NCBI RefSeq assembly: GCF_003663945.1
Contig: NZ_RCCH01000004.1
Coordinates: 186,001-250,000 of the forward strand
Source of the DNA: Lacinutrix venerupis
GTDB taxonomy: Bacteria > Bacteroidota > Bacteroidia > Flavobacteriales > Flavobacteriaceae
Direction of reading: 5' to 3'
DNA: 64,000 nucleotides
The position numbers and the translations under genes are program-made. How positions within the stretch are numbered: the first letter of the stretch is position 1; every line of letters starts with the position of its first letter. Below are positions 1 to 64,000 of the stretch, piece after piece. Under the pieces are notes generated by a model that saw nothing but the letters and a program-made list of their open reading frames with translations, did not search any database and had not been told where the DNA came from.

Positions 1-1498
1 CAGGATCTACAACCTGAACATCACTTACGCTAGCCGACTTTATAATATCTGCCTCACCACGCTTAGCTAAAAACATATTATATGTTTGTTCACTTAATGC
101 GTATTGACGTTGTATAGTTAACAATTGCTGTTGGTCTTTTGGTAGTTTTTTTATTTTACTTGTACTCTGTCCTATTTTACCATTTACAAAATTAAGTTCG
201 CGACGTAAACCTGAAGTAGCCGAGCTTATATTCTCTAACAATACAGATTTTAATGCTTCAATTTGATTATCTAAATCTACAAAAACTGAAGCGTCACTTC
301 TTACTGTACTTTCATATTTTGATTTCTGTACAGATAGTGCATTTATTTTTGCTATATTATTTAAAATATTAGTATCATCAATTCCTGCTATAGATGGAGC
401 AGGCAACTCGGTAAAACTATTACTTGTCTCTAAATATGTTTTTAAGCTTCTATAATAAGCTATTTTTCGGTTAATATTATCGCTTTCAGTTTCTAATTCA
501 GAAAGCTTTTCATTTATTTGAATACTTTCTTCATCTAGATTAAAAATCTTATTTTTTTCGCGGTAATTATTTAAAGAATCGGTTCTAGAAATTAAATTTT
601 CTTTTTCTCGAGCTAATTGTTTATCTATAAATGCTATAGTATTAGTTACAAAAAGATTTTTCTTATCTAATTGGTCTTTTCTTAAAATATCAACTGTTTT
701 ATTTAAATAGTCTACAATTTTAGCTGTATTTACATCCGTCATACTTAAATTAAGTATTGCGGAATTAATAGGGTTATCTATTTTAAGTTTATTTTTATAG
801 TTACGAACTACAGCATCAAAATCACTAAATTCAATATAATACTCATCGCCAGCATTAAAATCGCGTTTATCCCTTTTTGTAATCGTTCCTTTTAAAAACG
901 GCAAATTAATTGGCTCACCTAAAGTTGCTGGATATGTTTTAACACCATTAGTAGCACTAATAGTTTCATGTTCTTTAGTATCAAAATTCTGAGTTCTTAA
1001 AGTAGGAGATTCAAATTCTGTTTGAATTTCTAATTTATCACCTCCCAAAAAAGTAACTTTTATTGGATGGTTTAATACCTGGTAAGTATTTGGTGTTAAA
1101 GAAATTTCAAATGGTGCAGCTTTATAAATATCGTCTTTTCTAAAACGTGATTGCTTTAAATATTTTTTATAAAATGCTAAAGTATCTACAACTTTTTCGT
1201 GATGAGATCTAGACTGTAAAGTTGTCATAATTGTTTTTACTTTACCAGAAACGCCTCCCCAATTAAATGTTAAGCTTGTGTTTGATGTAAAAAGTGGATT
1301 CTTATCGTCTTCAATAGAAATTTGAGTACTTAATCTATATGATTGTTGTTTTCTAATGTTTTGTTGATATACAATAAAAATACCTAAGCCAATACACAAC
1401 ACAAACCATTTCCAATAACTTAAGGCACGTATTAAAAAAGCCTTTACATCAAAAGGTGATTGTGCTTGGGACTCTAAAAGTTCAAATTCATCATTCAT
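1..1498 (-). CDS. Wzc-like polysaccharide chain-length protein / tyrosine autokinase (partial)
   Basis: The gene is cut by the left window edge; about 499 N-terminal residues are visible, starting at an ATG 13 bp after the Wza-like gene's stop. A membrane segment lies at about residues 28-46 (YWKWFVLCIGLGIFIVYQ), followed by a Wzz-type region, long coiled-coil stretches and the GNVR-type end (KLPKDQQQLLTIQRQYALSE) before the edge. This layout matches inner-membrane polysaccharide co-polymerases that control exopolysaccharide chain length and export. The second membrane helix and any C-terminal kinase domain would be outside the window, so autokinase activity is inferred from the family. Co-transcription with the export lipoprotein supports the role. 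Confidence 0.88.
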   Translation of the reverse strand, partial: MNDEFELLESQAQSPFDVKAFLIRALSYWKWFVLCIGLGIFIVYQQNIRKQQSYRLSTQISIEDDKNPLFTSNTSLTFNWGGVSGKVKTIMTTLQSRSHHEKVVDTLAFYKKYLKQSRFRKDDIYKAAPFEISLTPNTYQVLNHPIKVTFLGGDKLEIQTEFESPTLRTQNFDTKEHETISATNGVKTYPATLGEPINLPFLKGTITKRDKRDFNAGDEYYIEFSDFDAVVRNYKNKLKIDNPINSAILNLSMTDVNTAKIVDYLNKTVDILRKDQLDKKNLFVTNTIAFIDKQLAREKENLISRTDSLNNYREKNKIFNLDEESIQINEKLSELETESDNINRKIAYYRSLKTYLETSNSFTELPAPSIAGIDDTNILNNIAKINALSVQKSKYESTVRSDASVFVDLDNQIEALKSVLLENISSATSGLRRELNFVNGKIGQSTSKIKKLPKDQQQLLTIQRQYALSEQTYNMFLAKRGEADIIKSASVSDVQVVDP

Positions 1499-1511
1499 AA
1501 AATAATTCCTT

Positions 1512-2312
1512 TTAAAGGTTTTTAGCTAAAAAATAAGTAGACACTAAAACAGAAAATATTGAAGCTATAGTAGTTAAAGTCTGTGTCGCAGTTTGTCCAG
1601 CTCCTAAAGATTTTCTCTTTAATGGTTTTACCAAAATCATATCATTAGATTGTATATAGTAATATGGAGATTGCATTGCTGCCATATCTGTTAAATCTAT
1701 ATGATGAATTTTTTGACCTTGTGGATATTGCCTTACTACTAAAATATCTGTTCTATCTCCTGTATCTTTTATATCTCCTGCGTTTGCTAAAGCTTCAATT
1801 ATATTAACACGATCTTGATATAAGGTTAAAACTCCTGTGCTTTCTACTTCACCAGAAACAGTATAACGTAATCCTGCAAGTTTTACAGTTATAAAAATTT
1901 GAGAAACATCTTTTAAATATTTATCTAATAAAGCTTGTTTTACTTTTGCATTAATTTCATTTGTAGTATAGCCTAGAACATTAATTTTTCCTAAAATGGG
2001 AAACTCAATATTACCGTGTAAATCTACCGTAAAGCCATCATAATACAAAGTTTCTTGACCATTAACATTTCCTATTCTTTCGGTAGGATTAAAAATAGCT
2101 ACTAATTTAGCCAATTCTGAGTCTGTAGATTTAATATTTATGCTAAGAATATCGTTAATTTGAACGCGATATGGTTTTCCCATATCTTTTAAATGTAAAG
2201 AATCATTAACAACCGTACCTTTATCCTGAAGATAAACCACATCTTTGTTAGTGATACATGAAGAACATAATACACTGAATAGTATAGCAATAGCCACTAT
2301 AAATTTATTCAT
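1512..2312 (-). CDS. Polysaccharide export outer-membrane lipoprotein (Wza-like, SLBB)
   Basis: This 266-residue protein begins with a lipoprotein signal (lipobox around C19 in LCSSC). A Poly_export region follows (YRVQINDILSINIKS, about residues 48-62) with the conserved LHGNIEFPILGKINVLGYT stretch. An SLBB-like segment comes next (YTVSGEVESTGVLTL), and a hydrophobic C-terminal helix (residues ~245-262) could span the outer membrane as in Wza. It forms the exit channel for capsule or exopolysaccharide together with the Wzc-like protein encoded 13 bp downstream. A good Bacteroidota promoter lies upstream at 2335-2363. The family assignment is firm; the polysaccharide exported is unknown. Confidence 0.9.
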   Translation of the reverse strand: MNKFIVAIAILFSVLCSSCITNKDVVYLQDKGTVVNDSLHLKDMGKPYRVQINDILSINIKSTDSELAKLVAIFNPTERIGNVNGQETLYYDGFTVDLHGNIEFPILGKINVLGYTTNEINAKVKQALLDKYLKDVSQIFITVKLAGLRYTVSGEVESTGVLTLYQDRVNIIEALANAGDIKDTGDRTDILVVRQYPQGQKIHHIDLTDMAAMQSPYYYIQSNDMILVKPLKRKSLGAGQTATQTLTTIASIFSVLVSTYFLAKNL

Positions 2313-2334
2313 TTTTGGGTGCTTTTAATTGACA

Positions 2335-2363
2335 CAAATATAGCTTTTCATCGTGAATAACAA
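2335..2363 (-). promoter_or_regulatory. Bacteroidota-type promoter of the polysaccharide export operon
   Basis: On the minus strand TTG (complement of 2361-2363) is followed after 18 nt by TATATTTG (complement of 2335-2342), a full match to TAnnTTTG. It lies 23 nt upstream of the Wza-like start codon. Confidence 0.65.
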
Positions 2364-2417
2364 AACTTTTGTCGGATTTTTTGGTTTTTTATCCGTTCTT
2401 TGTAAAAAAATTGACCA

Positions 2418-4283
2418 TTGAACTATTTAACCGTTGAAAATATATCGAAGTCTTATGGAGAGTTAACGCTTTTTAAAGACATTTCTTTTAGTATCCATAA
2501 AGACCAAAAAGTAGCATTTGTTGCAAAAAATGGTACAGGTAAAACATCTATTCTAAATATTCTTGAAAAAACCGACGAACCAGATACTGGTAATGTTATT
2601 TTTAGAAAAGATATTAAAGTCTCTTTTTTACCTCAAGAACCGTATTTAGATTCTAATCTAACTGTTCAAGACACCATTTTTAATAGCGATAATCCTATTT
2701 TAGATGTTATTAAAAATTACGAAAAAGCACTTTTAAACCCTGAAGATACAGAAACATATCAAGCTGCTTTCGAGCAAATGGATATTAAAAATGCATGGGA
2801 TTTTGAAACGCAATACAAACAAATTCTCTTTAAACTAAAACTAGAAAATCTACAACAAAAAGTAAGTAGTATGTCTGGCGGACAAAAAAAACGTCTCTCG
2901 CTTGCCAACGCTCTTTTAAGCAAACCAGACCTTTTAATTCTAGATGAGCCTACCAACCATTTAGATTTAGAAATGATAGAATGGCTAGAAGAGTTTTTTG
3001 CAAAAGAAAATATCACGCTTTTTATGGTAACGCACGACCGTTATTTTTTAGAACGTGTTTGTAATGAAATAATAGAACTTGATCATGGTGAATTATATTC
3101 TTATAAAGGAAACTATTCTTATTATCTAGAAAAAAAAGAAGCTAGAATAGAACAACATAATGTAGAAGTAGGCAAAGCCAAACAACTTTTTAAAAAAGAA
3201 TTAACCTGGATGCGTCGCCAGCCAAAAGCACGTACTACAAAGTCTAAATCTAGAATAGACGACTTTACCGAAATTAAACATAAAGCAAGCCAACGTAGAA
3301 AAGACCATGAAATTCAATTAGAATTAAATATGGAGCGCTTGGGAAGTAAAATTGTAGAGCTAAAAAAAATATCCAAATCTTACAAAGACAAAGTTATTTT
3401 AGACGGCTTTAATTATATGTTTCAAAAAGGTGAACGAGTTGGTATTATTGGTAAAAACGGCACAGGTAAATCTACATTTTTAAACATACTTACTCAAACG
3501 GCAGAGCCAGATTCTGGAAAAATTATTATTGGTGAAACTGTAAAATTTGGTTACTATACGCAAGGTGGTATTACACCAAAACCGCAACAAAAAGTTATAG
3601 ATGTTGTAAGGGAATTTGGTGATTATATACCATTAAAAAAAGGACGCCAAATTAGTGCTCAGCAATTATTAGAACGCTTTCTATTCGATAGAAAAAAACA
3701 GTATGATTTTGTGGAGAAATTAAGTGGTGGCGAACGTAAACGCTTATACCTCTGTACTGTTTTAATACAAAATCCTAACTTTTTAATTCTGGATGAACCA
3801 ACTAACGATTTAGATATTGTTACCCTTAACGTATTAGAAAGTTTCTTGTTAGACTTTCCTGGTTGTTTACTTGTAGTATCTCACGATCGTTATTTTATGG
3901 ACAAAATTGTAGATCATCTTTTTGTATTTCGTGGGGAAGGTATTGTAGAAGATTTCCCTGGTAATTATAGCGATTTTAGAGCATATGAAGACAGCAAACC
4001 TGTTGTTTCTGAAACCACAGACGAGGAGAAAAAAGAAAAGAAAAACTGGAAAAAAGACAGTAATGTAAAACTATCTTATAACGAACAAAAAGAATATAAA
4101 AACTTAGAGAGCAAAATAAAATCTTTAGAGTTTGATAAAATAGAATTAGAAAAAAAATTCTTAAACCCAGACTTATCTACAGATGAAATTAACGAGTTAT
4201 CAAACAAACTCCAAGTAATATTAGATAGCATTGAAGAAAAAGAAATGCGCTGGCTAGAACTAGCAGAAAAAATGGAAGAGTAA
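2418..4283 (+). CDS. ABC-F family ATP-binding protein (Uup/EttA-like)
   Basis: The 621-residue protein has two ABC ATPase domains and no membrane segments. Domain 1 has Walker A near residues 37-44 (AKNGTGKTS), signature MSGGQKKRLSLA and Walker B LLILDEPTNHLD. The linker between the domains is arginine/lysine-rich (WMRRQPKARTTKSKSRIDD). Domain 2 has GKNGTGKST, LSGGERKRLYL and FLILDEPTNDLD, and the C-terminus is a charged coiled coil (about 540-621), as in Uup. ABC-F proteins act on the ribosome or, for Uup, on branched DNA intermediates. The start is a TTG codon, chosen because MNYLTVENISKSYG is the expected family N-terminus. The methyltransferase gene follows after 3 bp. Confidence 0.92.
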   Translation: MNYLTVENISKSYGELTLFKDISFSIHKDQKVAFVAKNGTGKTSILNILEKTDEPDTGNVIFRKDIKVSFLPQEPYLDSNLTVQDTIFNSDNPILDVIKNYEKALLNPEDTETYQAAFEQMDIKNAWDFETQYKQILFKLKLENLQQKVSSMSGGQKKRLSLANALLSKPDLLILDEPTNHLDLEMIEWLEEFFAKENITLFMVTHDRYFLERVCNEIIELDHGELYSYKGNYSYYLEKKEARIEQHNVEVGKAKQLFKKELTWMRRQPKARTTKSKSRIDDFTEIKHKASQRRKDHEIQLELNMERLGSKIVELKKISKSYKDKVILDGFNYMFQKGERVGIIGKNGTGKSTFLNILTQTAEPDSGKIIIGETVKFGYYTQGGITPKPQQKVIDVVREFGDYIPLKKGRQISAQQLLERFLFDRKKQYDFVEKLSGGERKRLYLCTVLIQNPNFLILDEPTNDLDIVTLNVLESFLLDFPGCLLVVSHDRYFMDKIVDHLFVFRGEGIVEDFPGNYSDFRAYEDSKPVVSETTDEEKKEKKNWKKDSNVKLSYNEQKEYKNLESKIKSLEFDKIELEKKFLNPDLSTDEINELSNKLQVILDSIEEKEMRWLELAEKMEE

Positions 4284-4286
4284 ACC

Positions 4287-5060
4287 ATGCGAAAACTTAT
4301 TATTGCCTACATAAAATTTTGGCTACGCTCTACAAACCAACACGGCGTACAATCTCCTTTTGTTTATAGCTTAGTAACAAAATGCTTTTACAGTAAAAAA
4401 GAGCATAATGCCTATAGTAAGTTAAAAAACTATAAAAAAACACTATTACAAAACCAGCAAACTATTGAGGTTACAGATTTAGGTGCAGGATCGCAAACCA
4501 CAAAAAGCAATACACGTATTATATCTAAAATTGCAAAAAATGCAGGCACAACAAACCATCGTGCCAAATTATTTTACCGTTTAGTAAACTACTTTCAATT
4601 TCAAAATATTTTAGAGTTAGGTACATCTATGGGTATTGCAACACATGCCATGCACCTAGGTAATCCCAATGCACAAATTACCACAATTGAAGGCTGCCCA
4701 AACATTTCAGCATTTACAAAACAAAGTTTTAAAAACTTCAATTTAAAAAACATAAAAGTACTTACAGGAGATTTTAAAAAAGTAATTGAGCCACTAACAG
4801 AAAACAAATACAACTTAATTTATTTTGATGGTAACCACCAAAAAGAAGCCACTTTAAATTATTTTGAAACCTTATTACCAACAGCAACAAACGATTCCGT
4901 TTTTATTTTTGACGATATTTATTGGTCAAAACAAATGACCGAAGCTTGGGAAATTATAAAACAACATCCCCAAGTAACCGTTACAATAGACACTTTTTTT
5001 TGGGGCATTGTATTTTTTAGAAAAGAACAAGCCAAAGAACACTTTACAATACGTTTGTAA
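4287..5060 (+). CDS. Class I SAM-dependent (O-)methyltransferase
   Basis: A 257-residue soluble protein with the Rossmann methyltransferase core in its C-terminal half. Motif I is ILELGTSMGIATHAMHLG (about residues 112-129), followed by the acidic strand end ITTIEG. The post-core acidic motif is LIYFDGNHQKEA, then FIFDDIYWSKQM, where Asp residues resemble the metal-binding site of O-methyltransferase family 3. The N-terminal ~100 residues match no domain I recognise. It starts 3 bp after the ABC-F stop, so the two are probably co-transcribed. The substrate is not predictable. Confidence 0.8.
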   Translation: MRKLIIAYIKFWLRSTNQHGVQSPFVYSLVTKCFYSKKEHNAYSKLKNYKKTLLQNQQTIEVTDLGAGSQTTKSNTRIISKIAKNAGTTNHRAKLFYRLVNYFQFQNILELGTSMGIATHAMHLGNPNAQITTIEGCPNISAFTKQSFKNFNLKNIKVLTGDFKKVIEPLTENKYNLIYFDGNHQKEATLNYFETLLPTATNDSVFIFDDIYWSKQMTEAWEIIKQHPQVTVTIDTFFWGIVFFRKEQAKEHFTIRL

Positions 5061-5110
5061 ATTTAAATTTTAACTTTGAAAAGAATGAAACTTTCCATAA
5101 ATTAAAAAAC

Positions 5111-5683
5111 ATGAAAGTATATACAAAAACAGGAGATAAAGGCACCACAGCATTATTTGGTGGTACGCGCGTACCAAAACATCACATAAGAATAGACAGT
5201 TATGGTACCGTAGACGAATTAAACTCTTACATAGGCTTAATACGTGATCAAGAAATAAACCAGCTTTACAAAAACATTCTTATAACAATACAAAATAAAC
5301 TTTTTACGGTTGGCGCTATACTAGCAACAGATCCTGATAAAATGGTTTTAAAAAACGGGAAAGAACGTTTAAATATAAATAAAATTACTACTGAAGATAT
5401 CGAGCTATTAGAGCGTGAAATGGACAATATGAATGAGGAACTACCACAAATGACGCATTTTGTATTACCTGGAGGTCACCAAACAGTGTCATTCTGTCAC
5501 GTAGCACGTTGTGTTTGCCGTCGAGCGGAAAGACTAGCGTCTGCCTTAAATGATATAGAACCATTTTTACCAGAAGCACTCACCTATTTAAACCGTCTTT
5601 CTGACTATCTTTTTGTATTGGCACGAAAGTTGACTCAAGACTTGCAAGCAGATGAGGTAAAATGGATTCCAGAGAAACATTAA
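5111..5683 (+). CDS. Cob(I)alamin adenosyltransferase, PduO type
   Basis: The 190-residue cytosolic enzyme transfers the adenosyl group of ATP to cob(I)alamin, making adenosylcobalamin. Diagnostic features are the N-terminal ATP-binding motif YTKTGDKGTTALFGGTRV, the DSYGTVDELNSYIG helix, and the C-terminal CRRAERLAS plus NRLSDYLFVLAR motifs; length fits the PduO/ATR family. A TAACTTTG element (5071-5078) precedes the start but has no well-spaced -33 partner. The likely client is the methylmalonyl-CoA mutase encoded at 36.7-40.9 kb, whose chaperone MeaB is at 15.7 kb. Confidence 0.93.
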   Translation: MKVYTKTGDKGTTALFGGTRVPKHHIRIDSYGTVDELNSYIGLIRDQEINQLYKNILITIQNKLFTVGAILATDPDKMVLKNGKERLNINKITTEDIELLEREMDNMNEELPQMTHFVLPGGHQTVSFCHVARCVCRRAERLASALNDIEPFLPEALTYLNRLSDYLFVLARKLTQDLQADEVKWIPEKH

Positions 5684-5806
5684 AGTTACACAGGAAAACA
5701 AACTTTAAAAGCTAATATTAAATAACACTGCAAAATATTTAGGTTCAAATAGTTTCAGTGAAAAATGACGTTCTTTTTTATTACTGAAAAATAATTCACT
5801 TTTTTC

Positions 5807-5836
5807 TTGACTATTTAAACTAAAAATTTATTTTTG
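5807..5836 (+). promoter_or_regulatory. Bacteroidota-type promoter of the DUF2795 gene
   Basis: TTG at 5807-5809, a 19-nt spacer, then TATTTTTG at 5829-5836 (full match to TAnnTTTG). The start codon is 22 nt downstream. Confidence 0.65.
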
Positions 5837-5858
5837 CAAAAAATAAAACCATTAAGAA

Positions 5859-6080
5859 ATGTATTGGACATTAGAATTAGCATCTCATTTAAGTGATGCG
5901 CCTTGGCCAGCAACTAAAGACGAACTTATCGATTACGCTATTAGAACCGGAGCGCCTTTAGAAGTTACTGAAAATTTACAAGCAATTGAAGATGAAGGAG
6001 ATTCTTACGATTCTATCGAAGAAATCTGGCCGGACTACCCAACAGACGAAGACTACCTCTGGAATGAGGACGAGTATTAA
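5859..6080 (+). CDS. Small acidic DUF2795 protein
   Basis: A 73-residue, strongly acidic protein with no signal peptide or membrane segment. The stretch WPATKDELIDYAIRTGAP followed by LEVTENLQAIEDEGDSY matches the DUF2795 fold (a short helical domain found in many bacteria), and the tail is rich in Asp, Glu, Tyr and Trp. It is monocistronic: its own promoter lies upstream and a terminator starts 45 bp after the stop. The function of the family is unknown. The gene sits just before secA, but the terminator separates them. Confidence 0.8.
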   Translation: MYWTLELASHLSDAPWPATKDELIDYAIRTGAPLEVTENLQAIEDEGDSYDSIEEIWPDYPTDEDYLWNEDEY

Positions 6081-6124
6081 AATATGATTAGATTAAATCA
6101 TATTCAATAAAAATTAAAGAAAAA

Positions 6125-6147
6125 AGTCTCTATTAGAGGCTTTTTTT
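6125..6147 (+). terminator. Rho-independent terminator after the DUF2795 gene
   Basis: Stem AGTCTC / GAGGCT (one G-U pair) with loop TATTA, followed by seven T. Confidence 0.75.
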
Positions 6148-6324
6148 GTGCTTTAAAATTTAGCTAACCATAGCTAAAAACGTATATTTAAGCCCTTTTT
6201 AAAAAAAGGTAAAAATAACAACTGTGTTATTCTTAATTTCAAAAAAGAATATCACAAATAATAACAAAAACAATGTTTTGTTTTTTCTTAAAAATAAAAC
6301 AACCAAAATATAAAATATAAAACT

Positions 6325-9300
6325 ATGAGTTTTTTAGATTCCGTACTAAAGCTATTTGTTGGAGATAAATCCAAACAAGATGTAAAAGCTATATTACCTT
6401 TAGTAGATAAAATTAAATCCTTTGAAAGTACTTTAGAAGCTTTATCTCACGACGATTTAAGGGCTAAAACAGTAGAATTTAAAGCTATTATTGCCGAAAC
6501 ACGCAAACCTTTTAACGAACGTAAAGAAGCGCTTAGAACAGAAGCTGAAGCTACTGAAGATATAGATAGACGTGAAGACATTTACCAAGAAATTGATAAA
6601 ATTGAAGACGAATCTTACCTAGCAGTAGAAAAAACATTAAACGATATTTTACCAGAAGCTTTTGCTGTTGTAAAAGAAACCGCAAAACGTTTTACAAACA
6701 ATAGCGAGATTACAGTTACCGCTAATGCTTTTGATAGAGAAGTTTCTGGAATGGGAGATTATGTAACTTTAGATGGTGATAAAGCAACATGGTCAAACTC
6801 TTGGGATGCCGTAGGTAAAGCCATTACTTGGGACATGATCCATTACGACGTGCAACTTATAGGTGGTATTGCTATGCACCAAGGAAAAATTGCAGAAATG
6901 CAAACAGGAGAAGGAAAAACATTAGTAGCAACTTTACCAGTATACTTAAATGCTTTAGCACAAAAAGGTGTGCATTTAGTAACCGTAAACGACTACTTAG
7001 CAAAACGAGATATGGCATGGATGGCACCAATTTTTCAATTCCATGGCATGACAATAGACTGTATCGATTATCATAGACCAAATAGTGATGGTCGTAGAAA
7101 AGCTTATAATGCAGATATTACATATGGTACAAATAACGAATTTGGTTTCGACTACCTTCGTGATAACATGGCAAACTCGCCAAACGACTTAGTACAACGT
7201 CCACATCACTTCGCCATTGTGGATGAGGTAGATTCTGTATTAGTAGATGATGCCAGAACACCTTTAATTATTTCTGGCCCAATACCAAAAGGAGATCAAC
7301 ACGAATTTGATGCATTAAAACCAAAAGTAGAAGATATTGTTTCAGTACAGCGTAAACAATTAACACAAACCTTAGTTGAAGCTAAAAAGCTAATTGCAGA
7401 AGGTGATACTAAAGAAGGTGGTTTTCAATTACTACGCGTATACAGAGGTATACCAAAAAACAAAGCCTTAATTAAGTTTTTAAGTGAAGAAGGTGTTAAA
7501 CAAATTCTTCAAAAAACAGAAAACCAATACATGGCAGATAACAACCGTGAAATGCCAAAGGTTGACGAAGCTCTATACTACGTAATTGAAGAAAAGAATA
7601 ATCAAATTGAATTAACCGATAAAGGAGTAGAATACATATCTGGTAAAGACAATCCAGATTTCTTTATCATGCCAGAAATTGGAATTGAGATTGCTAAAAT
7701 TGAAGCAAAAGGATTATCTACAGAAGAGGAAGCTAACGAGAAAGAAGATCTTTTTAGAGAGTTTGGAATAAAATCTGAACGTATTCATACTTTAAATCAG
7801 TTATTAAAAGCATACGCTTTATTTGAAAAAGACAACCAATACGTTGTTATGGATAATAAAGTAATGATTGTAGATGAACAAACAGGTCGTATTATGGATG
7901 GTCGTCGTTATAGCGATGGTTTACACCAAGCGATTGAAGCAAAAGAAAATGTAAAAATTGAAGATGCTACACAAACATTTGCAACAGTAACGCTTCAAAA
8001 TTACTTTAGAATGTATCGTAAACTGTCTGGTATGACAGGTACTGCGGTAACAGAAGCTGGAGAACTTTGGGAAATCTACAAATTAGATGTTGTAGAAATT
8101 CCTACTAACAGACCAATTGCCAGAAAAGATAAAGAAGATTTAGTATATAAAACTAAACGTGAAAAATACAACGCAGTTATTGACGAAGTAACAAGCCTAT
8201 CTCAAGCAGGAAGACCAGTTTTAATTGGTACAACCAATGTTGAAATTTCAGAGTTGCTTGGTAAAATGCTTAGTATTCGTAAAATTAATCACAACGTATT
8301 AAATGCAAAGCAGCACAAAAAAGAAGCAGATATTGTAGCACAAGCAGGAAATGCTGGACAGGTAACTATTGCAACAAACATGGCAGGTCGTGGTACAGAT
8401 ATTAAATTAAGTGACGAGGTAAAAGCCGCAGGTGGATTAGCCATTGTTGGTACAGAACGTCACGATTCTCGTCGTGTAGATAGACAGTTACGTGGTCGTG
8501 CTGGTCGTCAAGGAGATCCAGGAAGCTCTCAGTTTTATGTTTCTCTTGAAGATAATTTAATGCGTCTTTTTGGTAGCGAACGTATTGCCAAAATGATGGA
8601 TAAAATGGGATTACAGGAAGGTGAAGTTATTCAGCATTCTATGATTTCTAAATCTATTGAACGTGCACAGAAAAAAGTTGAAGAAAATAACTTTGGTGTT
8701 CGTAAGCGTTTATTAGAATATGATGATGTTATGAACTCGCAACGTGAGGTTGTTTACAAACGTCGTTTTAATGCCTTAAATGGAGAACGTTTACGTGTAG
8801 ATTTAGCAAACATGATTTTTGACACGTCTGAAGGTATTGCAGAAACTAATAAAGGTGCTAACGATTTTAAAAATTTCGAATTCGAATTAATTCGTTATTT
8901 CTCAATGGCATCTCCTGTTACAGAAGACGAGTTTAATAAATTCTCTGCAACAGAATTAGCAAAACGTATTTACAATGCTGCTTTTGAGCATTACAAAACA
9001 AAAATGGCTCGTAATGCAGAAGTTGCTTTTCCAGTAATTAAAGATGTTTACGAAACACAAGGCGATAAATACAAACGTATTGTTGTACCGTTTTCAGATG
9101 GTACAAAAACGTTACAAGTTGTAACAGACTTAGAACGCGCATACGAGTCTCAAGGAAAAGAATTAGTTACAGATTTCGAAAAAAATATTACACTTGCTAT
9201 TATTGACGATGCTTGGAAAACACATTTACGTAAAATGGATGAGTTAAAGCAATCTGTACAATTAGCTGTACATGAACAAAAAGATCCATTATTAATTTAT

Positions 9301-9681
9301 AAGTTTGAGGCATTCGAACTTTTTAAGGTCATGATTGATCAGGTTAATAAAGATGTTATTTCTTTCTTATTTAAAGGCGAATTACCAAGCGAAAATACAA
9401 ACGCTATTAGTGAAGCTAGAGAAGTAAAAAAGAAAGAAAATTTACAAACACAAAAAGAAGAAATTCCTAATCTAGATGAGCGCTCTGCTCAAAATAGACA
9501 AGCAGGAAACACACAACAACAGCAACAAGTAGTAGAAACTATTGTGCGCGACCAACCAAAAATTGGACGTAATGATCGTGTTACTATTAAGCATGTTATG
9601 AGTGGTGAAAACAAAACAGTTAAATATAAACAAGCCGAACCTTTAATTGCTAAAGGCGAATGGGTTTTAGTTAACGAATAA
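6325..9681 (+). CDS. secA: Preprotein translocase ATPase SecA
   Basis: The 1118-residue motor drives secretory preproteins through SecYEG. Visible features are Walker A MQTGEGKTLVATLPVY (around residue 192), the DEAD-type motif AIVDEVDSVLVDDARTPLIISGP, YGTNNEFGFDYLRDNM, LSGMTGTA, TNMAGRGTDIKL, and RQLRGRAGRQGDPGSSQFY. It is much longer than E. coli SecA (901 residues), with extra sequence after the first helicase motifs (about residues 330-470), as is common in Bacteroidota. The C-terminus ends GEWVLVNE without the cysteine-rich zinc motif of proteobacterial SecA. It appears monocistronic, followed by a strong terminator. Confidence 0.98.
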   Translation: MSFLDSVLKLFVGDKSKQDVKAILPLVDKIKSFESTLEALSHDDLRAKTVEFKAIIAETRKPFNERKEALRTEAEATEDIDRREDIYQEIDKIEDESYLAVEKTLNDILPEAFAVVKETAKRFTNNSEITVTANAFDREVSGMGDYVTLDGDKATWSNSWDAVGKAITWDMIHYDVQLIGGIAMHQGKIAEMQTGEGKTLVATLPVYLNALAQKGVHLVTVNDYLAKRDMAWMAPIFQFHGMTIDCIDYHRPNSDGRRKAYNADITYGTNNEFGFDYLRDNMANSPNDLVQRPHHFAIVDEVDSVLVDDARTPLIISGPIPKGDQHEFDALKPKVEDIVSVQRKQLTQTLVEAKKLIAEGDTKEGGFQLLRVYRGIPKNKALIKFLSEEGVKQILQKTENQYMADNNREMPKVDEALYYVIEEKNNQIELTDKGVEYISGKDNPDFFIMPEIGIEIAKIEAKGLSTEEEANEKEDLFREFGIKSERIHTLNQLLKAYALFEKDNQYVVMDNKVMIVDEQTGRIMDGRRYSDGLHQAIEAKENVKIEDATQTFATVTLQNYFRMYRKLSGMTGTAVTEAGELWEIYKLDVVEIPTNRPIARKDKEDLVYKTKREKYNAVIDEVTSLSQAGRPVLIGTTNVEISELLGKMLSIRKINHNVLNAKQHKKEADIVAQAGNAGQVTIATNMAGRGTDIKLSDEVKAAGGLAIVGTERHDSRRVDRQLRGRAGRQGDPGSSQFYVSLEDNLMRLFGSERIAKMMDKMGLQEGEVIQHSMISKSIERAQKKVEENNFGVRKRLLEYDDVMNSQREVVYKRRFNALNGERLRVDLANMIFDTSEGIAETNKGANDFKNFEFELIRYFSMASPVTEDEFNKFSATELAKRIYNAAFEHYKTKMARNAEVAFPVIKDVYETQGDKYKRIVVPFSDGTKTLQVVTDLERAYESQGKELVTDFEKNITLAIIDDAWKTHLRKMDELKQSVQLAVHEQKDPLLIYKFEAFELFKVMIDQVNKDVISFLFKGELPSENTNAISEAREVKKKENLQTQKEEIPNLDERSAQNRQAGNTQQQQQVVETIVRDQPKIGRNDRVTIKHVMSGENKTVKYKQAEPLIAKGEWVLVNE

Positions 9682-9744
9682 CAAACTGTATTTCTTTTAC
9701 GATTACATACTAAATATAAAATCCATATGGATTTAAATAAAAAG

Positions 9745-9773
9745 TCCCGAAGTTAATTACTTCGGGATTTTTT
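9745..9773 (+). terminator. Rho-independent terminator of secA
   Basis: Perfect 9-bp stem TCCCGAAGT / ACTTCGGGA with loop TAATT, followed by a run of six T. Confidence 0.9.
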
Positions 9774-9851
9774 ATACAGCAGTAATTCAACCTTATTACC
9801 AATACAAATTAAATAATATTTTGTAATTTTATTATACAAACAAAAAACATT

Positions 9852-10259
9852 ATGCTTAGAAACATATTAGCAACAATTGTAGGTTTTATAGTTGCCGGAG
9901 TAACTGTTCATCTTTTTGAAAGCGTTCTTGGCCACAACCTTTTCCCACTACCCGAAGGTGCAAACCCAAGCGATATGGAATGGATAAAAAATAACATGGC
10001 TAGCATACCTATTGGCGCAAAGATATTTGTTGCTTTAGGACATTTTATGGGTATTGTGGTTGGCATGTTTGTAGCAGGCTTAATTTCTAAAACAAGTATG
10101 GTTCCCGCATATATAGTTGCAGGAATAATGATTATAGCAACTGCTTTAGTTACGTTTGGACTACCTAAAGAAACATGGTTTATATTAGCTGAAATTGTAG
10201 CTGTTTTTGCTGGCTTTTATTTTGGTAAAACTGCTGCGCAACGCAATGTTTTTAATTAA
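9852..10259 (+). CDS. Small multi-pass membrane protein, function unknown
   Basis: This 135-residue protein has four hydrophobic segments at about residues 5-22, 55-77, 83-103 and 110-127, with a short polar loop (EGANPSDMEWIKNN) between the first two. The glycine-rich helices and the architecture resemble small uncharacterised inner-membrane proteins frequent in Bacteroidota; I recognise no specific family. It stands alone between the secA terminator and the AT-rich orphan gene. That it is a coding gene is well supported by reading frame and topology; function cannot be assigned. Confidence 0.75.
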   Translation: MLRNILATIVGFIVAGVTVHLFESVLGHNLFPLPEGANPSDMEWIKNNMASIPIGAKIFVALGHFMGIVVGMFVAGLISKTSMVPAYIVAGIMIIATALVTFGLPKETWFILAEIVAVFAGFYFGKTAAQRNVFN

Positions 10260-10420
10260 TTATTATAATTACAACTTGACTTTAATAAGAAAATTAAGAT
10301 AAATCCAATTATCGTATAATATATAACACTTATGCTAAAGTTGTTTCAGTATTAAAATGATTTTATATTAATTAAATATTATGCGTAAACAGATGAATTT
10401 AGAAATAAATAACAAAAATA

Positions 10421-11335
10421 ATGCTTGAATATTTAAAGTTTTTGTTTAGAAAAGTTAAATCTTTAGATAGAAAATTGAATAATATCGCTTTTCTTCAAGA
10501 CAAAACTTGGATCCGAATATCACCCAACGGTTTCGACGAAAAATGGTTTTTTCGAAAAAATAGGGTTTTAACCTTATCCATTAATGGAAATATTGTAGAT
10601 GGTAGTTATGAATTCTTAAATGAATATTTAATAATTGAATTCTCTAATAAAAAAATATTACTAAATCAAAGTTTTATTTTTAATGATATTTTGTTATTGA
10701 AAAAAGATTCAGATGATTCAACTTTTTTTGCTTTTTATGATAACTCAAAATTTTCTAAAAATGAGTTTTTAATATATATAGAGAATTCAAGAAAAAAAGA
10801 TTTGAATATTAAACAAATAACATTAATTGATAATACAAAGGCAGAAATAATTAGAAAACCAAACCAAAAAGGAATAATTAAAGGAAATACAGTTTTAATT
10901 GGAGGTGAAATATCAAAAAAAAAACTAATTGAAACCAAGTACTATTATTATGAGTTAATTAACGGAAAAATTTCAAACATTTTCATAAAAAAAAAATATA
11001 AGATTTATGATAATGAAATAATTATAAAACAAAAATGGAAAGAAATAAGTATTGGAGATACAATTGTTTCATCCAACAAAGAAGTAATAAATGGACGATA
11101 TAAAATTAAATATATTATAGGTATAGAAATTTTAGATAATACTATTGAAAAAAGATTTCATATTTCATATAGGAAAACATTAATTAAAAAAAGAAAAATT
11201 GAGGTTTGGCAAAAAACTTCTTATGGCTATTCAGTTGGCGATTTAGTAAGAAAAAATAATAAAAAAGCAAACAATGGAAAATATTGGATTGAAATTTTTA
11301 AAATTCTTCGAGTTAAAAATGGAAAAGTTGCTTAA
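10421..11335 (+). CDS. Uncharacterised AT-rich protein with repeated beta-strand motifs
   Basis: A 304-residue protein rich in Lys, Ile and Asn, with no signal peptide or membrane helix. The segment WFFRKNRVLTLSINGNIVDG, continuing to SYEFLNEYLIIEF, resembles a short beta-rich unit (Trp / NG / DGxYE / LLI) that I associate with uncharacterised Flavobacteriia proteins; similar 'NGRYKIKYI' and 'NGKYWIEIF' units recur near the C-terminus (about residues 225 and 286). Codon use is visibly more AT-rich than its neighbours (long A runs), which may mean recent acquisition or low constraint. No neighbour suggests a role. Confidence 0.65.
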   Translation: MLEYLKFLFRKVKSLDRKLNNIAFLQDKTWIRISPNGFDEKWFFRKNRVLTLSINGNIVDGSYEFLNEYLIIEFSNKKILLNQSFIFNDILLLKKDSDDSTFFAFYDNSKFSKNEFLIYIENSRKKDLNIKQITLIDNTKAEIIRKPNQKGIIKGNTVLIGGEISKKKLIETKYYYYELINGKISNIFIKKKYKIYDNEIIIKQKWKEISIGDTIVSSNKEVINGRYKIKYIIGIEILDNTIEKRFHISYRKTLIKKRKIEVWQKTSYGYSVGDLVRKNNKKANNGKYWIEIFKILRVKNGKVA

Positions 11336-11448
11336 AAAAGATAAATATGTATAACTAAATTTTATAGAACGTTTCTCAATTCTATTTAAACTTTAAAACG
11401 CATATTTAAAACTTTGATTAAACTGAACAAATTAAAAAATTTATAAAA

Positions 11449-12138
11449 TCACAATCCTAAAACAATTTCAGGATTAATAGTATTCTCTTTATAAAAATCT
11501 AAATCCTTTAAAGAGCAAACACCAGGATAGTCACCTTCATTATCTTGTAAATCTATTATTATTTGAAAATGTAAATGTGGTGCATAATCTCCATTAACCT
11601 CAGCGTCTCCTAATTTTGCTATAACATCACCTTGTCTAACCTTTGCTCCTACTTTTAAACCTATTAAAGATTCGCGAGATAAATGCCCATAAAGTGTATA
11701 AAATACAAAACCGTTTAACTCATGTTGCAGAATAATGGTTGGACCATAGTCTCCAAAATTGGTGTTATCTTTATAGCTATGTATTTCTCCATTAAAAGCA
11801 GATAAAACAGGTGTTTCTGCCTCTACCCATAAATCTAAACCTATATGGATATTACGTTCGGTTTCTGGATTTTGATTATTAAAATAAGAGCTACGATTAT
11901 AAATATTGCGTTTCTCTAAGTAACCTCCAAAGGCAACTTTTTTATTTTTAAGTCTTAAGTAGTTGGTAATATAAATTTCCCAAGCTGTGGAAGACGAATT
12001 ATCGAAACTTTGAAGTGCGTTATTAGTTTCAGATAAATCTATGGAAGTATAAAGGTTTTTAGGTATACTAGCATCGATAACAAATATGTTTTCTAAAGCT
12101 AGTTCTCTAAAAATGGTTTTTATTTTTTTTGAATTCAT
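11449..12138 (-). CDS. M23-family metallopeptidase (LytM-like)
   Basis: The catalytic domain has every M23 zinc-site motif: HIGLDLW (first His and Asp), YGHLS, and the HLHFQ pair near the C-terminus. Enzymes of this family cleave peptidoglycan cross-bridges. I place the start at the internal ATG giving MNSKKIKTIFREL, because the longer reading to 12162 adds eight residues (MHVCAELI) of no family character; that reading cannot be excluded. No signal peptide is visible, which is odd for a wall hydrolase and leaves the cellular site and substrate open. The sigma-factor operon genes are transcribed towards it, 26-50 bp upstream, so read-through is possible. Confidence 0.82.
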   Translation of the reverse strand: MNSKKIKTIFRELALENIFVIDASIPKNLYTSIDLSETNNALQSFDNSSSTAWEIYITNYLRLKNKKVAFGGYLEKRNIYNRSSYFNNQNPETERNIHIGLDLWVEAETPVLSAFNGEIHSYKDNTNFGDYGPTIILQHELNGFVFYTLYGHLSRESLIGLKVGAKVRQGDVIAKLGDAEVNGDYAPHLHFQIIIDLQDNEGDYPGVCSLKDLDFYKENTINPEIVLGL

Positions 12139-12187
12139 TATTAATTCCGCACAAACGTGCAATCTATTATAAATTCAAAAATAAAAT

Positions 12188-13666
12188 TTATTCGGCAATA
12201 ACGTTACTATACTTTGCATTTATTACAATAGTTTTACTGCTATTACTATTGTTAGGATTATGCTTAACTGTTTTATTATTTGTTTGTTGTTTATTAAATT
12301 TTGAATGATTGCCTTTAAAATATAAGTTATAATCTATAGTTTTTGGCAGGTTTAAAAGTGCATCGCTATTTTCTAAAACGATGTTAAGATTATTAAAGTC
12401 TTCTAAAATATTATCAACATACAAATCGCCAAAACTACCATCTATAAGTGAGTTTCCACTTAAATTCTTAACATCTATATTAGACGACACAGCATTTAAA
12501 ATTAAATCTTTAGCGTTATTTATTTTTGCTTTAGACACATAGTTTAGTTTTAAAGCACCTTCATTCCAAGATTCTATAGACGCATTAGCATAAGAAATAT
12601 TAATGGAAGCATTGCTTCCATTAATATTATTTGCTAAAAATTTACCATGAGAAACAGTGATTTTTGGATCACTAATTACAGATGCCATTTTAAGCTCTCC
12701 ATGTTTAACATTGAGGTTTAATTTTGCTTTTTTGGGCATTTTAATTTTTATGGTTTTAATAACATCTAATGTTTTTTTAGAGACATCATCAAATAGATTT
12801 TTAGATTTTGAATCGCCAAAGGCTTCTTCCATTTTTTCTTCGAAAGCTTTTCCAAATTCTTCTCCCCATTTTTCCATTGCTGGAGCAAATTTTTCTTCAA
12901 ATTGTTTACCAAAGTTTTCTCCCCAAGCTTCCATTTTCTTTTCGAAATCTTTACCAAAACCATCCTCAAAAGCCTTTTCAAACTCTTTTCCGAAGTTTTC
13001 TCCCCAATCTTCCATCTCCTTTTCAAATTGATCTAAATCTGATTGTTTAATACTTTTTGCCCATTCACGCATTTCTTGTTCGTATTCTTCACCATATTCT
13101 TTTCTGTATTTTTTACTCCAAGAATCTAAATATGCTTCTCCTTCATCCTGGTATTTATCGAAATCGAAATCAAGATTATAATTTCCGTCTGGAGATTTGG
13201 GTATACGCAACACACTTAAGGCTTCTGGTAAGTTTTTTAAAGATTCTAAATTGCTTAAACCATCTAATAATGGTTCTAAATTTAAATCGATTTTTAAGTT
13301 AGATAGAGCCTCTATAGATTCTTCATCTAAAATATTTAAACTAATTTCTTTAGACCATAAACCTTGCGAGCCTTTAGAACGAATTGTTACTTCGTTTTGG
13401 TTGCCGTTTATTTCTAAATCCCAAGCGTCTAAAACTTTTTTAAGATCTTCTTTACTGTGTTTTTTACTTTCTATATAGGCTACAATTTCTACATAATCTT
13501 TACTCCAAGTATCTACCTCTATGTTGGTATGACTGGATTCTAAATTTATTATAGCGTTTTTATTAACCTTTATAGTTTTTTTATTTTTTTGTAGTGTATT
13601 TTGAGCAAAAGCTGCACTAGTAACTAACAAAAAAAGTAATGTTAAGTATATATATTTTAGTTTCAT
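12188..13666 (-). CDS. Secreted DUF4097-like protein with tandem acidic coiled repeats
   Basis: This 492-residue protein has a signal peptide (residues 1-21, cleavage after AFA). Beta-rich segments lie at about 25-115 and 310-455 (VKHGELKMASV, ASINISYANASIES, LIDGSFGDLYVD), resembling the DUF4097 putative-adhesin beta-helix. Between them, residues ~195-284 carry a charged repeat with consensus EKxMExWGExFGKxFEEKF, present about three times with weaker flanking copies. It is the last gene of an ECF sigma / anti-sigma-like operon, so it may be both target and envelope component of that regulon. Surface or periplasmic location follows from the signal; function is unknown. Confidence 0.75.
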   Translation of the reverse strand: MKLKYIYLTLLFLLVTSAAFAQNTLQKNKKTIKVNKNAIINLESSHTNIEVDTWSKDYVEIVAYIESKKHSKEDLKKVLDAWDLEINGNQNEVTIRSKGSQGLWSKEISLNILDEESIEALSNLKIDLNLEPLLDGLSNLESLKNLPEALSVLRIPKSPDGNYNLDFDFDKYQDEGEAYLDSWSKKYRKEYGEEYEQEMREWAKSIKQSDLDQFEKEMEDWGENFGKEFEKAFEDGFGKDFEKKMEAWGENFGKQFEEKFAPAMEKWGEEFGKAFEEKMEEAFGDSKSKNLFDDVSKKTLDVIKTIKIKMPKKAKLNLNVKHGELKMASVISDPKITVSHGKFLANNINGSNASINISYANASIESWNEGALKLNYVSKAKINNAKDLILNAVSSNIDVKNLSGNSLIDGSFGDLYVDNILEDFNNLNIVLENSDALLNLPKTIDYNLYFKGNHSKFNKQQTNNKTVKHNPNNSNSSKTIVINAKYSNVIAE

Positions 13667-13705
13667 TTTTTTAGTTTTTTAATACTAATGGTTTTAGTAT
13701 ATAAT

Positions 13706-14266
13706 TTAAATTTGATTTTCATTAACCGAATTCAAGTCTTTTAATTGTTCTTTTAAACGATGCATTAGGTTTAACCTTAACTTTAAGTTACTAATAAGAG
13801 CATCTACAGTTAACTCATCTGGACCTTGTTTTGTTAATTCCACGTTTAGCCTGTTATATTCTGCTTTAAGCTCGTCTAATCGCTTTATGTAACCATCGAA
13901 TAAATCTTTGTTTTCTGGTGTTAGTTTTACTTTAGATAATTCTAAATTAATATTAGCCAGGTAATAATCTTCAACTTTTTTTAAATCTGGAGATATATCA
14001 CCAATTGTTTTTGTTTCTATTGGGTCTACTTCTACAACAGTTGTATTTTGAGGGTTTTGAGAATTAAAAAACTGAATCGCTCCAAAACTTAAACCTAAAA
14101 GTACAATAACACTAGCAGCAATAGACAACCAGTTTATTTTTTTAGTTTTCTTTTCTGGCATTGCAGTTTCTAGCTTGCTTAAAAATCTTGCTTCATGACC
14201 GTTTGGCATACTATCGTTTTGCAGTCTATTATCTGCTTTAAACATGTCTCTAATATCTTTAGCCAT
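13706..14266 (-). CDS. Single-pass membrane protein, candidate anti-sigma factor
   Basis: A 186-residue protein with one membrane helix at about residues 45-66 (WLSIAASVIVLLGLSFGAI). The short cytosolic N-terminus is followed by a periplasmic helical region rich in Leu/Lys/Glu. No HxxxCxxC zinc motif is present. Its start overlaps the sigma gene's stop by 8 bp, so translation is probably coupled. Position and topology fit a membrane anti-sigma factor holding the ECF sigma encoded just upstream; this is inferred from arrangement, not from a recognised domain. Confidence 0.7.
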   Translation of the reverse strand: MAKDIRDMFKADNRLQNDSMPNGHEARFLSKLETAMPEKKTKKINWLSIAASVIVLLGLSFGAIQFFNSQNPQNTTVVEVDPIETKTIGDISPDLKKVEDYYLANINLELSKVKLTPENKDLFDGYIKRLDELKAEYNRLNVELTKQGPDELTVDALISNLKLRLNLMHRLKEQLKDLNSVNENQI

Positions 14267-14807
14267 AATTTTTATGTTTTAGTAATTCTTGTAATTTAAC
14301 TCTTCCTCTAGACAATTGTGTTCGTGATGCTACTTGCGTTATATTTAATATTTCGGAAATTTCTTCGTGATCATAACCTTCAATTAAAAACAACATAACA
14401 ACAAATTTGTACTTATCCGGTAACATATTAATTGCCTTTTTTATGTCGTCTAGACTTGTAGCATCTTCTACAATCCAATTGTTATTATTGGAGTTATCGA
14501 TTACTTTTAAATGAACGTCTTCAAGCTCAACTAAACGCTGCTTTTTTAGTTTGAGATAATCGATACTTTTATTAATAACAATTCGTTTTAACCAAGCTCC
14601 AAAAGTTACATCGCCTTTAAACTGCTGCAGTTTTGAGAAGGCTTTTATAAAAGACTCTTGTACAATATCTTCTGCCTCTGCTGTATGATTAACAAAACGT
14701 TTAGCCACGCAGTACATACCATCGCAATACTGGTTGTACAATTGCAATTGCGCTTTGCGATTGTTTTGTTTACATAAATCAATAATACTTGATTGAACGA
14801 TTTTCAC
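14259..14807 (-). CDS. ECF-family RNA polymerase sigma factor (sigma-70 group 4)
   Basis: The 182-residue protein has sigma region 2 (CVAKRFVNHTAEAEDIVQES, then FIKAFSKLQQF; around residues 33-65) and region 4 (MLPDKYKFVVMLFLIEGYDH, then EEISEILNITQVASRTQLSR; about 128-170), and lacks regions 1 and 3, as ECF factors do. It leads the operon with the membrane protein and the secreted repeat protein. The triplet layout suggests an envelope-responsive regulon. I see no full TAnnTTTG promoter in the 190 bp upstream, which would fit autoregulation from a different promoter class, but that is speculative. Confidence 0.92.
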   Translation of the reverse strand: MKIVQSSIIDLCKQNNRKAQLQLYNQYCDGMYCVAKRFVNHTAEAEDIVQESFIKAFSKLQQFKGDVTFGAWLKRIVINKSIDYLKLKKQRLVELEDVHLKVIDNSNNNNWIVEDATSLDDIKKAINMLPDKYKFVVMLFLIEGYDHEEISEILNITQVASRTQLSRGRVKLQELLKHKNYG

Positions 14808-14997
14808 TTATTGGTTTTTGGTTAGTTTATTTCGAACTCATTATAAAGACGATACAATTTTTGGGATGTTGCAAAAAAGTTTATTTTTTTTTTTATAAAT
14901 ATAGCAACAAATATTATTAAAATAGCGTTAAGATATTGACCAGCCTTCAGTTTTACAGTATCTTTATCATCTTAATTAATCTAAATAAAAAGTCCCT

Positions 14998-15543
14998 ATG
15001 AAACGATTTATCGTTTTTTTATTAATCGTTATTTTTGGAATACTTGGGTATTTCTATTTTACTAAAACTGGTATTTTTGAAGAAAGAAAGAGTCCAAAAA
15101 AAACAGTAGTGTTTGCTGTTGACGATTTAAAATTAGAAGTATTCTATAATAGGCCATCTAAAAGAAATCGTGAAGTTTTTGGTGCTTTAGTTCCTTTTAA
15201 CGAAGTATGGAGAACAGGAGCAAACGAGGCTACTACGTTTGAAACTAATAAGGCTTTAAAAATTGGTAATAACTCTTTACCTAAAGGTAAATATACATTA
15301 TGGACAATCCCAAACGATACTGCTTGGCAAGTAATGTTTAATACTAAACAATATAAATGGGGAGTCGATGAGACTATGAAACCTATGCGTATTCCAGAAT
15401 TTGATGTTATTACTTATACCACTCCTGTTCAACATTTAGAAAATCCTGTAGAACAGTTTACCATTGCTTTTGATAACTCTACAGATAATTTATCTTTAAC
15501 TATGGCTTGGGACAAAGCTAAAGTTGTTGTACCATTAAAATAG
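14998..15543 (+). CDS. DUF2911 protein, membrane-anchored or secreted
   Basis: A 181-residue protein with an N-terminal hydrophobic segment (residues 4-19) that is a signal anchor or signal peptide. The DUF2911 hallmark follows: LEVFYNRPSKRNREVFGALV, then PFNEVWRTGANEATTFETN and LPKGKYTLWTIPND, with DNLSLTMAWDKAKVVVP at the end. Family members are widespread secreted proteins of Bacteroidota with no established biochemical role. It is divergently transcribed from the sigma factor gene across 190 bp. The family call is strong; function is unknown. Confidence 0.88.
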   Translation: MKRFIVFLLIVIFGILGYFYFTKTGIFEERKSPKKTVVFAVDDLKLEVFYNRPSKRNREVFGALVPFNEVWRTGANEATTFETNKALKIGNNSLPKGKYTLWTIPNDTAWQVMFNTKQYKWGVDETMKPMRIPEFDVITYTTPVQHLENPVEQFTIAFDNSTDNLSLTMAWDKAKVVVPLK

Positions 15544-15663
15544 TATTTTGCAAACAGTCTTACTTTTAAATTAGCAAAGATGTTAAGCTATTAAACAATA
15601 CTTTTTATCAACATACTCCAGTCGAGAGCTTTTTAGTATTTTTACATTAACATTAATAAATTC

Positions 15664-16740
15664 GTGGCTAAATTTAAAAAATCTGCATTAAAAGAGAATG
15701 ATGGAATTTCTGCTCCAGAAACAACCAGCATTGCTGCTATTTCTAAAATTAAAGAAAAGAGACGACAAAAAAAATCTACCTCAGATTTAGTTAAAGCCAT
15801 ATTAAATGGAAATATTACAGCCTTAAGTCAAGCAATTACATTAGTTGAAAGTAAAAATAGTGAACACTTAGAGCAAGCTAATGCTATTATAAAAGCGTGT
15901 TTACCACATGCAAATAAATCTATTAGAATTGGAATTACTGGAGTTCCTGGTGTAGGTAAAAGCACTTTTATTGAATCCTTTGGAAGTTATTTAACTAATA
16001 TTGGTAAAAAAGTAGCGGTTTTAGCAGTAGATCCTAGTAGCTCGATAACTAAAGGAAGCATTCTAGGTGATAAAACACGAATGGAAGATTTGGTGAAAGA
16101 TAAAAATGCTTTTATTCGTCCTAGTCCTTCTGGTACTTCGCTAGGAGGTGTGGCAAGAAAAACGAGAGAATCTATAATTTTGTGCGAAGCCGCAGGCTTT
16201 AATACTATTATAATTGAAACTGTTGGTGTTGGACAAAGTGAAACCGCTGTACATAGTATGGTAGATTTCTTTTTATTATTAAAACTTGCTGGTGCTGGAG
16301 ACGAATTACAAGGTATAAAACGTGGTATAATTGAAATGGCAGATGCTATTGCTATTAACAAAGCAGATGGTAAGAATTTAAAGCAAGCAAAATTAGCTAA
16401 AGTTGAATTTAACCGTGCTCTACATTTATATCCTGTAAAAACTTCTAATTGGCAACCAAAAGTTATGACTTGTAGTGCCATTGAAAATGAAGGCATTGAA
16501 GCCATTTACTCTATGATTTTAGAGTATAAAAAACTAACTATCGATAACAACTATTTTTATTCTAAACGAAACCAGCAAAATAAATTTTGGTTAATTCAGA
16601 CTATTGAAGAGCAACTTAAAAACGACTTTTTTACTAACTCTAAGATTAAAAAAGAACTAGAACAACAACTTGAACTTATTGAAAACAATAAAACCACTCC
16701 TTTTGTTGCTGCAGAATATTTATTAGGATTAAAAACTTAG
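15664..16740 (+). CDS. meaB: Methylmalonyl-CoA mutase-associated GTPase MeaB (ArgK family)
   Basis: This 358-residue G-protein chaperone gates delivery of adenosylcobalamin to methylmalonyl-CoA mutase and removes inactivated cofactor. Motifs are Walker A GITGVPGVGKST (about residues 90-101), VDPSSSITKGSILGDKTRM, PSPSGTSLGGVARKTRE, the Mg-binding ETVGVGQSE, and NKADG for guanine recognition. The start codon is GTG (GTG GCT AAA). Its mutase lies 20 kb away on the same strand and the adenosyltransferase 10 kb upstream. The stop is separated by one base from the convergent exporter gene. Confidence 0.95.
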   Translation: MAKFKKSALKENDGISAPETTSIAAISKIKEKRRQKKSTSDLVKAILNGNITALSQAITLVESKNSEHLEQANAIIKACLPHANKSIRIGITGVPGVGKSTFIESFGSYLTNIGKKVAVLAVDPSSSITKGSILGDKTRMEDLVKDKNAFIRPSPSGTSLGGVARKTRESIILCEAAGFNTIIIETVGVGQSETAVHSMVDFFLLLKLAGAGDELQGIKRGIIEMADAIAINKADGKNLKQAKLAKVEFNRALHLYPVKTSNWQPKVMTCSAIENEGIEAIYSMILEYKKLTIDNNYFYSKRNQQNKFWLIQTIEEQLKNDFFTNSKIKKELEQQLELIENNKTTPFVAAEYLLGLKT

Positions 16741-16741
16741 T

Positions 16742-17368
16742 TTAGTTAAAAAACAACATATAAACTATGTTACCAATACCTATGGTTCCAGTTAAACAAC
16801 CTAAAATAAAGTCCATTTTAGTTGCTATATAAGTAAGTTTATGTTCTATTTTATAAGCTACAGTAGCATACAAAGCATATAAAGAAAAGGAACCTGCCGT
16901 AGAACCAATTGAAAAAAACAAGCTATTTATAAAAGAATACTCAAAATAATCTAATCCTATTAAAAACGAAATAGATGTAAAATAGAATGGTATTGCTGTA
17001 GTATTTAAAAGCGACATACCTATACCGTGCAAATAGGCTTTAGATTTATCAATTTCTTCTTTTTTTACTTTTTTCTTTATGGTATAGTGTAATCTAAAAA
17101 AGTTAATTGATAATAAAATTAAAATACCAGTGCCTATTTTTTGTATTATAGTAATGTACTGGGAATTTTCCATTAAAATATTAGATAAATATGCACCAAT
17201 ATTAGCTTGAAAAAATAGTACCGTTGCATAACCGCCTATTAGATATAAAGCAGATTTAACTCCACTCTTTAAACTAAATTTAACAACTGTAAGATTTAAA
17301 AAACTTGGTACAATACTACCAGAAGCCGCAATTATAAATCCAAAAAATAAGCAAGTAATAAAAACCAT
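16742..17368 (-). CDS. LysE-family membrane exporter-like protein
   Basis: A 208-residue multi-pass membrane protein with about six hydrophobic segments (roughly residues 2-24, 38-58, 70-90, 112-132, 138-160 and 184-206) and a Lys-rich cytosolic loop near 95-108. N-terminal GFIIAASGSIVPSFLNLTVV resembles the LysE/RhtB signature 'G...PGP', but with Ser-Ile-Val-Pro replacing the usual motif, so substrate export of amino acids is tentative. It is convergent with meaB, with a one-base gap and no terminator between. Confidence 0.68.
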   Translation of the reverse strand: MVFITCLFFGFIIAASGSIVPSFLNLTVVKFSLKSGVKSALYLIGGYATVLFFQANIGAYLSNILMENSQYITIIQKIGTGILILLSINFFRLHYTIKKKVKKEEIDKSKAYLHGIGMSLLNTTAIPFYFTSISFLIGLDYFEYSFINSLFFSIGSTAGSFSLYALYATVAYKIEHKLTYIATKMDFILGCLTGTIGIGNIVYMLFFN

Positions 17369-17468
17369 TATTAATTTTTAGCCACAAATTAACAACTTAA
17401 ACAATTAATACGTTGCTTTGTTATACTATTAGTTTAACTCAAAAAAACTAAACTAAACATTTATAAAT

Positions 17469-19262
17469 CTACATTCTTTCTGGAACACTAATACCTAATA
17501 ACTTAAAAGCGTTTTTAATTGTATTTCCTACCGTTTTAGATAATTGCACTCTAAATACTACAGATGCTTTATCATCGTTACCCATTACTATAGGTAAATT
17601 TTGAAAAAACGAATTATATTCCTTTACTAATTCGTAAATATAATTTGCAATTAAAGCAGGACTGTGGTTTTGCGCTGCATTTTGTATTACCTCTGGAAAA
17701 AGTTGTAGTTGTTTAAGTACTGCCTTTTCTTTATCCTGTAAAGCAAAGGTTTTTTCAATTTCACTTGAAGAAACTCCATTAGTTGCCTCTGCCTTACGTA
17801 AAATAGATTGTATTCTAGCGTAAGTATACTGTATAAATGGTCCTGTATTTCCTTGAAAATCTATAGACTCTTTTGGATCGAAAAGAATACGTTTTTTAGG
17901 ATCTACTTTTAAAATATAATATTTTAAAGCACCTAAACCAATGGTTTTATACAGGTTTGCTTTTTCTTCATCACTATATCCATCTAGTTTACCTAAATCT
18001 TCTGAGATTTCTTGTGCTGTACTTGCCATATCTGTAATTAGATCGTCTGCATCTACAACAGTTCCTTCTCTACTCTTCATTTTTCCGCTAGGTAAATCTA
18101 CCATACCATAACTTAAGTGATATAGGTTTTTAGCCCAATCGAATCCTAATTTCTTTAAGATTAAAAACAACACTTGAAAATGGTAATCTTGCTCGTTTCC
18201 TACGGTATAAACCATACCACCTACATCTGGAAAATCTTTTATTCGCTGTATAGCTGTACCAATATCTTGCGTCATGTATACCGCTGTACCATCACTTCGT
18301 AATACTATTTTTTCGTCAAGTCCATCTTCTGTTAAGTCACACCATACAGACCCATCTTCTTTTTTATAAAAAACTCCGGTTTTTAAACCTTCATCTACAA
18401 ATTCTTTTCCTAATAAATAGGTTTCACTTTCGTAATATAATTTATCGAAATCTACTCCAAGATTTTTATAGGTAATACTAAATCCATCGTAAACCCATTG
18501 ATTCATTTTTTCCCAAAGAGCAACAACATCTTTATCTCCAGACTCCCATTTTTGAAGCATTTGTTGAGCTTCTATTAATATAGGAGCTTGTTTTTTTGCC
18601 TCTTCATTGGTTTTACCTTCAGCAATTAAAGCCTCTATTTCTTTTTTATATTCCTTATCGAATTTTACGTAGTAATTACCAACTAATTTATCGCCTTTTA
18701 AACCTGTTGATTCTGGTGTCTCACCTTCTCCAAAACGTTGCCAAGCTAGCATACTTTTGCATATATGAATACCACGATCGTTTATAATCTGTGTTTTATA
18801 TACATTCTTTCCTGAAGCTTTAATTATTTCGGCTACACTATATCCTAATAAATTATTACGAATATGACCTAAATGCAACGGTTTGTTAGTATTTGGCGAA
18901 GAATATTCTACCATTATTGCTTTTTCATCTTTTTTAGGAGATGTAAAGCCAAAGGAGTTATTATCTTTTATTGTATTAAAAAAATCAACATAATATGCAT
19001 CTACTATCTCAACATTTAAAAAACCTTTAACGACATTATATGCTTTTACTTCTTCAACATTTTCAACTAGATACTCTCCTATAGATTCTCCAATCTTTAC
19101 AGGATTACCTTTAACTACTCGTAGCATAGGAAATACTACTATTGTAATATCGCCTGCAAATTCTTTACGTGTTGCTTGAAATTCTACACTTTCTAAATTA
19201 GCGTTAAATATAGAATGTACAGCTTGTTTTACTACTCTTGTTAATGTTGCTTGAAGGTTCAT
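17469..19262 (-). CDS. argS: Arginyl-tRNA synthetase
   Basis: The 597-residue class I aminoacyl-tRNA synthetase charges tRNA-Arg. An N-terminal Add-1 domain covers about residues 1-85, followed by the signature EYSSPNTNKPLHLGHIRNN, where HLGH is the HIGH motif. The KMSKS-equivalent is GKMKSREGTVVD, and the C-terminal anticodon-binding (DALR) domain includes GNTGPFIQYTYARIQSILRK and ends FKLLGISVPERM. Length and motifs are typical. It is monocistronic, with a -7 element 21 nt upstream of the start. Confidence 0.97.
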   Translation of the reverse strand: MNLQATLTRVVKQAVHSIFNANLESVEFQATRKEFAGDITIVVFPMLRVVKGNPVKIGESIGEYLVENVEEVKAYNVVKGFLNVEIVDAYYVDFFNTIKDNNSFGFTSPKKDEKAIMVEYSSPNTNKPLHLGHIRNNLLGYSVAEIIKASGKNVYKTQIINDRGIHICKSMLAWQRFGEGETPESTGLKGDKLVGNYYVKFDKEYKKEIEALIAEGKTNEEAKKQAPILIEAQQMLQKWESGDKDVVALWEKMNQWVYDGFSITYKNLGVDFDKLYYESETYLLGKEFVDEGLKTGVFYKKEDGSVWCDLTEDGLDEKIVLRSDGTAVYMTQDIGTAIQRIKDFPDVGGMVYTVGNEQDYHFQVLFLILKKLGFDWAKNLYHLSYGMVDLPSGKMKSREGTVVDADDLITDMASTAQEISEDLGKLDGYSDEEKANLYKTIGLGALKYYILKVDPKKRILFDPKESIDFQGNTGPFIQYTYARIQSILRKAEATNGVSSSEIEKTFALQDKEKAVLKQLQLFPEVIQNAAQNHSPALIANYIYELVKEYNSFFQNLPIVMGNDDKASVVFRVQLSKTVGNTIKNAFKLLGISVPERM

Positions 19263-19283
19263 TTTGTTTAATTTTTAAAGCAA

Positions 19284-19291
19284 CAAATATA
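19284..19291 (-). promoter_or_regulatory. Probable -7 element of argS
   Basis: The complement reads TATATTTG (TAnnTTTG), 21 nt upstream of the argS start. No TTG is found at the expected 18-20 nt spacing, so this is a partial promoter call. Confidence 0.4.
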
Positions 19292-19619
19292 GTATTAATT
19301 GATATAAATTATTAGATATAGCAACCCAAAAATAGATGAAACATTATTTAAAAAAAACCGAATGATTTTATATAGCTTTCTCTATTTATCGGTATATTAC
19401 ATTATACGAATTTAGCACAATCATTTCAACTAATATTTTGACTTTAAAACCAATAAATTAGTATAACTAGAAGCTTTTTGCAACTTTTGAGACACAATAT
19501 TACTTTAATATTAAAGAATTAATAACTAACTATTAACAACTGTTTATGCATTTTGTAAACAGCACATACAAAAGGCATAAAAACTCTTAGTTAACTTTTG
19601 TTGCTTTGCCGCAGGTATT
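19292..19619. other. Gene-free divergent intergenic region
   Basis: The argS-to-kinase interval (19263-19619, 357 bp) holds no gene. It is AT-rich; apart from the argS -7 element I see no long ORF, strong hairpin or repeat. The short motif GTTAACTTTTG about 30 nt before the kinase start has a one-base-too-long spacer for TAnnTTTG. Confidence 0.5.
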
Positions 19620-21692
19620 ATGAGAAGACTAATTGTTCTCTTTTTTATTTTGTTTTCGTTTTCAAGTTTTTCGCAAGAAGAAGAGCTAGAAAGCTTACGT
19701 ATAGAGTTAACTTTTCAAAATCCAGATACTACAAAAGTAAAAACGTCTTTAAAAATTATAAATTTACTTTATAAAAGTAAAGATTATGATAGCGCTTTAA
19801 AATATATTAAAGGCGCGCAAATGCTATCTGAAAATTTAAATTACCAAAAAGGTCTTGCTGATATTACGTATTACAAAGCGTTAATTTATAATAGTAAAGA
19901 CGATTATATTAATGCATCTAGCGAATTCCATAAAGCAAAACAAATATTTGAAACATTACAAGACACACTGGCTTTAGCTAAAGTAAAAAACCAATTGGGC
20001 GTTTTAGAAATTGAACGTGGTAATTACAAAAAAGGCTTAAAATATGCTCACGATGGTATTAATGAACTTGAAAAAAGAGCATTATTTGAAGATTTAGCAA
20101 TTGCTTATAAAAGCATTGCTAAAGCTTACAACAAAACTCATGTTACAGAAAAAGCAATTGATTACTATTTACAGAGTCTAGAGGTACAAGAACGTATAAA
20201 TAATGTTGACGGAATTATTGAAAACAATGTAGATTTAGCTAAGTTATATCTAGAAAAAAACGACTATAAAAGAACTATACGCTATTATGAAAATGCTCTT
20301 AATTACATTGAGTCTAATGACAATGAATTAAAAGCAAATATACTTGCAGATTTAGGAGGTGCATATTTAAAAAGTGAAGATTTAAAAACTGCTGGAGATT
20401 ATTTAGTTGAAAGTATAAAACTAAACAGGGAATTAAAAAATGAAAGTGGCATTTTAAAAACCTTAAATAATTTAGGCGAATTAAATTTAATTAAGAAAAA
20501 TTACAAAATAGCTGAGCAACAGTTTCTTGAAGCTGGAAATTTAGGAAGACAACAAAATAATAAGTTAGAGTTATTAAAAAACTACAAACTTATGAAAACG
20601 TTGGATTCTACAAAAGGTAGATTTGAAAGTGCTTTTGGTTGGCAAAGAGAATATTTTAAAATTAAATCTAGTCTTGATGCCGAAAAAACAAATTTTGAGG
20701 AAATAGTTTTAGATGAAGCTACTAATAATGAGGCTGAAAACGATACTATTTTACAAGCACAAACTATCGTTCCTATAGAAACCCAAGATGTAGATAGTAA
20801 GCAAAAGCTCGATCGTTTAAAGCTTATATTCTACGCTGTTTTAGCAGCTTTTGCAGTAGTATTAGTATTCTTTATATTATTCTTTTTAAAACGAAATAAT
20901 AGAGCAAAATATACTCGAGAATTAGAAGTTAAAAACCAAAAAATAGAATTACAAAATGAGGCAATTTTAGAGCAAAGTAAACATTTAGAAAGTATAAATA
21001 ATGTTAAAGATAAGCTTTTCTCTATTGTTTCTCACGATTTAAAAGATTCGCTAACCTCTACAAAAGGCTTTATAGACTTGCTTAAAGATGGTCAATTATC
21101 GCAAGATGAATTTCATAGTTTATTACCAGAGTTAAGTGAAAATGCCAACAATGCTTCACTTCTATTATTTAATTTATTAAACTGGTCTAAGTCGCAAATG
21201 CAGTCTTTAAAACCTAAGCCTTCTTTATTTGATATACAACAAGTGTTTCATGAAAAAATTAAATTAATTGAACAAAAAACTCAAAAGAAAAGTATTATTT
21301 TAATAGATAATACTATGCGTGATTTTGTGTATGCAGATAGAAGTATGGTAGAAATTATTATTCAAAATCTATTAGCAAATGCTGTAAAATTTTGCGTAAA
21401 AAATGATACAATTACAATATCTAATAAAATAGAAAATGGCAATGCTATAATTAGTGTTGCCGATTCTGGTATTGGTATTTCTGTTGAAAACCAACATAAA
21501 TTATTTGGTAACAACACATTTACAACTATTGGTACTGAAAACGAAAAAGGAACAGGTTTAGGGTTAACTATTTGCAGAGAATTAGTAGAACTAAATCAAG
21601 GCAGAATTTGGGTAGATAGCGAAGTAAATATAGGTAGTACATTTTTTATAGAACTACCTAAAACTAGAATAGAAAACCCAATAAACACTTGA
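19620..21692 (+). CDS. TPR-containing membrane sensor histidine kinase
   Basis: The 690-residue protein has a signal peptide (1-18), then a periplasmic array of tetratricopeptide repeats (about residues 35-340), a single membrane helix (~402-424, LIFYAVLAAFAVVLVFFILF) and a coiled coil. The HisKA motif is SIVSHDLKDSLTSTKGFIDL (phospho-acceptor His about residue 471), and the HATPase domain has NLLANAVKFC, DSGIGIS and GTGLGLTICREL. No receiver domain or adjacent response regulator is present, so the partner is unknown. TPR-HKs of this layout are common in Bacteroidota. The stop is one base from the convergent ctlX stop. Confidence 0.93.
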   Translation: MRRLIVLFFILFSFSSFSQEEELESLRIELTFQNPDTTKVKTSLKIINLLYKSKDYDSALKYIKGAQMLSENLNYQKGLADITYYKALIYNSKDDYINASSEFHKAKQIFETLQDTLALAKVKNQLGVLEIERGNYKKGLKYAHDGINELEKRALFEDLAIAYKSIAKAYNKTHVTEKAIDYYLQSLEVQERINNVDGIIENNVDLAKLYLEKNDYKRTIRYYENALNYIESNDNELKANILADLGGAYLKSEDLKTAGDYLVESIKLNRELKNESGILKTLNNLGELNLIKKNYKIAEQQFLEAGNLGRQQNNKLELLKNYKLMKTLDSTKGRFESAFGWQREYFKIKSSLDAEKTNFEEIVLDEATNNEAENDTILQAQTIVPIETQDVDSKQKLDRLKLIFYAVLAAFAVVLVFFILFFLKRNNRAKYTRELEVKNQKIELQNEAILEQSKHLESINNVKDKLFSIVSHDLKDSLTSTKGFIDLLKDGQLSQDEFHSLLPELSENANNASLLLFNLLNWSKSQMQSLKPKPSLFDIQQVFHEKIKLIEQKTQKKSIILIDNTMRDFVYADRSMVEIIIQNLLANAVKFCVKNDTITISNKIENGNAIISVADSGIGISVENQHKLFGNNTFTTIGTENEKGTGLGLTICRELVELNQGRIWVDSEVNIGSTFFIELPKTRIENPINT

Positions 21693-21693
21693 A

Positions 21694-22626
21694 CTACACC
21701 TTTGATAGAAATACCTCGGCCATCATACAACGAGCACTTCCACCACCACAAGTCTCAATAGTTTCTAAAGAGCTTGATAAAATTTCACAATGTCTTTCTA
21801 TAATATTTATTTGTGCTTGAGATAGGGAATTATGAGCTGCTTGGCTCATAACTAAATAAAGCTTATTATCTTTCCCTCTTACTTGTAACATATTACCAGC
21901 AAAATTAGCCATTTGCTCTTCTGTAATATTAATTATTTCTTTTCCGTCTGCTTTAAGATTTTTTATAACGTTTTTGCGTTCCTTTTTATCATCGATACTA
22001 TCTAAACAAATTACAGAAAAAGTTTCTGCTAAACACATCATTACATTTGTATGGTAAATAGGTAAACGTTTACCATCTACTGTTTGGTTTGCTGTAAATA
22101 CAACTGGTGTATATTCAAAATCCTCACAAAATTCTATAAACAAACCTTCATCTGCTCTTGGAGAAAGCGCGCAATAAGCTTTATCATTTACACGATCTAA
22201 TAATAAACTTCCAGTTCCTTCTAAAAATACATTTTCATTTTCAGCTGTTGTGTAATCTATTATATCATTAATTTTGAAACCTTCTTTTTCTAAACGTGCA
22301 AAAACCTCTTCTCTTCGTTCTCTCCTTCTATTTTCTGCAAACATAGGATACAAACCTACGTTACCGTTTTCATGAAAACTCACCCAATTATTAGGAAAAA
22401 TAGAATCTGGAGTGTCCATTAAAATATCGTCATCTTCAACAATTACATTAACACCAACAGCCGTTAATTTTTCTACAAACGCATCAAATTCTTCTTGTGC
22501 TTTTGCATTAATTTCGGCATTTTTTAACTGTATATCTTCCTGAAAATAGTTATTTACTGCTGTTTGTTCGTTCATTCTAAAAGCGACTGGACGAATCATT
22601 AATATAGTGTTTGTTGTTTGGCGCAT
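21694..22626 (-). CDS. ctlX: Amidinotransferase-fold hydrolase CtlX (citrulline/arginine catabolism)
   Basis: A guanidino-modifying enzyme fold protein: N-terminal MIRPVAFRMNEQTAVNNYFQ, DSIFPNNWVSFHENG, ENVFLEGTGSLLLDR (acidic active-site strand), YHTNVMM (catalytic His) and CGGGSARCMMAEV (catalytic Cys near the C-terminus). It matches the family annotated as citrulline-utilisation hydrolase CtlX, giving 310 residues. I place the start at the ATG encoding MRQTTNTILM: a longer in-frame reading to 22689 would overlap the upstream gene and run through the -7 element at 22643-22650. The physiological substrate is inferred from the family. Confidence 0.85.
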   Translation of the reverse strand: MRQTTNTILMIRPVAFRMNEQTAVNNYFQEDIQLKNAEINAKAQEEFDAFVEKLTAVGVNVIVEDDDILMDTPDSIFPNNWVSFHENGNVGLYPMFAENRRRERREEVFARLEKEGFKINDIIDYTTAENENVFLEGTGSLLLDRVNDKAYCALSPRADEGLFIEFCEDFEYTPVVFTANQTVDGKRLPIYHTNVMMCLAETFSVICLDSIDDKKERKNVIKNLKADGKEIINITEEQMANFAGNMLQVRGKDNKLYLVMSQAAHNSLSQAQINIIERHCEILSSSLETIETCGGGSARCMMAEVFLSKV

Positions 22627-22642
22627 TTTTTTAAATTTTACG

Positions 22643-22650
22643 CAAAAGTA
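22643..22650 (-). promoter_or_regulatory. Probable -7 element of ctlX
   Basis: The complement reads TACTTTTG (TAnnTTTG), 16 nt upstream of the preferred ctlX start. It supports that start over the longer reading. A spaced TTG is absent. Confidence 0.45.
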
Positions 22651-22679
22651 CTTTAAATTTCTATAAGTAATATCATTTT

Positions 22680-23234
22680 TTACTTCCATTTTATATTACA
22701 GCCAAGGCTAGGTTTTTGGTTCTCTAAAGGCGGTTCGTTATTTAAAATAGCATCTATAGCTTTTCTTAAATCTTCTCCGTTTACAGTAATACCATTTTCT
22801 GGTCTAGAGTTATCTAATTGGCCATGATAAGTTGCTTTTAAGTCTGCATTAAATACATAAAAATCTGGAGTACAAGCGGCATCATAAGCTTTAGCTACTT
22901 CTTGTGTTTCATCGTATAAATAAGGAAAAGGATATTTTAAATTTGCCGCAACCTGTTTCATTAATTCTGGTCTATCTTGAGGGTATGCTTTAGCATCATT
23001 ACTACTTATTGCAATAAAACTAATTCCTTTTTTTAAGTAATTATTAGCTATTTCAACTAGCTGTTTATTTACATGAACAACAAAAGGACAGTGGTTACAA
23101 ATAAACATAATAACGGTTCCATTTTTTCCTTTTAATTGTTGCAAATTCATTGTTTTGCCTGTAACAACATCTTCTAAAGAAAATTCTGGTGCCAAAGTTC
23201 CGTTTTCGAAACTATTAGATTCTGTTCGTGCCAT
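22680..23234 (-). CDS. Thioredoxin-family (AhpC/TSA-like) protein
   Basis: A 184-residue thioredoxin-fold protein without a signal peptide. The redox motif CNHCPFVVHV (around residues 46-55) is a CxxC site, preceded by LQQLKGKNGTVIMFI. Peroxiredoxin-like elements include FIAISSNDAKAYPQDRPELM and the cis-Pro region AACTPDFYVFNADLK. The family is common as 'thioredoxin family protein' in Bacteroidota. It is likely a cytosolic disulfide reductase or peroxiredoxin-like enzyme; the actual substrate is unknown. The ctlX gene downstream has its own start region, so co-transcription is uncertain. Confidence 0.85.
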   Translation of the reverse strand: MARTESNSFENGTLAPEFSLEDVVTGKTMNLQQLKGKNGTVIMFICNHCPFVVHVNKQLVEIANNYLKKGISFIAISSNDAKAYPQDRPELMKQVAANLKYPFPYLYDETQEVAKAYDAACTPDFYVFNADLKATYHGQLDNSRPENGITVNGEDLRKAIDAILNNEPPLENQKPSLGCNIKWK

Positions 23235-23440
23235 AAAAATTTTAATTTTTGAATTTAAATTTAATTGAAAAGTTAATAACTTACAATAAATAATTAGTTA
23301 GAAATAAATATTGAAAAAATAAACTACTAAAATTATTTTTGACAATTTTTTAATTAAAAATTTAAATAAAAATTAGATTAATTCAACAATTATTATTTAA
23401 TTAGCAGAGATTAATAGCAACCCTTAACGATATCCCTTAA

Positions 23441-23863
23441 ATGAAGTATTCCCTTGTACTCCTATGTTTTCTATTTACCTCTATTATTTTTGCACAAAAC
23501 AACAACAGTAACTCACTAAAAGTTACGAGATACAAATTACATCCAAAAGAATTAAACATTCAAAATGATGTTAGCGCAAAAAAAATAAATCTTAAAATTT
23601 ATTATTTAAAAGAAGGTAATATTACTGAAGATTACACGTATTTTAAACCAAAGAAAAATGAAATTTTATTTTTCTTTGGCAAAGATCCTGTTACAAATAC
23701 AACTCAAATGTATTTTAAAGTAGATGAAAACCTTAAGCACATTTACAAGAAAAAAGAATTTGATAAGCTAATAAAAGTTGTAGAGGTATTAGAGTATAAT
23801 GTTTTTCCTACTGAAAGTAATTTTTCTAGTATAGATGCTTATAGTGCTCTAGCTTCGCTATAA
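23441..23863 (+). CDS. Small secreted protein, function unknown
   Basis: A 140-residue protein with a clear signal peptide (residues 1-18, FTSIIFAQ). The mature part is basic and Lys/Asn-rich with alternating hydrophobics (FFFGKDPVTNTTQMYFKVDE), suggesting a small beta-sheet domain; I recognise no family. It ends 12 bp from the convergent rimO stop. The signal peptide and stable frame support a real gene. Confidence 0.6.
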   Translation: MKYSLVLLCFLFTSIIFAQNNNSNSLKVTRYKLHPKELNIQNDVSAKKINLKIYYLKEGNITEDYTYFKPKKNEILFFFGKDPVTNTTQMYFKVDENLKHIYKKKEFDKLIKVVEVLEYNVFPTESNFSSIDAYSALASL

Positions 23864-23875
23864 TTTTTATTTTTT

Positions 23876-25183
23876 TTATTTAGTTACAACTTCTGCATAT
23901 AAATCGAAATCTGCAGCTTCAATAACTTTTACAGTTGCATATTCTCCAGTTTTTAAATAGGTTGTTGTTGCGTTAATTAAAACTTCATTATCTACATCTG
24001 GAGAGTCGAATTCGGTACGTCCAACAAAATATTCTCCTTCTTTTCTATCGATAACCACTTTAAATTCTTGTCCTATTTTTTCTTGATTTAATTCCCAAGA
24101 AATTTGAGACTGAATTTCCATAATTTCGTTAGCTCGTTCTTGTTTTATTTCTTGTGGCACATCATCCTCTAAATTAAAAGCATGTGTGTTTTCTTCGTGT
24201 GAATAAGTAAAACATCCTAAACGTTCAAAACGCATTTCGCGAACCCATTCTCTTAATTCCTCAAATTGTTCTTGTGTTTCTCCAGGATATCCAACAATTA
24301 AAGTTGTACGAATAGCCATTTCTGGAACTGCGTTTCTAAATTCTTTAAGTAATTTAGTTGTTTTTTTATGTGTAGTTCCACGACGCATACTTTTTAAAAT
24401 ATCGTCGTTTATATGTTGTAAAGGGATATCTAAATAATTACAAATTTTTGGTTCTCGATTCATAACACCAAGAACATCCATAGGAAAACCAGAAGGAAAG
24501 GCATAATGTAATCTAATCCACTCGATACCTTCAACTTTAACTAAGTTTTCAAGTAACTCTGCTAAGTTTCTTTTTTTATATAAATCTAAACCATAATATG
24601 TTAAATCTTGAGCTATTAAAATTAACTCTTTAACACCATTTGCTGCTAATTTTTCAGCTTCGGTTACCAAATCTTCAATAGGTGTACTTTTGTGTTTCCC
24701 ACGCATTAAAGGAATTGCACAAAAACTACATGGCCTGTCGCAACCTTCGGCAATTTTTAAATAAGCGTAATTTTTTGGTGTTGTTGTTAAACGTTCACCA
24801 ATTAATTCGTGTTTATAGTCGGCTCCTAAAGCTTTTAAAAGCCCTGGTAGTTCTGTAGTTCCAAAATACTGATCTACGTTTGGTATTTCTTTTTGTAAAT
24901 CTGGTTTATATCTTTCAGAAAGACAACCAGTAACAAAAACTTTATCTACATCTCCTTCCTCCTTCTTCTTCATGTATTCCAGAATAGTATTAACACTTTC
25001 TTCTTTGGCATTATTAATAAAACCACATGTGTTAATTACTACAACATTACCTTCTTCTTCATGTACAACCTCTTTACCGTTGGCTTTTAATTGTCCCATT
25101 AACACCTCACTGTCGTAAACATTTTTACTACAACCTAGTGTTATTACGTTTATTTTGTTTTTTTTAAGTGATTTAGTACGCAT
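23876..25183 (-). CDS. rimO: Ribosomal protein S12 methylthiotransferase RimO
   Basis: The 435-residue radical-SAM enzyme adds a methylthio group to Asp of ribosomal protein S12. Order of domains: UPF0004 (VITLGCSKNVYDSEVLMGQL with Cys; NTCGFI; TGCLSERY), the radical-SAM cluster motif CDRPCSFC (CxxxCxxC), IPLMRGKHKSTP, DIPLQHINDDILKSMRRGTT, and a C-terminal TRAM domain (FKVVIDRKEGEYFVGRTEFD). Length and motifs fit RimO rather than MiaB (SPDVDNEVLI and the PLMRG motif). A -7 element lies 17 nt upstream of the start. Confidence 0.96.
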   Translation of the reverse strand: MRTKSLKKNKINVITLGCSKNVYDSEVLMGQLKANGKEVVHEEEGNVVVINTCGFINNAKEESVNTILEYMKKKEEGDVDKVFVTGCLSERYKPDLQKEIPNVDQYFGTTELPGLLKALGADYKHELIGERLTTTPKNYAYLKIAEGCDRPCSFCAIPLMRGKHKSTPIEDLVTEAEKLAANGVKELILIAQDLTYYGLDLYKKRNLAELLENLVKVEGIEWIRLHYAFPSGFPMDVLGVMNREPKICNYLDIPLQHINDDILKSMRRGTTHKKTTKLLKEFRNAVPEMAIRTTLIVGYPGETQEQFEELREWVREMRFERLGCFTYSHEENTHAFNLEDDVPQEIKQERANEIMEIQSQISWELNQEKIGQEFKVVIDRKEGEYFVGRTEFDSPDVDNEVLINATTTYLKTGEYATVKVIEAADFDLYAEVVTK

Positions 25184-25200
25184 ATCTTAATTTTGGACTG

Positions 25201-25208
25201 CAAAGATA
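25201..25208 (-). promoter_or_regulatory. Probable -7 element of rimO
   Basis: The complement reads TATCTTTG (TAnnTTTG), 17 nt upstream of the rimO start. No correctly spaced TTG was found. Confidence 0.4.
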
Positions 25209-25255
25209 CAATCTTAATTAAACCTTTTTATCTTTAGCTTGTCTTATTTAATATT

Positions 25256-26326
25256 ATGAAAAACTTATATATATTTTTTTTAATAACAATCCTTAGTTGT
25301 TCTTCTAACAGCACTAACAATACTACACAAGCAACAGCTAACGAGACAGATTTGTATTTTCCTCCCTTAAATTCTTCTTCTTGGGATACTAAAGAAATTT
25401 CAAATTTAAACTGGAACGAAAACAATGTTCAATCGTTATTAGATTTCCTAAATGAAAAAAATACAAAAAGTTTTATTGTATTACATAGAGGAAAAATTGT
25501 AATAGAACACTACTTTAATGGCCATGCTGAAAATACAAATTGGTATTGGGCAAGCGCAGGAAAAACATTAACAACAACTCTTACCGGAATTGCACAAGAT
25601 GACGGATTAATTAATATAAACAATAAAGTTTCTAATTATTTAGGCACAGGTTGGACAAGTGCTCCATTAGCAAAGGAAGATTTAATTTCTTGCAAAAATT
25701 TACTTACCATGACTTCTGGTCTTGATGATAGTTTAGGAGAATCTGTATCTCCAGAAAATTTACAATATATTGAAGATGCAGGACAAAGATGGGCATACCA
25801 TAATGTTTATGTGAAACTTCAAGATGTAGTTGCACAAGCAAGTAACCAAACATGGACCAATTATTTTAATACTAAATTAAAAGATAAAATTGGCATGTCT
25901 GGAGCTTGGATTATGTTAGATGATTTAAACGTGTATTTTAGTAACACTAGAAGTATGGCTCGCTTTGGACTGTTGATATCTAACAATGGAAAATGGGAGG
26001 ACACACAAATTGTTTCGGAAAGTTTTATAAACGATGCAATTAATACGTCTCAAAATATTAATGAATCCTACGGATATTTATGGTGGCTAAATGGTAAAAA
26101 CTCTTTTCATTTACCACAAAGTCAATTCGAATTTAATGGAGAACTAATTCCAAATGCGCCAAATGATATGTATGCTGCTCTTGGTAAAAACGACCAGAAA
26201 ATATACATTATTCCTAGTAGAGATTTAGTAATTATAAGAATGGGTGAAGCTGCTGACGATTCTAACTTTGCACTTTCAACTTTTGATAACGAATTGTGGG
26301 AAAAAATTAATTTAATAATTAACTAA
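25256..26326 (+). CDS. Serine hydrolase lipoprotein (beta-lactamase / class C PBP fold)
   Basis: The 356-residue protein has a lipoprotein signal (LSC lipobox near residue 15). The class C beta-lactamase/esterase catalytic motifs are present: SAGK (SxxK; about residue 101) in NWYWASAGKTLTTTLTGI and YHN (YxN) in RWAYHNVYVKLQD, with LTMTSGLDDSL between. A C-terminal YGYLWWLNGKNSFHLP region follows. The family includes peptidases, esterases and amidases acting on wall peptides or small esters; substrate is unknown. It is monocistronic and followed by another lipoprotein gene after 100 bp. Confidence 0.88.
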   Translation: MKNLYIFFLITILSCSSNSTNNTTQATANETDLYFPPLNSSSWDTKEISNLNWNENNVQSLLDFLNEKNTKSFIVLHRGKIVIEHYFNGHAENTNWYWASAGKTLTTTLTGIAQDDGLININNKVSNYLGTGWTSAPLAKEDLISCKNLLTMTSGLDDSLGESVSPENLQYIEDAGQRWAYHNVYVKLQDVVAQASNQTWTNYFNTKLKDKIGMSGAWIMLDDLNVYFSNTRSMARFGLLISNNGKWEDTQIVSESFINDAINTSQNINESYGYLWWLNGKNSFHLPQSQFEFNGELIPNAPNDMYAALGKNDQKIYIIPSRDLVIIRMGEAADDSNFALSTFDNELWEKINLIIN

Positions 26327-26426
26327 ATATCACATAAAAATATAATCAATAAAGATCTTTTTCTATTTCAAAATTATAATAACTTTAGATATATTCGCAC
26401 ACTAACAAACCAACAGTTATTATATT

Positions 26427-27413
26427 ATGAAAAAAATTATTTTATTATTTACATTGTCTTTATTTATTATTGGATGCTCTAAAGACGATAGCACTAATGA
26501 ATTACCTATTGTTAATGCTTGTGCATCTCCAATAAATTTAAGTGTAAACAATTTAACTAATACAACTGCTACACTAAACTGGAATGTAATCGGAAACGCT
26601 GCTTTATTTCAAGTTGAGTATGGTGAGTTTGGTTTTTCTCAAGGTAATGGTACACAATTAAATGTCCCAGATGAGTTTACAAGTATTGAAGATTTACAAC
26701 CATCTACTCAATATACTTTTTACACAAGAGTATTTTGCAACAGTACACAAACTTATAGCGATTGGGCTAATTTTTCGTTTGTAACATTAGCAGACAACCC
26801 TTATTGTAATGATCCTTCTAGTTTTTCTCAAGAATTTTATCCAGATTCTGTAACTCATAACCATGTAGATTTATCATGGAGTGAAGGAGCTTTTGATGGT
26901 TCTCAAATACAGTATGGCTTACAAGGTTTTACAATAGGTTCTGGTTCTATAAAAAATGTAACAGATAATATTTATCCAAGTTCTACTCGTATTGAAAATT
27001 TAAATGCCGGTACTGCTTACGACTTTTACGTTAGAAATATTTGTGAAAATTCTGGTTACAGTGCATGGGTTGGACCAATTACTATTACAACATTAAATGA
27101 ACCAGCCAATCCTAATTGTGTGGATCCATATAATTTTGTTTCTCAAGGTACCGGAACAAATACTGATGGTAGCAAATACTTTGATTTTTCATGGGATCAT
27201 GAAGCTTCGCAAAACAGCTGGGAAATTGCTGTAGTACCAGTTGGAACGGCTTTTAATACTAATATTGTAACAGCTACATCTTTTCAGCCTGTTAGATTAA
27301 GTTATAATGGTGTAACTTCTGGTCAAGCTTATGATTTTTACATACGCTCTAATTGTGGTACAGCAGATGGATTAAGTGATTGGGTTGGACCAGTAACGGT
27401 TACTGCTCAATAA
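26427..27413 (+). CDS. Fibronectin type III lipoprotein
   Basis: A 328-residue lipoprotein (lipobox around C17, IIGC) made of three FN3-like repeats at about residues 30-124, 130-225 and 228-328. Each has the pattern 'C-x-P...LxW...Y.F.VR..C...YSxW' (e.g. QYTFYTRVFCNSTQTYSDW; AYDFYVRNICENSGYSAW; AYDFYIRSNCGTADGLSDW). A pair of conserved cysteines in each repeat suggests disulfides. Such modules mediate adhesion or glycan binding on Bacteroidota surfaces. No T9SS tail is present; lipidation would anchor it. A strong bidirectional terminator follows. Confidence 0.87.
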   Translation: MKKIILLFTLSLFIIGCSKDDSTNELPIVNACASPINLSVNNLTNTTATLNWNVIGNAALFQVEYGEFGFSQGNGTQLNVPDEFTSIEDLQPSTQYTFYTRVFCNSTQTYSDWANFSFVTLADNPYCNDPSSFSQEFYPDSVTHNHVDLSWSEGAFDGSQIQYGLQGFTIGSGSIKNVTDNIYPSSTRIENLNAGTAYDFYVRNICENSGYSAWVGPITITTLNEPANPNCVDPYNFVSQGTGTNTDGSKYFDFSWDHEASQNSWEIAVVPVGTAFNTNIVTATSFQPVRLSYNGVTSGQAYDFYIRSNCGTADGLSDWVGPVTVTAQ

Positions 27414-27438
27414 AAACTTATTAAACAAACATAAAAAA

Positions 27439-27471
27439 ATCCTTTAGAATTAACTTCTAAAGGATTTTTTT
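27439..27471. terminator. Bidirectional terminator between the FN3 lipoprotein and ftsY
   Basis: Perfect 11-bp stem ATCCTTTAGAA / TTCTAAAGGAT with a 5-nt loop, flanked by A-tract and T-tract, serving both convergent genes. Confidence 0.9.
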
Positions 27472-27495
27472 ATTTCTAAATTTATCTAATGATTT

Positions 27496-28470
27496 CTACT
27501 TAAAAAAACTGTCTACAAATTCATATTTATTAAAAACCTGCAGATCTTCAATACCTTCTCCTACACCAATATACTTTACTGGAATTTGAAACTGGTCACT
27601 AATACCTATAACAACACCTCCTTTTGCAGTTCCATCAAGTTTTGTAACCGCTAAAGATGTTACTTCTGTTGCTGCAGTAAATTGTTTGGCTTGTTCAAAT
27701 GCGTTTTGTCCAGTTGAACCATCTAAAACTAACAATACATCGTGTGGCGCATCTCCAATTACTTTTTGCATAACACGTTTCACTTTTGTTAACTCATTCA
27801 TTAAGTTAATTTTATTATGTAAACGTCCAGCTGTATCTATAATAATAACATCTGCATTTTGTTTTACTCCAGATTCTAAAGCATCGAAGGCTACACTTGC
27901 AGGATCACTACCCATGTCTTGTCTTATCATTGGCACATCTACTCTATCTGCCCAAACTTGTAATTGATCTATTGCAGCAGCTCTAAAGGTATCTGCAGCG
28001 CCTAATACTACATTTAAGCCTTGTTTTTTAAATTGGTAAGCTAATTTCCCTATTGTTGTTGTTTTACCAACACCATTTACACCAACTACCATTAAAACAT
28101 AAGGTGTTTTTGTGCCGTTAGATTGTGGTTCTAATTTTGGGATAGTGTAATCTGTTTCGTTACCTGTATTGGTTTCACTTAATAAGCCTGCAATTTCTTC
28201 GCGAAGAATTCTGTTAAGCTCATCGGTTCCTAAGTATTTATCTTTTGCAACGCGTTCTTCTATACGTGTAATTACTTTTAATGTTGTATTTACACCCACA
28301 TCACTAGATACTAAAACTTCTTCAAGATTGTCTAAAACGTCATCATCGACTTTTGATTTTCCTGCTACTGCTTTACTTAACTTTCCTAAAAAGCTTGTAC
28401 TTGTTTTCTCTAAACCTTTGTCTAAAGTTTCCTTTTTTTCTGAAGAAAATATTTTTTTAAAAAAACTCAT
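27496..28470 (-). CDS. ftsY: Signal recognition particle receptor FtsY
   Basis: The SRP receptor GTPase targets ribosome-nascent chains to the membrane. I set the start at the ATG encoding MSFFKKIFSSEKK (324 residues); the 49-codon in-frame extension to 28617 runs through the palindromic intergenic element and has no FtsY character. The N-domain is helical, and the G-domain has GVNGVGKTTTIGKLA, DTFRAAAIDQL, DTAGRLHNKINLM and TKLDGTAKGGVVIGI, ending YIGVGEGIEDLQVFN. It is at the end of the rpmB-rpmG-DUF4295 cluster, but a terminator and a 260-bp gap precede it. Confidence 0.96.
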   Translation of the reverse strand: MSFFKKIFSSEKKETLDKGLEKTSTSFLGKLSKAVAGKSKVDDDVLDNLEEVLVSSDVGVNTTLKVITRIEERVAKDKYLGTDELNRILREEIAGLLSETNTGNETDYTIPKLEPQSNGTKTPYVLMVVGVNGVGKTTTIGKLAYQFKKQGLNVVLGAADTFRAAAIDQLQVWADRVDVPMIRQDMGSDPASVAFDALESGVKQNADVIIIDTAGRLHNKINLMNELTKVKRVMQKVIGDAPHDVLLVLDGSTGQNAFEQAKQFTAATEVTSLAVTKLDGTAKGGVVIGISDQFQIPVKYIGVGEGIEDLQVFNKYEFVDSFFK

Positions 28471-28520
28471 TACTATCTTGTTATTTATTGTTGAGTTGTA
28501 AGGCTTAAACCTTACATAAT

Positions 28521-28613
28521 GTGCGTTAGGGATTGCAGCGGCATCCTTTTTGCTTTTTCTGCAAAAAGGTATAGCGGAAAGCCCGACCTTTAGGTAACGC
28601 CCAAATTTTAATA
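28521..28613. repeat. Flavobacterial palindromic intergenic element (possibly a Flavo-1-type RNA)
   Basis: A GC-richer block inside AT-rich flanks. The ends pair (GCGTTA 28523-28528 with TAACGC 28605-28610). An inner hairpin at 28545-28569 has a perfect 9-bp stem CCTTTTTGC / GCAAAAAGG. Conserved-looking segments AGCGGCATCC and TATAGCGGAAAGCCCGACC flank it. I recall near-identical blocks between genes in many Flavobacteriaceae genomes; equating it with the Flavo-1 RNA family is from memory and unverified. It lies 50 bp upstream of the ftsY start. Confidence 0.6.
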
Positions 28614-28675
28614 ACAATAGTCAAGCCTTTTTTGTATTACTGCTACTTTGTCATTAAAATGAAATGTAAATATAA

Positions 28676-28707
28676 AACAAAAGCCGCTTTCTATTAAGAA
28701 AGCAGCT
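28676..28707 (-). terminator. Terminator after the DUF4295 gene
   Basis: On the minus strand stem AGCTGCTTTC / GAAAGCGGCT (one G-U pair) with loop TTAATA, then TTTGTTTT. It would limit read-through from the ribosomal-protein cluster into ftsY. Confidence 0.75.
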
Positions 28708-28731
28708 TAAATATATTATTAAAAGTAAAGT

Positions 28732-28884
28732 TTATTTCTTGTCTAAGAAATCGTTTACTAAGTCTGGTGACATAATTTTTTCAACAAACATGTAAGCTCC
28801 AGTTTTTGGAGATTTTTCCATACGGATTGCTTTAGACAATCTCTTAGATCCTGTTTGTAACGATGCTACTGATTTTTTAGCCAT
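28732..28884 (-). CDS. DUF4295 small basic protein
   Basis: A 50-residue ORF reading MAKKSVASLQTGSKRLSK at its start and ending NDFLDKK. It matches the small Bacteroidota-specific DUF4295 family, encoded directly after rpmG. The protein is basic (Lys/Arg-rich), consistent with ribosome association, but its role is not established. It starts 21 bp after rpmG ends and is followed by a terminator. Confidence 0.88.
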   Translation of the reverse strand: MAKKSVASLQTGSKRLSKAIRMEKSPKTGAYMFVEKIMSPDLVNDFLDKK

Positions 28885-28905
28885 AACTTATAAAGTATTA
28901 TGTAA

Positions 28906-29088
28906 TTATTTAATTTCTTTATGAACAGTCATTTTCTTCAAGATTGGATTAAATTTCTTAATCTCCATTCTATCTGGTGTGTTCTTTTTATTCTTAGTTG
29001 TAATATAACGAGAAGTTCCTGGTTGTCCAGATTCTTTGTGCTCTGTGCACTCTAATATTACTTGTACTCTGTTTCCTTTTTTTGCCAT
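28906..29088 (-). CDS. rpmG: 50S ribosomal protein L33
   Basis: A 60-residue large-subunit protein: [18 protein letters not shown], then [20 protein letters not shown]. Only one Cys remains of the zinc-ribbon CxxC pairs, so this is a zinc-independent (C-minus) type. It is 26 bp after rpmB in the conserved rpmB-rpmG-DUF4295 operon. Confidence 0.97.
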
Positions 29089-29114
29089 TTTATTATTACT
29101 TTATAGCTTGGCTA

Positions 29115-29351
29115 TTATTTATAAAATCCTTTAGCTTTTGCATCTTTTAACATTGCTGCAATACCAACCTTATTAATTGTTTTTAATGCAGAAGTAGATA
29201 CTTTTAAAGTTACCCACTTATCTTCTCCAGGTATAAAGAAACGCTTTTTTATTAAATTAGCACCAAATGTACGCTTTGTTTTATTTTTTGCATGCGAAAC
29301 GTTGTTTCCAACCATTGCTTTCTTTCCTGTAAGTTCACAAACTCTTGACAT
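29115..29351 (-). CDS. rpmB: 50S ribosomal protein L28
   Basis: The 78-residue protein starts MSRVCELTGKKAMVGNNVSH and has the conserved NKTKRTFGANL and VSTSALKTINKVG segments. It is the first gene of the operon and has a full Bacteroidota promoter 38 nt upstream. Confidence 0.97.
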   Translation of the reverse strand: MSRVCELTGKKAMVGNNVSHAKNKTKRTFGANLIKKRFFIPGEDKWVTLKVSTSALKTINKVGIAAMLKDAKAKGFYK

Positions 29352-29388
29352 TACTTATAACTTTAAATTGTTATTAAAATTCGAGGTG

Positions 29389-29418
29389 CAAATATATGAA
29401 ATCTTTTAGTATTGACAA
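29389..29418 (-). promoter_or_regulatory. Promoter of the rpmB-rpmG-DUF4295 operon
   Basis: On the minus strand TTG (complement of 29416-29418), 19-nt spacer, then TATATTTG (complement of 29389-29396). The layout matches the Bacteroidota consensus exactly. Confidence 0.7.
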
Positions 29419-29429
29419 TCTGTTTTTTA

Positions 29430-30677
29430 TCAATTTTTAAAAATTTCTTTTTTTAAGAGCTCTAAAGCCTTATTTATAGCCTTGTTTATTACTCTTTTCC
29501 TATCATTACCTAACTCAAGTTTTTGTGAAAAAACATTGTTTTTTGTTGCTAAAGCAATATAAACAGTCCCAATTTCTGCGTCTGCGTCTCCTTTATTTGG
29601 CCCTGCATTTCCGGTTGTTGAGATTGCATAATCACTTTTATATAAAACTCTACACTGTGTTGCCATAGCTTCTGCTACTTGTGCGCTAACTACAGAATGT
29701 TTATTTATTAAAGATTTAGAAACGCCTAAAATATCTATTTTACTTTGTGTTGCATAGGTAACTGTACCACCTTTAAAAAAAGAGGATGCTCCTGCGTGTT
29801 GTGTAAATGTTTCTGCTAGCTTTCCTCCTGTACAACTTTCTGCAATAGATAGGGTTTTATTGTCTTGAGTTAATGCTTTTGCTATTAACACTTCTATATC
29901 TCCGTCCTCTTCGAAACCTACAAATTCATCTTTTATTAATGGTAAAAGGTATTCTATTTGTTGTTTTATTTGGTTGTTTAAAACTGTTTCATCTAATCCT
30001 TTTCCAGATAATCTTAATCTTACTTTGCCTAAATTGGGTAAATATGCTAATTTTATATGGTGAGGTAAATTGTTTTCCCAACTTTCAATTTTTGCAGCTA
30101 GCATACTTTCTCCTATTCCATAAGTAATAAGTGTTTTATGTACAATATATGGTCGTTTGTATTTTATTTTTAACTTCGGGATTACCTCTTCTTGCATTAG
30201 TGCCATCATTTCGAATGGAACACCTGGCATGGATATAAAAACTTTTTCGTCTTTTTCAATCCACATTCCTGGAGCACTACCAACCATATTCATTAAAACT
30301 TTTGCTTTTGATGGTATAAGTGCTTGGTCTAAATTTACTTGTTGTATAGGTTTTTTAACATAGTCTCGCCATAGTCTCTCTATATTTTTTGTAACCTCAG
30401 TATTTCTAACTAGATTATCATTAAAATATTCGGCAATAGTATGTTTTGTAATATCATCTTTTGTTGGGCCTAAACCTCCTGTAACAATAATAATATCTGC
30501 ATTTTCTTCTGCTTCTGCGAAAGCTTTTAAAATGTGTTGTTTTTCGTCTTGAACGGAAGTTATCTGGTAAACGGATATACCAATGGTATTTAATAATTTA
30601 CCTATAAATGCCGAGTTTGTATCTACAACTTGCCCAATTAGAATCTCATCTCCAATGGTAATGATTTCGGCTTGCAT
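29430..30677 (-). CDS. cinA: CinA-family protein (nicotinamide-nucleotide amidohydrolase)
   Basis: A 415-residue two-domain protein. The N-terminal MoCF-like domain has AEIITIGDEILIGQVVDTNS and VTGGLGPTKDDITK; the C-terminal PncC-type deamidase domain has SIAESCTGGKLAETFTQHAG and STTGNAGPNKGDADAEIGTV. The pair recycles NMN and ADP-ribose-type damage products in NAD metabolism. It follows the Hpt gene by 8 bp in a four-gene operon beginning with the exonuclease. Confidence 0.94.
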   Translation of the reverse strand: MQAEIITIGDEILIGQVVDTNSAFIGKLLNTIGISVYQITSVQDEKQHILKAFAEAEENADIIIVTGGLGPTKDDITKHTIAEYFNDNLVRNTEVTKNIERLWRDYVKKPIQQVNLDQALIPSKAKVLMNMVGSAPGMWIEKDEKVFISMPGVPFEMMALMQEEVIPKLKIKYKRPYIVHKTLITYGIGESMLAAKIESWENNLPHHIKLAYLPNLGKVRLRLSGKGLDETVLNNQIKQQIEYLLPLIKDEFVGFEEDGDIEVLIAKALTQDNKTLSIAESCTGGKLAETFTQHAGASSFFKGGTVTYATQSKIDILGVSKSLINKHSVVSAQVAEAMATQCRVLYKSDYAISTTGNAGPNKGDADAEIGTVYIALATKNNVFSQKLELGNDRKRVINKAINKALELLKKEIFKN

Positions 30678-30685
30678 GTAATAGC

Positions 30686-31027
30686 TTATAAATTAAAATC
30701 TGACTTAATTTCGTTTGAAGCGTTTTCTATTGCAGCTAAAACGTCTGCTAATTGAGAAGAAACGTTTTTGTCTGCCATTTCAAATTTTCCCCAATCTTGA
30801 ATTTCTATTAGTTTATCTAAAACACCAAGTTCGAAAACATCAATTGTTGGTTTCATTTTATGAGCTGTTTGATAGCTTTGAAGAAAATTTACATTCTCTA
30901 CTGCTTCTTTTAATATTTTAGCATCTGCAGGTACTTCTTCCAGAAAAGTTTCTGCTAAAGCTATTATAAAATCTTGATCATTATCTGCGAGTTCACGTAA
31001 TCTATGTAGCTTGTAATGTTGTTCCAT
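30686..31027 (-). CDS. Stand-alone Hpt-domain protein
   Basis: A 113-residue helical protein with the histidine phosphotransfer pattern: DFIIALAETFLEEVPADAKI then LQSYQTAHKMKPTIDVFELG, where His in AHKMKP is the likely phospho-acceptor (about residue 56). Hpt proteins shuttle phosphate between receiver domains in multi-step phosphorelays. No kinase or receiver gene is adjacent; the start abuts the FAH gene's stop, so it is co-transcribed with metabolic genes. Confidence 0.78.
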   Translation of the reverse strand: MEQHYKLHRLRELADNDQDFIIALAETFLEEVPADAKILKEAVENVNFLQSYQTAHKMKPTIDVFELGVLDKLIEIQDWGKFEMADKNVSSQLADVLAAIENASNEIKSDFNL

Positions 31028-31639
31028 TTATTTTACTGTTATAGAGAATAGTTGTTTATCTTCAATGTATCCTTTTAGTTTATCGTTGGCAATTACCTTG
31101 CCAACACCAGCTGGTGTTCCCGTAAATATAATGTCTCCAATCTTTAAAGTAAAATATTTCGACACATATTCTATAATTTCATCAATTTTCCACAACATTA
31201 AATTGGTATTTCCTTGCTGGACAGTTTTATCGTTCTTTTTTAAACTAAAATTTAAATTATTTAAATCTTTAAACTCTGTTTTTGGCAACCAATCACCTAT
31301 TACTGCTGCTCCATCAAAGGATTTTGCTTTTTCCCACGATAAACCTTTTTCTTTTAACTTTGCTTGTAAATCTCTTGCTGTAAAGTCGATACCTAAACCA
31401 ATTTCATTGTAATACTTATTTGCAAATTTTTTATCAATATACTTACCAACTCTATTTATTTTAACCAAAACTTCTACTTCATGGTGTACATCTTGAGAAA
31501 ATTCTGGTATAAAAAAAGGTTGCTTTTTTAATAAAATAGCTGTGTCTGGTTTTAAAAAAACTACAGGATCTAATGGTTTTTCATTTTCCAACTCCTTAAT
31601 ATGATCTGTGTAGTTTCTACCTATACAAATTAGTTTCAT
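31028..31639 (-). CDS. Fumarylacetoacetate hydrolase-family protein
   Basis: A 203-residue FAH-fold enzyme: CIGRNYTDHIKELENE, HHEVEVLVKINRVGKYI with the metal-ligating Glu residues, GLGIDFTARDLQAKLKEKG with the catalytic Asp, SFDGAAVIGDWLP and DIIFTGTPAGVGKV. This short single-domain form resembles acylpyruvate hydrolase / oxaloacetate decarboxylase (YcgM/FAHD1-type). The precise substrate cannot be told. It is 37 bp downstream of the exonuclease gene. Confidence 0.9.
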   Translation of the reverse strand: MKLICIGRNYTDHIKELENEKPLDPVVFLKPDTAILLKKQPFFIPEFSQDVHHEVEVLVKINRVGKYIDKKFANKYYNEIGLGIDFTARDLQAKLKEKGLSWEKAKSFDGAAVIGDWLPKTEFKDLNNLNFSLKKNDKTVQQGNTNLMLWKIDEIIEYVSKYFTLKIGDIIFTGTPAGVGKVIANDKLKGYIEDKQLFSITVK

Positions 31640-31676
31640 TTTTATAATTGTATTCTTTATTATTGTATAATAAGTT

Positions 31677-32450
31677 TTATATTTTATTATTAAAGGTCCT
31701 TAACTTAATTGCTGTAAGTACTTTTTTAGTATACAATGGAAAGTCTGCGTTTAAAAGCCATCCAAAATAACCAGGTTCTTTTTCTAAAACATCTAAAACT
31801 CTTTTGTTTTTATGTTTTCCAAAACTAAAACACTCTTCTCCTTCTTTATTATAATTTATAAATCCTGCAAAATCTGCAAACTTTTTATGAGCGCTAAATT
31901 CTGCTAAAAATTTAGTATCATTTTCTAAATCGTCGTAACGGTCTAATTGTGCTTTTAAAACTTCGTAGGTTGCCAATGTATCTGCTTCAGCAGAGTGAGC
32001 ATTTTCTAAATTCTTATCGCAATAAAACTTATAAGCAGCACTTAATGTACGCTTTTCCATTTTATGGAAGATAGTCTGCACATCAATTGCAACTCGTCCT
32101 TTCATATCAAAATCTACCTCTGCCCTTAACATTTCTTCTGCTAATAAAGGTATATCAAAACGGTTTGAATTAAATCCTGCAAGATCACTATCCTTTATCA
32201 TAGTATTAATTTCTTTTGCTAAGGCCGCAAATGTTGGCTCGTTTGCTACACGCTCATCTGTAATTCCGTGAATATTTGAAACCTCGGGAGGAATTGGCAT
32301 TTCTGGATTTACCAACCAAGTTTTACTTTCTTTATTTCCGTTTGGAAATACTTTTAAAATTGAAATTTCAACTACTCGATCCTTAGAAATATTAACTCCT
32401 GTGGTTTCTAAATCGAAAAAGCAAACTGGTTTTGTAAGATTTAATTGCAT
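31677..32450 (-). CDS. DEDDh 3'-5' exonuclease (DnaQ-like, ExoX C-terminal domain)
   Basis: The 257-residue protein has the exonuclease motifs CFFDLETTGVNISKDRVVEI (ExoI DxE), SDLAGFNSNRFDIPLLAEE (ExoII) and HSAEADTLATYEVL (ExoIII His and Asp). A C-terminal segment, CFSFGKHKNKRVLDVLEKEP then GYFGWLL, matches the ExoX-like C-terminal domain. It probably acts in DNA repair or end processing rather than as the replicative proofreading subunit. First gene of the operon with FAH, Hpt and cinA; a -7 element lies 41 nt upstream. Confidence 0.92.
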   Translation of the reverse strand: MQLNLTKPVCFFDLETTGVNISKDRVVEISILKVFPNGNKESKTWLVNPEMPIPPEVSNIHGITDERVANEPTFAALAKEINTMIKDSDLAGFNSNRFDIPLLAEEMLRAEVDFDMKGRVAIDVQTIFHKMEKRTLSAAYKFYCDKNLENAHSAEADTLATYEVLKAQLDRYDDLENDTKFLAEFSAHKKFADFAGFINYNKEGEECFSFGKHKNKRVLDVLEKEPGYFGWLLNADFPLYTKKVLTAIKLRTFNNKI

Positions 32451-32491
32451 CTATATTTGTAATTTAGCACCAAATTATGGTACGATTTATG

Positions 32492-32499
32492 CAAATATA
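32492..32499 (-). promoter_or_regulatory. Probable -7 element of the exonuclease operon
   Basis: The complement reads TATATTTG (TAnnTTTG) 41 nt upstream of the exonuclease start. The nearest upstream TTG (complement of 32529-32531) is too far (29 nt). Confidence 0.4.
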
Positions 32500-32539
32500 G
32501 ACGTATTATATTATTTTTACTTTGATATCAATTATAAAT

Positions 32540-33178
32540 ATGAAGACATACCTTACGCTTATTATATTCCTATCTATATTATTAAATAGTTTTGGACAAA
32601 ATAACCATAAATATGTAAAGCTTTCAGAGGAGAAAAAAGGTAAACGCATAACACTCTATGCAACAAATACAGATTCTATTTCTTACGATGTTTTTTTAAA
32701 AGTAGATACTAAAGATTTTAGAAGAAGCAGTAACAGACCTATTATTAGAAATATTGCTGCAAATAGTAAAATTAAATTAATGACATTAATACAATTAAAT
32801 GGAACAGAAGGTAATTATGATTCTGTTTTTGTTGTAAACGAAGTCGCCTATGCTTTAGAATTTAACAAAGACCATGAAGCTATTGATTTTAAACTAGATA
32901 AAGCCATTAAAGACAAAAAGGTCACAATTTTCACTAAAGATGATTGTTTAATTTGTCCAGATACAAAACGTATTTTAACTAATAACAAAATTGCTTTTAC
33001 AGAATACAATATAGATAAAGACAGTATAAATTACCTTAAAATAATTAAAGAGTTTAGAGCAGACAAAGAAAATTTATTCGAAAATCGAATACCTCTTTTA
33101 AAAGTTGATGATAAAGTATTTAACAAAATAAAAAGTGTTGAAGATTTTATAGCAGCATTACGTGAAGCTTTTAATTAA
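32540..33178 (+). CDS. Secreted protein with C-terminal glutaredoxin-like domain
   Basis: I choose the ATG giving MKTYLTLIIFLSILL, which places a signal peptide at the very N-terminus (cleaved near SFGQ); a longer reading would begin six codons earlier at 32522. The protein has 212 residues. The N-terminal half (about 25-125) is a beta-rich region of no known family. The C-terminal half has KVTIFTKDDCLICPDTKRIL (CxxC) and FENRIPLLKVDDKVF, as in glutaredoxin/thioredoxin folds. A periplasmic thiol-redox role is plausible. Divergently transcribed from the exonuclease operon. Confidence 0.75.
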   Translation: MKTYLTLIIFLSILLNSFGQNNHKYVKLSEEKKGKRITLYATNTDSISYDVFLKVDTKDFRRSSNRPIIRNIAANSKIKLMTLIQLNGTEGNYDSVFVVNEVAYALEFNKDHEAIDFKLDKAIKDKKVTIFTKDDCLICPDTKRILTNNKIAFTEYNIDKDSINYLKIIKEFRADKENLFENRIPLLKVDDKVFNKIKSVEDFIAALREAFN

Positions 33179-33260
33179 GTTCTTCTGCATTCAATAATAA
33201 CCATTAAGATATATAATAAAATAAATAAAAAACATAACTAATTACAATTATAAAGTAGGA

Positions 33261-33980
33261 ATGAATACATTAAAAAACAAAAAAGCAATAATTACAGGAG
33301 GAAGCAGAGGTTTAGGCAAAGCTACAGCTATCGCTTTCGCAAAAGAAGGTATTGATATCGCTATAACAGGAAGAAATGAAGCTGTCTTAATAGAAACCGT
33401 TACAGAATTAAAAACTTATGGAGTTAATGCCATTTATTCAGTTTTTGATGTTAGTAATTATGATGAAGTGAAATCTAACATTAAAACCATAATAAAAGAG
33501 CTTGGCACTATAGATATTCTAGTAAACAATGCAGGTATTGCTGCTTTTGGAACACTTAACGACATGGATGTTAACCAATGGAGCCAAATAATACAAACCA
33601 ATCTTATGGGAATGTATTATGTTACAAAAGAAGTTCTTCCTTATTTAATAGATAAAAACCAAGGAGACATTATAAACATTTCTTCAACAGCAGGATTAAA
33701 TGGTAATGCAAGCACATCGGCATATTCTGCATCTAAATTTGCAGTAATAGGAATGTCTGAATCTTTAATGAAAGAGGTTCGCAAAAACAACATTAGAGTT
33801 TGCACATTAACACCAAGCACAATAGCCTCAGACATGTCTATAAATTTAGGCATCGCAGATAAAAATTCTGAAGATAGTGTTTTACAACCTGAAGATTTTG
33901 CAGAATTAATAGTTGCTGGTTTAAAACTTCCTCGAAGAGCAATGCTTAAAAGTGCTGCTTTATGGTCTACCAATCCTTAA
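33261..33980 (+). CDS. Short-chain dehydrogenase/reductase (3-ketoacyl-ACP reductase type)
   Basis: A 239-residue classical SDR. It has NAD(P)-binding TGGSRGLGKATAIAF near the N-terminus, VNNAGIAAFGTL, catalytic Ser in IINISSTAGLNG, and YSASKFAVIGMSE with the catalytic YxxxK. An Arg in TGRNEAVL after strand 2 suggests NADP(H) preference. FabG-like enzymes of this type occur outside fatty acid operons, so the substrate is not certain. A bidirectional terminator follows. Confidence 0.88.
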   Translation: MNTLKNKKAIITGGSRGLGKATAIAFAKEGIDIAITGRNEAVLIETVTELKTYGVNAIYSVFDVSNYDEVKSNIKTIIKELGTIDILVNNAGIAAFGTLNDMDVNQWSQIIQTNLMGMYYVTKEVLPYLIDKNQGDIINISSTAGLNGNASTSAYSASKFAVIGMSESLMKEVRKNNIRVCTLTPSTIASDMSINLGIADKNSEDSVLQPEDFAELIVAGLKLPRRAMLKSAALWSTNP

Positions 33981-34029
33981 TTTTTAATGAAGTAAAACTG
34001 TAATTTTATTCCATTAAAAAATTAAAATA

Positions 34030-34062
34030 AAAAAAGCTTTGCAATATTGCAAAGCTTTTTTT
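34030..34062. terminator. Bidirectional terminator between the SDR gene and tRNA-Pro
   Basis: Near-perfect palindrome AAAGCTTTGCAA TA TTGCAAAGCTTT with flanking A and T tracts; it can end both converging transcripts. Confidence 0.85.
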
Positions 34063-34063
34063 G

Positions 34064-34138
34064 TCGGGGTGGCAGGATTCGAACCTGCGGCCTCCACGTC
34101 CCAAACGTGGCGCGATAACCGGGCTACGCTACACCCCG
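34064..34138 (-). tRNA. tRNA-Pro (anticodon UGG)
   Basis: Cloverleaf on the minus strand: acceptor 5' CGGGGTG pairs with CACCCCG plus discriminator A. Anticodon arm CCACG TTTGGGA CGTGG gives TGG at positions 34-36. T-arm GCAGG TTCGAAT CCTGC is canonical. CCA is not encoded. A promoter lies 40 nt upstream and a terminator directly downstream. Confidence 0.97.
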
Positions 34139-34177
34139 AAAATATTTATTAAACTAAAATATTAAATTTTAGAAGTG

Positions 34178-34206
34178 CAAATATACTTTACTTATTTAAA
34201 TAACAA
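34178..34206 (-). promoter_or_regulatory. Promoter of tRNA-Pro
   Basis: On the minus strand TTG (complement of 34204-34206), 18-nt spacer, TATATTTG (complement of 34178-34185). Confidence 0.65.
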
Positions 34207-34248
34207 ACTATTTTTATTGTAAATTGTAGAAAACTTTTAAATTAAAAA

Positions 34249-35352
34249 ATGAAAACAAGAAAATTAACTTACATATTACTTTTTTTTATTTCACTTTCCT
34301 CGTGTGCTCAAGACAAAAATCCTGTTAATAATAAAAACTCTCACGAAATTATTGTACCAGATTTAATTAATCCTTGGGGATTTGTGTTTCTTCCAGATGC
34401 ATCTATTTTAATTACAGAAAAAGAGGGAAAGATTATTCATTTTAAAAACAAAATAAAAAAAGAAATTAAAGGATTACCTAATATTTATGTTCGAGGCCAA
34501 GGAGGTTTATTAGATATTAACATTCATCCAGATTATAAAAATAACGGTTGGGTTTATTTTTCTTATGCTTCACCAAAAGGTGAAGAAAAAGGAGGAAATA
34601 CTGCGATTATGAGAGCAAAAATTAAAAACGATTCTTTAATTGAAAAACAACTATTCTACAAAGCAGAACCAAATACCACAAGAGGTCAACATTTTGGATC
34701 TCGTATTGTTTTTGATAAAGACGGCTATTTATTTTTCTCTATTGGTGAGCGTGGAAATAGAGATGAAAATCCGCAAGATATTACTAAAGATGGCGGTAAA
34801 ATTTACCGCTTGAATGATGATGGCACAATACCTGAAGATAATCCGTTTGTAAACTCAGAAAATGCTAAAACAGCCATTTGGTCTTATGGACATCGCAATC
34901 CACAAGGTATGGAATTGCATCCTGAAACTAAAGCTATTTGGTCTCACGAACACGGTCCTAAAGGTGGAGATGAAATAAATATTATTGAAAAAGGTAAAAA
35001 TTACGGCTGGCCAGTTATAACTTATGGTAAAAATTATTCTGGAACCTCAATAACAGACGAAACAGAAAAAGAAGGAATGGAGCAACCGTTACATTATTGG
35101 GATCCATCTATTGCACCAAGTGGTATGGCTTTTATTTCTTCAGATAAATATGGAGATTGGAAAGGTAGCCTTTTAGTTGGCTCCTTAAAATTTAGCTATT
35201 TAGATCGTTGCACATTAAAAAACGGGAAGGTTATTAAAGAGGAAAGACTTCTTGACGATATTGGTAGAGTACGTTCTATAGAACAAGGACCTGATGGTTT
35301 TATTTATGTTGGTGTAGAAAATTTAGGAATAGTTAAATTAATAAGAAGTTAA
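34249..35352 (+). CDS. PQQ-dependent sugar dehydrogenase-like lipoprotein (GDH/sorbosone type)
   Basis: The 367-residue beta-propeller protein has a lipoprotein signal (LSSC near residue 20). Family hallmarks are NPWGFVFLPDASILITEKEG, GQGGLLDINIHPDYKNNGWV, HFGSRIVFDKDGYLFFSIGE, SYGHRNPQGMELHPETKAIW, EHGPKGGDEIN and SGMAFISSDKYGDWKGSLLV. Soluble glucose/aldose dehydrogenases of this type use PQQ and pass electrons to a cytochrome; the next gene, two bases on, encodes a c-type cytochrome lipoprotein. PQQ must come from outside, as no pqq genes are visible. Substrate unknown. Confidence 0.9.
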   Translation: MKTRKLTYILLFFISLSSCAQDKNPVNNKNSHEIIVPDLINPWGFVFLPDASILITEKEGKIIHFKNKIKKEIKGLPNIYVRGQGGLLDINIHPDYKNNGWVYFSYASPKGEEKGGNTAIMRAKIKNDSLIEKQLFYKAEPNTTRGQHFGSRIVFDKDGYLFFSIGERGNRDENPQDITKDGGKIYRLNDDGTIPEDNPFVNSENAKTAIWSYGHRNPQGMELHPETKAIWSHEHGPKGGDEINIIEKGKNYGWPVITYGKNYSGTSITDETEKEGMEQPLHYWDPSIAPSGMAFISSDKYGDWKGSLLVGSLKFSYLDRCTLKNGKVIKEERLLDDIGRVRSIEQGPDGFIYVGVENLGIVKLIRS

Positions 35353-35354
35353 GT

Positions 35355-35774
35355 ATGAAAAACTTCAGCTTCATTTTATGTCTTTTAATTTTTATTTGCT
35401 CTTGCAATTCTTCAGATAAAAAAATCGCAGAAAATTTAATTTCAGTTAGACAAGATTTTTCTGAAGGCAAAGAAATTTACAACGACTTTTGTATACAATG
35501 TCACATGCCAAATGGAGAAGGTGTACCAAAAACTTTTCCGCCTTTAGCTAATTCGGATTATCTTAAAAACAATAGAATAAAAAGTATAAAAGCTATTAAA
35601 TACGGCCTTTCTGGTGAAATTACAGTTAATGGCGTAAAGTATAACACAACTATGGCTGCACAAGGTTTAAGTGATAAAGAAATAGCTAGCGTAATGAATT
35701 ATATTACAAACAGTTGGGGAAACAAAAACAACTCGTTAATAACTGAAGAAGAAGTTTCGAAGATTGAGCGCTAA
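35355..35774 (+). CDS. c-type cytochrome lipoprotein
   Basis: A 139-residue protein with a lipoprotein signal (ICSC near residue 17) and a single heme-binding CIQCH motif (about residues 53-57, FCIQCHMPNGEGVP). A probable axial Met is in YNTTMAAQGLSDKEIASVMNY. It is translated two bases after the dehydrogenase gene and is its likely electron acceptor, feeding the respiratory chain. Confidence 0.93.
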   Translation: MKNFSFILCLLIFICSCNSSDKKIAENLISVRQDFSEGKEIYNDFCIQCHMPNGEGVPKTFPPLANSDYLKNNRIKSIKAIKYGLSGEITVNGVKYNTTMAAQGLSDKEIASVMNYITNSWGNKNNSLITEEEVSKIER

Positions 35775-35792
35775 TATTTTGTTTCAAATTCC

Positions 35793-35800
35793 TAAATTTG
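35793..35800 (+). promoter_or_regulatory. Possible -7 element upstream of udk
   Basis: TAAATTTG (TAnnTTTG), 26 nt before the udk start; no well-spaced TTG. Confidence 0.3.
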
Positions 35801-35826
35801 TTTGATTAAATCTAACAAAACAAAAC

Positions 35827-36435
35827 ATGCTTATAATAGGAATTGCTGGTGGTACTGGATGTGGTAAAACCACTGTGGTAGAGCAAATAATGAATGAACT
35901 TCCAGAAGGAGAAGTTGGTATAATATCTCAAGACTCATATTACAAAGACACTTCAGATTTGTCTTACGAGGAGCGTGTTAAAATTAATTTTGACCACCCA
36001 AAGTCTATAGATTTTAAGTTATTGAGACAACATCTTACCACCTTAAAAGCTGGTAATAGTATAGAACAACCTGTATATTCTTTTGTAGATCATAATAGAA
36101 CAAAAGAAACAATTACTACACACCCAAAACATGTAATGATTGTTGAAGGTATTCTAATTCTTAGCAAACCTAAAATTAGAGATATGTTCGATATTAAAAT
36201 ATTTGTTCATGCAGATAGCGATGAGCGTTTAATTAGACGTGTAAAAAGAGATATTGCTGAGCGAGGTAGAGATATAGACGAGGTTTTAACACGTTACCAA
36301 ACAACATTAAAACCAATGCATCAACAATTTATTGAGCCAATGAAAGAGTATGCAGACTTAATAATACCAAACAATAAATATAATACTGTTGCTGTTGATA
36401 TTGTACGTACAATAATTAACGAAAAACTAAATTAA
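35827..36435 (+). CDS. udk: Uridine kinase
   Basis: The 202-residue enzyme phosphorylates uridine and cytidine in pyrimidine salvage. It has the P-loop GIAGGTGCGKTTVVEQI, the acceptor-site segment SQDSYYKDTSDLSYEER, NFDHPKSIDF, VEGILIL and the lid VKRDIAERGRDIDEVLTRYQ. Its stop codon overlaps the ATG of the FtsB-like gene by one base, indicating translational coupling into the downstream mutase operon. Confidence 0.96.
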   Translation: MLIIGIAGGTGCGKTTVVEQIMNELPEGEVGIISQDSYYKDTSDLSYEERVKINFDHPKSIDFKLLRQHLTTLKAGNSIEQPVYSFVDHNRTKETITTHPKHVMIVEGILILSKPKIRDMFDIKIFVHADSDERLIRRVKRDIAERGRDIDEVLTRYQTTLKPMHQQFIEPMKEYADLIIPNNKYNTVAVDIVRTIINEKLN

Positions 36436-36737
36436 TGCTTAAATATTTTAAAAATAAATTTTTAATTATTTTTATAGGATTCGCTTTGTGGATGCTTTTT
36501 TGGGACAGTAATTCTTTATTAATCCATAATGAACTTAATAGCGATATTGAGAAGTTAGAAAATGAAAAGAATTATTACAGAAAAGAAATTATTAAAGACA
36601 ACAAGGCAATTAAAGAGCTAAAAAAAGAAGAAGGTTTAGAGAAATTTGCTCGCGAAGAGTATTACATGAAGCGTGATAATGAAGACATTTATATTATTGA
36701 ATATCAAGACAGTTTAAATTTTAAAACAGATGAGTAA
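36435..36737 (+). CDS. FtsB/DivIC-like septum-formation protein
   Basis: A 100-residue bitopic protein: short cytosolic N-terminus, one membrane helix (about residues 8-24, FLIIFIGFALWMLFWDS), then a periplasmic coiled coil (NELNSDIEKLENEKNYYRKE) and the FtsB-like tail KKEEGLEKFAREEYYMKRDN. FtsB/DivIC links FtsL and FtsQ in the divisome. It overlaps udk by one base and mutA by eight bases, so the three are translated from one message. Confidence 0.88.
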   Translation: MLKYFKNKFLIIFIGFALWMLFWDSNSLLIHNELNSDIEKLENEKNYYRKEIIKDNKAIKELKKEEGLEKFAREEYYMKRDNEDIYIIEYQDSLNFKTDE

Positions 36738-38073
36738 AAAGTTATTTAATGAATTTGATACTGTTTCTGATAAAGCTTGGAAACAAAAAATACAAGTAGA
36801 TTTAAAAGGTGCAGACTATAACGATACTTTAATTTGGAACACAAGTGAAGATATTAATGTTAAACCATTTTATCATATAAATGATTTTGAAGACCAACCT
36901 TTTTTAGAAGTAGCATCAAATACATGGTCTATTTGTGAAACTATTTTTGTTTTCGATGTCGAAAAATCCAATAAAAAAGCTCTAAATGCAATTAAAAAAG
37001 GAGCAGAAAGTATATATTTTATTGTACCAAATAGAGAAGTATCTATAGAACTTTTAATAAAAGACATAGACTCCTCTACTACTCCATTATACTTTGAGTT
37101 ACAATTTTTAGATTTAGAATACACAAAAAAATTAACTGCTATTTCAGGTGTTTCCGTTTTAACAGACACCGTTGGTAATCTTGCTAAATCAGGAAATTGG
37201 TTTAATAATTTGCAAGACGATTTTAGTATTTTAAGCAATATTATTTCAACAAACAACAACTCGCTTAGCGTAGATTTAAGTTTATACCAAAATGCAGGAG
37301 CAACCATTATACAGCAATTGGCTTACAGTTTAGCACATGCTAACGAATATTTAAATTATTTTAAAAACAACTTAAACTCTAAAATTACTTTTAAAGTTTC
37401 GGTTGGCACTAACTATTTTTTTGAAATAGCAAAGCTTCGCGCATTACGCGTATTATGGAAAACTCTAGCAACAGAATATAATGTTTTAGAAGAATGCCAT
37501 ATAATAGCAACTCCTACAAAACGTAATAAAACTGTATACGATTACAACACAAACATGTTACGCACAACTACAGAATGTATGAGTGCTATTCTTGGTGGAG
37601 CAAATACCATTTGCAACCTTCCTTACGATGCTATTTATCATAAAAACAATGAGTTTGGCGAGCGTATTTCTAGAAACCAACTTTTAGTTTTAAAGCATGA
37701 AAGCTATTTTAATATTGTAGAAAATGCATCCGATGGTGCTTATTATATAGAAAGTTTAACGCAGCAACTAGCAGAGAAAGCCTTAACACTATTTAAAGAT
37801 ATTGAACTTAACGGCGGTTTTTTAAAACAACTAAAAGATGGGCAAATTCAAAAAAAAATAAAAGAAAGCGCAGCAAAAGAGCAAGCTAGTTTTGATTGTG
37901 GAGAGATTACATTATTAGGTACAAATAAGCACCCAAATAAAGACGATAAAATGAAAAACGAACTAGAACTCTATCCTTTTTTAAAAACAAATACAAGGAA
38001 AACGTTAATTGAACCCATTTTAGAAAAAAGATTAGCAGAAACTATTGAACAAAATCGATTAAAAACTGAATAA
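36730..38073 (+). CDS. mutA: Methylmalonyl-CoA mutase, small (beta) subunit
   Basis: A 447-residue TIM-barrel subunit homologous to the large subunit but lacking the B12-binding domain. Recognisable motifs include WKQKIQVDLKGADYNDTLIW near the N-terminus, GATIIQQLAYSLAHANEYL, FFEIAKLRALRVLWKTLATE and MSAILGGANTICNLPYDAIY. The long inserts of the large subunit are absent. It forms the heterodimer with the product at 38798 that interconverts methylmalonyl-CoA and succinyl-CoA. It starts within the FtsB-like gene. Confidence 0.94.
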   Translation: MSKKLFNEFDTVSDKAWKQKIQVDLKGADYNDTLIWNTSEDINVKPFYHINDFEDQPFLEVASNTWSICETIFVFDVEKSNKKALNAIKKGAESIYFIVPNREVSIELLIKDIDSSTTPLYFELQFLDLEYTKKLTAISGVSVLTDTVGNLAKSGNWFNNLQDDFSILSNIISTNNNSLSVDLSLYQNAGATIIQQLAYSLAHANEYLNYFKNNLNSKITFKVSVGTNYFFEIAKLRALRVLWKTLATEYNVLEECHIIATPTKRNKTVYDYNTNMLRTTTECMSAILGGANTICNLPYDAIYHKNNEFGERISRNQLLVLKHESYFNIVENASDGAYYIESLTQQLAEKALTLFKDIELNGGFLKQLKDGQIQKKIKESAAKEQASFDCGEITLLGTNKHPNKDDKMKNELELYPFLKTNTRKTLIEPILEKRLAETIEQNRLKTE

Positions 38074-38084
38074 TTATTTTACAA

Positions 38085-38798
38085 ATGAAAACAATTTTTA
38101 AACTTTTAACTTTAGTAACATTAATTACATGCTTTAACTGCAATAACAGTAACCAAATTGATTACAAATATGCCGAAAAACCAAACCTATTAGCTTGCGA
38201 TTTACCTGATGAAAATTTACTAAAAGAAGCTGTTTACTCTTTTGAAAATGATATTGTTAATACTTATGATATGCAAAACAGAAATATTGCAAAATCATAC
38301 TCTAATTTTATAAATTTTAAACAAAGAGGTCGATTAAACATTAAAACTATCGCTAGCGAACATAGTTTAAATATTGCTAAAATATTAAAGGAAAAAACTA
38401 ATTTGTGGGTAACAGAAAATGGCATCACTTCTTTAAACAACTCAAACACCTTAATAAACTGTATTGCAAAAAATATAAAAGACAAGAGTATTAACACTAC
38501 TTATAATGCTCTATTGTCTACCAACAGCTTTGAGCCGCGTTTAATATTACCTCTTTTAAGTGGAAACTCAAGACATATTCAAGTAGATGGAGCTTTAAAA
38601 ACACATGTTGCAATGGCTTTTTTCTACTCAGAGTTACTTGATGTAAATTTAGAAGAATTAACCAATCCAAATCCAAAAACTCCAGCTGAACCAGCAACAC
38701 CAGCTCTTAATGGTATAGACTTAAATAAAACACCTTCAAAAACTGCTCCAGTTAAAACATCTACAAGACCAGGTCACGAAGGACATAATCATGATTAA
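38085..38798 (+). CDS. Lipoprotein of unknown function with His-rich C-terminus
   Basis: A 237-residue protein with a lipoprotein signal (LITC, C16). The middle (about residues 60-185) is helical and polar, and the C-terminal 40 residues are a Pro/Thr/Ala-rich linker ending PGHEGHNHD, a potential metal-binding tail. I recognise no domain. It sits inside the mutase operon: 11 bp after mutA, and its stop overlaps the large-subunit ATG by one base. An envelope lipoprotein between two cytosolic enzyme subunits is unexpected; co-expression may be incidental. Confidence 0.72.
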
Positions 38799-40921
38799 TG
38801 AGTAGAAAAGATATTCAACATATTTCCATAAAACCTGAAATTAAAAGTCAGGATTCTAAAACAGTAAATAATTATACTACTGCTGAAGATATATTAATTA
38901 AATCTAATTATTCTAAGTCTGATTTAGAAAATTTAGAGCATTTAGGATTTGTAGCTGGTATTGCACCAAATTTACGTGGACCATACTCTACAATGTATGT
39001 TCGTAGACCTTGGACAATTAGACAATATGCAGGATTTTCTACAGCTGAAGAAAGTAATGCTTTCTACAGAAGAAATTTAGCGGCAGGACAAAAAGGTCTA
39101 TCTGTTGCTTTCGATTTAGCTACACATAGAGGTTACGATAGTGATCACGAACGCGTAGTTGGAGATGTTGGTAAAGCTGGAGTAGCCATAGATAGTGTAG
39201 AAGACATGAAAGTGCTTTTCGATAAGATTCCGCTAGATAAAATGAGCGTTTCTATGACTATGAATGGTGCCGTTTTACCAATATTAGCTTTTTATATTGT
39301 TGCTGCCGAAGAGCAAGGCGTTAAACCTGAACAATTAGCAGGAACCATACAAAATGATATATTAAAGGAGTTTATGGTGCGTAATACATACATCTATCCT
39401 CCCACACCATCAATGCAAATTATTTCGGATATTTTTGAGTACACCAGTAAAAATATGCCAAAATTCAATAGCATTAGTATTTCTGGCTATCACATGCAAG
39501 AAGCTGGAGCAACTTGCGATATAGAACTAGCATATACATTAGCTGATGGTTTAGAATACATAAAAAAAGGATTAGCCGCAGGTATGGATATAGATACTTT
39601 TGCACCAAGACTATCATTCTTTTGGGCTATAGGCATGAATCATTTTATGGAAATTGCTAAAATGAGAGCAGCTAGGATGTTATGGGCAAAATTAGTAAAG
39701 CAATTTAACCCTAAAAATCAAAAATCATTAGCATTACGTACTCATTGCCAAACAAGCGGCTGGAGTTTAACAGAACAAGATCCTTTTAACAATGTAGCTC
39801 GTACTACCATAGAAGCTGCTGCCGCTGCTTTTGGCGGCACACAAAGTTTACATACCAATGCATTAGATGAAGCAATTGCATTACCAACAGACTTCTCGGC
39901 AAGAATTGCAAGAAATACTCAAATATTTCTACAAGAAGAAACACATATTACTAAATCTGTAGATCCTTGGGCAGGAAGTTATTATGTAGAAAAACTAACA
40001 CATGATATCGCGCAAAAAGCATGGTCTTTAATTGAAGAGGTTGAAGAACTTGGAGGCATGACTAAAGCTATAGAAGCTGGTATACCTAAATTAAGGATTG
40101 AAGAAGCTGCAGCAAGAAAACAAGCAAGAATAGACTCTGGACAAGATATTATTGTTGGTGTTAATAAATATGTTTTAGACGAAGAAGATCCGCTTCATAT
40201 TTTAGAAGTCGACAATCAAACTGTTAGAAAGCAACAAATAGAGCGTTTAGAAAAAACAAAAGCAAATCGAGACACTAAAAAAGTAAATGATGCTCTCGAA
40301 AATTTAACACAAGCAGCACAATCTAAAAAAGAAAATTTATTAGCTTTAGCTGTAATAGCAGCAAGAGAACGTGCTACTTTAGGAGAAATTAGTGATGCTT
40401 TAGAAGCTGTTTACGGTAGGTATAAAGCGCAAATAAAATCATTTTCTGGTGTGTATAGTAAAGAAATAAAAGAAGATAAAAGTTTTGAAAAGGCAAAACA
40501 ATTAGCAGACCAGTTTGCAGAACAAGATGGCCGTAGACCACGTATTATGATTGCTAAAATGGGACAAGATGGGCACGACCGTGGCGCTAAAGTTGTAGCC
40601 ACTGGTTATGCAGATGTTGGTTTCGATGTAGATATTGGCCCACTATTTCAAACACCTCATGAAGCAGCAAAACAAGCTGTTGAAAACGATGTACATATTT
40701 TAGGAGTTTCTAGTTTAGCCGCAGGACATAAAACATTGGTTCCGCAAGTAATTGCAGAGCTAAAAAAATATGGCAGAGAAGATATTATGGTTATTGTAGG
40801 TGGTGTTATACCAAAGCAAGATTATCAATATTTATTTGATGCAGGAGCCGTTGCTGTATTTGGACCTGGAACCAAAATTAGTGAGGCAGCAATAACTATT
40901 TTAGAAATACTTATAGATTAA
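38798..40921 (+). CDS. scpA: Methylmalonyl-CoA mutase, large (alpha) subunit
   Basis: The 707-residue adenosylcobalamin enzyme has the barrel motifs [57 protein letters not shown] and [19 protein letters not shown], and a C-terminal B12-binding domain with [12 protein letters not shown] (DxHxxG; His around residue 592), [13 protein letters not shown] and VGGVIP. It converts (R)-methylmalonyl-CoA to succinyl-CoA. Cofactor supply and reactivation come from the adenosyltransferase and MeaB genes in the same window; the epimerase is not seen here. The next gene begins immediately after the stop. Confidence 0.97.
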
Positions 40922-41530
40922 ATGAAAAAAACATTTTTAATAGTTTGTACCTGTCTTTTTTCTTTTTTGAGTTTTTCGCAAACAGAAAAAAATATTATCT
41001 ATCAAGACAAATACGGAATTCAAATTTCTGAGGAAACATTTCTACAATATGATAAAGTAAAAAATTATATTGTAAAGACTGAGAATGATAATACTATAAC
41101 AAATAAAATTACTCCTAGGTTAGGATTCTCACAGCTAAATAACAATCAATTAAATATAATACATAGTAAATTAAAAAATTTGATTGGAAATGAATTTAAT
41201 CCAAAAAAAAATATTGCAATCCATACATTTAATAAAGAGAGAAAAGCGCTAAAAAAAGCGATAAATAATAAGCAATATTGGGATTATATTAAATACACAA
41301 ATACAACCAATGAAAAATATCAATCTTTTTTAGTAATCTCAAAAGATTCAAAAGAAGTAAAATCGAAAAAAAGAAAGGTTTATATAGACAATGAAAATTT
41401 TATTTTAAATACTTTTTTCTCTAAATCTATTTTCGATATTAACCATATAATAATAAAACCCGATGGCAAACTATATACTTTCTATGGAAATCCTGATATT
41501 TTAATGGCTTTAGATTCTTTATTTCTTTAA
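40922..41530 (+). CDS. Secreted protein of unknown function
   Basis: A 202-residue, Lys/Asn-rich protein with a signal peptide (1-19, SFLSFSQ). Its sequence has alternating beta segments and short helices (NNQLNIIHSKLKNLIGNEF) but no recognised motif. It begins directly after the mutase stop with no gap, so it is likely co-transcribed. Codon use is more A-rich than in the mutase gene. Real coding is supported by the signal peptide and uninterrupted frame. Confidence 0.62.
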   Translation: MKKTFLIVCTCLFSFLSFSQTEKNIIYQDKYGIQISEETFLQYDKVKNYIVKTENDNTITNKITPRLGFSQLNNNQLNIIHSKLKNLIGNEFNPKKNIAIHTFNKERKALKKAINNKQYWDYIKYTNTTNEKYQSFLVISKDSKEVKSKKRKVYIDNENFILNTFFSKSIFDINHIIIKPDGKLYTFYGNPDILMALDSLFL

Positions 41531-41554
41531 TTATTCATATTAATTAAAAAAACA

Positions 41555-41662
41555 ATGAAATTATACTGTAAGCGGTGTTCAAGTAACGTTAAGTTACCTA
41601 TTTTAAAACATTTTAGTACATTACAAATGGAACAAAATTTGATAACTTATTGTAGATCATGA
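41555..41662 (+). CDS. Candidate 35-residue CxxC small protein, coupled to the phosphatase gene
   Basis: A short ORF, MKLYCKRCSSNVKLP onwards, whose CKRC motif resembles half of a zinc ribbon. Its TGA stop overlaps the ATG of the downstream phosphatase (ATGA), a classical coupling arrangement. The ribosome-binding context is only an A-rich stretch, normal for this group. It could be a small protein or a leader peptide controlling phosphatase translation; equally it could be chance. Confidence 0.3.
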   Translation: MKLYCKRCSSNVKLPILKHFSTLQMEQNLITYCRS

Positions 41663-42864
41663 AATACTTTCATTTAAAACATACAAACTTATTCGCCATT
41701 GGTTTATTGTTATGTTTTACTGTTTCCTTTCCTGTTATTGTTTTTGCTCAAGACATTACATATCCAAAAGCACAAAAAAAAGAAAGTATAGTTGAAAAGG
41801 CATTTTTAAAAAAAAAGAAAAGACAAATTCGTTTTAGCGGTAACGATGGCCCATACATTATAAACGACACTTTATATCGTGTAACTTCAGAAAGTAAACT
41901 TTTAGTTACTCCTTTTTTTAATAGAGATTCAATTCGTGTTAAAGTAGATAATATAGAAAAAGATACCTTTTTTGTGCCATTACAAAAAGAGTACAATATT
42001 CCCGAAACTGTTTACAATCTACCTGAGAAAATGGTGGTTATTTCAGATATTGAAGGAAAATACAATGCTTTTGCGGGATTTTTATATGCTAATAAAATTA
42101 TAGATGAAAACCATAATTGGATTTTTGGAAATGGCCATTTAGTTTTAGGTGGCGATTTTATGGACAGAGGCAGAAATGTTACTCAAGTACTTTGGCTTAT
42201 TTATAAACTAGAACAACAAGCAAAAAAACAAGACGGACAAGTACATTTTATTTTAGGCAATCATGAAATCCTTAATTTTTTTGGCGACCATAGGTATAAC
42301 CGTGGCAAGTACATAAAAGCTGCACAAGAAATTAGTCAATTAGAAGATAAAAAAGAAGCTATTAAATATTTATATTCTACACGTTCTGAAATAGGAAAAT
42401 GGTTAGCCACAAAAAATGTAATTGAAAAAATTGGAGACTATCTTTTTGTTCATGCCGGAATAAGCCCAGAAATTTTAGATTATAAATTAAGTTTAGAACA
42501 AATAAATAAACTTGTTCGCACTCATTTTACTGGCACAGAAAATTTAATAGATGAAAAAGTAAATTTTCTTTATAGTTTAAAAGGTCCTTTTTGGTATCGC
42601 GGACTTGTAAAAAGGAGATTTCAATACGACAAAATTACACCATTAGAGCTTGATAGAGTTTTAAAATTTTACGATGCAAAAAAAATAATTATTGGCCACA
42701 CTCCTGTAGATTCTATTACTACAGGTTTTAACGGAAAAGTTATTATTACAGACGTTAATCATGGTTACATAAAATTTACAGGACAAACAAAAGGATTATT
42801 AATAGAAAATAATCAAGAATTTATAATAGATGATGCTGGCTTAAAAAAACCATTAGCAAACTAA
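41659..42864 (+). CDS. Secreted PPP-type metallophosphoesterase
   Basis: A 401-residue protein with a signal peptide (1-30, IVFAQ). Calcineurin-like motifs are VVISDIEGKYNAF (residues ~126-138), GGDFMDRGRNVTQV (GDxxDRG), FILGNHEILNFFG (GNHE), LFVHAGISPE and IIIGHTPVDS. The first motif has DIE where the family normally has DxH, replacing a metal-ligand His with Glu. It resembles Shewanella-like protein phosphatases, directed to the periplasm here. Its stop abuts the convergent CotH stop with no gap. Confidence 0.88.
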   Translation: MKYFHLKHTNLFAIGLLLCFTVSFPVIVFAQDITYPKAQKKESIVEKAFLKKKKRQIRFSGNDGPYIINDTLYRVTSESKLLVTPFFNRDSIRVKVDNIEKDTFFVPLQKEYNIPETVYNLPEKMVVISDIEGKYNAFAGFLYANKIIDENHNWIFGNGHLVLGGDFMDRGRNVTQVLWLIYKLEQQAKKQDGQVHFILGNHEILNFFGDHRYNRGKYIKAAQEISQLEDKKEAIKYLYSTRSEIGKWLATKNVIEKIGDYLFVHAGISPEILDYKLSLEQINKLVRTHFTGTENLIDEKVNFLYSLKGPFWYRGLVKRRFQYDKITPLELDRVLKFYDAKKIIIGHTPVDSITTGFNGKVIITDVNHGYIKFTGQTKGLLIENNQEFIIDDAGLKKPLAN

Positions 42865-44322
42865 TTATAAAGATTTAAAGTGGTTGTCTAAAAAGGTTAA
42901 TCTATTTTCTAAAGATGTCTTTAAATACTCGTAATGCTCCTTATTTGTATTCTCATTAAGTTTATTTATCCATACCAATTGCTCTCTCTCATATATCTTT
43001 TCTTTTGTAAATTTATTATAAACTTTATCTATTCTAGATAGTAAGGCATCATTACTAAATTCGTTTGCTCTTAATGCTATCCATCTGTCTTTTAATTTCT
43101 GGTTAAAATTGTTTGGATTTAACTTTATTAAACGATTAAAAAGCCCATTTCCTAAAACAAAATCTGAAACATGCTCTCTTTCTCCATCTCGTATAATTCC
43201 TAAAACACCATCTAAATCCCAAGCAACAAAAAAGTAAGGTTCATTTTTATTATACTTTCCTAAATAGTAGTTTTTACCTAAATTATCTGTTGCTCGCATT
43301 GCGTTAACAAATAAATAATAATTTATAACATTTTCAATATTAACCTTATTAGCAATATTATTAGAAAATGATTCATCTGTACCTTTAACAACAAGTTGTT
43401 GAAGTTCGAATAAGTTTTCAAAATGCGATTTATAGTTTATAAAAGGATACTCTGTTCTCCAACCACTCCAATGTGGAAAAAGATTATTAAATTTCTCTGG
43501 AGCTTTAGTAAAATCTGGTCCTCCATCGTAAGAATTAGCCTTATACAATTCTCCATTAACTACATTGCCCTCACTTTTTTTAATTTGTAATTGCTTTCTA
43601 TCTACAGATTCCGAGAATTGATAAATACCATAATATTCGTTATTTTTAAAAAGTTCAACATACTTAACTTCAAAACCATTTTTAGCTTCTGGTTCTTTAT
43701 CTAAATAATAAGGTTTTTGTATATCTAACCATAAATTAGTCGCCACATCCGAGTGTAAACGCAAAGGTTCGTTATACATCCCGTCAAGAATCCAATCATC
43801 ATCAGATCGCATACCTTTAAATTTTAAATCTTTTTTTTCTTGAGAAGTTTTATCTGTCCAAAATTCTATATCAAAAGATTTTTTAGGAAAGCTTAAAGAC
43901 AAATTACCTCGATACCTCACTCCCATTACACTTTCAATAAATTCCTTATTATTATAATAGGTAAAATTACCAGCGATTTTAGACTCGTTAGTCATATTTT
44001 CTGTATCTATGGTAATATGAATTAATGGTATTTTAGAAATATATAACGTGTAATCATCGCCATTAGTTACGTTAATACCTTCGTTATAAGACAACTTTTT
44101 AGAAGTGTTTTTTAAAGAAAAATCCTCATTAAAATTAATACTTACTATATTCTTATTTTTTGAGAGTATGGCATCTAAATTCTGTTGATGCCAAACAATA
44201 ATTTTATTTTTTTTATCAACTCCAAAACTTCCTTGATCTGCCGTGACCATATCTTGTGCAGAACACTGTGTAAGAAAGAGTAAAATAAAAGACATAAGTG
44301 TTAATTGAGATAAATACTTCAT
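42865..44322 (-). CDS. CotH-kinase-family lipoprotein
   Basis: The 485-residue protein has a lipoprotein signal (LTQC near residue 19). CotH-fold motifs: YRGNLSLSFPKKSFDIEFW, KFKGMRSDDDWILDGMYNEP followed by LRLHSDVATNLWL, EVKYVELFKNNEYYGIYQFS and the metal-binding FVAWDLDGVLG (DxD). CotH kinases phosphorylate proteins in spore coats; homologues outside spore formers are presumed secreted kinases or surface-binding modules. Here it would be an envelope lipoprotein in a non-sporulating group. Monocistronic; 240 bp of AT-rich DNA separates it from parA. Confidence 0.88.
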   Translation of the reverse strand: MKYLSQLTLMSFILLFLTQCSAQDMVTADQGSFGVDKKNKIIVWHQQNLDAILSKNKNIVSINFNEDFSLKNTSKKLSYNEGINVTNGDDYTLYISKIPLIHITIDTENMTNESKIAGNFTYYNNKEFIESVMGVRYRGNLSLSFPKKSFDIEFWTDKTSQEKKDLKFKGMRSDDDWILDGMYNEPLRLHSDVATNLWLDIQKPYYLDKEPEAKNGFEVKYVELFKNNEYYGIYQFSESVDRKQLQIKKSEGNVVNGELYKANSYDGGPDFTKAPEKFNNLFPHWSGWRTEYPFINYKSHFENLFELQQLVVKGTDESFSNNIANKVNIENVINYYLFVNAMRATDNLGKNYYLGKYNKNEPYFFVAWDLDGVLGIIRDGEREHVSDFVLGNGLFNRLIKLNPNNFNQKLKDRWIALRANEFSNDALLSRIDKVYNKFTKEKIYEREQLVWINKLNENTNKEHYEYLKTSLENRLTFLDNHFKSL

Positions 44323-44561
44323 TATATTATTTAATTTTCTTAAAAATAGCGAATAAAAACTTTAATCTATTATACATTAATATAACATTACAATATTTAT
44401 GCCTTAATACATTTTTTAAATATAGACTAACGTAAATTTAAAAATGCAACTAAAAAAGTTTAACCAACTGTTAACAACTTCGGTTTTATTAACTCATAAA
44501 TAGTTGTATTTTTACGCTGGACTTTTTTATTTTAAGTTCACTAATAAAACCAAATCATTTA

Positions 44562-45326
44562 ATGGGTAAAATTATTGCCATTGCCAATCAAAAAGGAGGT
44601 GTTGGGAAAACAACAACCTCAGTTAATTTAGCAGCTTCTTTAGGCGTTTTAGAGAAAAAGGTATTGCTTATAGATGCAGATCCACAAGCAAATTCAACAT
44701 CTGGATTAGGTATAGATGTAGAAACTGTAGAGGTTGGAACTTACCAACTTTTAGAGCATACAAACTCTGCAAAAGAAGCTATTGTAAATACAAATACGCC
44801 TAACTTAGATATTATTCCTGCGCATATAGATTTAGTTGCCATAGAAATTGAGCTTGTAGATAAAGACTCTAGAGAGTACATGCTTAAAAAAGCTTTAAAC
44901 GATATAAAGGATGAGTACGATTTTATTATTATTGATTGTGCACCATCTCTTGGCTTACTAACTTTAAATGCTTTAACTGCAGCAGATGCTGTAATTATAC
45001 CTATTCAATGCGAATATTTTGCTTTAGAAGGTTTAGGTAAATTATTAAATACTATAAAAAGTGTACAAAAAATACACAATACTGCTTTAGACATAGAAGG
45101 TTTACTATTAACTATGTACGATTCGCGCTTACGCCTATCTAACCAAGTAGTTGAAGAAGTACAAAAACATTTTAACGATATGGTTTTTGAAACCATAATA
45201 CAACGTAATGTTAAGCTTAGCGAAGCACCAAGTTATGGTGAAAATATAATTAATTACGACGCGTCTAGTAAAGGTGCGGCTAATTATTTAAGTTTAGCAA
45301 AAGAAGTAATAAATAAAAACTCCTAA
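44562..45326 (+). CDS. parA: Chromosome-partitioning ATPase ParA (Soj)
   Basis: A 254-residue Walker-type ATPase: GGVGKTTTSVNLAASLG (deviant Walker A, KGGVGKTT), LLIDADPQANSTSGLGI, FIIIDCAPSLGLLTLNAL (Walker B) and PIQCEYFALEGL. It moves ParB-bound origin regions during chromosome segregation. parB begins 3 bp after its stop. First gene of the parAB-DUF5683-dapB-lepB block. Confidence 0.97.
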   Translation: MGKIIAIANQKGGVGKTTTSVNLAASLGVLEKKVLLIDADPQANSTSGLGIDVETVEVGTYQLLEHTNSAKEAIVNTNTPNLDIIPAHIDLVAIEIELVDKDSREYMLKKALNDIKDEYDFIIIDCAPSLGLLTLNALTAADAVIIPIQCEYFALEGLGKLLNTIKSVQKIHNTALDIEGLLLTMYDSRLRLSNQVVEEVQKHFNDMVFETIIQRNVKLSEAPSYGENIINYDASSKGAANYLSLAKEVINKNS

Positions 45327-45329
45327 ACT

Positions 45330-46238
45330 ATGGCGAAGGCAACTAAGAAACAGGCTTTAGGTAGAGGTCTTTCGGCTTTATTAAAAGACCCTAGTAACGA
45401 CATACAATCTGTACAAGACAAAAACGCAGATAAAGTAATTGGTAATATTGTAGAGTTAGAATTGGATGCTATAGAAATGAATCCTTTTCAACCAAGAACA
45501 AGTTTTAACGAAGAAGCATTACGCGAATTAGCATCTTCTATAAAAGAATTAGGTGTAATACAACCTATAACTGTTAGAAAATTAGGTTTTGAAAAATACC
45601 AATTAGTATCTGGAGAACGTCGTTTTCGCGCAAGTAAATCTATTGGGCTAGAAACTATTCCTGCTTATATTCGTATTGCAAACGACCAAGAAAGTCTGGA
45701 AATGGCATTGGTTGAAAACATCCAACGTCAAGATTTAGATCCTATTGAAATAGCTTTATCATACCAACGTTTAATTGATGAAATTCAATTAACTCAAGAG
45801 CAAATGAGTGAACGTGTTGGAAAAAAACGTTCTACAATTGCAAACTACTTACGTTTGTTAAAACTCGATCCTATTATTCAAACGGGAATGCGAGATGGTT
45901 TTTTGTCAATGGGACATGGACGAGCAATTATTAATATTGAAGACCAATCCATACAGTTAGATATTTACGAAAAAATATTAGCTAACAAGTTATCTGTTAG
46001 AGAAACTGAAGCTTTAGTTAAAAACTATAATAGTACAAACGAAGTTGTTATACCTAAAAAAGCAACAAAAGAAGAGTTGCCAAAATATGTTAAAAAAGGA
46101 ATGGCAGCATTTTCAGAATACTTTGGCCACAAAATAGACGTTAAAATATCTAGTAATGGTAAAGGAAAAATAACAATTCCTTTTCATTCTGAAGAAGATT
46201 TCAATCGTATTAAAAAGTTAGTCCAAGGTGACAAATAA
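45330..46238 (+). CDS. parB: Chromosome-partitioning protein ParB (Spo0J)
   Basis: The 302-residue CTPase/DNA-binding protein has the N-terminal ParB/Srx domain (EMNPFQPRTSFNEEALRELA; LVSGERRFRAS with the CTP-binding GERRFRA), the ENIQRQDLDPIEIALSYQRL motif and the helix-turn-helix TQEQMSERVGKKRSTIANYL. It binds parS sites near the origin; I saw no obvious parS-like palindrome in the window. It overlaps the next gene by 11 bp. Confidence 0.97.
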   Translation: MAKATKKQALGRGLSALLKDPSNDIQSVQDKNADKVIGNIVELELDAIEMNPFQPRTSFNEEALRELASSIKELGVIQPITVRKLGFEKYQLVSGERRFRASKSIGLETIPAYIRIANDQESLEMALVENIQRQDLDPIEIALSYQRLIDEIQLTQEQMSERVGKKRSTIANYLRLLKLDPIIQTGMRDGFLSMGHGRAIINIEDQSIQLDIYEKILANKLSVRETEALVKNYNSTNEVVIPKKATKEELPKYVKKGMAAFSEYFGHKIDVKISSNGKGKITIPFHSEEDFNRIKKLVQGDK

Positions 46239-46851
46239 AATTCTCATATCTGTTTTTTGTTTACTATTTAGTTTTTCGGCTTTAGCGCAAGAAGAAAAAG
46301 AAAAAAACACTAAAACTTCAAAAGAAAACAAAAAAGAGCAAACTCAAGAAATTGAGGAAGGCCTGGTTATTAATCCAGCAGATTCTTTATTGGTAAGAAA
46401 GGAAATCGATCCGCTTCGTCCATCTAAAGCGGCCTTCTACTCTGCTGTTTTACCTGGTTTAGGGCAAGCTTATAATAAAAAGTATTGGAAAATTCCTATT
46501 GTTTATGCAGCCATTGGAACTGGTGTTTATTTTTATATAGACAATAATAAGCAATACAATCGTGTACGTGATGCTTACAAACGTAGATTAGCAGGCTTTA
46601 ATGATGATGAATTTGAAAAATTCACAGACGATGCATTACGTGAAGCACAAAAATCTTCCAGACGAAATAAAGAATTATCACTTTTAGTAACCGTTGGATT
46701 ATATGCTTTAAATATTATTGATGCTAATGTAGATGCACATTTACTACAATATAATGTAGACGATAATTTAAGTTTTAAACCGCATTATAAACTTGATGAG
46801 TTTGAAAGAAAAGGAACCGTTGGCTTAACAATGAATTTTAAACTAGATTAA
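46228..46851 (+). CDS. DUF5683 membrane protein
   Basis: A 207-residue protein starting at GTG, with a signal peptide (about 1-21, ALAQ). A Glu/Lys-rich linker is followed by the DUF5683 core PSKAAFYSAVLPGLGQAYNK and KYWKIPIVYAAIGTGVYFYI, with one or two membrane helices (about 87-108; 155-170). A conserved companion of parAB-dapB in Flavobacteriaceae; function unknown. Overlap with parB indicates coupled translation. Confidence 0.88.
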   Translation: MTNKILISVFCLLFSFSALAQEEKEKNTKTSKENKKEQTQEIEEGLVINPADSLLVRKEIDPLRPSKAAFYSAVLPGLGQAYNKKYWKIPIVYAAIGTGVYFYIDNNKQYNRVRDAYKRRLAGFNDDEFEKFTDDALREAQKSSRRNKELSLLVTVGLYALNIIDANVDAHLLQYNVDDNLSFKPHYKLDEFERKGTVGLTMNFKLD

Positions 46852-46862
46852 AAGTATAGATT

Positions 46863-47564
46863 ATGAAAATTGCTTTACTTGGCTATGGAAAAATGGGAAA
46901 AACAATTGAAACTATCGCTTTAAGTCGAGGCCACGAAATTGTTATAAAAACATCTGAAGCTTTAAATTCTGAAATTACTGCTGCAGATATTGCCATAGAT
47001 TTTAGTATTCCAGAAGCTGCATTTACAAATATTTCTAACTGTATAAACCATAATATTCCAGTTATTTCTGGAACAACAGGTTGGTTAGACAATTACAATA
47101 AAATTGTAAGTCTTTGTGAAGAAAAAAAAGGAGCATTTATATATGCATCTAATTTTAGTTTAGGCGTAAATATTTTTTTCGAGCTAAATAAAACATTAGC
47201 AAAAATGATGTCTTCATTAAAAGATTACAATGTTGATATTGAAGAAATACACCATACACAAAAACTAGACGCTCCTAGTGGTACAGCTATTTCTTTAGCC
47301 GAAGATATTATTGAGAACCACAATAATTTCACTTCATGGAAACTAGATGGTAATAAAGACAACGTACTTCCTATTACTGCAAAGCGTATTGAAAATGTTC
47401 CAGGAACTCATAATATTACCTACAAAAGTGAAGTGGACACTATAGAAATAAACCATATTGCACACAATCGACAAGGTTTTGCTTTAGGAGCCGTAATTGC
47501 TGCAGAATGGCTACACGGTAAAACTGGTGTTTACACAATGAAAGATGTGTTAAATATTGGTTAA
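46863..47564 (+). CDS. dapB: 4-hydroxy-tetrahydrodipicolinate reductase
   Basis: The 233-residue enzyme reduces the dipicolinate precursor in lysine and meso-diaminopimelate synthesis. It has a short N-terminal Rossmann motif GYGKMGKTIE, ISGTTGW, SNFSLGVNIFFELNK, the catalytic EIHHTQKLDAPSGTA, and HNITYKSEVDTIEINHIAHN. It is slightly shorter than E. coli DapB, as is usual in Bacteroidota. It lies 11 bp after the DUF5683 gene. Confidence 0.96.
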   Translation: MKIALLGYGKMGKTIETIALSRGHEIVIKTSEALNSEITAADIAIDFSIPEAAFTNISNCINHNIPVISGTTGWLDNYNKIVSLCEEKKGAFIYASNFSLGVNIFFELNKTLAKMMSSLKDYNVDIEEIHHTQKLDAPSGTAISLAEDIIENHNNFTSWKLDGNKDNVLPITAKRIENVPGTHNITYKSEVDTIEINHIAHNRQGFALGAVIAAEWLHGKTGVYTMKDVLNIG

Positions 47565-47640
47565 CTTTAAATAAAAATGTAACATTTGCAATAGCAAAAA
47601 CACTAATAAAACTATTAAATATTAGTACAAAATATAGATT

Positions 47641-49368
47641 ATGGACGGAACACAATGGATTATATTCTTCTTAATTATTCAAGTTATACACGGCTTAGCT
47701 ACCTGGAAGTTATATATTAAAGCAGGAAGACAAGCTTGGGAAGCGTTTGTACCTATTTATAACGCTGTTATTTTAATGAAAATAATTAATAGACCTTGGT
47801 GGTGGACAATATTGCTTTTCTTACCTATTGTAAACCTTATCATGTTTCCAGTTGTTTGGGTAGAAACCGCTAGAAGCTTTGGAAAAAACTCAAGACTAGA
47901 CACCTTTCTTGCTATTGTATCTTTGGGCTTTTATAATTTTTATTTAAACTATGTTGCAGATGTTAATTATATAGAAAACAGAAGTTTACTAGCAGGAAGT
48001 AGTGCTGGAGATTGGATAAGTTCTATATTATTTGCTATTGTTGCAGCAACAATTGTACATACTTATTTTATACAACCTTTTGTTATTCCATCATCTTCAC
48101 TAGAAAAAACATTACTTGTAGGAGACTTTCTATTCGTTAGTAAATTTCATTATGGAGCAAGAGTACCTATGACTACGGTAGCATTACCAATGGTACACGA
48201 TTCTATTCCTAAAACAAAAATGAAATCGTACTTATTTAGCGATAAATATGAAGAACGTAACACCTCTTGGAAAAATAAGTTACAACTACCTTATATGCGA
48301 CTGCCTGGTTTTCAAAATATAACAAGAAATGAAATTGTTGTGTTTAACCAACCTGCAGATACTTTGCTGGATATGAATGTGTTTACACCAGATAGAAATT
48401 ACTATAAACCTATAGACAAGAAAACTAATTTAGTAAAACGCTGCGTAGGTATTCCTGGAGACACTTTAGAGCTTAGAGAAGGTATTGTATATATAAATGG
48501 CGAAAAAAATGTACTACCAGATAGAGCACGACTACAATTCTTTTATACTGTAAAAACAAAAGGAGATATTAGACAACTCTTTAATAAATATGAAATTACA
48601 GAAAGCAGTGGAAGTGAAACTTATTATATTGAAAACAAGTATTTAGACGATCCTAAAATTAAAGACTTTATAAATGCTAGCCAAGATATAAATCTAAATA
48701 TAATTAAAAGAGACTCTTTAAAAACTGAAGTTTCTGGAAGGCTTAATCAGCGCTTTTTCAATCGCTTGAACATGACTGTAGCTAATACAAATTACATTGG
48801 CAACATGACACAAGAACTTGCCGAAAAAGTAGCTAAAGACCCAAATGTAATTTCTGTAGAAAAAGTAAACTCTAAAACTCCAGACAGTAGATTGTTTCCG
48901 CAAGATTCGGAATTTCCATTCACAGCCGATAATTTTGGACCAATATACATCCCTAAAAAAGGAGAGTCTTTAGATTTAACTATACAAAATTTACCGTTAT
49001 ACAAACGTGTAATTGGTGAATACGAAGGAAACAATATAACTTCTCGCGGAAACCAAATTTTAATCAATGGTGAGGTTGCTAAAAGTTATACTTTTAAACA
49101 AGACTACTACTGGATGATGGGAGACAATAGACAAAACTCAATCGATTCTAGGTATTGGGGATTTGTACCTTTCGATCATGTTGTTGGGAAACCTGTTTTA
49201 GTATGGATGAGTTTTGATACTATAAAGAAAAAAATACGCTGGGATAGACTATTTACAACAGTTCATGGTACAGGAAAAGCAACATCGTTTTTAATACCTG
49301 TTTTAGTTTTAATTGCTGGTTTAATTGCTTTTAATAGATTTAGAAAACGTAAAAAAGCTAAACTATAG
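47641..49368 (+). CDS. lepB: Signal peptidase I with extended N-terminal membrane domain
   Basis: A 575-residue enzyme cleaving signal peptides at the inner membrane. An N-terminal ~115-residue part with helices at about 5-25 and 53-73 precedes the catalytic region. The serine lies in PFVIPSSSLEKTLLVGDF (Ser about 153), with Leu in place of the usual Met. The lysine is in LVKRCVGIPGDTLE (Lys 266), and box E is MMGDNRQNSIDSRYWGFVP. A ~200-residue insertion separates the lysine box and box E. A C-terminal helix (~550-568) adds another membrane span. Normal E. coli LepB has 324 residues. Confidence 0.93.
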   Translation: MDGTQWIIFFLIIQVIHGLATWKLYIKAGRQAWEAFVPIYNAVILMKIINRPWWWTILLFLPIVNLIMFPVVWVETARSFGKNSRLDTFLAIVSLGFYNFYLNYVADVNYIENRSLLAGSSAGDWISSILFAIVAATIVHTYFIQPFVIPSSSLEKTLLVGDFLFVSKFHYGARVPMTTVALPMVHDSIPKTKMKSYLFSDKYEERNTSWKNKLQLPYMRLPGFQNITRNEIVVFNQPADTLLDMNVFTPDRNYYKPIDKKTNLVKRCVGIPGDTLELREGIVYINGEKNVLPDRARLQFFYTVKTKGDIRQLFNKYEITESSGSETYYIENKYLDDPKIKDFINASQDINLNIIKRDSLKTEVSGRLNQRFFNRLNMTVANTNYIGNMTQELAEKVAKDPNVISVEKVNSKTPDSRLFPQDSEFPFTADNFGPIYIPKKGESLDLTIQNLPLYKRVIGEYEGNNITSRGNQILINGEVAKSYTFKQDYYWMMGDNRQNSIDSRYWGFVPFDHVVGKPVLVWMSFDTIKKKIRWDRLFTTVHGTGKATSFLIPVLVLIAGLIAFNRFRKRKKAKL

Positions 49369-49470
49369 TTTATACATAAATGTGTTGTTAGTTTATAAAT
49401 TTGATTAAAGTTTCTATTAACTCTAATATTACTAAAGATATTGTAAGAAAAAAAATAACGCATAAACAAA

Positions 49471-50088
49471 ATGAATGTCCTACTCCATCCAACCTATTTT
49501 CCTAGCATAGCAACTTTTGTAGCTGTTGCTAAAGCTGAAAATATTGTAATGGAAACTCAAGACAACTACCAAAAGCAAACCTATAGAAACCGTTGCTATA
49601 TTTATGCTGCTAATGGAAAATTACAACTAAGCGTTCCTGTTAACTTTAGTCAAAAAAACAGGCAAAAATATAGCGAAGTTACAATTGCTAATAACTATAA
49701 TTGGCAAGACAACCACTTTAAATCTTTAGAATCTGCTTATAGAACTTCTCCATTTTACGAGTTTTATATAGACGAATTACAGCCATTATTTACTGAAACT
49801 TTCAACTCTATTTTAGATTTTAATTTAAAATGTTTTGAAACCATTTGCGAATGTCTTCAGTTAGAAACTAATATTTCTAAAACTGAAGTTTTTGAAAAAA
49901 ACCCAACAAATTTAAAAGACTTAAGAAACTTGGTAAATGCTAAAAAAGAAACCATTTTACCATTAGAACCTTACACACAAGTATTCGATACAAAACATGG
50001 TTATATTAATAATTTAAGCATTTTAGATTTACTTTTTAATGAAGGACCAAATACTATAAGTTATTTAACTGCCCAAAATATATTTTAA
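49471..50088 (+). CDS. WbqC-family protein
   Basis: A 205-residue protein with the family's N-terminal HPTYFPSIATFVAVAKAENI, the YRNRCYIYAANGKLQLSVPV strand and a DNHFKSLESAYRTSPFYEFY helix. WbqC proteins are linked to O-antigen or glycan biosynthesis in some organisms, but no activity is established. Its stop overlaps the next gene's ATG by one base. Confidence 0.88.
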   Translation: MNVLLHPTYFPSIATFVAVAKAENIVMETQDNYQKQTYRNRCYIYAANGKLQLSVPVNFSQKNRQKYSEVTIANNYNWQDNHFKSLESAYRTSPFYEFYIDELQPLFTETFNSILDFNLKCFETICECLQLETNISKTEVFEKNPTNLKDLRNLVNAKKETILPLEPYTQVFDTKHGYINNLSILDLLFNEGPNTISYLTAQNIF

Positions 50089-50396
50089 TGATACAATCTA
50101 TTGTACATTATGGTATTCATTTTATTTTACCTTTAATTATAGCTTTACTATGCTTTAAATCTCAATGGAAAAAAGCATATTTAATAATGATACTAGGAAT
50201 GCTAATTGATCTAGATCATTTGCTTGCAACTCCTATTTTTGAAGCTAATAGATGTAGTATTAATTTTCACCCTTTACATAGCATCTATTTAATACCAATA
50301 TATTTATTTTTAGTATTCCCTAAAAAAACAAGATGGATTGGTATTGGATTATGTATTCATATTATTGCAGATAGTGTAGACTGCTGGATGATGTAA
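50088..50396 (+). CDS. DUF6122-like small membrane protein
   Basis: A 102-residue protein with three to four hydrophobic helices (about 8-24, 30-44, 63-78 and 83-98) and a conserved acidic/His motif MLIDLDHLLATPIFEANRCS near the second helix, resembling the DxDH pattern of metal-dependent membrane hydrolases. It is translationally coupled to the WbqC gene. Family name is from resemblance; function unknown. Confidence 0.75.
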   Translation: MIQSIVHYGIHFILPLIIALLCFKSQWKKAYLIMILGMLIDLDHLLATPIFEANRCSINFHPLHSIYLIPIYLFLVFPKKTRWIGIGLCIHIIADSVDCWMM

Positions 50397-50423
50397 AACA
50401 TATTGCAGCAATTATTTTTTATA

Positions 50424-51443
50424 CTAAAGACTCACTTTTGTCATTATTGGATAGTGATCTGAATATTCAACATCGTAAGTTTTAAATGCATTAATTTTAA
50501 AAGAAGGATCTGTAAAAATAAAATCTATTCGCATTGGAAAAAACTTAAAATTATAAGTTCTACCAAAACCATTTCCTGCCTCTTTAAAAGTATCTTTAAA
50601 CTCTTCTTTAACTTGTTTATAAACATAAGAAAAGGCAGTGTTATTAAAATCGCCACAAATAATAGACTTATATTTTGAATTGCTTTTGTGCTTTAAAAAT
50701 AATTCTGCTTGTAACTCTTGTACTTTAAATGTATTGCCAATTCCATTAAATAATTTCTCAGACTCTTTAGTTGTTAAAGTTTCTAATTTTGGATCAATAC
50801 GTAGTGATTGTAAATGAATATTATAAATTCTTATAGTGTCTTTAGATTTTACAATATCAATATAAATAGCATTGTTAAACGTATTAGGAAACTCTATGGA
50901 TCCAGAATTTACAATTGGATAATTTGAGAAAATGGCTTGTCCGTATTTTTTATTTTTTCCAAGCAGTTTTTCATACTTATACTTGTAGAAAGAGAGCTTT
51001 GTACTTTCTCTTGGGTGATATTCCTGTAAAGCTAATACATCTGGCGCTTCTTGTTTAATAAAGCTAACTATATTTTCTTCTACATCTTCATTAGGAATCC
51101 ATTTGTAGAGATTAAATAATCTCACATTGTAATTCATTACAGAAATATTGTTTTTATCTACAACTGTTTTAGATTCTGAAAACTTATATAACGAGCCAAA
51201 AATAAAATAACCAATAGTTAAAACGAATAAGGATAGTAACAACTGCTTTTTTATTTTTACTAACCAATACACAAAAAACAAAACGTTTAATAGTATTAAA
51301 ATTGGCACACCTAAGCCTAAAACAGAAATTGCTGCAAAAGTTTTTGGAGAAAGTAATGGCACTATATAAGACATCAGCAAAATAAAAGCTACTACAGAGT
51401 TAGCTAAAAACATTACTTTTTCGAAAAACTTTAATTTTCGCAT
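50424..51443 (-). CDS. Endonuclease/exonuclease/phosphatase-family membrane protein
   Basis: The 339-residue protein has three N-terminal membrane helices (about 12-30, 37-57 and 63-82), then the EEP fold: ISVMNYNVRLFNLY, VLALQEYHPRE (catalytic Glu), IYNIHLQSLR, ICGDFNNTAFSYVYKQ and EYSDHYPIMTKV (catalytic Asp-His). The catalytic domain probably faces the periplasm. Substrate (nucleic acid, phosphoinositide-like lipid or other phosphodiester) is unknown. It follows the rhomboid gene by 4 bp. Confidence 0.88.
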   Translation of the reverse strand: MRKLKFFEKVMFLANSVVAFILLMSYIVPLLSPKTFAAISVLGLGVPILILLNVLFFVYWLVKIKKQLLLSLFVLTIGYFIFGSLYKFSESKTVVDKNNISVMNYNVRLFNLYKWIPNEDVEENIVSFIKQEAPDVLALQEYHPRESTKLSFYKYKYEKLLGKNKKYGQAIFSNYPIVNSGSIEFPNTFNNAIYIDIVKSKDTIRIYNIHLQSLRIDPKLETLTTKESEKLFNGIGNTFKVQELQAELFLKHKSNSKYKSIICGDFNNTAFSYVYKQVKEEFKDTFKEAGNGFGRTYNFKFFPMRIDFIFTDPSFKINAFKTYDVEYSDHYPIMTKVSL

Positions 51444-51447
51444 AATT

Positions 51448-52308
51448 TTATTTGCCGGCTTTAAATAAAAATTCTTTTTCTGCAGCAGTTAAACTTTCGT
51501 AACCACTTTTACTTATTTTATCTAAAATAATATCTATTTTTTTTTGGTTATTAAACTCGCTAAATTCTCCTTTAGTATAACCGCCAACCTTAGTTTTATC
51601 TTTATAAACCGTTTTAAGATTTCCTTTTTTATTAGTTTTAAACCAATTAGTAATACTATCTAATAATCGTTCAAAACCTTTACCTATATCGTTACCTTTT
51701 ACTAATTGTTTTGCATAAACAAAACCTAAAAGAGCTCCACCTAAATGAGCTAAACTACCTCCTGCATTTGCTCCTGAAAGCCCTATAAAATCGAATAGTA
51801 TTAATACTGCTCCTATGTACCAAATTTTAACGTTCCATGTAATTAAACGTACTTCGGTATTAGGCATATATGCACATAAAAATATAAAGATTGCTCTTAC
51901 GGCTGCACTTGCTCCAATTAATGGAAAATATTTATTTGCAAAATATTCTGGAAAAATATTATAGCATAATAAAAACATTAAAGCTCCAGCAATACTGCCT
52001 AAAAAATAAAGATTTAATGCCATTTTTGCACTAAACAGATTAAGAAATAATCTACCTATAAAATACAACCAAATCATATTAAATACGAGATGTAATAATT
52101 TATAATGCAAAAAGGAATATGTAATTATAGACCAAGGTTGAAGTATAGCCTCGTTAAAACTTGGAGGCAATTCTAAATAAGACAAAACACCCGAAATAAC
52201 TGGTTTTAATACTATAACAATTAAAAAAATAATAACATTTATAGCTATTATTTTTTCAAGTACATTAAGGTTTTTAAACTTATATTTTAACTGGTCTAAA
52301 TTGCTCAT
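51448..52308 (-). CDS. Rhomboid-family intramembrane serine protease (second copy)
   Basis: A 286-residue protein with six core membrane helices. The catalytic motif is LIGASAAVRAIFIF (Ser in GxS, with Ala replacing the Gly usually found after it), and the dyad His lies in LAHLGGALLGFVYAKQLV. LLHLVFNMIWLYFIGRLFL matches the conserved HxxxN region. A soluble C-terminal tail (about 205-286) follows. It is five bases downstream of the other rhomboid gene. Confidence 0.9.
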   Translation of the reverse strand: MSNLDQLKYKFKNLNVLEKIIAINVIIFLIVIVLKPVISGVLSYLELPPSFNEAILQPWSIITYSFLHYKLLHLVFNMIWLYFIGRLFLNLFSAKMALNLYFLGSIAGALMFLLCYNIFPEYFANKYFPLIGASAAVRAIFIFLCAYMPNTEVRLITWNVKIWYIGAVLILFDFIGLSGANAGGSLAHLGGALLGFVYAKQLVKGNDIGKGFERLLDSITNWFKTNKKGNLKTVYKDKTKVGGYTKGEFSEFNNQKKIDIILDKISKSGYESLTAAEKEFLFKAGK

Positions 52309-52313
52309 AACAA

Positions 52314-53060
52314 TTAATCTATTCTATACTTATTAAAGGTATTCTTTTTTAAAAATTGCATAACTATTAATCCCACAACTGCTCCTCCAACATGAGCCCA
52401 ATGTGCTATATTCATTCCAAAAACTGAAGGACTTCCTAAAAAACCAGATACAATATCATAACCCACTAATAAAGGTATAAAGTATTTAGCTTTAATAGGT
52501 ATTGGTAAGAAAATTAACATTAACTCTGCATTAGGATTTAATATTCCGAAAGCTACTAAAACGCCCATAATACAGCCCGAAGCACCTACCATTGTAGCAT
52601 TATACACTTGAAATGCATCATTAATTTGTTCCACCTGCAAAGCGGTAGTGGGAAAATTCCATTTTCCTGTTCTAAAAATATCCATTAAAGCTTCTGAAGA
52701 TACACCTGAAGCTTGCAATTCTGGTACAATTTGAGAATACTCAAAATAATAAAATCCGAGTTGAAATAAAACAGCTCCTAAACCAGCAGCAAAATATAAT
52801 ATTAAAAACTTTTTACTACCTAAACGTTGCTCTACTGCAGTACCAAACATCCAAAGCGCAAACATGTTGAATAATATATGCGTAAAACCGCCATGCATAA
52901 ACATGTGTGTTACTATTTGCCAAGGCTTAAAAATGCCATTTTCTGGATAATGCAAAGCAAATAAATCGAACATTCGAGCTTCACCAATTACTAGTGTTGC
53001 TACAAACATAATTACGTTTATTATTAATAAATGCTTTACTGTTTCGGTTATTCTATTCAT
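52314..53060 (-). CDS. Rhomboid-family intramembrane serine protease (first copy)
   Basis: The 248-residue protein has the rhomboid core: MFMHGGFTHILFNMFALWMF (HxxxN), catalytic MVGASGCIMGVLVAFG (GASG) and NIAHWAHVGGAVVGLIVMQF with the dyad His. A hydrophilic insert (about 116-150) lies in the loop before the catalytic helix. Full catalytic dyad, no tail. Tandem with the second copy. Confidence 0.92.
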   Translation of the reverse strand: MNRITETVKHLLIINVIMFVATLVIGEARMFDLFALHYPENGIFKPWQIVTHMFMHGGFTHILFNMFALWMFGTAVEQRLGSKKFLILYFAAGLGAVLFQLGFYYFEYSQIVPELQASGVSSEALMDIFRTGKWNFPTTALQVEQINDAFQVYNATMVGASGCIMGVLVAFGILNPNAELMLIFLPIPIKAKYFIPLLVGYDIVSGFLGSPSVFGMNIAHWAHVGGAVVGLIVMQFLKKNTFNKYRID

Positions 53061-53096
53061 ATTTTTTCTTTCTAAAATTTAGAAATACTAATAATT

Positions 53097-54944
53097 TTAT
53101 ATAAACTTTTTATCTAACTCATCTACAGTCATCGTAACAAAAGTTGTTCTATTAGTTGGAGATACATTTGGCTCCTTACAAGCAAATAATGAATTTACTA
53201 AATGCTCTTGTTCTATAAGTGTTAAACTTTGTCCTGCTTTTATTGCTAAACTTTTAGACAAAGATTTAGCTAATAAATCGGTGGCACTAAAGTTACTATC
53301 TGGCACTTCATTTTCCACGTCACTTATTAATTGCTCTAATATTATAGAAACTTCACTCTCTGGAACACTTACTGGAACTCCAGCAATTTCTAATAATTCT
53401 CCTTTTATAGTTTGAAATATAAAACCTGTATGTTCTAAATCTGTTTTTAATTGATTAATAATTTCGATTTCTGAAGGAGAAAAATGAAGTTGTAATGGAA
53501 ACAATAATTGTTGACTCATCGCTTCTTTAACAGTCATATTTTTTAAAAAATCCTCATACAATACACGTTGATGTGCTCGATGCTGATCTATTAATAACAT
53601 ACCAGACTTAATAGTACTAACAATGTACTTATTATGAAATTGATAAGTGGTTTGCTTTTGTTCTACTTGATTTTCATTCTCAAAAATAGATTCATTTTTA
53701 CTACTACTTTCAAAATGAACTTCACTAAAATCTTGTTGTGTTTGCGTGCCTTTAGACTCTAAACCTACGTATAAACTTTCCCAATTTGAAGCTGGCGCTT
53801 TTTTGTAAGAAGTACTTACTGCACCAATAGATTGTTTTTCTTCTTTAAAAGGGTTAAAACTTCTATCTACCTCTACAGAAGGTGTTCCTTTTTGTTGGTA
53901 GCTATATGGTGTATCTAAATTAGCATCACGATCAAAATCTAGAACTGGTGCTATATTAAATTGTCCTAAACTATGCTTTACCGCAGATCGTAAAATAGCA
54001 TATAGTGTGTGTTCATCGTCAAACTTAATTTCAGTTTTAGTAGGATGAATATTTATATCTATAGTTTGTGGATTTACCGTTAAATTTAAAAAATAACTAG
54101 CGTGAGCGCCATCTTTAAGTAAGCCTTCAAAAGCCGAACCTATAGCATGATTAAGATAGGCACTTTTTATAAATCTATTATTTACAAAAAAGAATTGCTC
54201 TCCTCTGGTTTTTTTTGCAAACTCGGGTTTACCTACAAAACCTGAAATTTTTAATACTTCGGTATCTTCATCAACAGGCACTAACTTTTCATTAGTTTTT
54301 GTTCCAAAAATATTTACAATACGTTGTCTATAATTACTTTCTGGCAGATTAAATGTTTCACTTCCGTTATGAAACATAACAAAACTAATATTAGAATGTG
54401 CTAAAGCAACACGATGAAACTCATCTATAATATGTCTTGTTTCTACAGTGTTCGATTTTAAAAAATTACGTCTTGCAGGAATATTATAAAAAAGGTTTTT
54501 TACAGAAATTGATGTTCCTTTTGGAGTAACCACAACCTCTTGCTTATTTACTTTACTACCTTCTATTTCTATACACGTACCTACATCTTCATGCTCTTGC
54601 TTTGTTTTTAGCTCTACATGGGCAATTGCAGCAATACTAGCTAGCGCCTCTCCTCTAAATCCCTTAGTGTTTAACTGAAATAAATCGTCTGCAGTTTTAA
54701 TTTTTGATGTCGCATGACGTTCAAAACTTAACCTTGCATCGGTAACACTCATGCCTTTGCCATTGTCTATAACCTGAACAAGTGTTTTACCTGCATCTTT
54801 TATTACAAGTTTTATAGTAGTTGCACCAGCATCTATTGCATTTTCTAGTAACTCTTTAACTACAGAGGCTGGACGTTGTACAACTTCTCCTGCAGCTATT
54901 TGGTTTGCAACATGATCTGGTAATAATTGAATAATATCTGCCAT
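53097..54944 (-). CDS. mutL: DNA mismatch repair protein MutL
   Basis: The 615-residue GHKL ATPase starts MADIIQLLPDHVANQIAAGEV and has VVKELLENAIDAGATTIKL, DNGKGMSV, TKGFRGEALASIAAIAHVEL and the C-terminal dimerisation domain (YEDFLKN onwards). The carboxyl end SLFACKEPNVSPTNRTTFVT (Cys-Pro type motif) and QHRAHQRVLYEDF resemble MutL proteins with or near the endonuclease site; the canonical DQHAxxER endonuclease motif appears as DQHRAHQR, so nicking activity is unclear. Confidence 0.96.
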   Translation of the reverse strand: MADIIQLLPDHVANQIAAGEVVQRPASVVKELLENAIDAGATTIKLVIKDAGKTLVQVIDNGKGMSVTDARLSFERHATSKIKTADDLFQLNTKGFRGEALASIAAIAHVELKTKQEHEDVGTCIEIEGSKVNKQEVVVTPKGTSISVKNLFYNIPARRNFLKSNTVETRHIIDEFHRVALAHSNISFVMFHNGSETFNLPESNYRQRIVNIFGTKTNEKLVPVDEDTEVLKISGFVGKPEFAKKTRGEQFFFVNNRFIKSAYLNHAIGSAFEGLLKDGAHASYFLNLTVNPQTIDINIHPTKTEIKFDDEHTLYAILRSAVKHSLGQFNIAPVLDFDRDANLDTPYSYQQKGTPSVEVDRSFNPFKEEKQSIGAVSTSYKKAPASNWESLYVGLESKGTQTQQDFSEVHFESSSKNESIFENENQVEQKQTTYQFHNKYIVSTIKSGMLLIDQHRAHQRVLYEDFLKNMTVKEAMSQQLLFPLQLHFSPSEIEIINQLKTDLEHTGFIFQTIKGELLEIAGVPVSVPESEVSIILEQLISDVENEVPDSNFSATDLLAKSLSKSLAIKAGQSLTLIEQEHLVNSLFACKEPNVSPTNRTTFVTMTVDELDKKFI

Positions 54945-54951
54945 TTACGAC

Positions 54952-55227
54952 TTAAAAAAATATAGTGAGGTCAAAATCTATTATAAAAAGAAAAAGTAGC
55001 ACTAAAATAGCTACAATTATATAAACGCGTCTGTTAACTGCTTTGTCTGGAGAATTCCTATACTCGTCTACAGCTTTAACAAATCTAGACTTTAAACCAC
55101 CAGAAGCTTCAAGTGTAGTACGCTCTGCATCAAATTTACCTTTCATAGCATACGGGCTTCCTTCTCCTTTATAAAAACGAGGTTTATAATTATACTTCTT
55201 ATTTTGTTTTAGTTTAATAAATGCCAT
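54952..55227 (-). CDS. Small C-terminally anchored membrane protein (RibH-neighbour type)
   Basis: A 91-residue protein: basic N-terminus with YNYKPRFYKGEGSPYAM, and a C-terminal membrane helix (about 71-88, VYIIVAILVLLFLFIIDF). Homologues beside ribH are often mislabelled 'riboflavin synthase subunit beta', although nothing here resembles that enzyme. It shares the F/YNYxPRF(Y/H)K motif with the neighbouring 74-residue protein, so the two look like paralogues. Confidence 0.78.
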   Translation of the reverse strand: MAFIKLKQNKKYNYKPRFYKGEGSPYAMKGKFDAERTTLEASGGLKSRFVKAVDEYRNSPDKAVNRRVYIIVAILVLLFLFIIDFDLTIFF

Positions 55228-55232
55228 AGTAA

Positions 55233-55457
55233 TTATAGTTTTGATTCCAGATAGAACATTATTGCAATAATAATGCCTAACAATAGAAGTAAACCAGGTA
55301 AACCTATTTTACGCTTTCCGGCTCCGGTTTTTCGGGTACGCTTCCATTGCGAACCAACCTCTGTTTTAGTTTTTTCTGCTAAGTCAACATCCTTAACTTC
55401 ATCTTTATGAAATCTAGGATTATAATTAAACGTTTTATTTTTTCTATTATTAAACAC
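55233..55457 (-). CDS. Small C-terminally anchored membrane protein, paralogue of the next gene
   Basis: A 74-residue protein with MFNNRKNKTFNYNPRFHKDE at the N-terminus, a Lys/Arg-rich middle (GSQWKRTRKTGAGKRK) and a membrane helix at about 53-70. It precedes the 91-residue protein by 5 bp and shares its NYxPRF motif. Unknown function; possibly linked to the MutL/rhomboid operon only by transcription. A -7 element lies 29 nt upstream. Confidence 0.75.
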   Translation of the reverse strand: MFNNRKNKTFNYNPRFHKDEVKDVDLAEKTKTEVGSQWKRTRKTGAGKRKIGLPGLLLLLGIIIAIMFYLESKL

Positions 55458-55486
55458 TATACTATTTTATACTATTGAGATACACT

Positions 55487-55494
55487 CAAAAGTA
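55487..55494 (-). promoter_or_regulatory. Probable -7 element of the small-protein/mutL/rhomboid operon
   Basis: The complement reads TACTTTTG (TAnnTTTG), 29 nt upstream of the 74-residue protein start, in a 200-bp gap after ribH. The nearest TTG is only 9 nt further, too close for a standard -33. Confidence 0.4.
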
Positions 55495-55660
55495 CTGAAA
55501 ATACAAAAGAATTTATATAATGAAAAGCTAAAATTGTTAACAGATATACTTCTTGTAAAAAAAGAAAATGTGTAAGACTGAACTTTAAAGACTTATACTT
55601 TAAATTAAATTAAGCATTAAAAAAAGTAAAAACTGAAGATGTAAACAGCCAGAGAGATAT

Positions 55661-56143
55661 CTATTTCTTATTTAAAACAGCCATTTTAATAGCAGCTACA
55701 GCAGCTTCGGTACCTTTATTACCATGTATTCCTCCAGAACGCTCTATACCTTGTTGCTCGGTATTATCTGTTAAAACACAAAATATTACAGGTATATCAT
55801 GTAAAACATTTAGGTCTTTTATTCCTTGTGAAACACCTTCGCATACAAAATCGAAATGTTTAGTTTCACCTTGAATTACACTACCAATAGCTATTACAGC
55901 ATCTACATTTTTTTGTTGCATTTTCTTGCAACCGTAAATAAGTTCAAAACTTCCCGGAACATCCCAACGCGTAATATTCTCTGGTAAAACATTATGCTCT
56001 ACTAAAGTCTCGTAAGCGCCTTTATAAAGTCCTTCGGTTATATTATCATTCCATTCTGAAACAACAATCCCAAACCGAAAGTCTTTCGCGTTTGGGATTG
56101 ATGCTTTATCGTATTCCGATAAATTATTATTTATTGTTGCCAT
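55661..56143 (-). CDS. ribH: 6,7-dimethyl-8-ribityllumazine synthase
   Basis: The 160-residue enzyme makes the penultimate riboflavin precursor. Motifs: FGIVVSEWNDNITEGLYKGA, RWDVPGSFELIYGCKKM, AVIAIGSVIQGETKHFDFVC (with His) and VIFCVLTDNTEQQGIERSGG. Starts 2 bp after the TPR gene's stop codon. No FMN riboswitch is seen. Confidence 0.97.
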   Translation of the reverse strand: MATINNNLSEYDKASIPNAKDFRFGIVVSEWNDNITEGLYKGAYETLVEHNVLPENITRWDVPGSFELIYGCKKMQQKNVDAVIAIGSVIQGETKHFDFVCEGVSQGIKDLNVLHDIPVIFCVLTDNTEQQGIERSGGIHGNKGTEAAVAAIKMAVLNKK

Positions 56144-56145
56144 GC

Positions 56146-56925
56146 TTATTTATTCGTCATTGCTTCTGCTTTTCCTATAAATACATCTACAGATGTTGCT
56201 TCTGGTGCATTAGGATAAGTTTCTTTAATTGTATTAAAATAACCTAAAGCTTCAGACGCTCTTCCTAAATTTAAGGCAGTAACTCCAGCCTTGTAATAGT
56301 ATGTAGGAGCAGTTAATTCATTATTTCTCATTTTTGCAGCTTGCAAGTAATAGTCTAAAGCATTTTCTGGATCTTCTAATTGAATAAAAGCATCTCCTAT
56401 AGATCCTTTTGCCATTGGTCCTGCAGCTTCATCTTCACTTTCAAATTTATCTAAATGCGTAATAGCATTTTTATAGTCTTTTAAGTTTAAGTAAGCCATT
56501 CCAGCATAATAATTTGCTAAATTAGCAGCAGGTGTACCACTATATTCTTTTATAATATCTAACATACCATATTTACCATCGCTACCATTAAGTGCTACAT
56601 TGTATAGTGAGTCGCTAGATACACCACTTACAGCTTCGTTAAATTGTTTTTGCGCGTAGTACATTTCATTCATCCCTTCTGCATTTGCAGGTTCTTGAAC
56701 TAATTTCTTGTATCCTAAATACCCTAAAACTAAAGCAGCAACTACTCCAATAATTATAAAGATATATTTTTGGTTAGCAGCAACAAAGTCTTCTGTTTTA
56801 GAAGCCGATTCGTCTAAGGCATCAAATACTTCTGCAGTTGTTGAGTTTTCTCCTAAGTTCTCCTCAATAACTTCCTGTTCTTTTTCTGTTTTTGGTTTAT
56901 AACCTCTTTTCTTATAAGTTGCCAT
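56146..56925 (-). CDS. TPR membrane protein (YfgM-like)
   Basis: A 259-residue protein: cytosolic N-terminus (Lys/Glu-rich), one membrane helix (about residues 53-72, YIFIIIGVVAALVLGYLG) and a periplasmic TPR domain (about 95-255) with repeats such as NLANYYAGMAYLNLKDYKNA and GDAFIQLEDPENALDYYLQA. The topology resembles YfgM, which works with the SecYEG-associated chaperone PpiD. The exact role is unverified. Upstream of ribH in one operon. Confidence 0.86.
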   Translation of the reverse strand: MATYKKRGYKPKTEKEQEVIEENLGENSTTAEVFDALDESASKTEDFVAANQKYIFIIIGVVAALVLGYLGYKKLVQEPANAEGMNEMYYAQKQFNEAVSGVSSDSLYNVALNGSDGKYGMLDIIKEYSGTPAANLANYYAGMAYLNLKDYKNAITHLDKFESEDEAAGPMAKGSIGDAFIQLEDPENALDYYLQAAKMRNNELTAPTYYYKAGVTALNLGRASEALGYFNTIKETYPNAPEATSVDVFIGKAEAMTNK

Positions 56926-56947
56926 GTATAGTTTTATTTATGCGTCG

Positions 56948-56955
56948 CAAAAATA
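56948..56955 (-). promoter_or_regulatory. Probable -7 element of the TPR-ribH operon
   Basis: The complement reads TATTTTTG (TAnnTTTG), 22 nt upstream of the TPR gene start. No spaced TTG. Confidence 0.4.
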
Positions 56956-57012
56956 AAATTTTTCTTCATATATAAAAGCTTATTTATTTGTTATTTTGCA
57001 AGTCGCATCTAT

Positions 57013-57039
57013 TTGTAAAAATAACAACTACTAGATTTG
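57013..57039 (+). promoter_or_regulatory. Possible recF promoter
   Basis: TTG at 57013-57015, then TAGATTTG at 57032-57039 (16-nt spacer, slightly short). The recF ATG is 12 nt after it. Confidence 0.4.
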
Positions 57040-57051
57040 TATAATTAGTAT

Positions 57052-58131
57052 ATGATTTTAAAGTCGCTTTCTTTAGTAAATTATAAAAATTTCGAGAGTA
57101 AATCTCTAATATTTAACGACACAATTAATTGTCTTGTAGGCAATAACGGTGTAGGAAAAACAAATATTTTAGATGCTATCTACCATCTTTCATTTGGTAA
57201 AAGTTACTTTAATCCTGTAGCTTCACAAAACATAAAACATGATCAAGAGTTTTTTGTTGTTAATGGAGAATATGACAAAGAGAGTAAATTAGAAAAAATT
57301 GTAGTTAGTTTAAAACGCGGCCAAAAAAAAGTTATAAAAAGAAACGGAAAGAGTTATACCAAATTTAGTGACCATATTGGCTTTTTACCTTTAGTAATAA
57401 TTTCGCCTGCAGATAGAGATTTAATTACCGAAGGTAGCGATACTAGAAGAAAATTTATAGATAGTGTTATCTCGCAAAGCGATAAATTGTATTTAGACGA
57501 TTTAATTAAATACAATAAAATACTTGCTCAACGTAATAGTTTATTAAAATATTTTGCCTTAAACAATACTTTTAATAAAGACACTTTAGAAGTTTACAAT
57601 AATCAATTAACAGATTACGGAACCAAAGTTTTTAACAAAAGAAACGCTTTTTTAAAAACCTTTATTCCAATTTTTAAAGCAAGATACCAAGCAATTAGTA
57701 ATGGTAATGAAATTGTAAATTTAGTTTACAAAAGCGATTTATTTGATACAGATTTAAATACTTTGCTTATGCAGGTTATAAATAAGGACAAAGCCATACA
57801 ATACACTAGTGTAGGCATACATAAAGATGATTTAATCTTTAATATAGATAACCATCCTATTAAAAAATTTGGTAGTCAAGGACAACAAAAGTCTTTTTTA
57901 ATTGCCTTAAAACTAGCACAATTCGATTTTATAAAGCAACAAAGTGGTGTTAATCCAATTTTGTTATTAGATGATATTTTTGATAAGTTAGATGAACAAC
58001 GCGTTACACAATTAATTAAATTAGTAGATGATGAAAATTTTGGGCAACTTTTTATTAGCGACACACATGCTGAACGTACTGAAAACGCAGTAAAACAAGT
58101 ACACCAATCTTATGAAATATTTAAATTGTAG
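57052..58131 (+). CDS. recF: DNA replication/repair protein RecF
   Basis: A 359-residue SMC-like ATPase: [18 protein letters not shown], Walker [21 protein letters not shown] (about residues 28-47), the signature segment [19 protein letters not shown] and Walker [17 protein letters not shown], followed by [12 protein letters not shown]. RecF loads RecA at gaps with RecO and RecR. A lipocalin-like lipoprotein gene follows 33 bp downstream. Confidence 0.96.
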
Positions 58132-58164
58132 ATAAAAAAACATAATAATATATTACAATTAAAA

Positions 58165-58584
58165 ATGAAGAAAATTCTATTTATTATATTACTTACAACT
58201 GTTTTTAGCTGCTCTAAAAACCCAGAAAACTTAGTACAATATATTGATGGTTATTGGGAAATTGAAAGCGTAACATTATCTAACGGTGACAAAAAAGAGT
58301 ACAAGATTAACCAAACTGTAGATTATATATCGGTAAACGATAGTTTAAAAGGATTTAGAAAAAAAATGAAACCACGTTTTGATGGTAAATATGAAACATC
58401 AAAAGATGCCGAAACACTTCAAATAAAAATAGAAAACGACAGTTTAAATTTATATTATTCAACTAAATACGCAAATTGGAAAGAAACAATTTTAATGGCA
58501 AACGATAATAAGTTAAAAATTGTTAATCAAAGAAATGATGTGTATTTATACAAACGCTTTACTCCAATAAATATTAACCAATAA
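58165..58584 (+). CDS. Lipocalin-like lipoprotein
   Basis: A 139-residue protein with a lipoprotein signal (VFSC near residue 16). The mature part begins YIDGYWEIESVTLSNGDKK, typical of lipocalin-like DUF proteins of Bacteroidota, and has further beta-strand patterns (GKYETSKDAETLQIKIENDS). Likely a small beta-barrel in the periplasmic leaflet. It stands between recF and the DUF721 gene and is probably co-transcribed. Confidence 0.78.
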   Translation: MKKILFIILLTTVFSCSKNPENLVQYIDGYWEIESVTLSNGDKKEYKINQTVDYISVNDSLKGFRKKMKPRFDGKYETSKDAETLQIKIENDSLNLYYSTKYANWKETILMANDNKLKIVNQRNDVYLYKRFTPININQ

Positions 58585-58613
58585 AATAATTACCACAACA
58601 GTGGAAAATTAAC

Positions 58614-58910
58614 ATGGCAAAAAGAAACAATAGTATATTAAACATTCAAGATGCACTTAAAGACTTTGTTGAAAGTAACAAATTAGAAAAAGGTTTAAAT
58701 AAAGTAAATGTTCGTGATGCTTGGGTAAAATTAATGGGAAATGGAGTAAATAATTACACCACAACTGTTGACTTAAAAAACGAAACACTTTATGTACAAC
58801 TAAGTTCTAGTGCTTTACGTGAAGAATTAAGCTATGGAAAAGATAAAATAATTAAACTTTTAAATGAAGAACTTGGTAAAGATATTATAAAAAAAATAGT
58901 GCTACGCTAA
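58614..58910 (+). CDS. DUF721 protein (DciA-like)
   Basis: A 98-residue protein: IQDALKDFVESNKLEKGLNK and VNVRDAWVKLMGNGVNNYT (the DUF721 W-containing helix), then TLYVQLSSSALREELSYGKD and LGKDIIKKIVLR. DUF721/DciA proteins in other bacteria load the replicative helicase DnaB; location next to recF supports a replication role here. About 30 bp after the lipoprotein gene. Confidence 0.88.
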   Translation: MAKRNNSILNIQDALKDFVESNKLEKGLNKVNVRDAWVKLMGNGVNNYTTTVDLKNETLYVQLSSSALREELSYGKDKIIKLLNEELGKDIIKKIVLR

Positions 58911-58963
58911 TATTATTTTAGGCTTAAGGTTAATTAATTGTTACTTAATAAAATAAAAATAGA

Positions 58964-58989
58964 TTGTTAAATTTAAAATAGTATCTTTG
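58964..58989 (+). promoter_or_regulatory. Probable promoter of the cold-shock gene
   Basis: TATCTTTG (58982-58989) fits TAnnTTTG; a TTG at 58964-58966 is spaced 15 nt (short). About 30 nt of AT-rich leader precede the ATG. Confidence 0.45.
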
Positions 58990-59019
58990 TTACTTATTAT
59001 AAATTAAATTTTTTTTAAA

Positions 59020-59211
59020 ATGGCTCAAGGCACAGTAAAATTTTTCAATGATTCTAAAGGTTTCGGTTTTATAACTGAAGAAGGATCAGACAAAGACCAT
59101 TTCGTACACATTTCTGGATTAATCGACGAAGTTCGTGAAGGAGATGCAGTAGAATTCGATCTTCAAGAAGGTCGTAAAGGTATGAACGCAGTAAACGTAA
59201 AAGTTATATAA
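59020..59211 (+). CDS. Cold-shock-domain protein
   Basis: A 63-residue single cold-shock domain with both RNP motifs: GTVKFFNDSKGFGFITEEG (KGFGFI) and DHFVHISGL. It binds single-stranded RNA or DNA and likely acts as an RNA chaperone. Length is typical for CspA-like proteins. A strong terminator follows; no neighbouring gene shares the transcript. Confidence 0.95.
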   Translation: MAQGTVKFFNDSKGFGFITEEGSDKDHFVHISGLIDEVREGDAVEFDLQEGRKGMNAVNVKVI

Positions 59212-59240
59212 TTATATATATTCAATTTACCTTATTACAG

Positions 59241-59271
59241 GAAAAGCCCACTTTTAGTGGGCTTTTCTATT
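59241..59271 (+). terminator. Terminator of the cold-shock gene
   Basis: Perfect 11-bp stem GAAAAGCCCAC / GTGGGCTTTTC with loop TTTTA and T-rich tail. Confidence 0.88.
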
Positions 59272-59303
59272 TTAAAGCAATTACCTAATTACGTATTTGT
59301 AAT

Positions 59304-59337
59304 AAAAAAAAGCGCAACCATTGGTTGCGCTTTTTTT
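59304..59337. terminator. Terminator of the M4 protease gene (bidirectional)
   Basis: Palindrome AGCGCAACC ATT GGTTGCGCT with A-tract on one side and T-tract on the other. It lies 15 bp past the protease stop. Confidence 0.88.
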
Positions 59338-59352
59338 ATATCTTTTTATTAC

Positions 59353-61917
59353 CTATTGTTTCATTAATTTAATAACCGTTTTAGCTTCTTTAGAACTTAC
59401 AGTCATAAAATATAATCCAGAAGCTACATTAGATAAATCTATTGCCTTAACATCATTCATGTTTGATAAATCTACAGATTGAATAAAACGTCCATTTATA
59501 TCGTAAATTTCTGCTTTTTCTAAATTTAGCTGTCCTATTTTCTGTAAATTAAAGATTCCATTTGATGGATTTGGGAATACTTTTACAAAATTATTTATAG
59601 CATCAAAATCTTTAGTAGAAAGAGAGTAAGTACAATTATAAACTGTAACCTCATCTAAATACCAACCAATTAATCCATTACAACCATCAGAACCCAAATC
59701 AAATCTAAACTGTATTGTACTATTTGCTGTAACACCCAAAGAAGATAAATCTATACTACTACTTCCCCAACTTCCTTTGTTTGATCCTTCATCAGAACCT
59801 GTAAAAGCATCTTCACCACTCATAGGATTATCGTTTTGACCTCCATTAATAGCTCCATTATAAGCATTGGTTAAAAAAGCTGCAGATGGAACAAGTGTCC
59901 AAGCACCGCCATCTAAACTATATTTAATATTTGCACCATCCCAATTAAGTTCTGTTGCAACATTATGATTAAAAGCCATTTCAAAAACACCTGTTGTAAC
60001 ATCAGGCATTGTAATTATTGGACTTTCTAACTGCATACTTCCATTTTGAAAATCGGTTTGACAATCACCTCCATACACTTCGCCTATTGGTGCATTTACA
60101 GCATAAATACCTGTTCCTGCTCTACCGCTTGGTAAAGATGTTTCTAATTGCCAATCTCTTGACGTCCAAGTTGGTGATACTGTTACTTGAGAAACACTCC
60201 AGCCATCCATTCCTGTTTCCCAATCTTCAAAAAAGATTGGATTATTTAATCCGGTATCGCAAATTGGTGGTGTATCTCCTAAAATAGAAGTAAATCCACA
60301 TTGTGTTGGCTCAATACGTAACTCTACAGCAAGTACAGCATTAGTAACCTGTTGTACATCTAAAGCTGTTATAATTTCTCCCGAAGGACCTGCTGGAGTT
60401 GAAGTTGTAGATAAACCTTCTAAATTAACACCAATTAAATCGTTTGCAGAAGCCTCTAAGGCATTAGCTAAATCTAAAAAATCACTTGTAGCTGTAAGAT
60501 ATTGACTTTGCGCTCTCCAAAAAATATGTGCTGCCTTAGTAAAACCAATACTTCCAATTACTTGTCCATTATATGTACCGCCATCTACTAATAAAGCATA
60601 AGCATGGTTTGGTACACCAGAATTTATGTGTACTCCTCCAGAATCTGTAGTATTACACCAATATTGAGCATCGGTAACTTTGCCAGGATGACCATTACAA
60701 TTTGGATTCCACATATCTCGTATTGCGCCTCCAAAAGCAGTTGCGTCTTCTGTTACTTTCCAACGATCACTATTGTTACAAGTTATTCTTAAAGCTAAAC
60801 TCTCATCTGCATCTTCATAATTATTTAATAAATCTACAGTTTCTCCCCAAATATCAGAATAAGATTCATTTATTGCTCCAGATTGCCACTGGTAAATTAA
60901 ACCACTTGTATATTCTGTATATGCGTGTCCCCATTCATGAGCAACAGCATCATCAGATGCTGTTCCATCACAATAATTAGCTGTTGTACCATTCCAGTTT
61001 GCATTAGGACAATTAATATTTGGATTGTTATTAATTGTTACCATTTGCGCATCTGCATCATCATAAGAAGTATAATTAAAAGCATTTTCAAAAAAGTTAT
61101 AAATATGCCCTGAAGCTTCCACCTCATTACGTTGCCAAATTGTTAAACTACCAGGTAAAGCATCACCTTCTTGCCATGCTACTGTACTCAAATTATTTTC
61201 ATAAACCACACGGTCTAATGCATGAGCAATACCTGTAAACTGCTCCACAATTGTCCCTGTATGTGCATTTACAAAAACATACTCTCTAACATCTGCATTA
61301 TTTCTTACCTCTACCTCGTAAACCAAATAATTTGCACCTTTATAACCTTGTGCTAATCCTTTTTGAAATACATATAATTTACTATCATGTACTAATAATG
61401 TTTCTCCAGAAAAATTAATCTCTTGATTAATTATTGCTTCAATAGCTAATGCATTTGCTTCAGTTTTTGATAATGTTGGTGTAGCATCTAGTTTAATGCC
61501 TGTAATATAATTACCGTTTATGGCTGTTATATTTTTTTCTGTATTAAAATGAAATAATAATTTTCCATCGTAAACTGGTATATTATTATAATATTGATTT
61601 AAAATTACTCGTTTTAAACCAATATTATCAATTTCTGAAGACTCTAATTTAAAGTCACTTTTTACATCATTTACACTAAAAATATCTTTATTTTCATTTA
61701 AGAAATTAAATGCTTTTTCAGAAAGAGAACTTCCTGTTATTTTATAAGGACTCGTATTCGAAAATCTAATAAAATCTGGAACATTAGAATGCTTATTAAT
61801 TGTAATTAAAGCATTTGTTTTTTGTTTAAAGTTTTCAATTGCTTTTTCTCGATTTTGCGCTTGAGAAAAAAAGGTAAACATTAAACTAAGGATAAGCGTA
61901 GTTTTTAATAATCTCAT
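59353..61917 (-). CDS. Secreted M4 (thermolysin-family) metalloprotease with T9SS sorting domain
   Basis: An 854-residue exoprotease. It has a signal peptide (1-20), an FTP/PepSY propeptide (about 45-225), the M4 catalytic domain (about 235-530) with AVAHEWGHAYTEY (HExxH at 327-331) and the third zinc ligand in GAINESYSDIWGE, and the proton-donor region GGVHINSGVPNHA. A jelly-roll-like domain (about 555-770, IIFEDWETGMDGW-like start) follows, then a type A C-terminal domain (VFPNPSNGIFNLQ ... VASGLYFMTV ... KLMKQ) that directs type IX secretion. Monocistronic. Confidence 0.95.
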   Translation of the reverse strand: MRLLKTTLILSLMFTFFSQAQNREKAIENFKQKTNALITINKHSNVPDFIRFSNTSPYKITGSSLSEKAFNFLNENKDIFSVNDVKSDFKLESSEIDNIGLKRVILNQYYNNIPVYDGKLLFHFNTEKNITAINGNYITGIKLDATPTLSKTEANALAIEAIINQEINFSGETLLVHDSKLYVFQKGLAQGYKGANYLVYEVEVRNNADVREYVFVNAHTGTIVEQFTGIAHALDRVVYENNLSTVAWQEGDALPGSLTIWQRNEVEASGHIYNFFENAFNYTSYDDADAQMVTINNNPNINCPNANWNGTTANYCDGTASDDAVAHEWGHAYTEYTSGLIYQWQSGAINESYSDIWGETVDLLNNYEDADESLALRITCNNSDRWKVTEDATAFGGAIRDMWNPNCNGHPGKVTDAQYWCNTTDSGGVHINSGVPNHAYALLVDGGTYNGQVIGSIGFTKAAHIFWRAQSQYLTATSDFLDLANALEASANDLIGVNLEGLSTTSTPAGPSGEIITALDVQQVTNAVLAVELRIEPTQCGFTSILGDTPPICDTGLNNPIFFEDWETGMDGWSVSQVTVSPTWTSRDWQLETSLPSGRAGTGIYAVNAPIGEVYGGDCQTDFQNGSMQLESPIITMPDVTTGVFEMAFNHNVATELNWDGANIKYSLDGGAWTLVPSAAFLTNAYNGAINGGQNDNPMSGEDAFTGSDEGSNKGSWGSSSIDLSSLGVTANSTIQFRFDLGSDGCNGLIGWYLDEVTVYNCTYSLSTKDFDAINNFVKVFPNPSNGIFNLQKIGQLNLEKAEIYDINGRFIQSVDLSNMNDVKAIDLSNVASGLYFMTVSSKEAKTVIKLMKQ

Positions 61918-61960
61918 AGTTTTTTTTTAAATCACGCTAAAGTACTTGATTATTAGGTAC

Positions 61961-61990
61961 AAAAAAAGCCTAACGTGTTAAAATTAGGCT
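61961..61990 (-). terminator. Terminator of ndk
   Basis: On the minus strand stem AGCCTAA / TTAGGCT with a 10-nt loop, followed by seven T (complement of 61961-61967), 29 bp after the ndk stop. Confidence 0.8.
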
Positions 61991-62018
61991 TAAGTGTTTG
62001 TTTTTATCGGTTAAATGC

Positions 62019-62438
62019 TTAGAACATTTCTCTTCCTGAAAAGTGAAAAGCTCCTTCAATTGCAGCATTTTCGTCACTATCACTACCATGTACGGCATTC
62101 TCACCAATAGAAGCAGCATATAACTTACGTATAGTTCCTTCTGCAGCATCTGCAGGATTAGTAGCACCAATTAAAGTTCTAAAATCTTCAACAGCATTAT
62201 CCTTCTCTAAGATTGCAGCTACAATAGGTCCACGAGTCATGTACTCTACTAACTCACCAAAGAAAGGTCTTTCGTTATGTATTGCGTAAAATGCTTCAGC
62301 ATCTGCTGTTGTCATTTGTGTTAATTTCATTGCTACGATTCTAAAACCAGAAGCATTAATTTTTTCTAAGATTGCACCAATGTTTCCTTTTTCAACAGAA
62401 TCAGGCTTAAGCATTGTAAATGTTCTATTTGTTGCCAT
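62019..62438 (-). CDS. ndk: Nucleoside diphosphate kinase
   Basis: A 139-residue [23 protein letters not shown] at the N-terminus, active-site His in [17 protein letters not shown], and [20 protein letters not shown] between. It balances NTP and dNTP pools by phosphate transfer. Length and the catalytic histidine are canonical. It has a full promoter and terminator of its own. Confidence 0.98.
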
Positions 62439-62461
62439 AATATTTTTTTATAAATTTGGTG

Positions 62462-62491
62462 CAAAAGTAGTGTATTTCTTCAAAAAAACAA
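62462..62491 (-). promoter_or_regulatory. Promoter of ndk
   Basis: On the minus strand TTG (complement of 62489-62491), 19-nt spacer, TACTTTTG (complement of 62462-62469), 23 nt before the ndk start. Confidence 0.68.
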
Positions 62492-62528
62492 GAGTAATCC
62501 ATACTAAAATATTGTATATTCGCGACCT

Positions 62529-63548
62529 ATGACTACACAAGATATTCTGGAGATAAAAACGCTTCTTGCTACTCCAAAAAAAATTGCAATTATACCTCAT
62601 AAAAACCCAGATGGAGATGCTATTGGCTCTACTTTAGGGCTTTTACAATATTTGTTACAATTAAACCATAATGCAAAAGTTATTGCTCCAAATGATTTTC
62701 CAGATTTTTTAAAATGGCTACCAAAAGTAGAGACTATAGAAATTCATGAAACCGAAAAAGAAAAAACAGAAGCTTTTATAAATGAAGCAGACATAATTTT
62801 TACTTTAGATTTTAATGCTTTTCATAGAACTGGAAACATGGAAGCGCTCTTAGCTAATAGTAAAGGTTTAAAAATAATGATAGATCACCATCAACAACCA
62901 GACGATTATGCTAAATATATGTTTAGCGATGTATCTATGAGTTCTACTTGCGAGATGGTATATCACTTTATAGATAAATTAAATGCTTTAGATAAGTTAA
63001 ATAATAATATAGCAACTTGCCTTTATGTTGGTATTATGACAGATACTGGTTCGTTTAGATTTCGCTCTACAACCAGTACTACACATAGAATTATTGCTAA
63101 TTTAATAGATAAAGGTGCCGATAATACACTAATACATAACAACGTTTACGATACTAATAGCTATAATCGTTTACAACTACTAGGTCGTGCTCTAAGTAAT
63201 TTAAAAGTTCTACCAGAGTATAGAACTGCTTACATTACACTTTCTCAACAAGAGCTTCGTGACTTAGATTATAAAAAAGGAGACACCGAAGGATTTGTAA
63301 ATTATGCTTTATCTTTAAACAAAACCGTATTAGCTGCTATTTTTATTGAAGACAAAAATCAAGGCATTATTAAAATATCTTTAAGATCTAAAGGCGATTT
63401 TTCTGTAAACGAAATGTCTCGTGCACACTTTGAAGGAGGAGGACATACTAATGCTGCTGGTGGAAAAAGCGACACCTCTTTAGAATCTACTGTTGAAAAA
63501 TTTATTAGTATATTACCTGCTTATAGTAAAGCTCTAAATAATGAATAA
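62529..63548 (+). CDS. DHH-family phosphoesterase (NrnA-like oligoribonuclease / PAP phosphatase)
   Basis: The 339-residue enzyme has a DHH domain (IIPHKNPDGDAIGSTLGLLQ, IIFTLDFNAFHRTG, IMIDHHQQPDD; metal ligands in DGD and DHH) and a C-terminal DHHA1 domain (SLRSKGDFSVNEMSRAHFEG, then GGHTNAAGGKSD). NrnA-type enzymes degrade short RNA oligonucleotides and may remove the 3'-phosphate of PAP. Divergent from ndk. The next gene, gldI, overlaps its end by 8 bp. Confidence 0.93.
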   Translation: MTTQDILEIKTLLATPKKIAIIPHKNPDGDAIGSTLGLLQYLLQLNHNAKVIAPNDFPDFLKWLPKVETIEIHETEKEKTEAFINEADIIFTLDFNAFHRTGNMEALLANSKGLKIMIDHHQQPDDYAKYMFSDVSMSSTCEMVYHFIDKLNALDKLNNNIATCLYVGIMTDTGSFRFRSTTSTTHRIIANLIDKGADNTLIHNNVYDTNSYNRLQLLGRALSNLKVLPEYRTAYITLSQQELRDLDYKKGDTEGFVNYALSLNKTVLAAIFIEDKNQGIIKISLRSKGDFSVNEMSRAHFEGGGHTNAAGGKSDTSLESTVEKFISILPAYSKALNNE

Positions 63549-64000
63549 ACTTTTGCTTACATGCTTTATTTTTATAAGCTTATTTGCTTGTAAATCACCA
63601 GAAGCCAGAAAGCCAGAAACTGTAAAAACAGGCTCTTTTATTAAAGAATCTGCGATACGAAACAAAAAACTTTTAAAAGCTGAAGAAAAAGCTATCCAAA
63701 ATTATATTAAAGCTCATGATAGCATGCAATTTAAAGCTTCAGAATATGGTTTTTGGGTATCTAAGGATTCTGTAGTAGACACTACAAACTCAATGCCTCC
63801 TAAATTTGGAGATATTGTAAATTTCGATTTTAATCTTTCGGCATTAAATGGTCAAACTATTTATACTGCTTCAGAATTAAAAAATAGAAATTATGCTATG
63901 GATAAAGAGGAACTTTTTACAGGCTTAAGAGAAGGCCTAAAGTTAATGAAAGCTGGAGAAACATTTACTTTTATATTTCCTTCACAAAAAGCTTATGGCT
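63541..64000 (+). CDS. gldI: Gliding-motility lipoprotein GldI, FKBP-type peptidyl-prolyl isomerase (partial)
   Basis: The gene is cut by the right edge after 153 codons. It has a lipoprotein signal (LFAC, MNKLLLTCFIFISLFACKS), then a helical region (KAEEKAIQNYIKAHDSMQFK) and the start of an FKBP domain (KFGDIVNFDFNLSALNGQTI; GLREGLKLMKAGETFTFIFP; SQKAYG). These features match GldI, required for gliding motility and T9SS function in Flavobacterium johnsoniae. The start overlaps the DHH gene's stop by 8 bp. The C-terminal end of the isomerase domain is outside the window. Confidence 0.88.
   Translation, partial: MNKLLLTCFIFISLFACKSPEARKPETVKTGSFIKESAIRNKKLLKAEEKAIQNYIKAHDSMQFKASEYGFWVSKDSVVDTTNSMPPKFGDIVNFDFNLSALNGQTIYTASELKNRNYAMDKEELFTGLREGLKLMKAGETFTFIFPSQKAYG

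Follow-up and report, generated by a model that had tools for sequence, protein, structure and literature searches.

Between the ribosomal-protein cluster and ftsY in Lacinutrix venerupis stands a short palindromic block, which a sequence-only reading of the window (the whole analysed stretch of 64,000 nucleotides) had placed at positions 28521-28613. This locus raises the question of whether such a block is a leader of the neighbouring gene, an RNA gene in its own right, or a repeat for which the neighbouring gene is incidental.

Identity and fold of the window element

The block had been described as GC-richer than its surroundings and palindromic, with pairing ends and a 9-bp inner hairpin, and all of these are present with the ends slightly shifted. 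The GC content of the element is 49% in AT-rich surroundings, the pairing ends are GCGTTA (28523-28528) and TAACGC (28595-28600), and the inner hairpin is perfect over 9 bp (CCTTTTTGC at 28545-28553 with GCAAAAAGG at 28561-28569). The stretch 28523-28600 on the plus strand is a copy of Flavo-1 (Rfam RF01705), which the sequence-only reading had named as one possibility; the covariance-model search matches 28504-28592 of the same strand at 53.4 bits, above the gathering score of 42. A fuller covariance model, R1, was built here from 25 copies of several genomes to include the stems P1 and P3, and gives 90.3 bits at 28523-28600, a score that is not independent because the window copy is one of those 25. 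The window copy is a member of the known Flavo-1 family and has a type 1 inner module in a GCGTTA frame. Single-sequence folding of 28524-28600, one base short of the element, is unremarkable as RNA (z of -0.89 and -0.61 for the two strands), and the corresponding DNA folding z values are -2.00 and -2.14. Since single-sequence fold energy is uninformative, the case for the element rests on comparison, and its status beyond chance on the Rfam match, the approximately 25 genome copies and the covariation.

Three stems form on one strand, namely an outer P1, a long P2 with conserved internal loops and a P3 of free sequence. In the window, all on the plus strand, P1 joins its 5' arm GCGTTA to its 3' arm TAACGC, with pairs 2 and 5 covarying in other copies, and is absent from the Rfam model. 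The 5' arm of P2 (28529-28553) carries two conserved 3-nt internal-loop sides and a bulged C, covaries at columns 7, 8, 12, 16 and 17, and pairs with a likewise covarying 3' arm (28561-28584). P3 (28587-28594) has the minimal form CC-TTTA-GG, the other copies having a longer hairpin of free sequence at this position.

In the 25-copy count, 99.6% of 550 cells pair, against 30-56% with slid partners, and 11 pairs are changed on both sides; 0 of 500 shuffles reach such values. Further pair types are no more numerous than in shuffles (183/500). Moreover, 47 copies were parsed by conserved letters, mostly unpaired ones, and in the 41 distinct ones 286 of 287 cells pair, with pair types exchanged at five positions; with slid partners, 103 to 128 of the 287 cells, or 41 of 246, do so. 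P1 pairs at six of six positions in 38 of the 47 copies and at five of six in the other 9, thereby providing terminal inverted repeats, its arm having been chosen as the best-fitting one and a few copies with a long P3 having been truncated; P3 reaches up to 12 pairs and escaped the script in 6 of the 47, mostly where the tail was cut too short. Most of these copies were fetched by a structure-aware search, and pairing is thus favoured in these sets. A further set, fetched by the 5' half only and free of structure bias (117 copies, 113 parsed), could be read at one free paired position (column 7), where A faces T in 15 of 16 copies and G faces C in 91 of 97, or T in 5. The stems had been expected to covary, and the covariation in the 25-copy and 41-copy sets, with which the 5'-half-only set agrees at its one free position, supports a fold that is kept by compensatory changes.

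Copies, shared sites and inner modules

The block is multicopy in the host genome, as had been anticipated, with approximately 25 copies by Rfam, blastn and R1. R1 finds 25 copies at E<=0.01 and 21 at E<=1.1e-5 (its E-values being rough), RF01705 gives 21 matches at E<=10, of which 13 exceed the cut-off, and blastn of the block returns 33 matches, some of which are fragments or chance. By reading, the inner part is of type 1, or related to it, in 15 of the 25 copies and of type 2 in the other 10, a split that includes two copies at contig ends. Near-identical blocks had also been expected in many Flavobacteriaceae, and of 149 genomes sampled from the family, 94 indeed have Flavo-1 at E<=1e-5 (90 over the cut-off); in a sample of the phylum it is found in 45 of 395 genomes. 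Four complete genomes carry 41 (G150), 23 (G157), 39 (G071) and 18 copies. Among the matches listed, the frame of the window copy is carried by Tamlana, Algibacter, Mariniflexile, Flavobacterium, and MAGs of Bacteroidales and Lentimicrobiaceae, and in these MAGs the conserved letters are almost identical. Several near-uniform copies of the GCGTTA frame, with a GC-rich P3, were seen in rumen Bacteroidales and Lentimicrobiaceae MAGs (L255, L263, L272, L273, L290, L297, L314 and others), the order of which differs from that of the host. In some Flavo-1 copies (L010; L206, L209), the apical loop contains other palindromic repeats.

Many sites are shared by descent. Out of 21 host copies, seven stand at sites common to G157 and four at sites common to G150, judged by both flanking genes, and six at sites common to G071, which belongs to another genus, judged by one flanking gene only, in all cases in the same orientation; the comparison covered 20 of the 23 G157 copies, 26 of the 41 in G150 and 25 of the 39 in G071. 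Between two close species, at least 18 of the 21 copies of G091 match copy loci of G157 (20 of the 23 G157 copies being compared), and for the remaining three the lack of a match among the compared loci does not imply absence. Over six host-G157 pairs, 15 of 557 element columns carry a substitution (2.7%), 11 of these changes falling in one pair, against 59 of 447 spacer columns (13.2%, p=2e-10); in coding sequence the figure is 914 of 7908. L003 would have made a seventh pair but was left out of this count because its end was not located; it is visibly more changed, and its changes include a compensatory A-T to G-C and a replaced P3. By this divergence, orthologous Flavo-1 copies appear to be constrained. 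Another apparent fixed address, with similar flanking letters, was noticed in five genomes (L089, L090, L093, L101, L106).

The inner part of the element can differ at one and the same site. At L030 and L031 it is wholly different in the host and G150, the outer frame and at least one flank being in agreement. The clearest case is a site flanked by two genes that we take to be sufD and sufS, for which a favourable sample was used, the 30 loci being the best of 144 genomes matching the SufS of an element-bearing genome. Flavo-1 is over the Rfam cut-off in 12 of the 30, always antisense and 7-10 bp from sufS, and R1 finds exactly those 12 and no others. By reading, 12 further loci keep this frame but enclose a different inner part in it (9 of type 2, 3 diverged or partial), and the other 6 have neither arrangement. 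Compensatory changes occur within this site, e.g., CCG/CGG to CAG/CTG. In the type 2 module, 94.1% of 323 cells pair, against 27-46% with slid partners, and its covariation score lies above all 500 shuffles; one pair fails in 9 of 25 sequences and a second one in 7, and pairs changed on both sides are no more numerous than in shuffles (98/500). In these sequences, one outer frame between sufD and sufS encloses either of two inner modules, which might be exchanged via gene conversion between copies.

The ftsY site and the direction of neighbouring genes

The ftsY gene occupies 27496-28470 on the minus strand, with its conserved start at the ATG at 28470, and the element is antisense to it, 52 bp before this ATG. 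An in-frame TTG extension reaches 28617, through the element, which had falsely extended the reading frame, as suspected. The proposal that the block occupies an mRNA-leader position holds in part, since it does lie in the leader region, but not as a dedicated leader, the element being antisense and absent in 5 of 13 same-genus genomes (6 have it and 2 have another leader). The absence from several genomes of the genus indicates that the ftsY copy is dispensable. Among 45 ftsY loci, 13 have an element in the leader by R1, each of them antisense, with E from 4.5e-18 to 0.034, and Rfam confirms it in 6 of the 20 loci scanned. The occupied G000 is sister to the pair of G091 and G157, both of which are empty, with support of 100/100, and gain or loss in the genus takes at least four changes on a tree that has five weak branches and carries a long-branch warning. 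The divergence between occupied and empty sites is too great to define a target-site duplication.

A conserved promoter-like block of ftsY, which may be sigma54-like, is found at 28612-28655 on the minus strand, and genomes of the genus have it whether or not they carry the element. The copy stands immediately downstream of this block, and the 5' part of the ftsY leader would therefore consist of the complement of the copy. For ftsY, PMC9723704 names a structured 5' element that has no Rfam match. Other features of this locus were also observed. A small inverted repeat (TGTAAGG/CCTTACA) lies at 28497-28516, between the element and the ATG, and by eye a hairpin with other letters takes this position in element-bearing genomes of the genus and is missing from element-less ones. 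At 28681-28712, again by eye, a terminator-like hairpin with a T-run on the minus strand ends the ribosomal-protein side before the ftsY promoter block. In G149 (C32, 211588-212492), a second, broken ftsY-like stretch with stops accompanies an intact gene elsewhere, in an assembly rated 5% contaminated.

The gene context was assessed for 71 of the 103 copies of G150, G071 and G157 (26/41, 25/39 and 20/23, respectively), using 20-kb surroundings and mechanically called ORFs; two of the 71 fall inside short, possibly spurious ORFs. These comprise 52 copies in tandem gaps, 13 in convergent and 5 in divergent ones, and 1 at a contig edge. The tandem copies of these three complete genomes are sense to the genes in 24 cases and antisense in 28 (p=0.68), and sense and antisense copies score alike (53.2 vs 55.8 bits, p=0.23). 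Of the 21 host copies examined, 18 are tandem and 13 of these run antisense, a tendency in the other direction; sites inherited in common do not count as independent. Compared with a background of element-free gaps of at least 60 bp (347 tandem, 64 convergent, 128 divergent), copies are enriched in convergent gaps (13 vs 5 divergent, background 64 vs 128, p=0.0017), and those in tandem gaps are shifted towards the 3' end of the upstream gene, with a median position at 0.33 of the free spacer (n=47, p=1.8e-4).

Local GC skew is clear around 46 copies, 25 of which run with it and 21 against it, and a replication-strand bias such as that of IS200/IS605 was rejected on this ground and on the estimated replichores (19/41, 14/39 and 10/23). 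As a separate, post hoc observation, the origin-proximal half, with the origin estimated from sampled GC skew, holds 67 of the 103 copies of G150, G071 and G157 (p=0.003), and G157 has no Flavo-1 copies between 2.01 and 3.30 Mb. No U-tract directly follows the hairpin on either side in 45 copies; after these, the plus strand reads C, then C or A, and is then A-rich, and it is T-rich before them. The flanks of the copies are not conserved beyond a few bases and, thus, an own promoter of Flavo-1 is not evident. In F. psychrophilum, according to the available text of PMC9723704, Flavo-1 matches are sense or antisense alike, many of them outside transcribed regions, and no functional clue was obtained.

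Rival readings and known systems

Placement blind to gene direction, fixed addresses, constraint and the swapping of modules together speak against a leader specific to one gene, against an intrinsic terminator and against an sRNA gene, and Flavo-1 is best read as vertically kept and REP-like in behaviour rather than as a gene-specific regulator. That it is a structured chromosomal repeat, the folded strand of which is recognised by a putative factor, is a proposition to which we assign about an even chance; such a trans-acting factor would recognise the strand as extruded or single-stranded DNA, or as RNA from either context. More tentatively, and as a doubtful extension, Flavo-1 might be a Bacteroidota chromosomal element read as a folded strand, and no RNA gene family; it would have persisted through many species splits at fixed intergenic addresses (sufD-sufS, ftsY and others), with a constant outer frame, two inner modules that are swapped at one address between genera, and a putative fold-binding or fold-cutting protein as its partner. 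Against the structured-repeat reading, no partner protein is known, the 13 of 18 antisense tandem copies in the host lean against indifference to direction, and an appearance of constraint and covariation could also arise from gene conversion between copies or from hairpin-templated repair. Hairpin-templated repair could yield covarying stems without selection, yet it should erase the internal loops, which persist. A non-autonomous repeat, the other option of the sequence-only reading, fits better than a leader or an sRNA gene, and a past mobile origin is likely. That Flavo-1 is still to be explained as a non-autonomous mobile element of MITE or REP type, with copies that are mostly old insertions and a transposase perhaps lost, is rather unlikely: the terminal inverted repeats of a multicopy element, the patchy phylum-wide distribution, which among the matches listed includes Bacteroidales MAGs with near-identical frames, the apical sequence common to host copies at different sites, and the gain or loss at ftsY within the genus all favour it, but at least 18 of 21 copies are common to two close species, no recent movement was seen between the copies of G091 and G157, and the element diverges less than its spacer.

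The search for a transposase bears on the same reading. Flavo-1 presence is weakly associated with Y1 transposase presence (45/94 vs 13/55 genomes, p=0.005), but a copy number of at least 10 is not (p=0.54), the host genome has no Y1 transposase match, and 20 Y1 loci of 15 genomes hold no Flavo-1 by Rfam and one weak match by R1 (L112, E=0.08). One 86-base query gave no match to phage and plasmid sequences. The atypical structures that flank subclass 2.6 of Bacteroidetes TnpA, in the available text of PMC6006769, made Flavo-1 seem a candidate RAYT partner, a hypothesis that was rejected on the 0 of 20 Y1 loci by Rfam, the one weak R1 match and the several flanks with another palindrome. Genes for Y1 transposases of approximately 185 aa (L111, L119, L120) were seen to be flanked by their own palindrome, CACGAGCGAGACGCTCGCGCTAGC, and its relatives, unlike Flavo-1. 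An integron attC site was considered, and by eye the element did not appear to fit its consensus. In G071, one gene stands between two inverted Flavo-1 copies, and a composite element was likewise rejected there, since this gene, presumably RarA-like, reads as a cellular AAA+ ATPase and, thus, not as a transposase.

An RNA gene or cis-regulatory RNA would agree with the Rfam type ('Gene; sRNA'), the covarying stems with conserved internal loops and the position directly before the gene at ftsY and sufS; nevertheless, the copies are always antisense at both sites and elsewhere ignore gene direction, their flanks suggest no promoter of their own, and the F. psychrophilum study, in its available text, offers no functional clue and places many matches outside transcribed regions. 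The structured-RNA option thus found no support from context as an sRNA gene, and this reading is unlikely. A hairpin at mRNA ends, acting as a two-way transcription terminator or an exonuclease block, would explain the bias towards 3' ends and the relative excess in convergent gaps, but it would do so without a U-tract on either side, beside intrinsic-terminator-like hairpins that by eye are present next to the copies at the window, L001 and L006, only 7-10 bp before the start codon between sufD and sufS, and with conserved internal loops that such a role does not need; we regard it as very unlikely.

Read as a structured repeat, the Flavo-1 label becomes testable, through a fuller fold, a second module, fixed addresses and a fold kept whatever the direction of the genes. 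For annotators, an Rfam match alone should not define an sRNA gene or the leader of the next gene, and Flavo-1 copies can produce false gene extensions, as with ftsY. No account of swapped modules or fixed sites was found in the literature on Flavo-1 or RF01705, flavobacterial repeats and RAYT as far as its texts were available, and relative to those texts P1 and P3, the type 2 inner module, the fixed addresses and the exchange of modules are additions.

MITEs are short, non-coding, multicopy sequences with terminal inverted repeats. Flavo-1 shares these features, its inverted repeats being P1, and differs in its covarying internal structure and hairpins of free sequence, no donor transposon having come to light. 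REP sequences, as presented in the available texts of PMC3733652 and PMC6006769, and Flavo-1 are alike in being short, palindromic, intergenic and multicopy, in occurring in either orientation and in their bias towards 3' ends. Flavo-1 departs from the REP/RAYT system of those texts in its length of approximately 80 bp, its three stems and the lack of a flanked transposase among those found; by eye, the GTAG or CGTC foot is absent beside the window copy, 45 copies being T-rich before, and the subclass 2.6 genes found here are flanked by another palindrome. With the Flavo-1 RNA motif, described by Weinberg et al. 2010 (PMC2864571) and listed, with no function given, among the most abundant sRNA families in the available text of PMC9029176, the window copy is the same: it passes the RF01705 cut-off, has the P2 hairpin with conserved internal loops and belongs to the same phylum. 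The RF01705 model lacks P1 and P3 of the GCGTTA frame and misses the type 2 module at sufS, and the context described here argues against the motif as an RNA gene.
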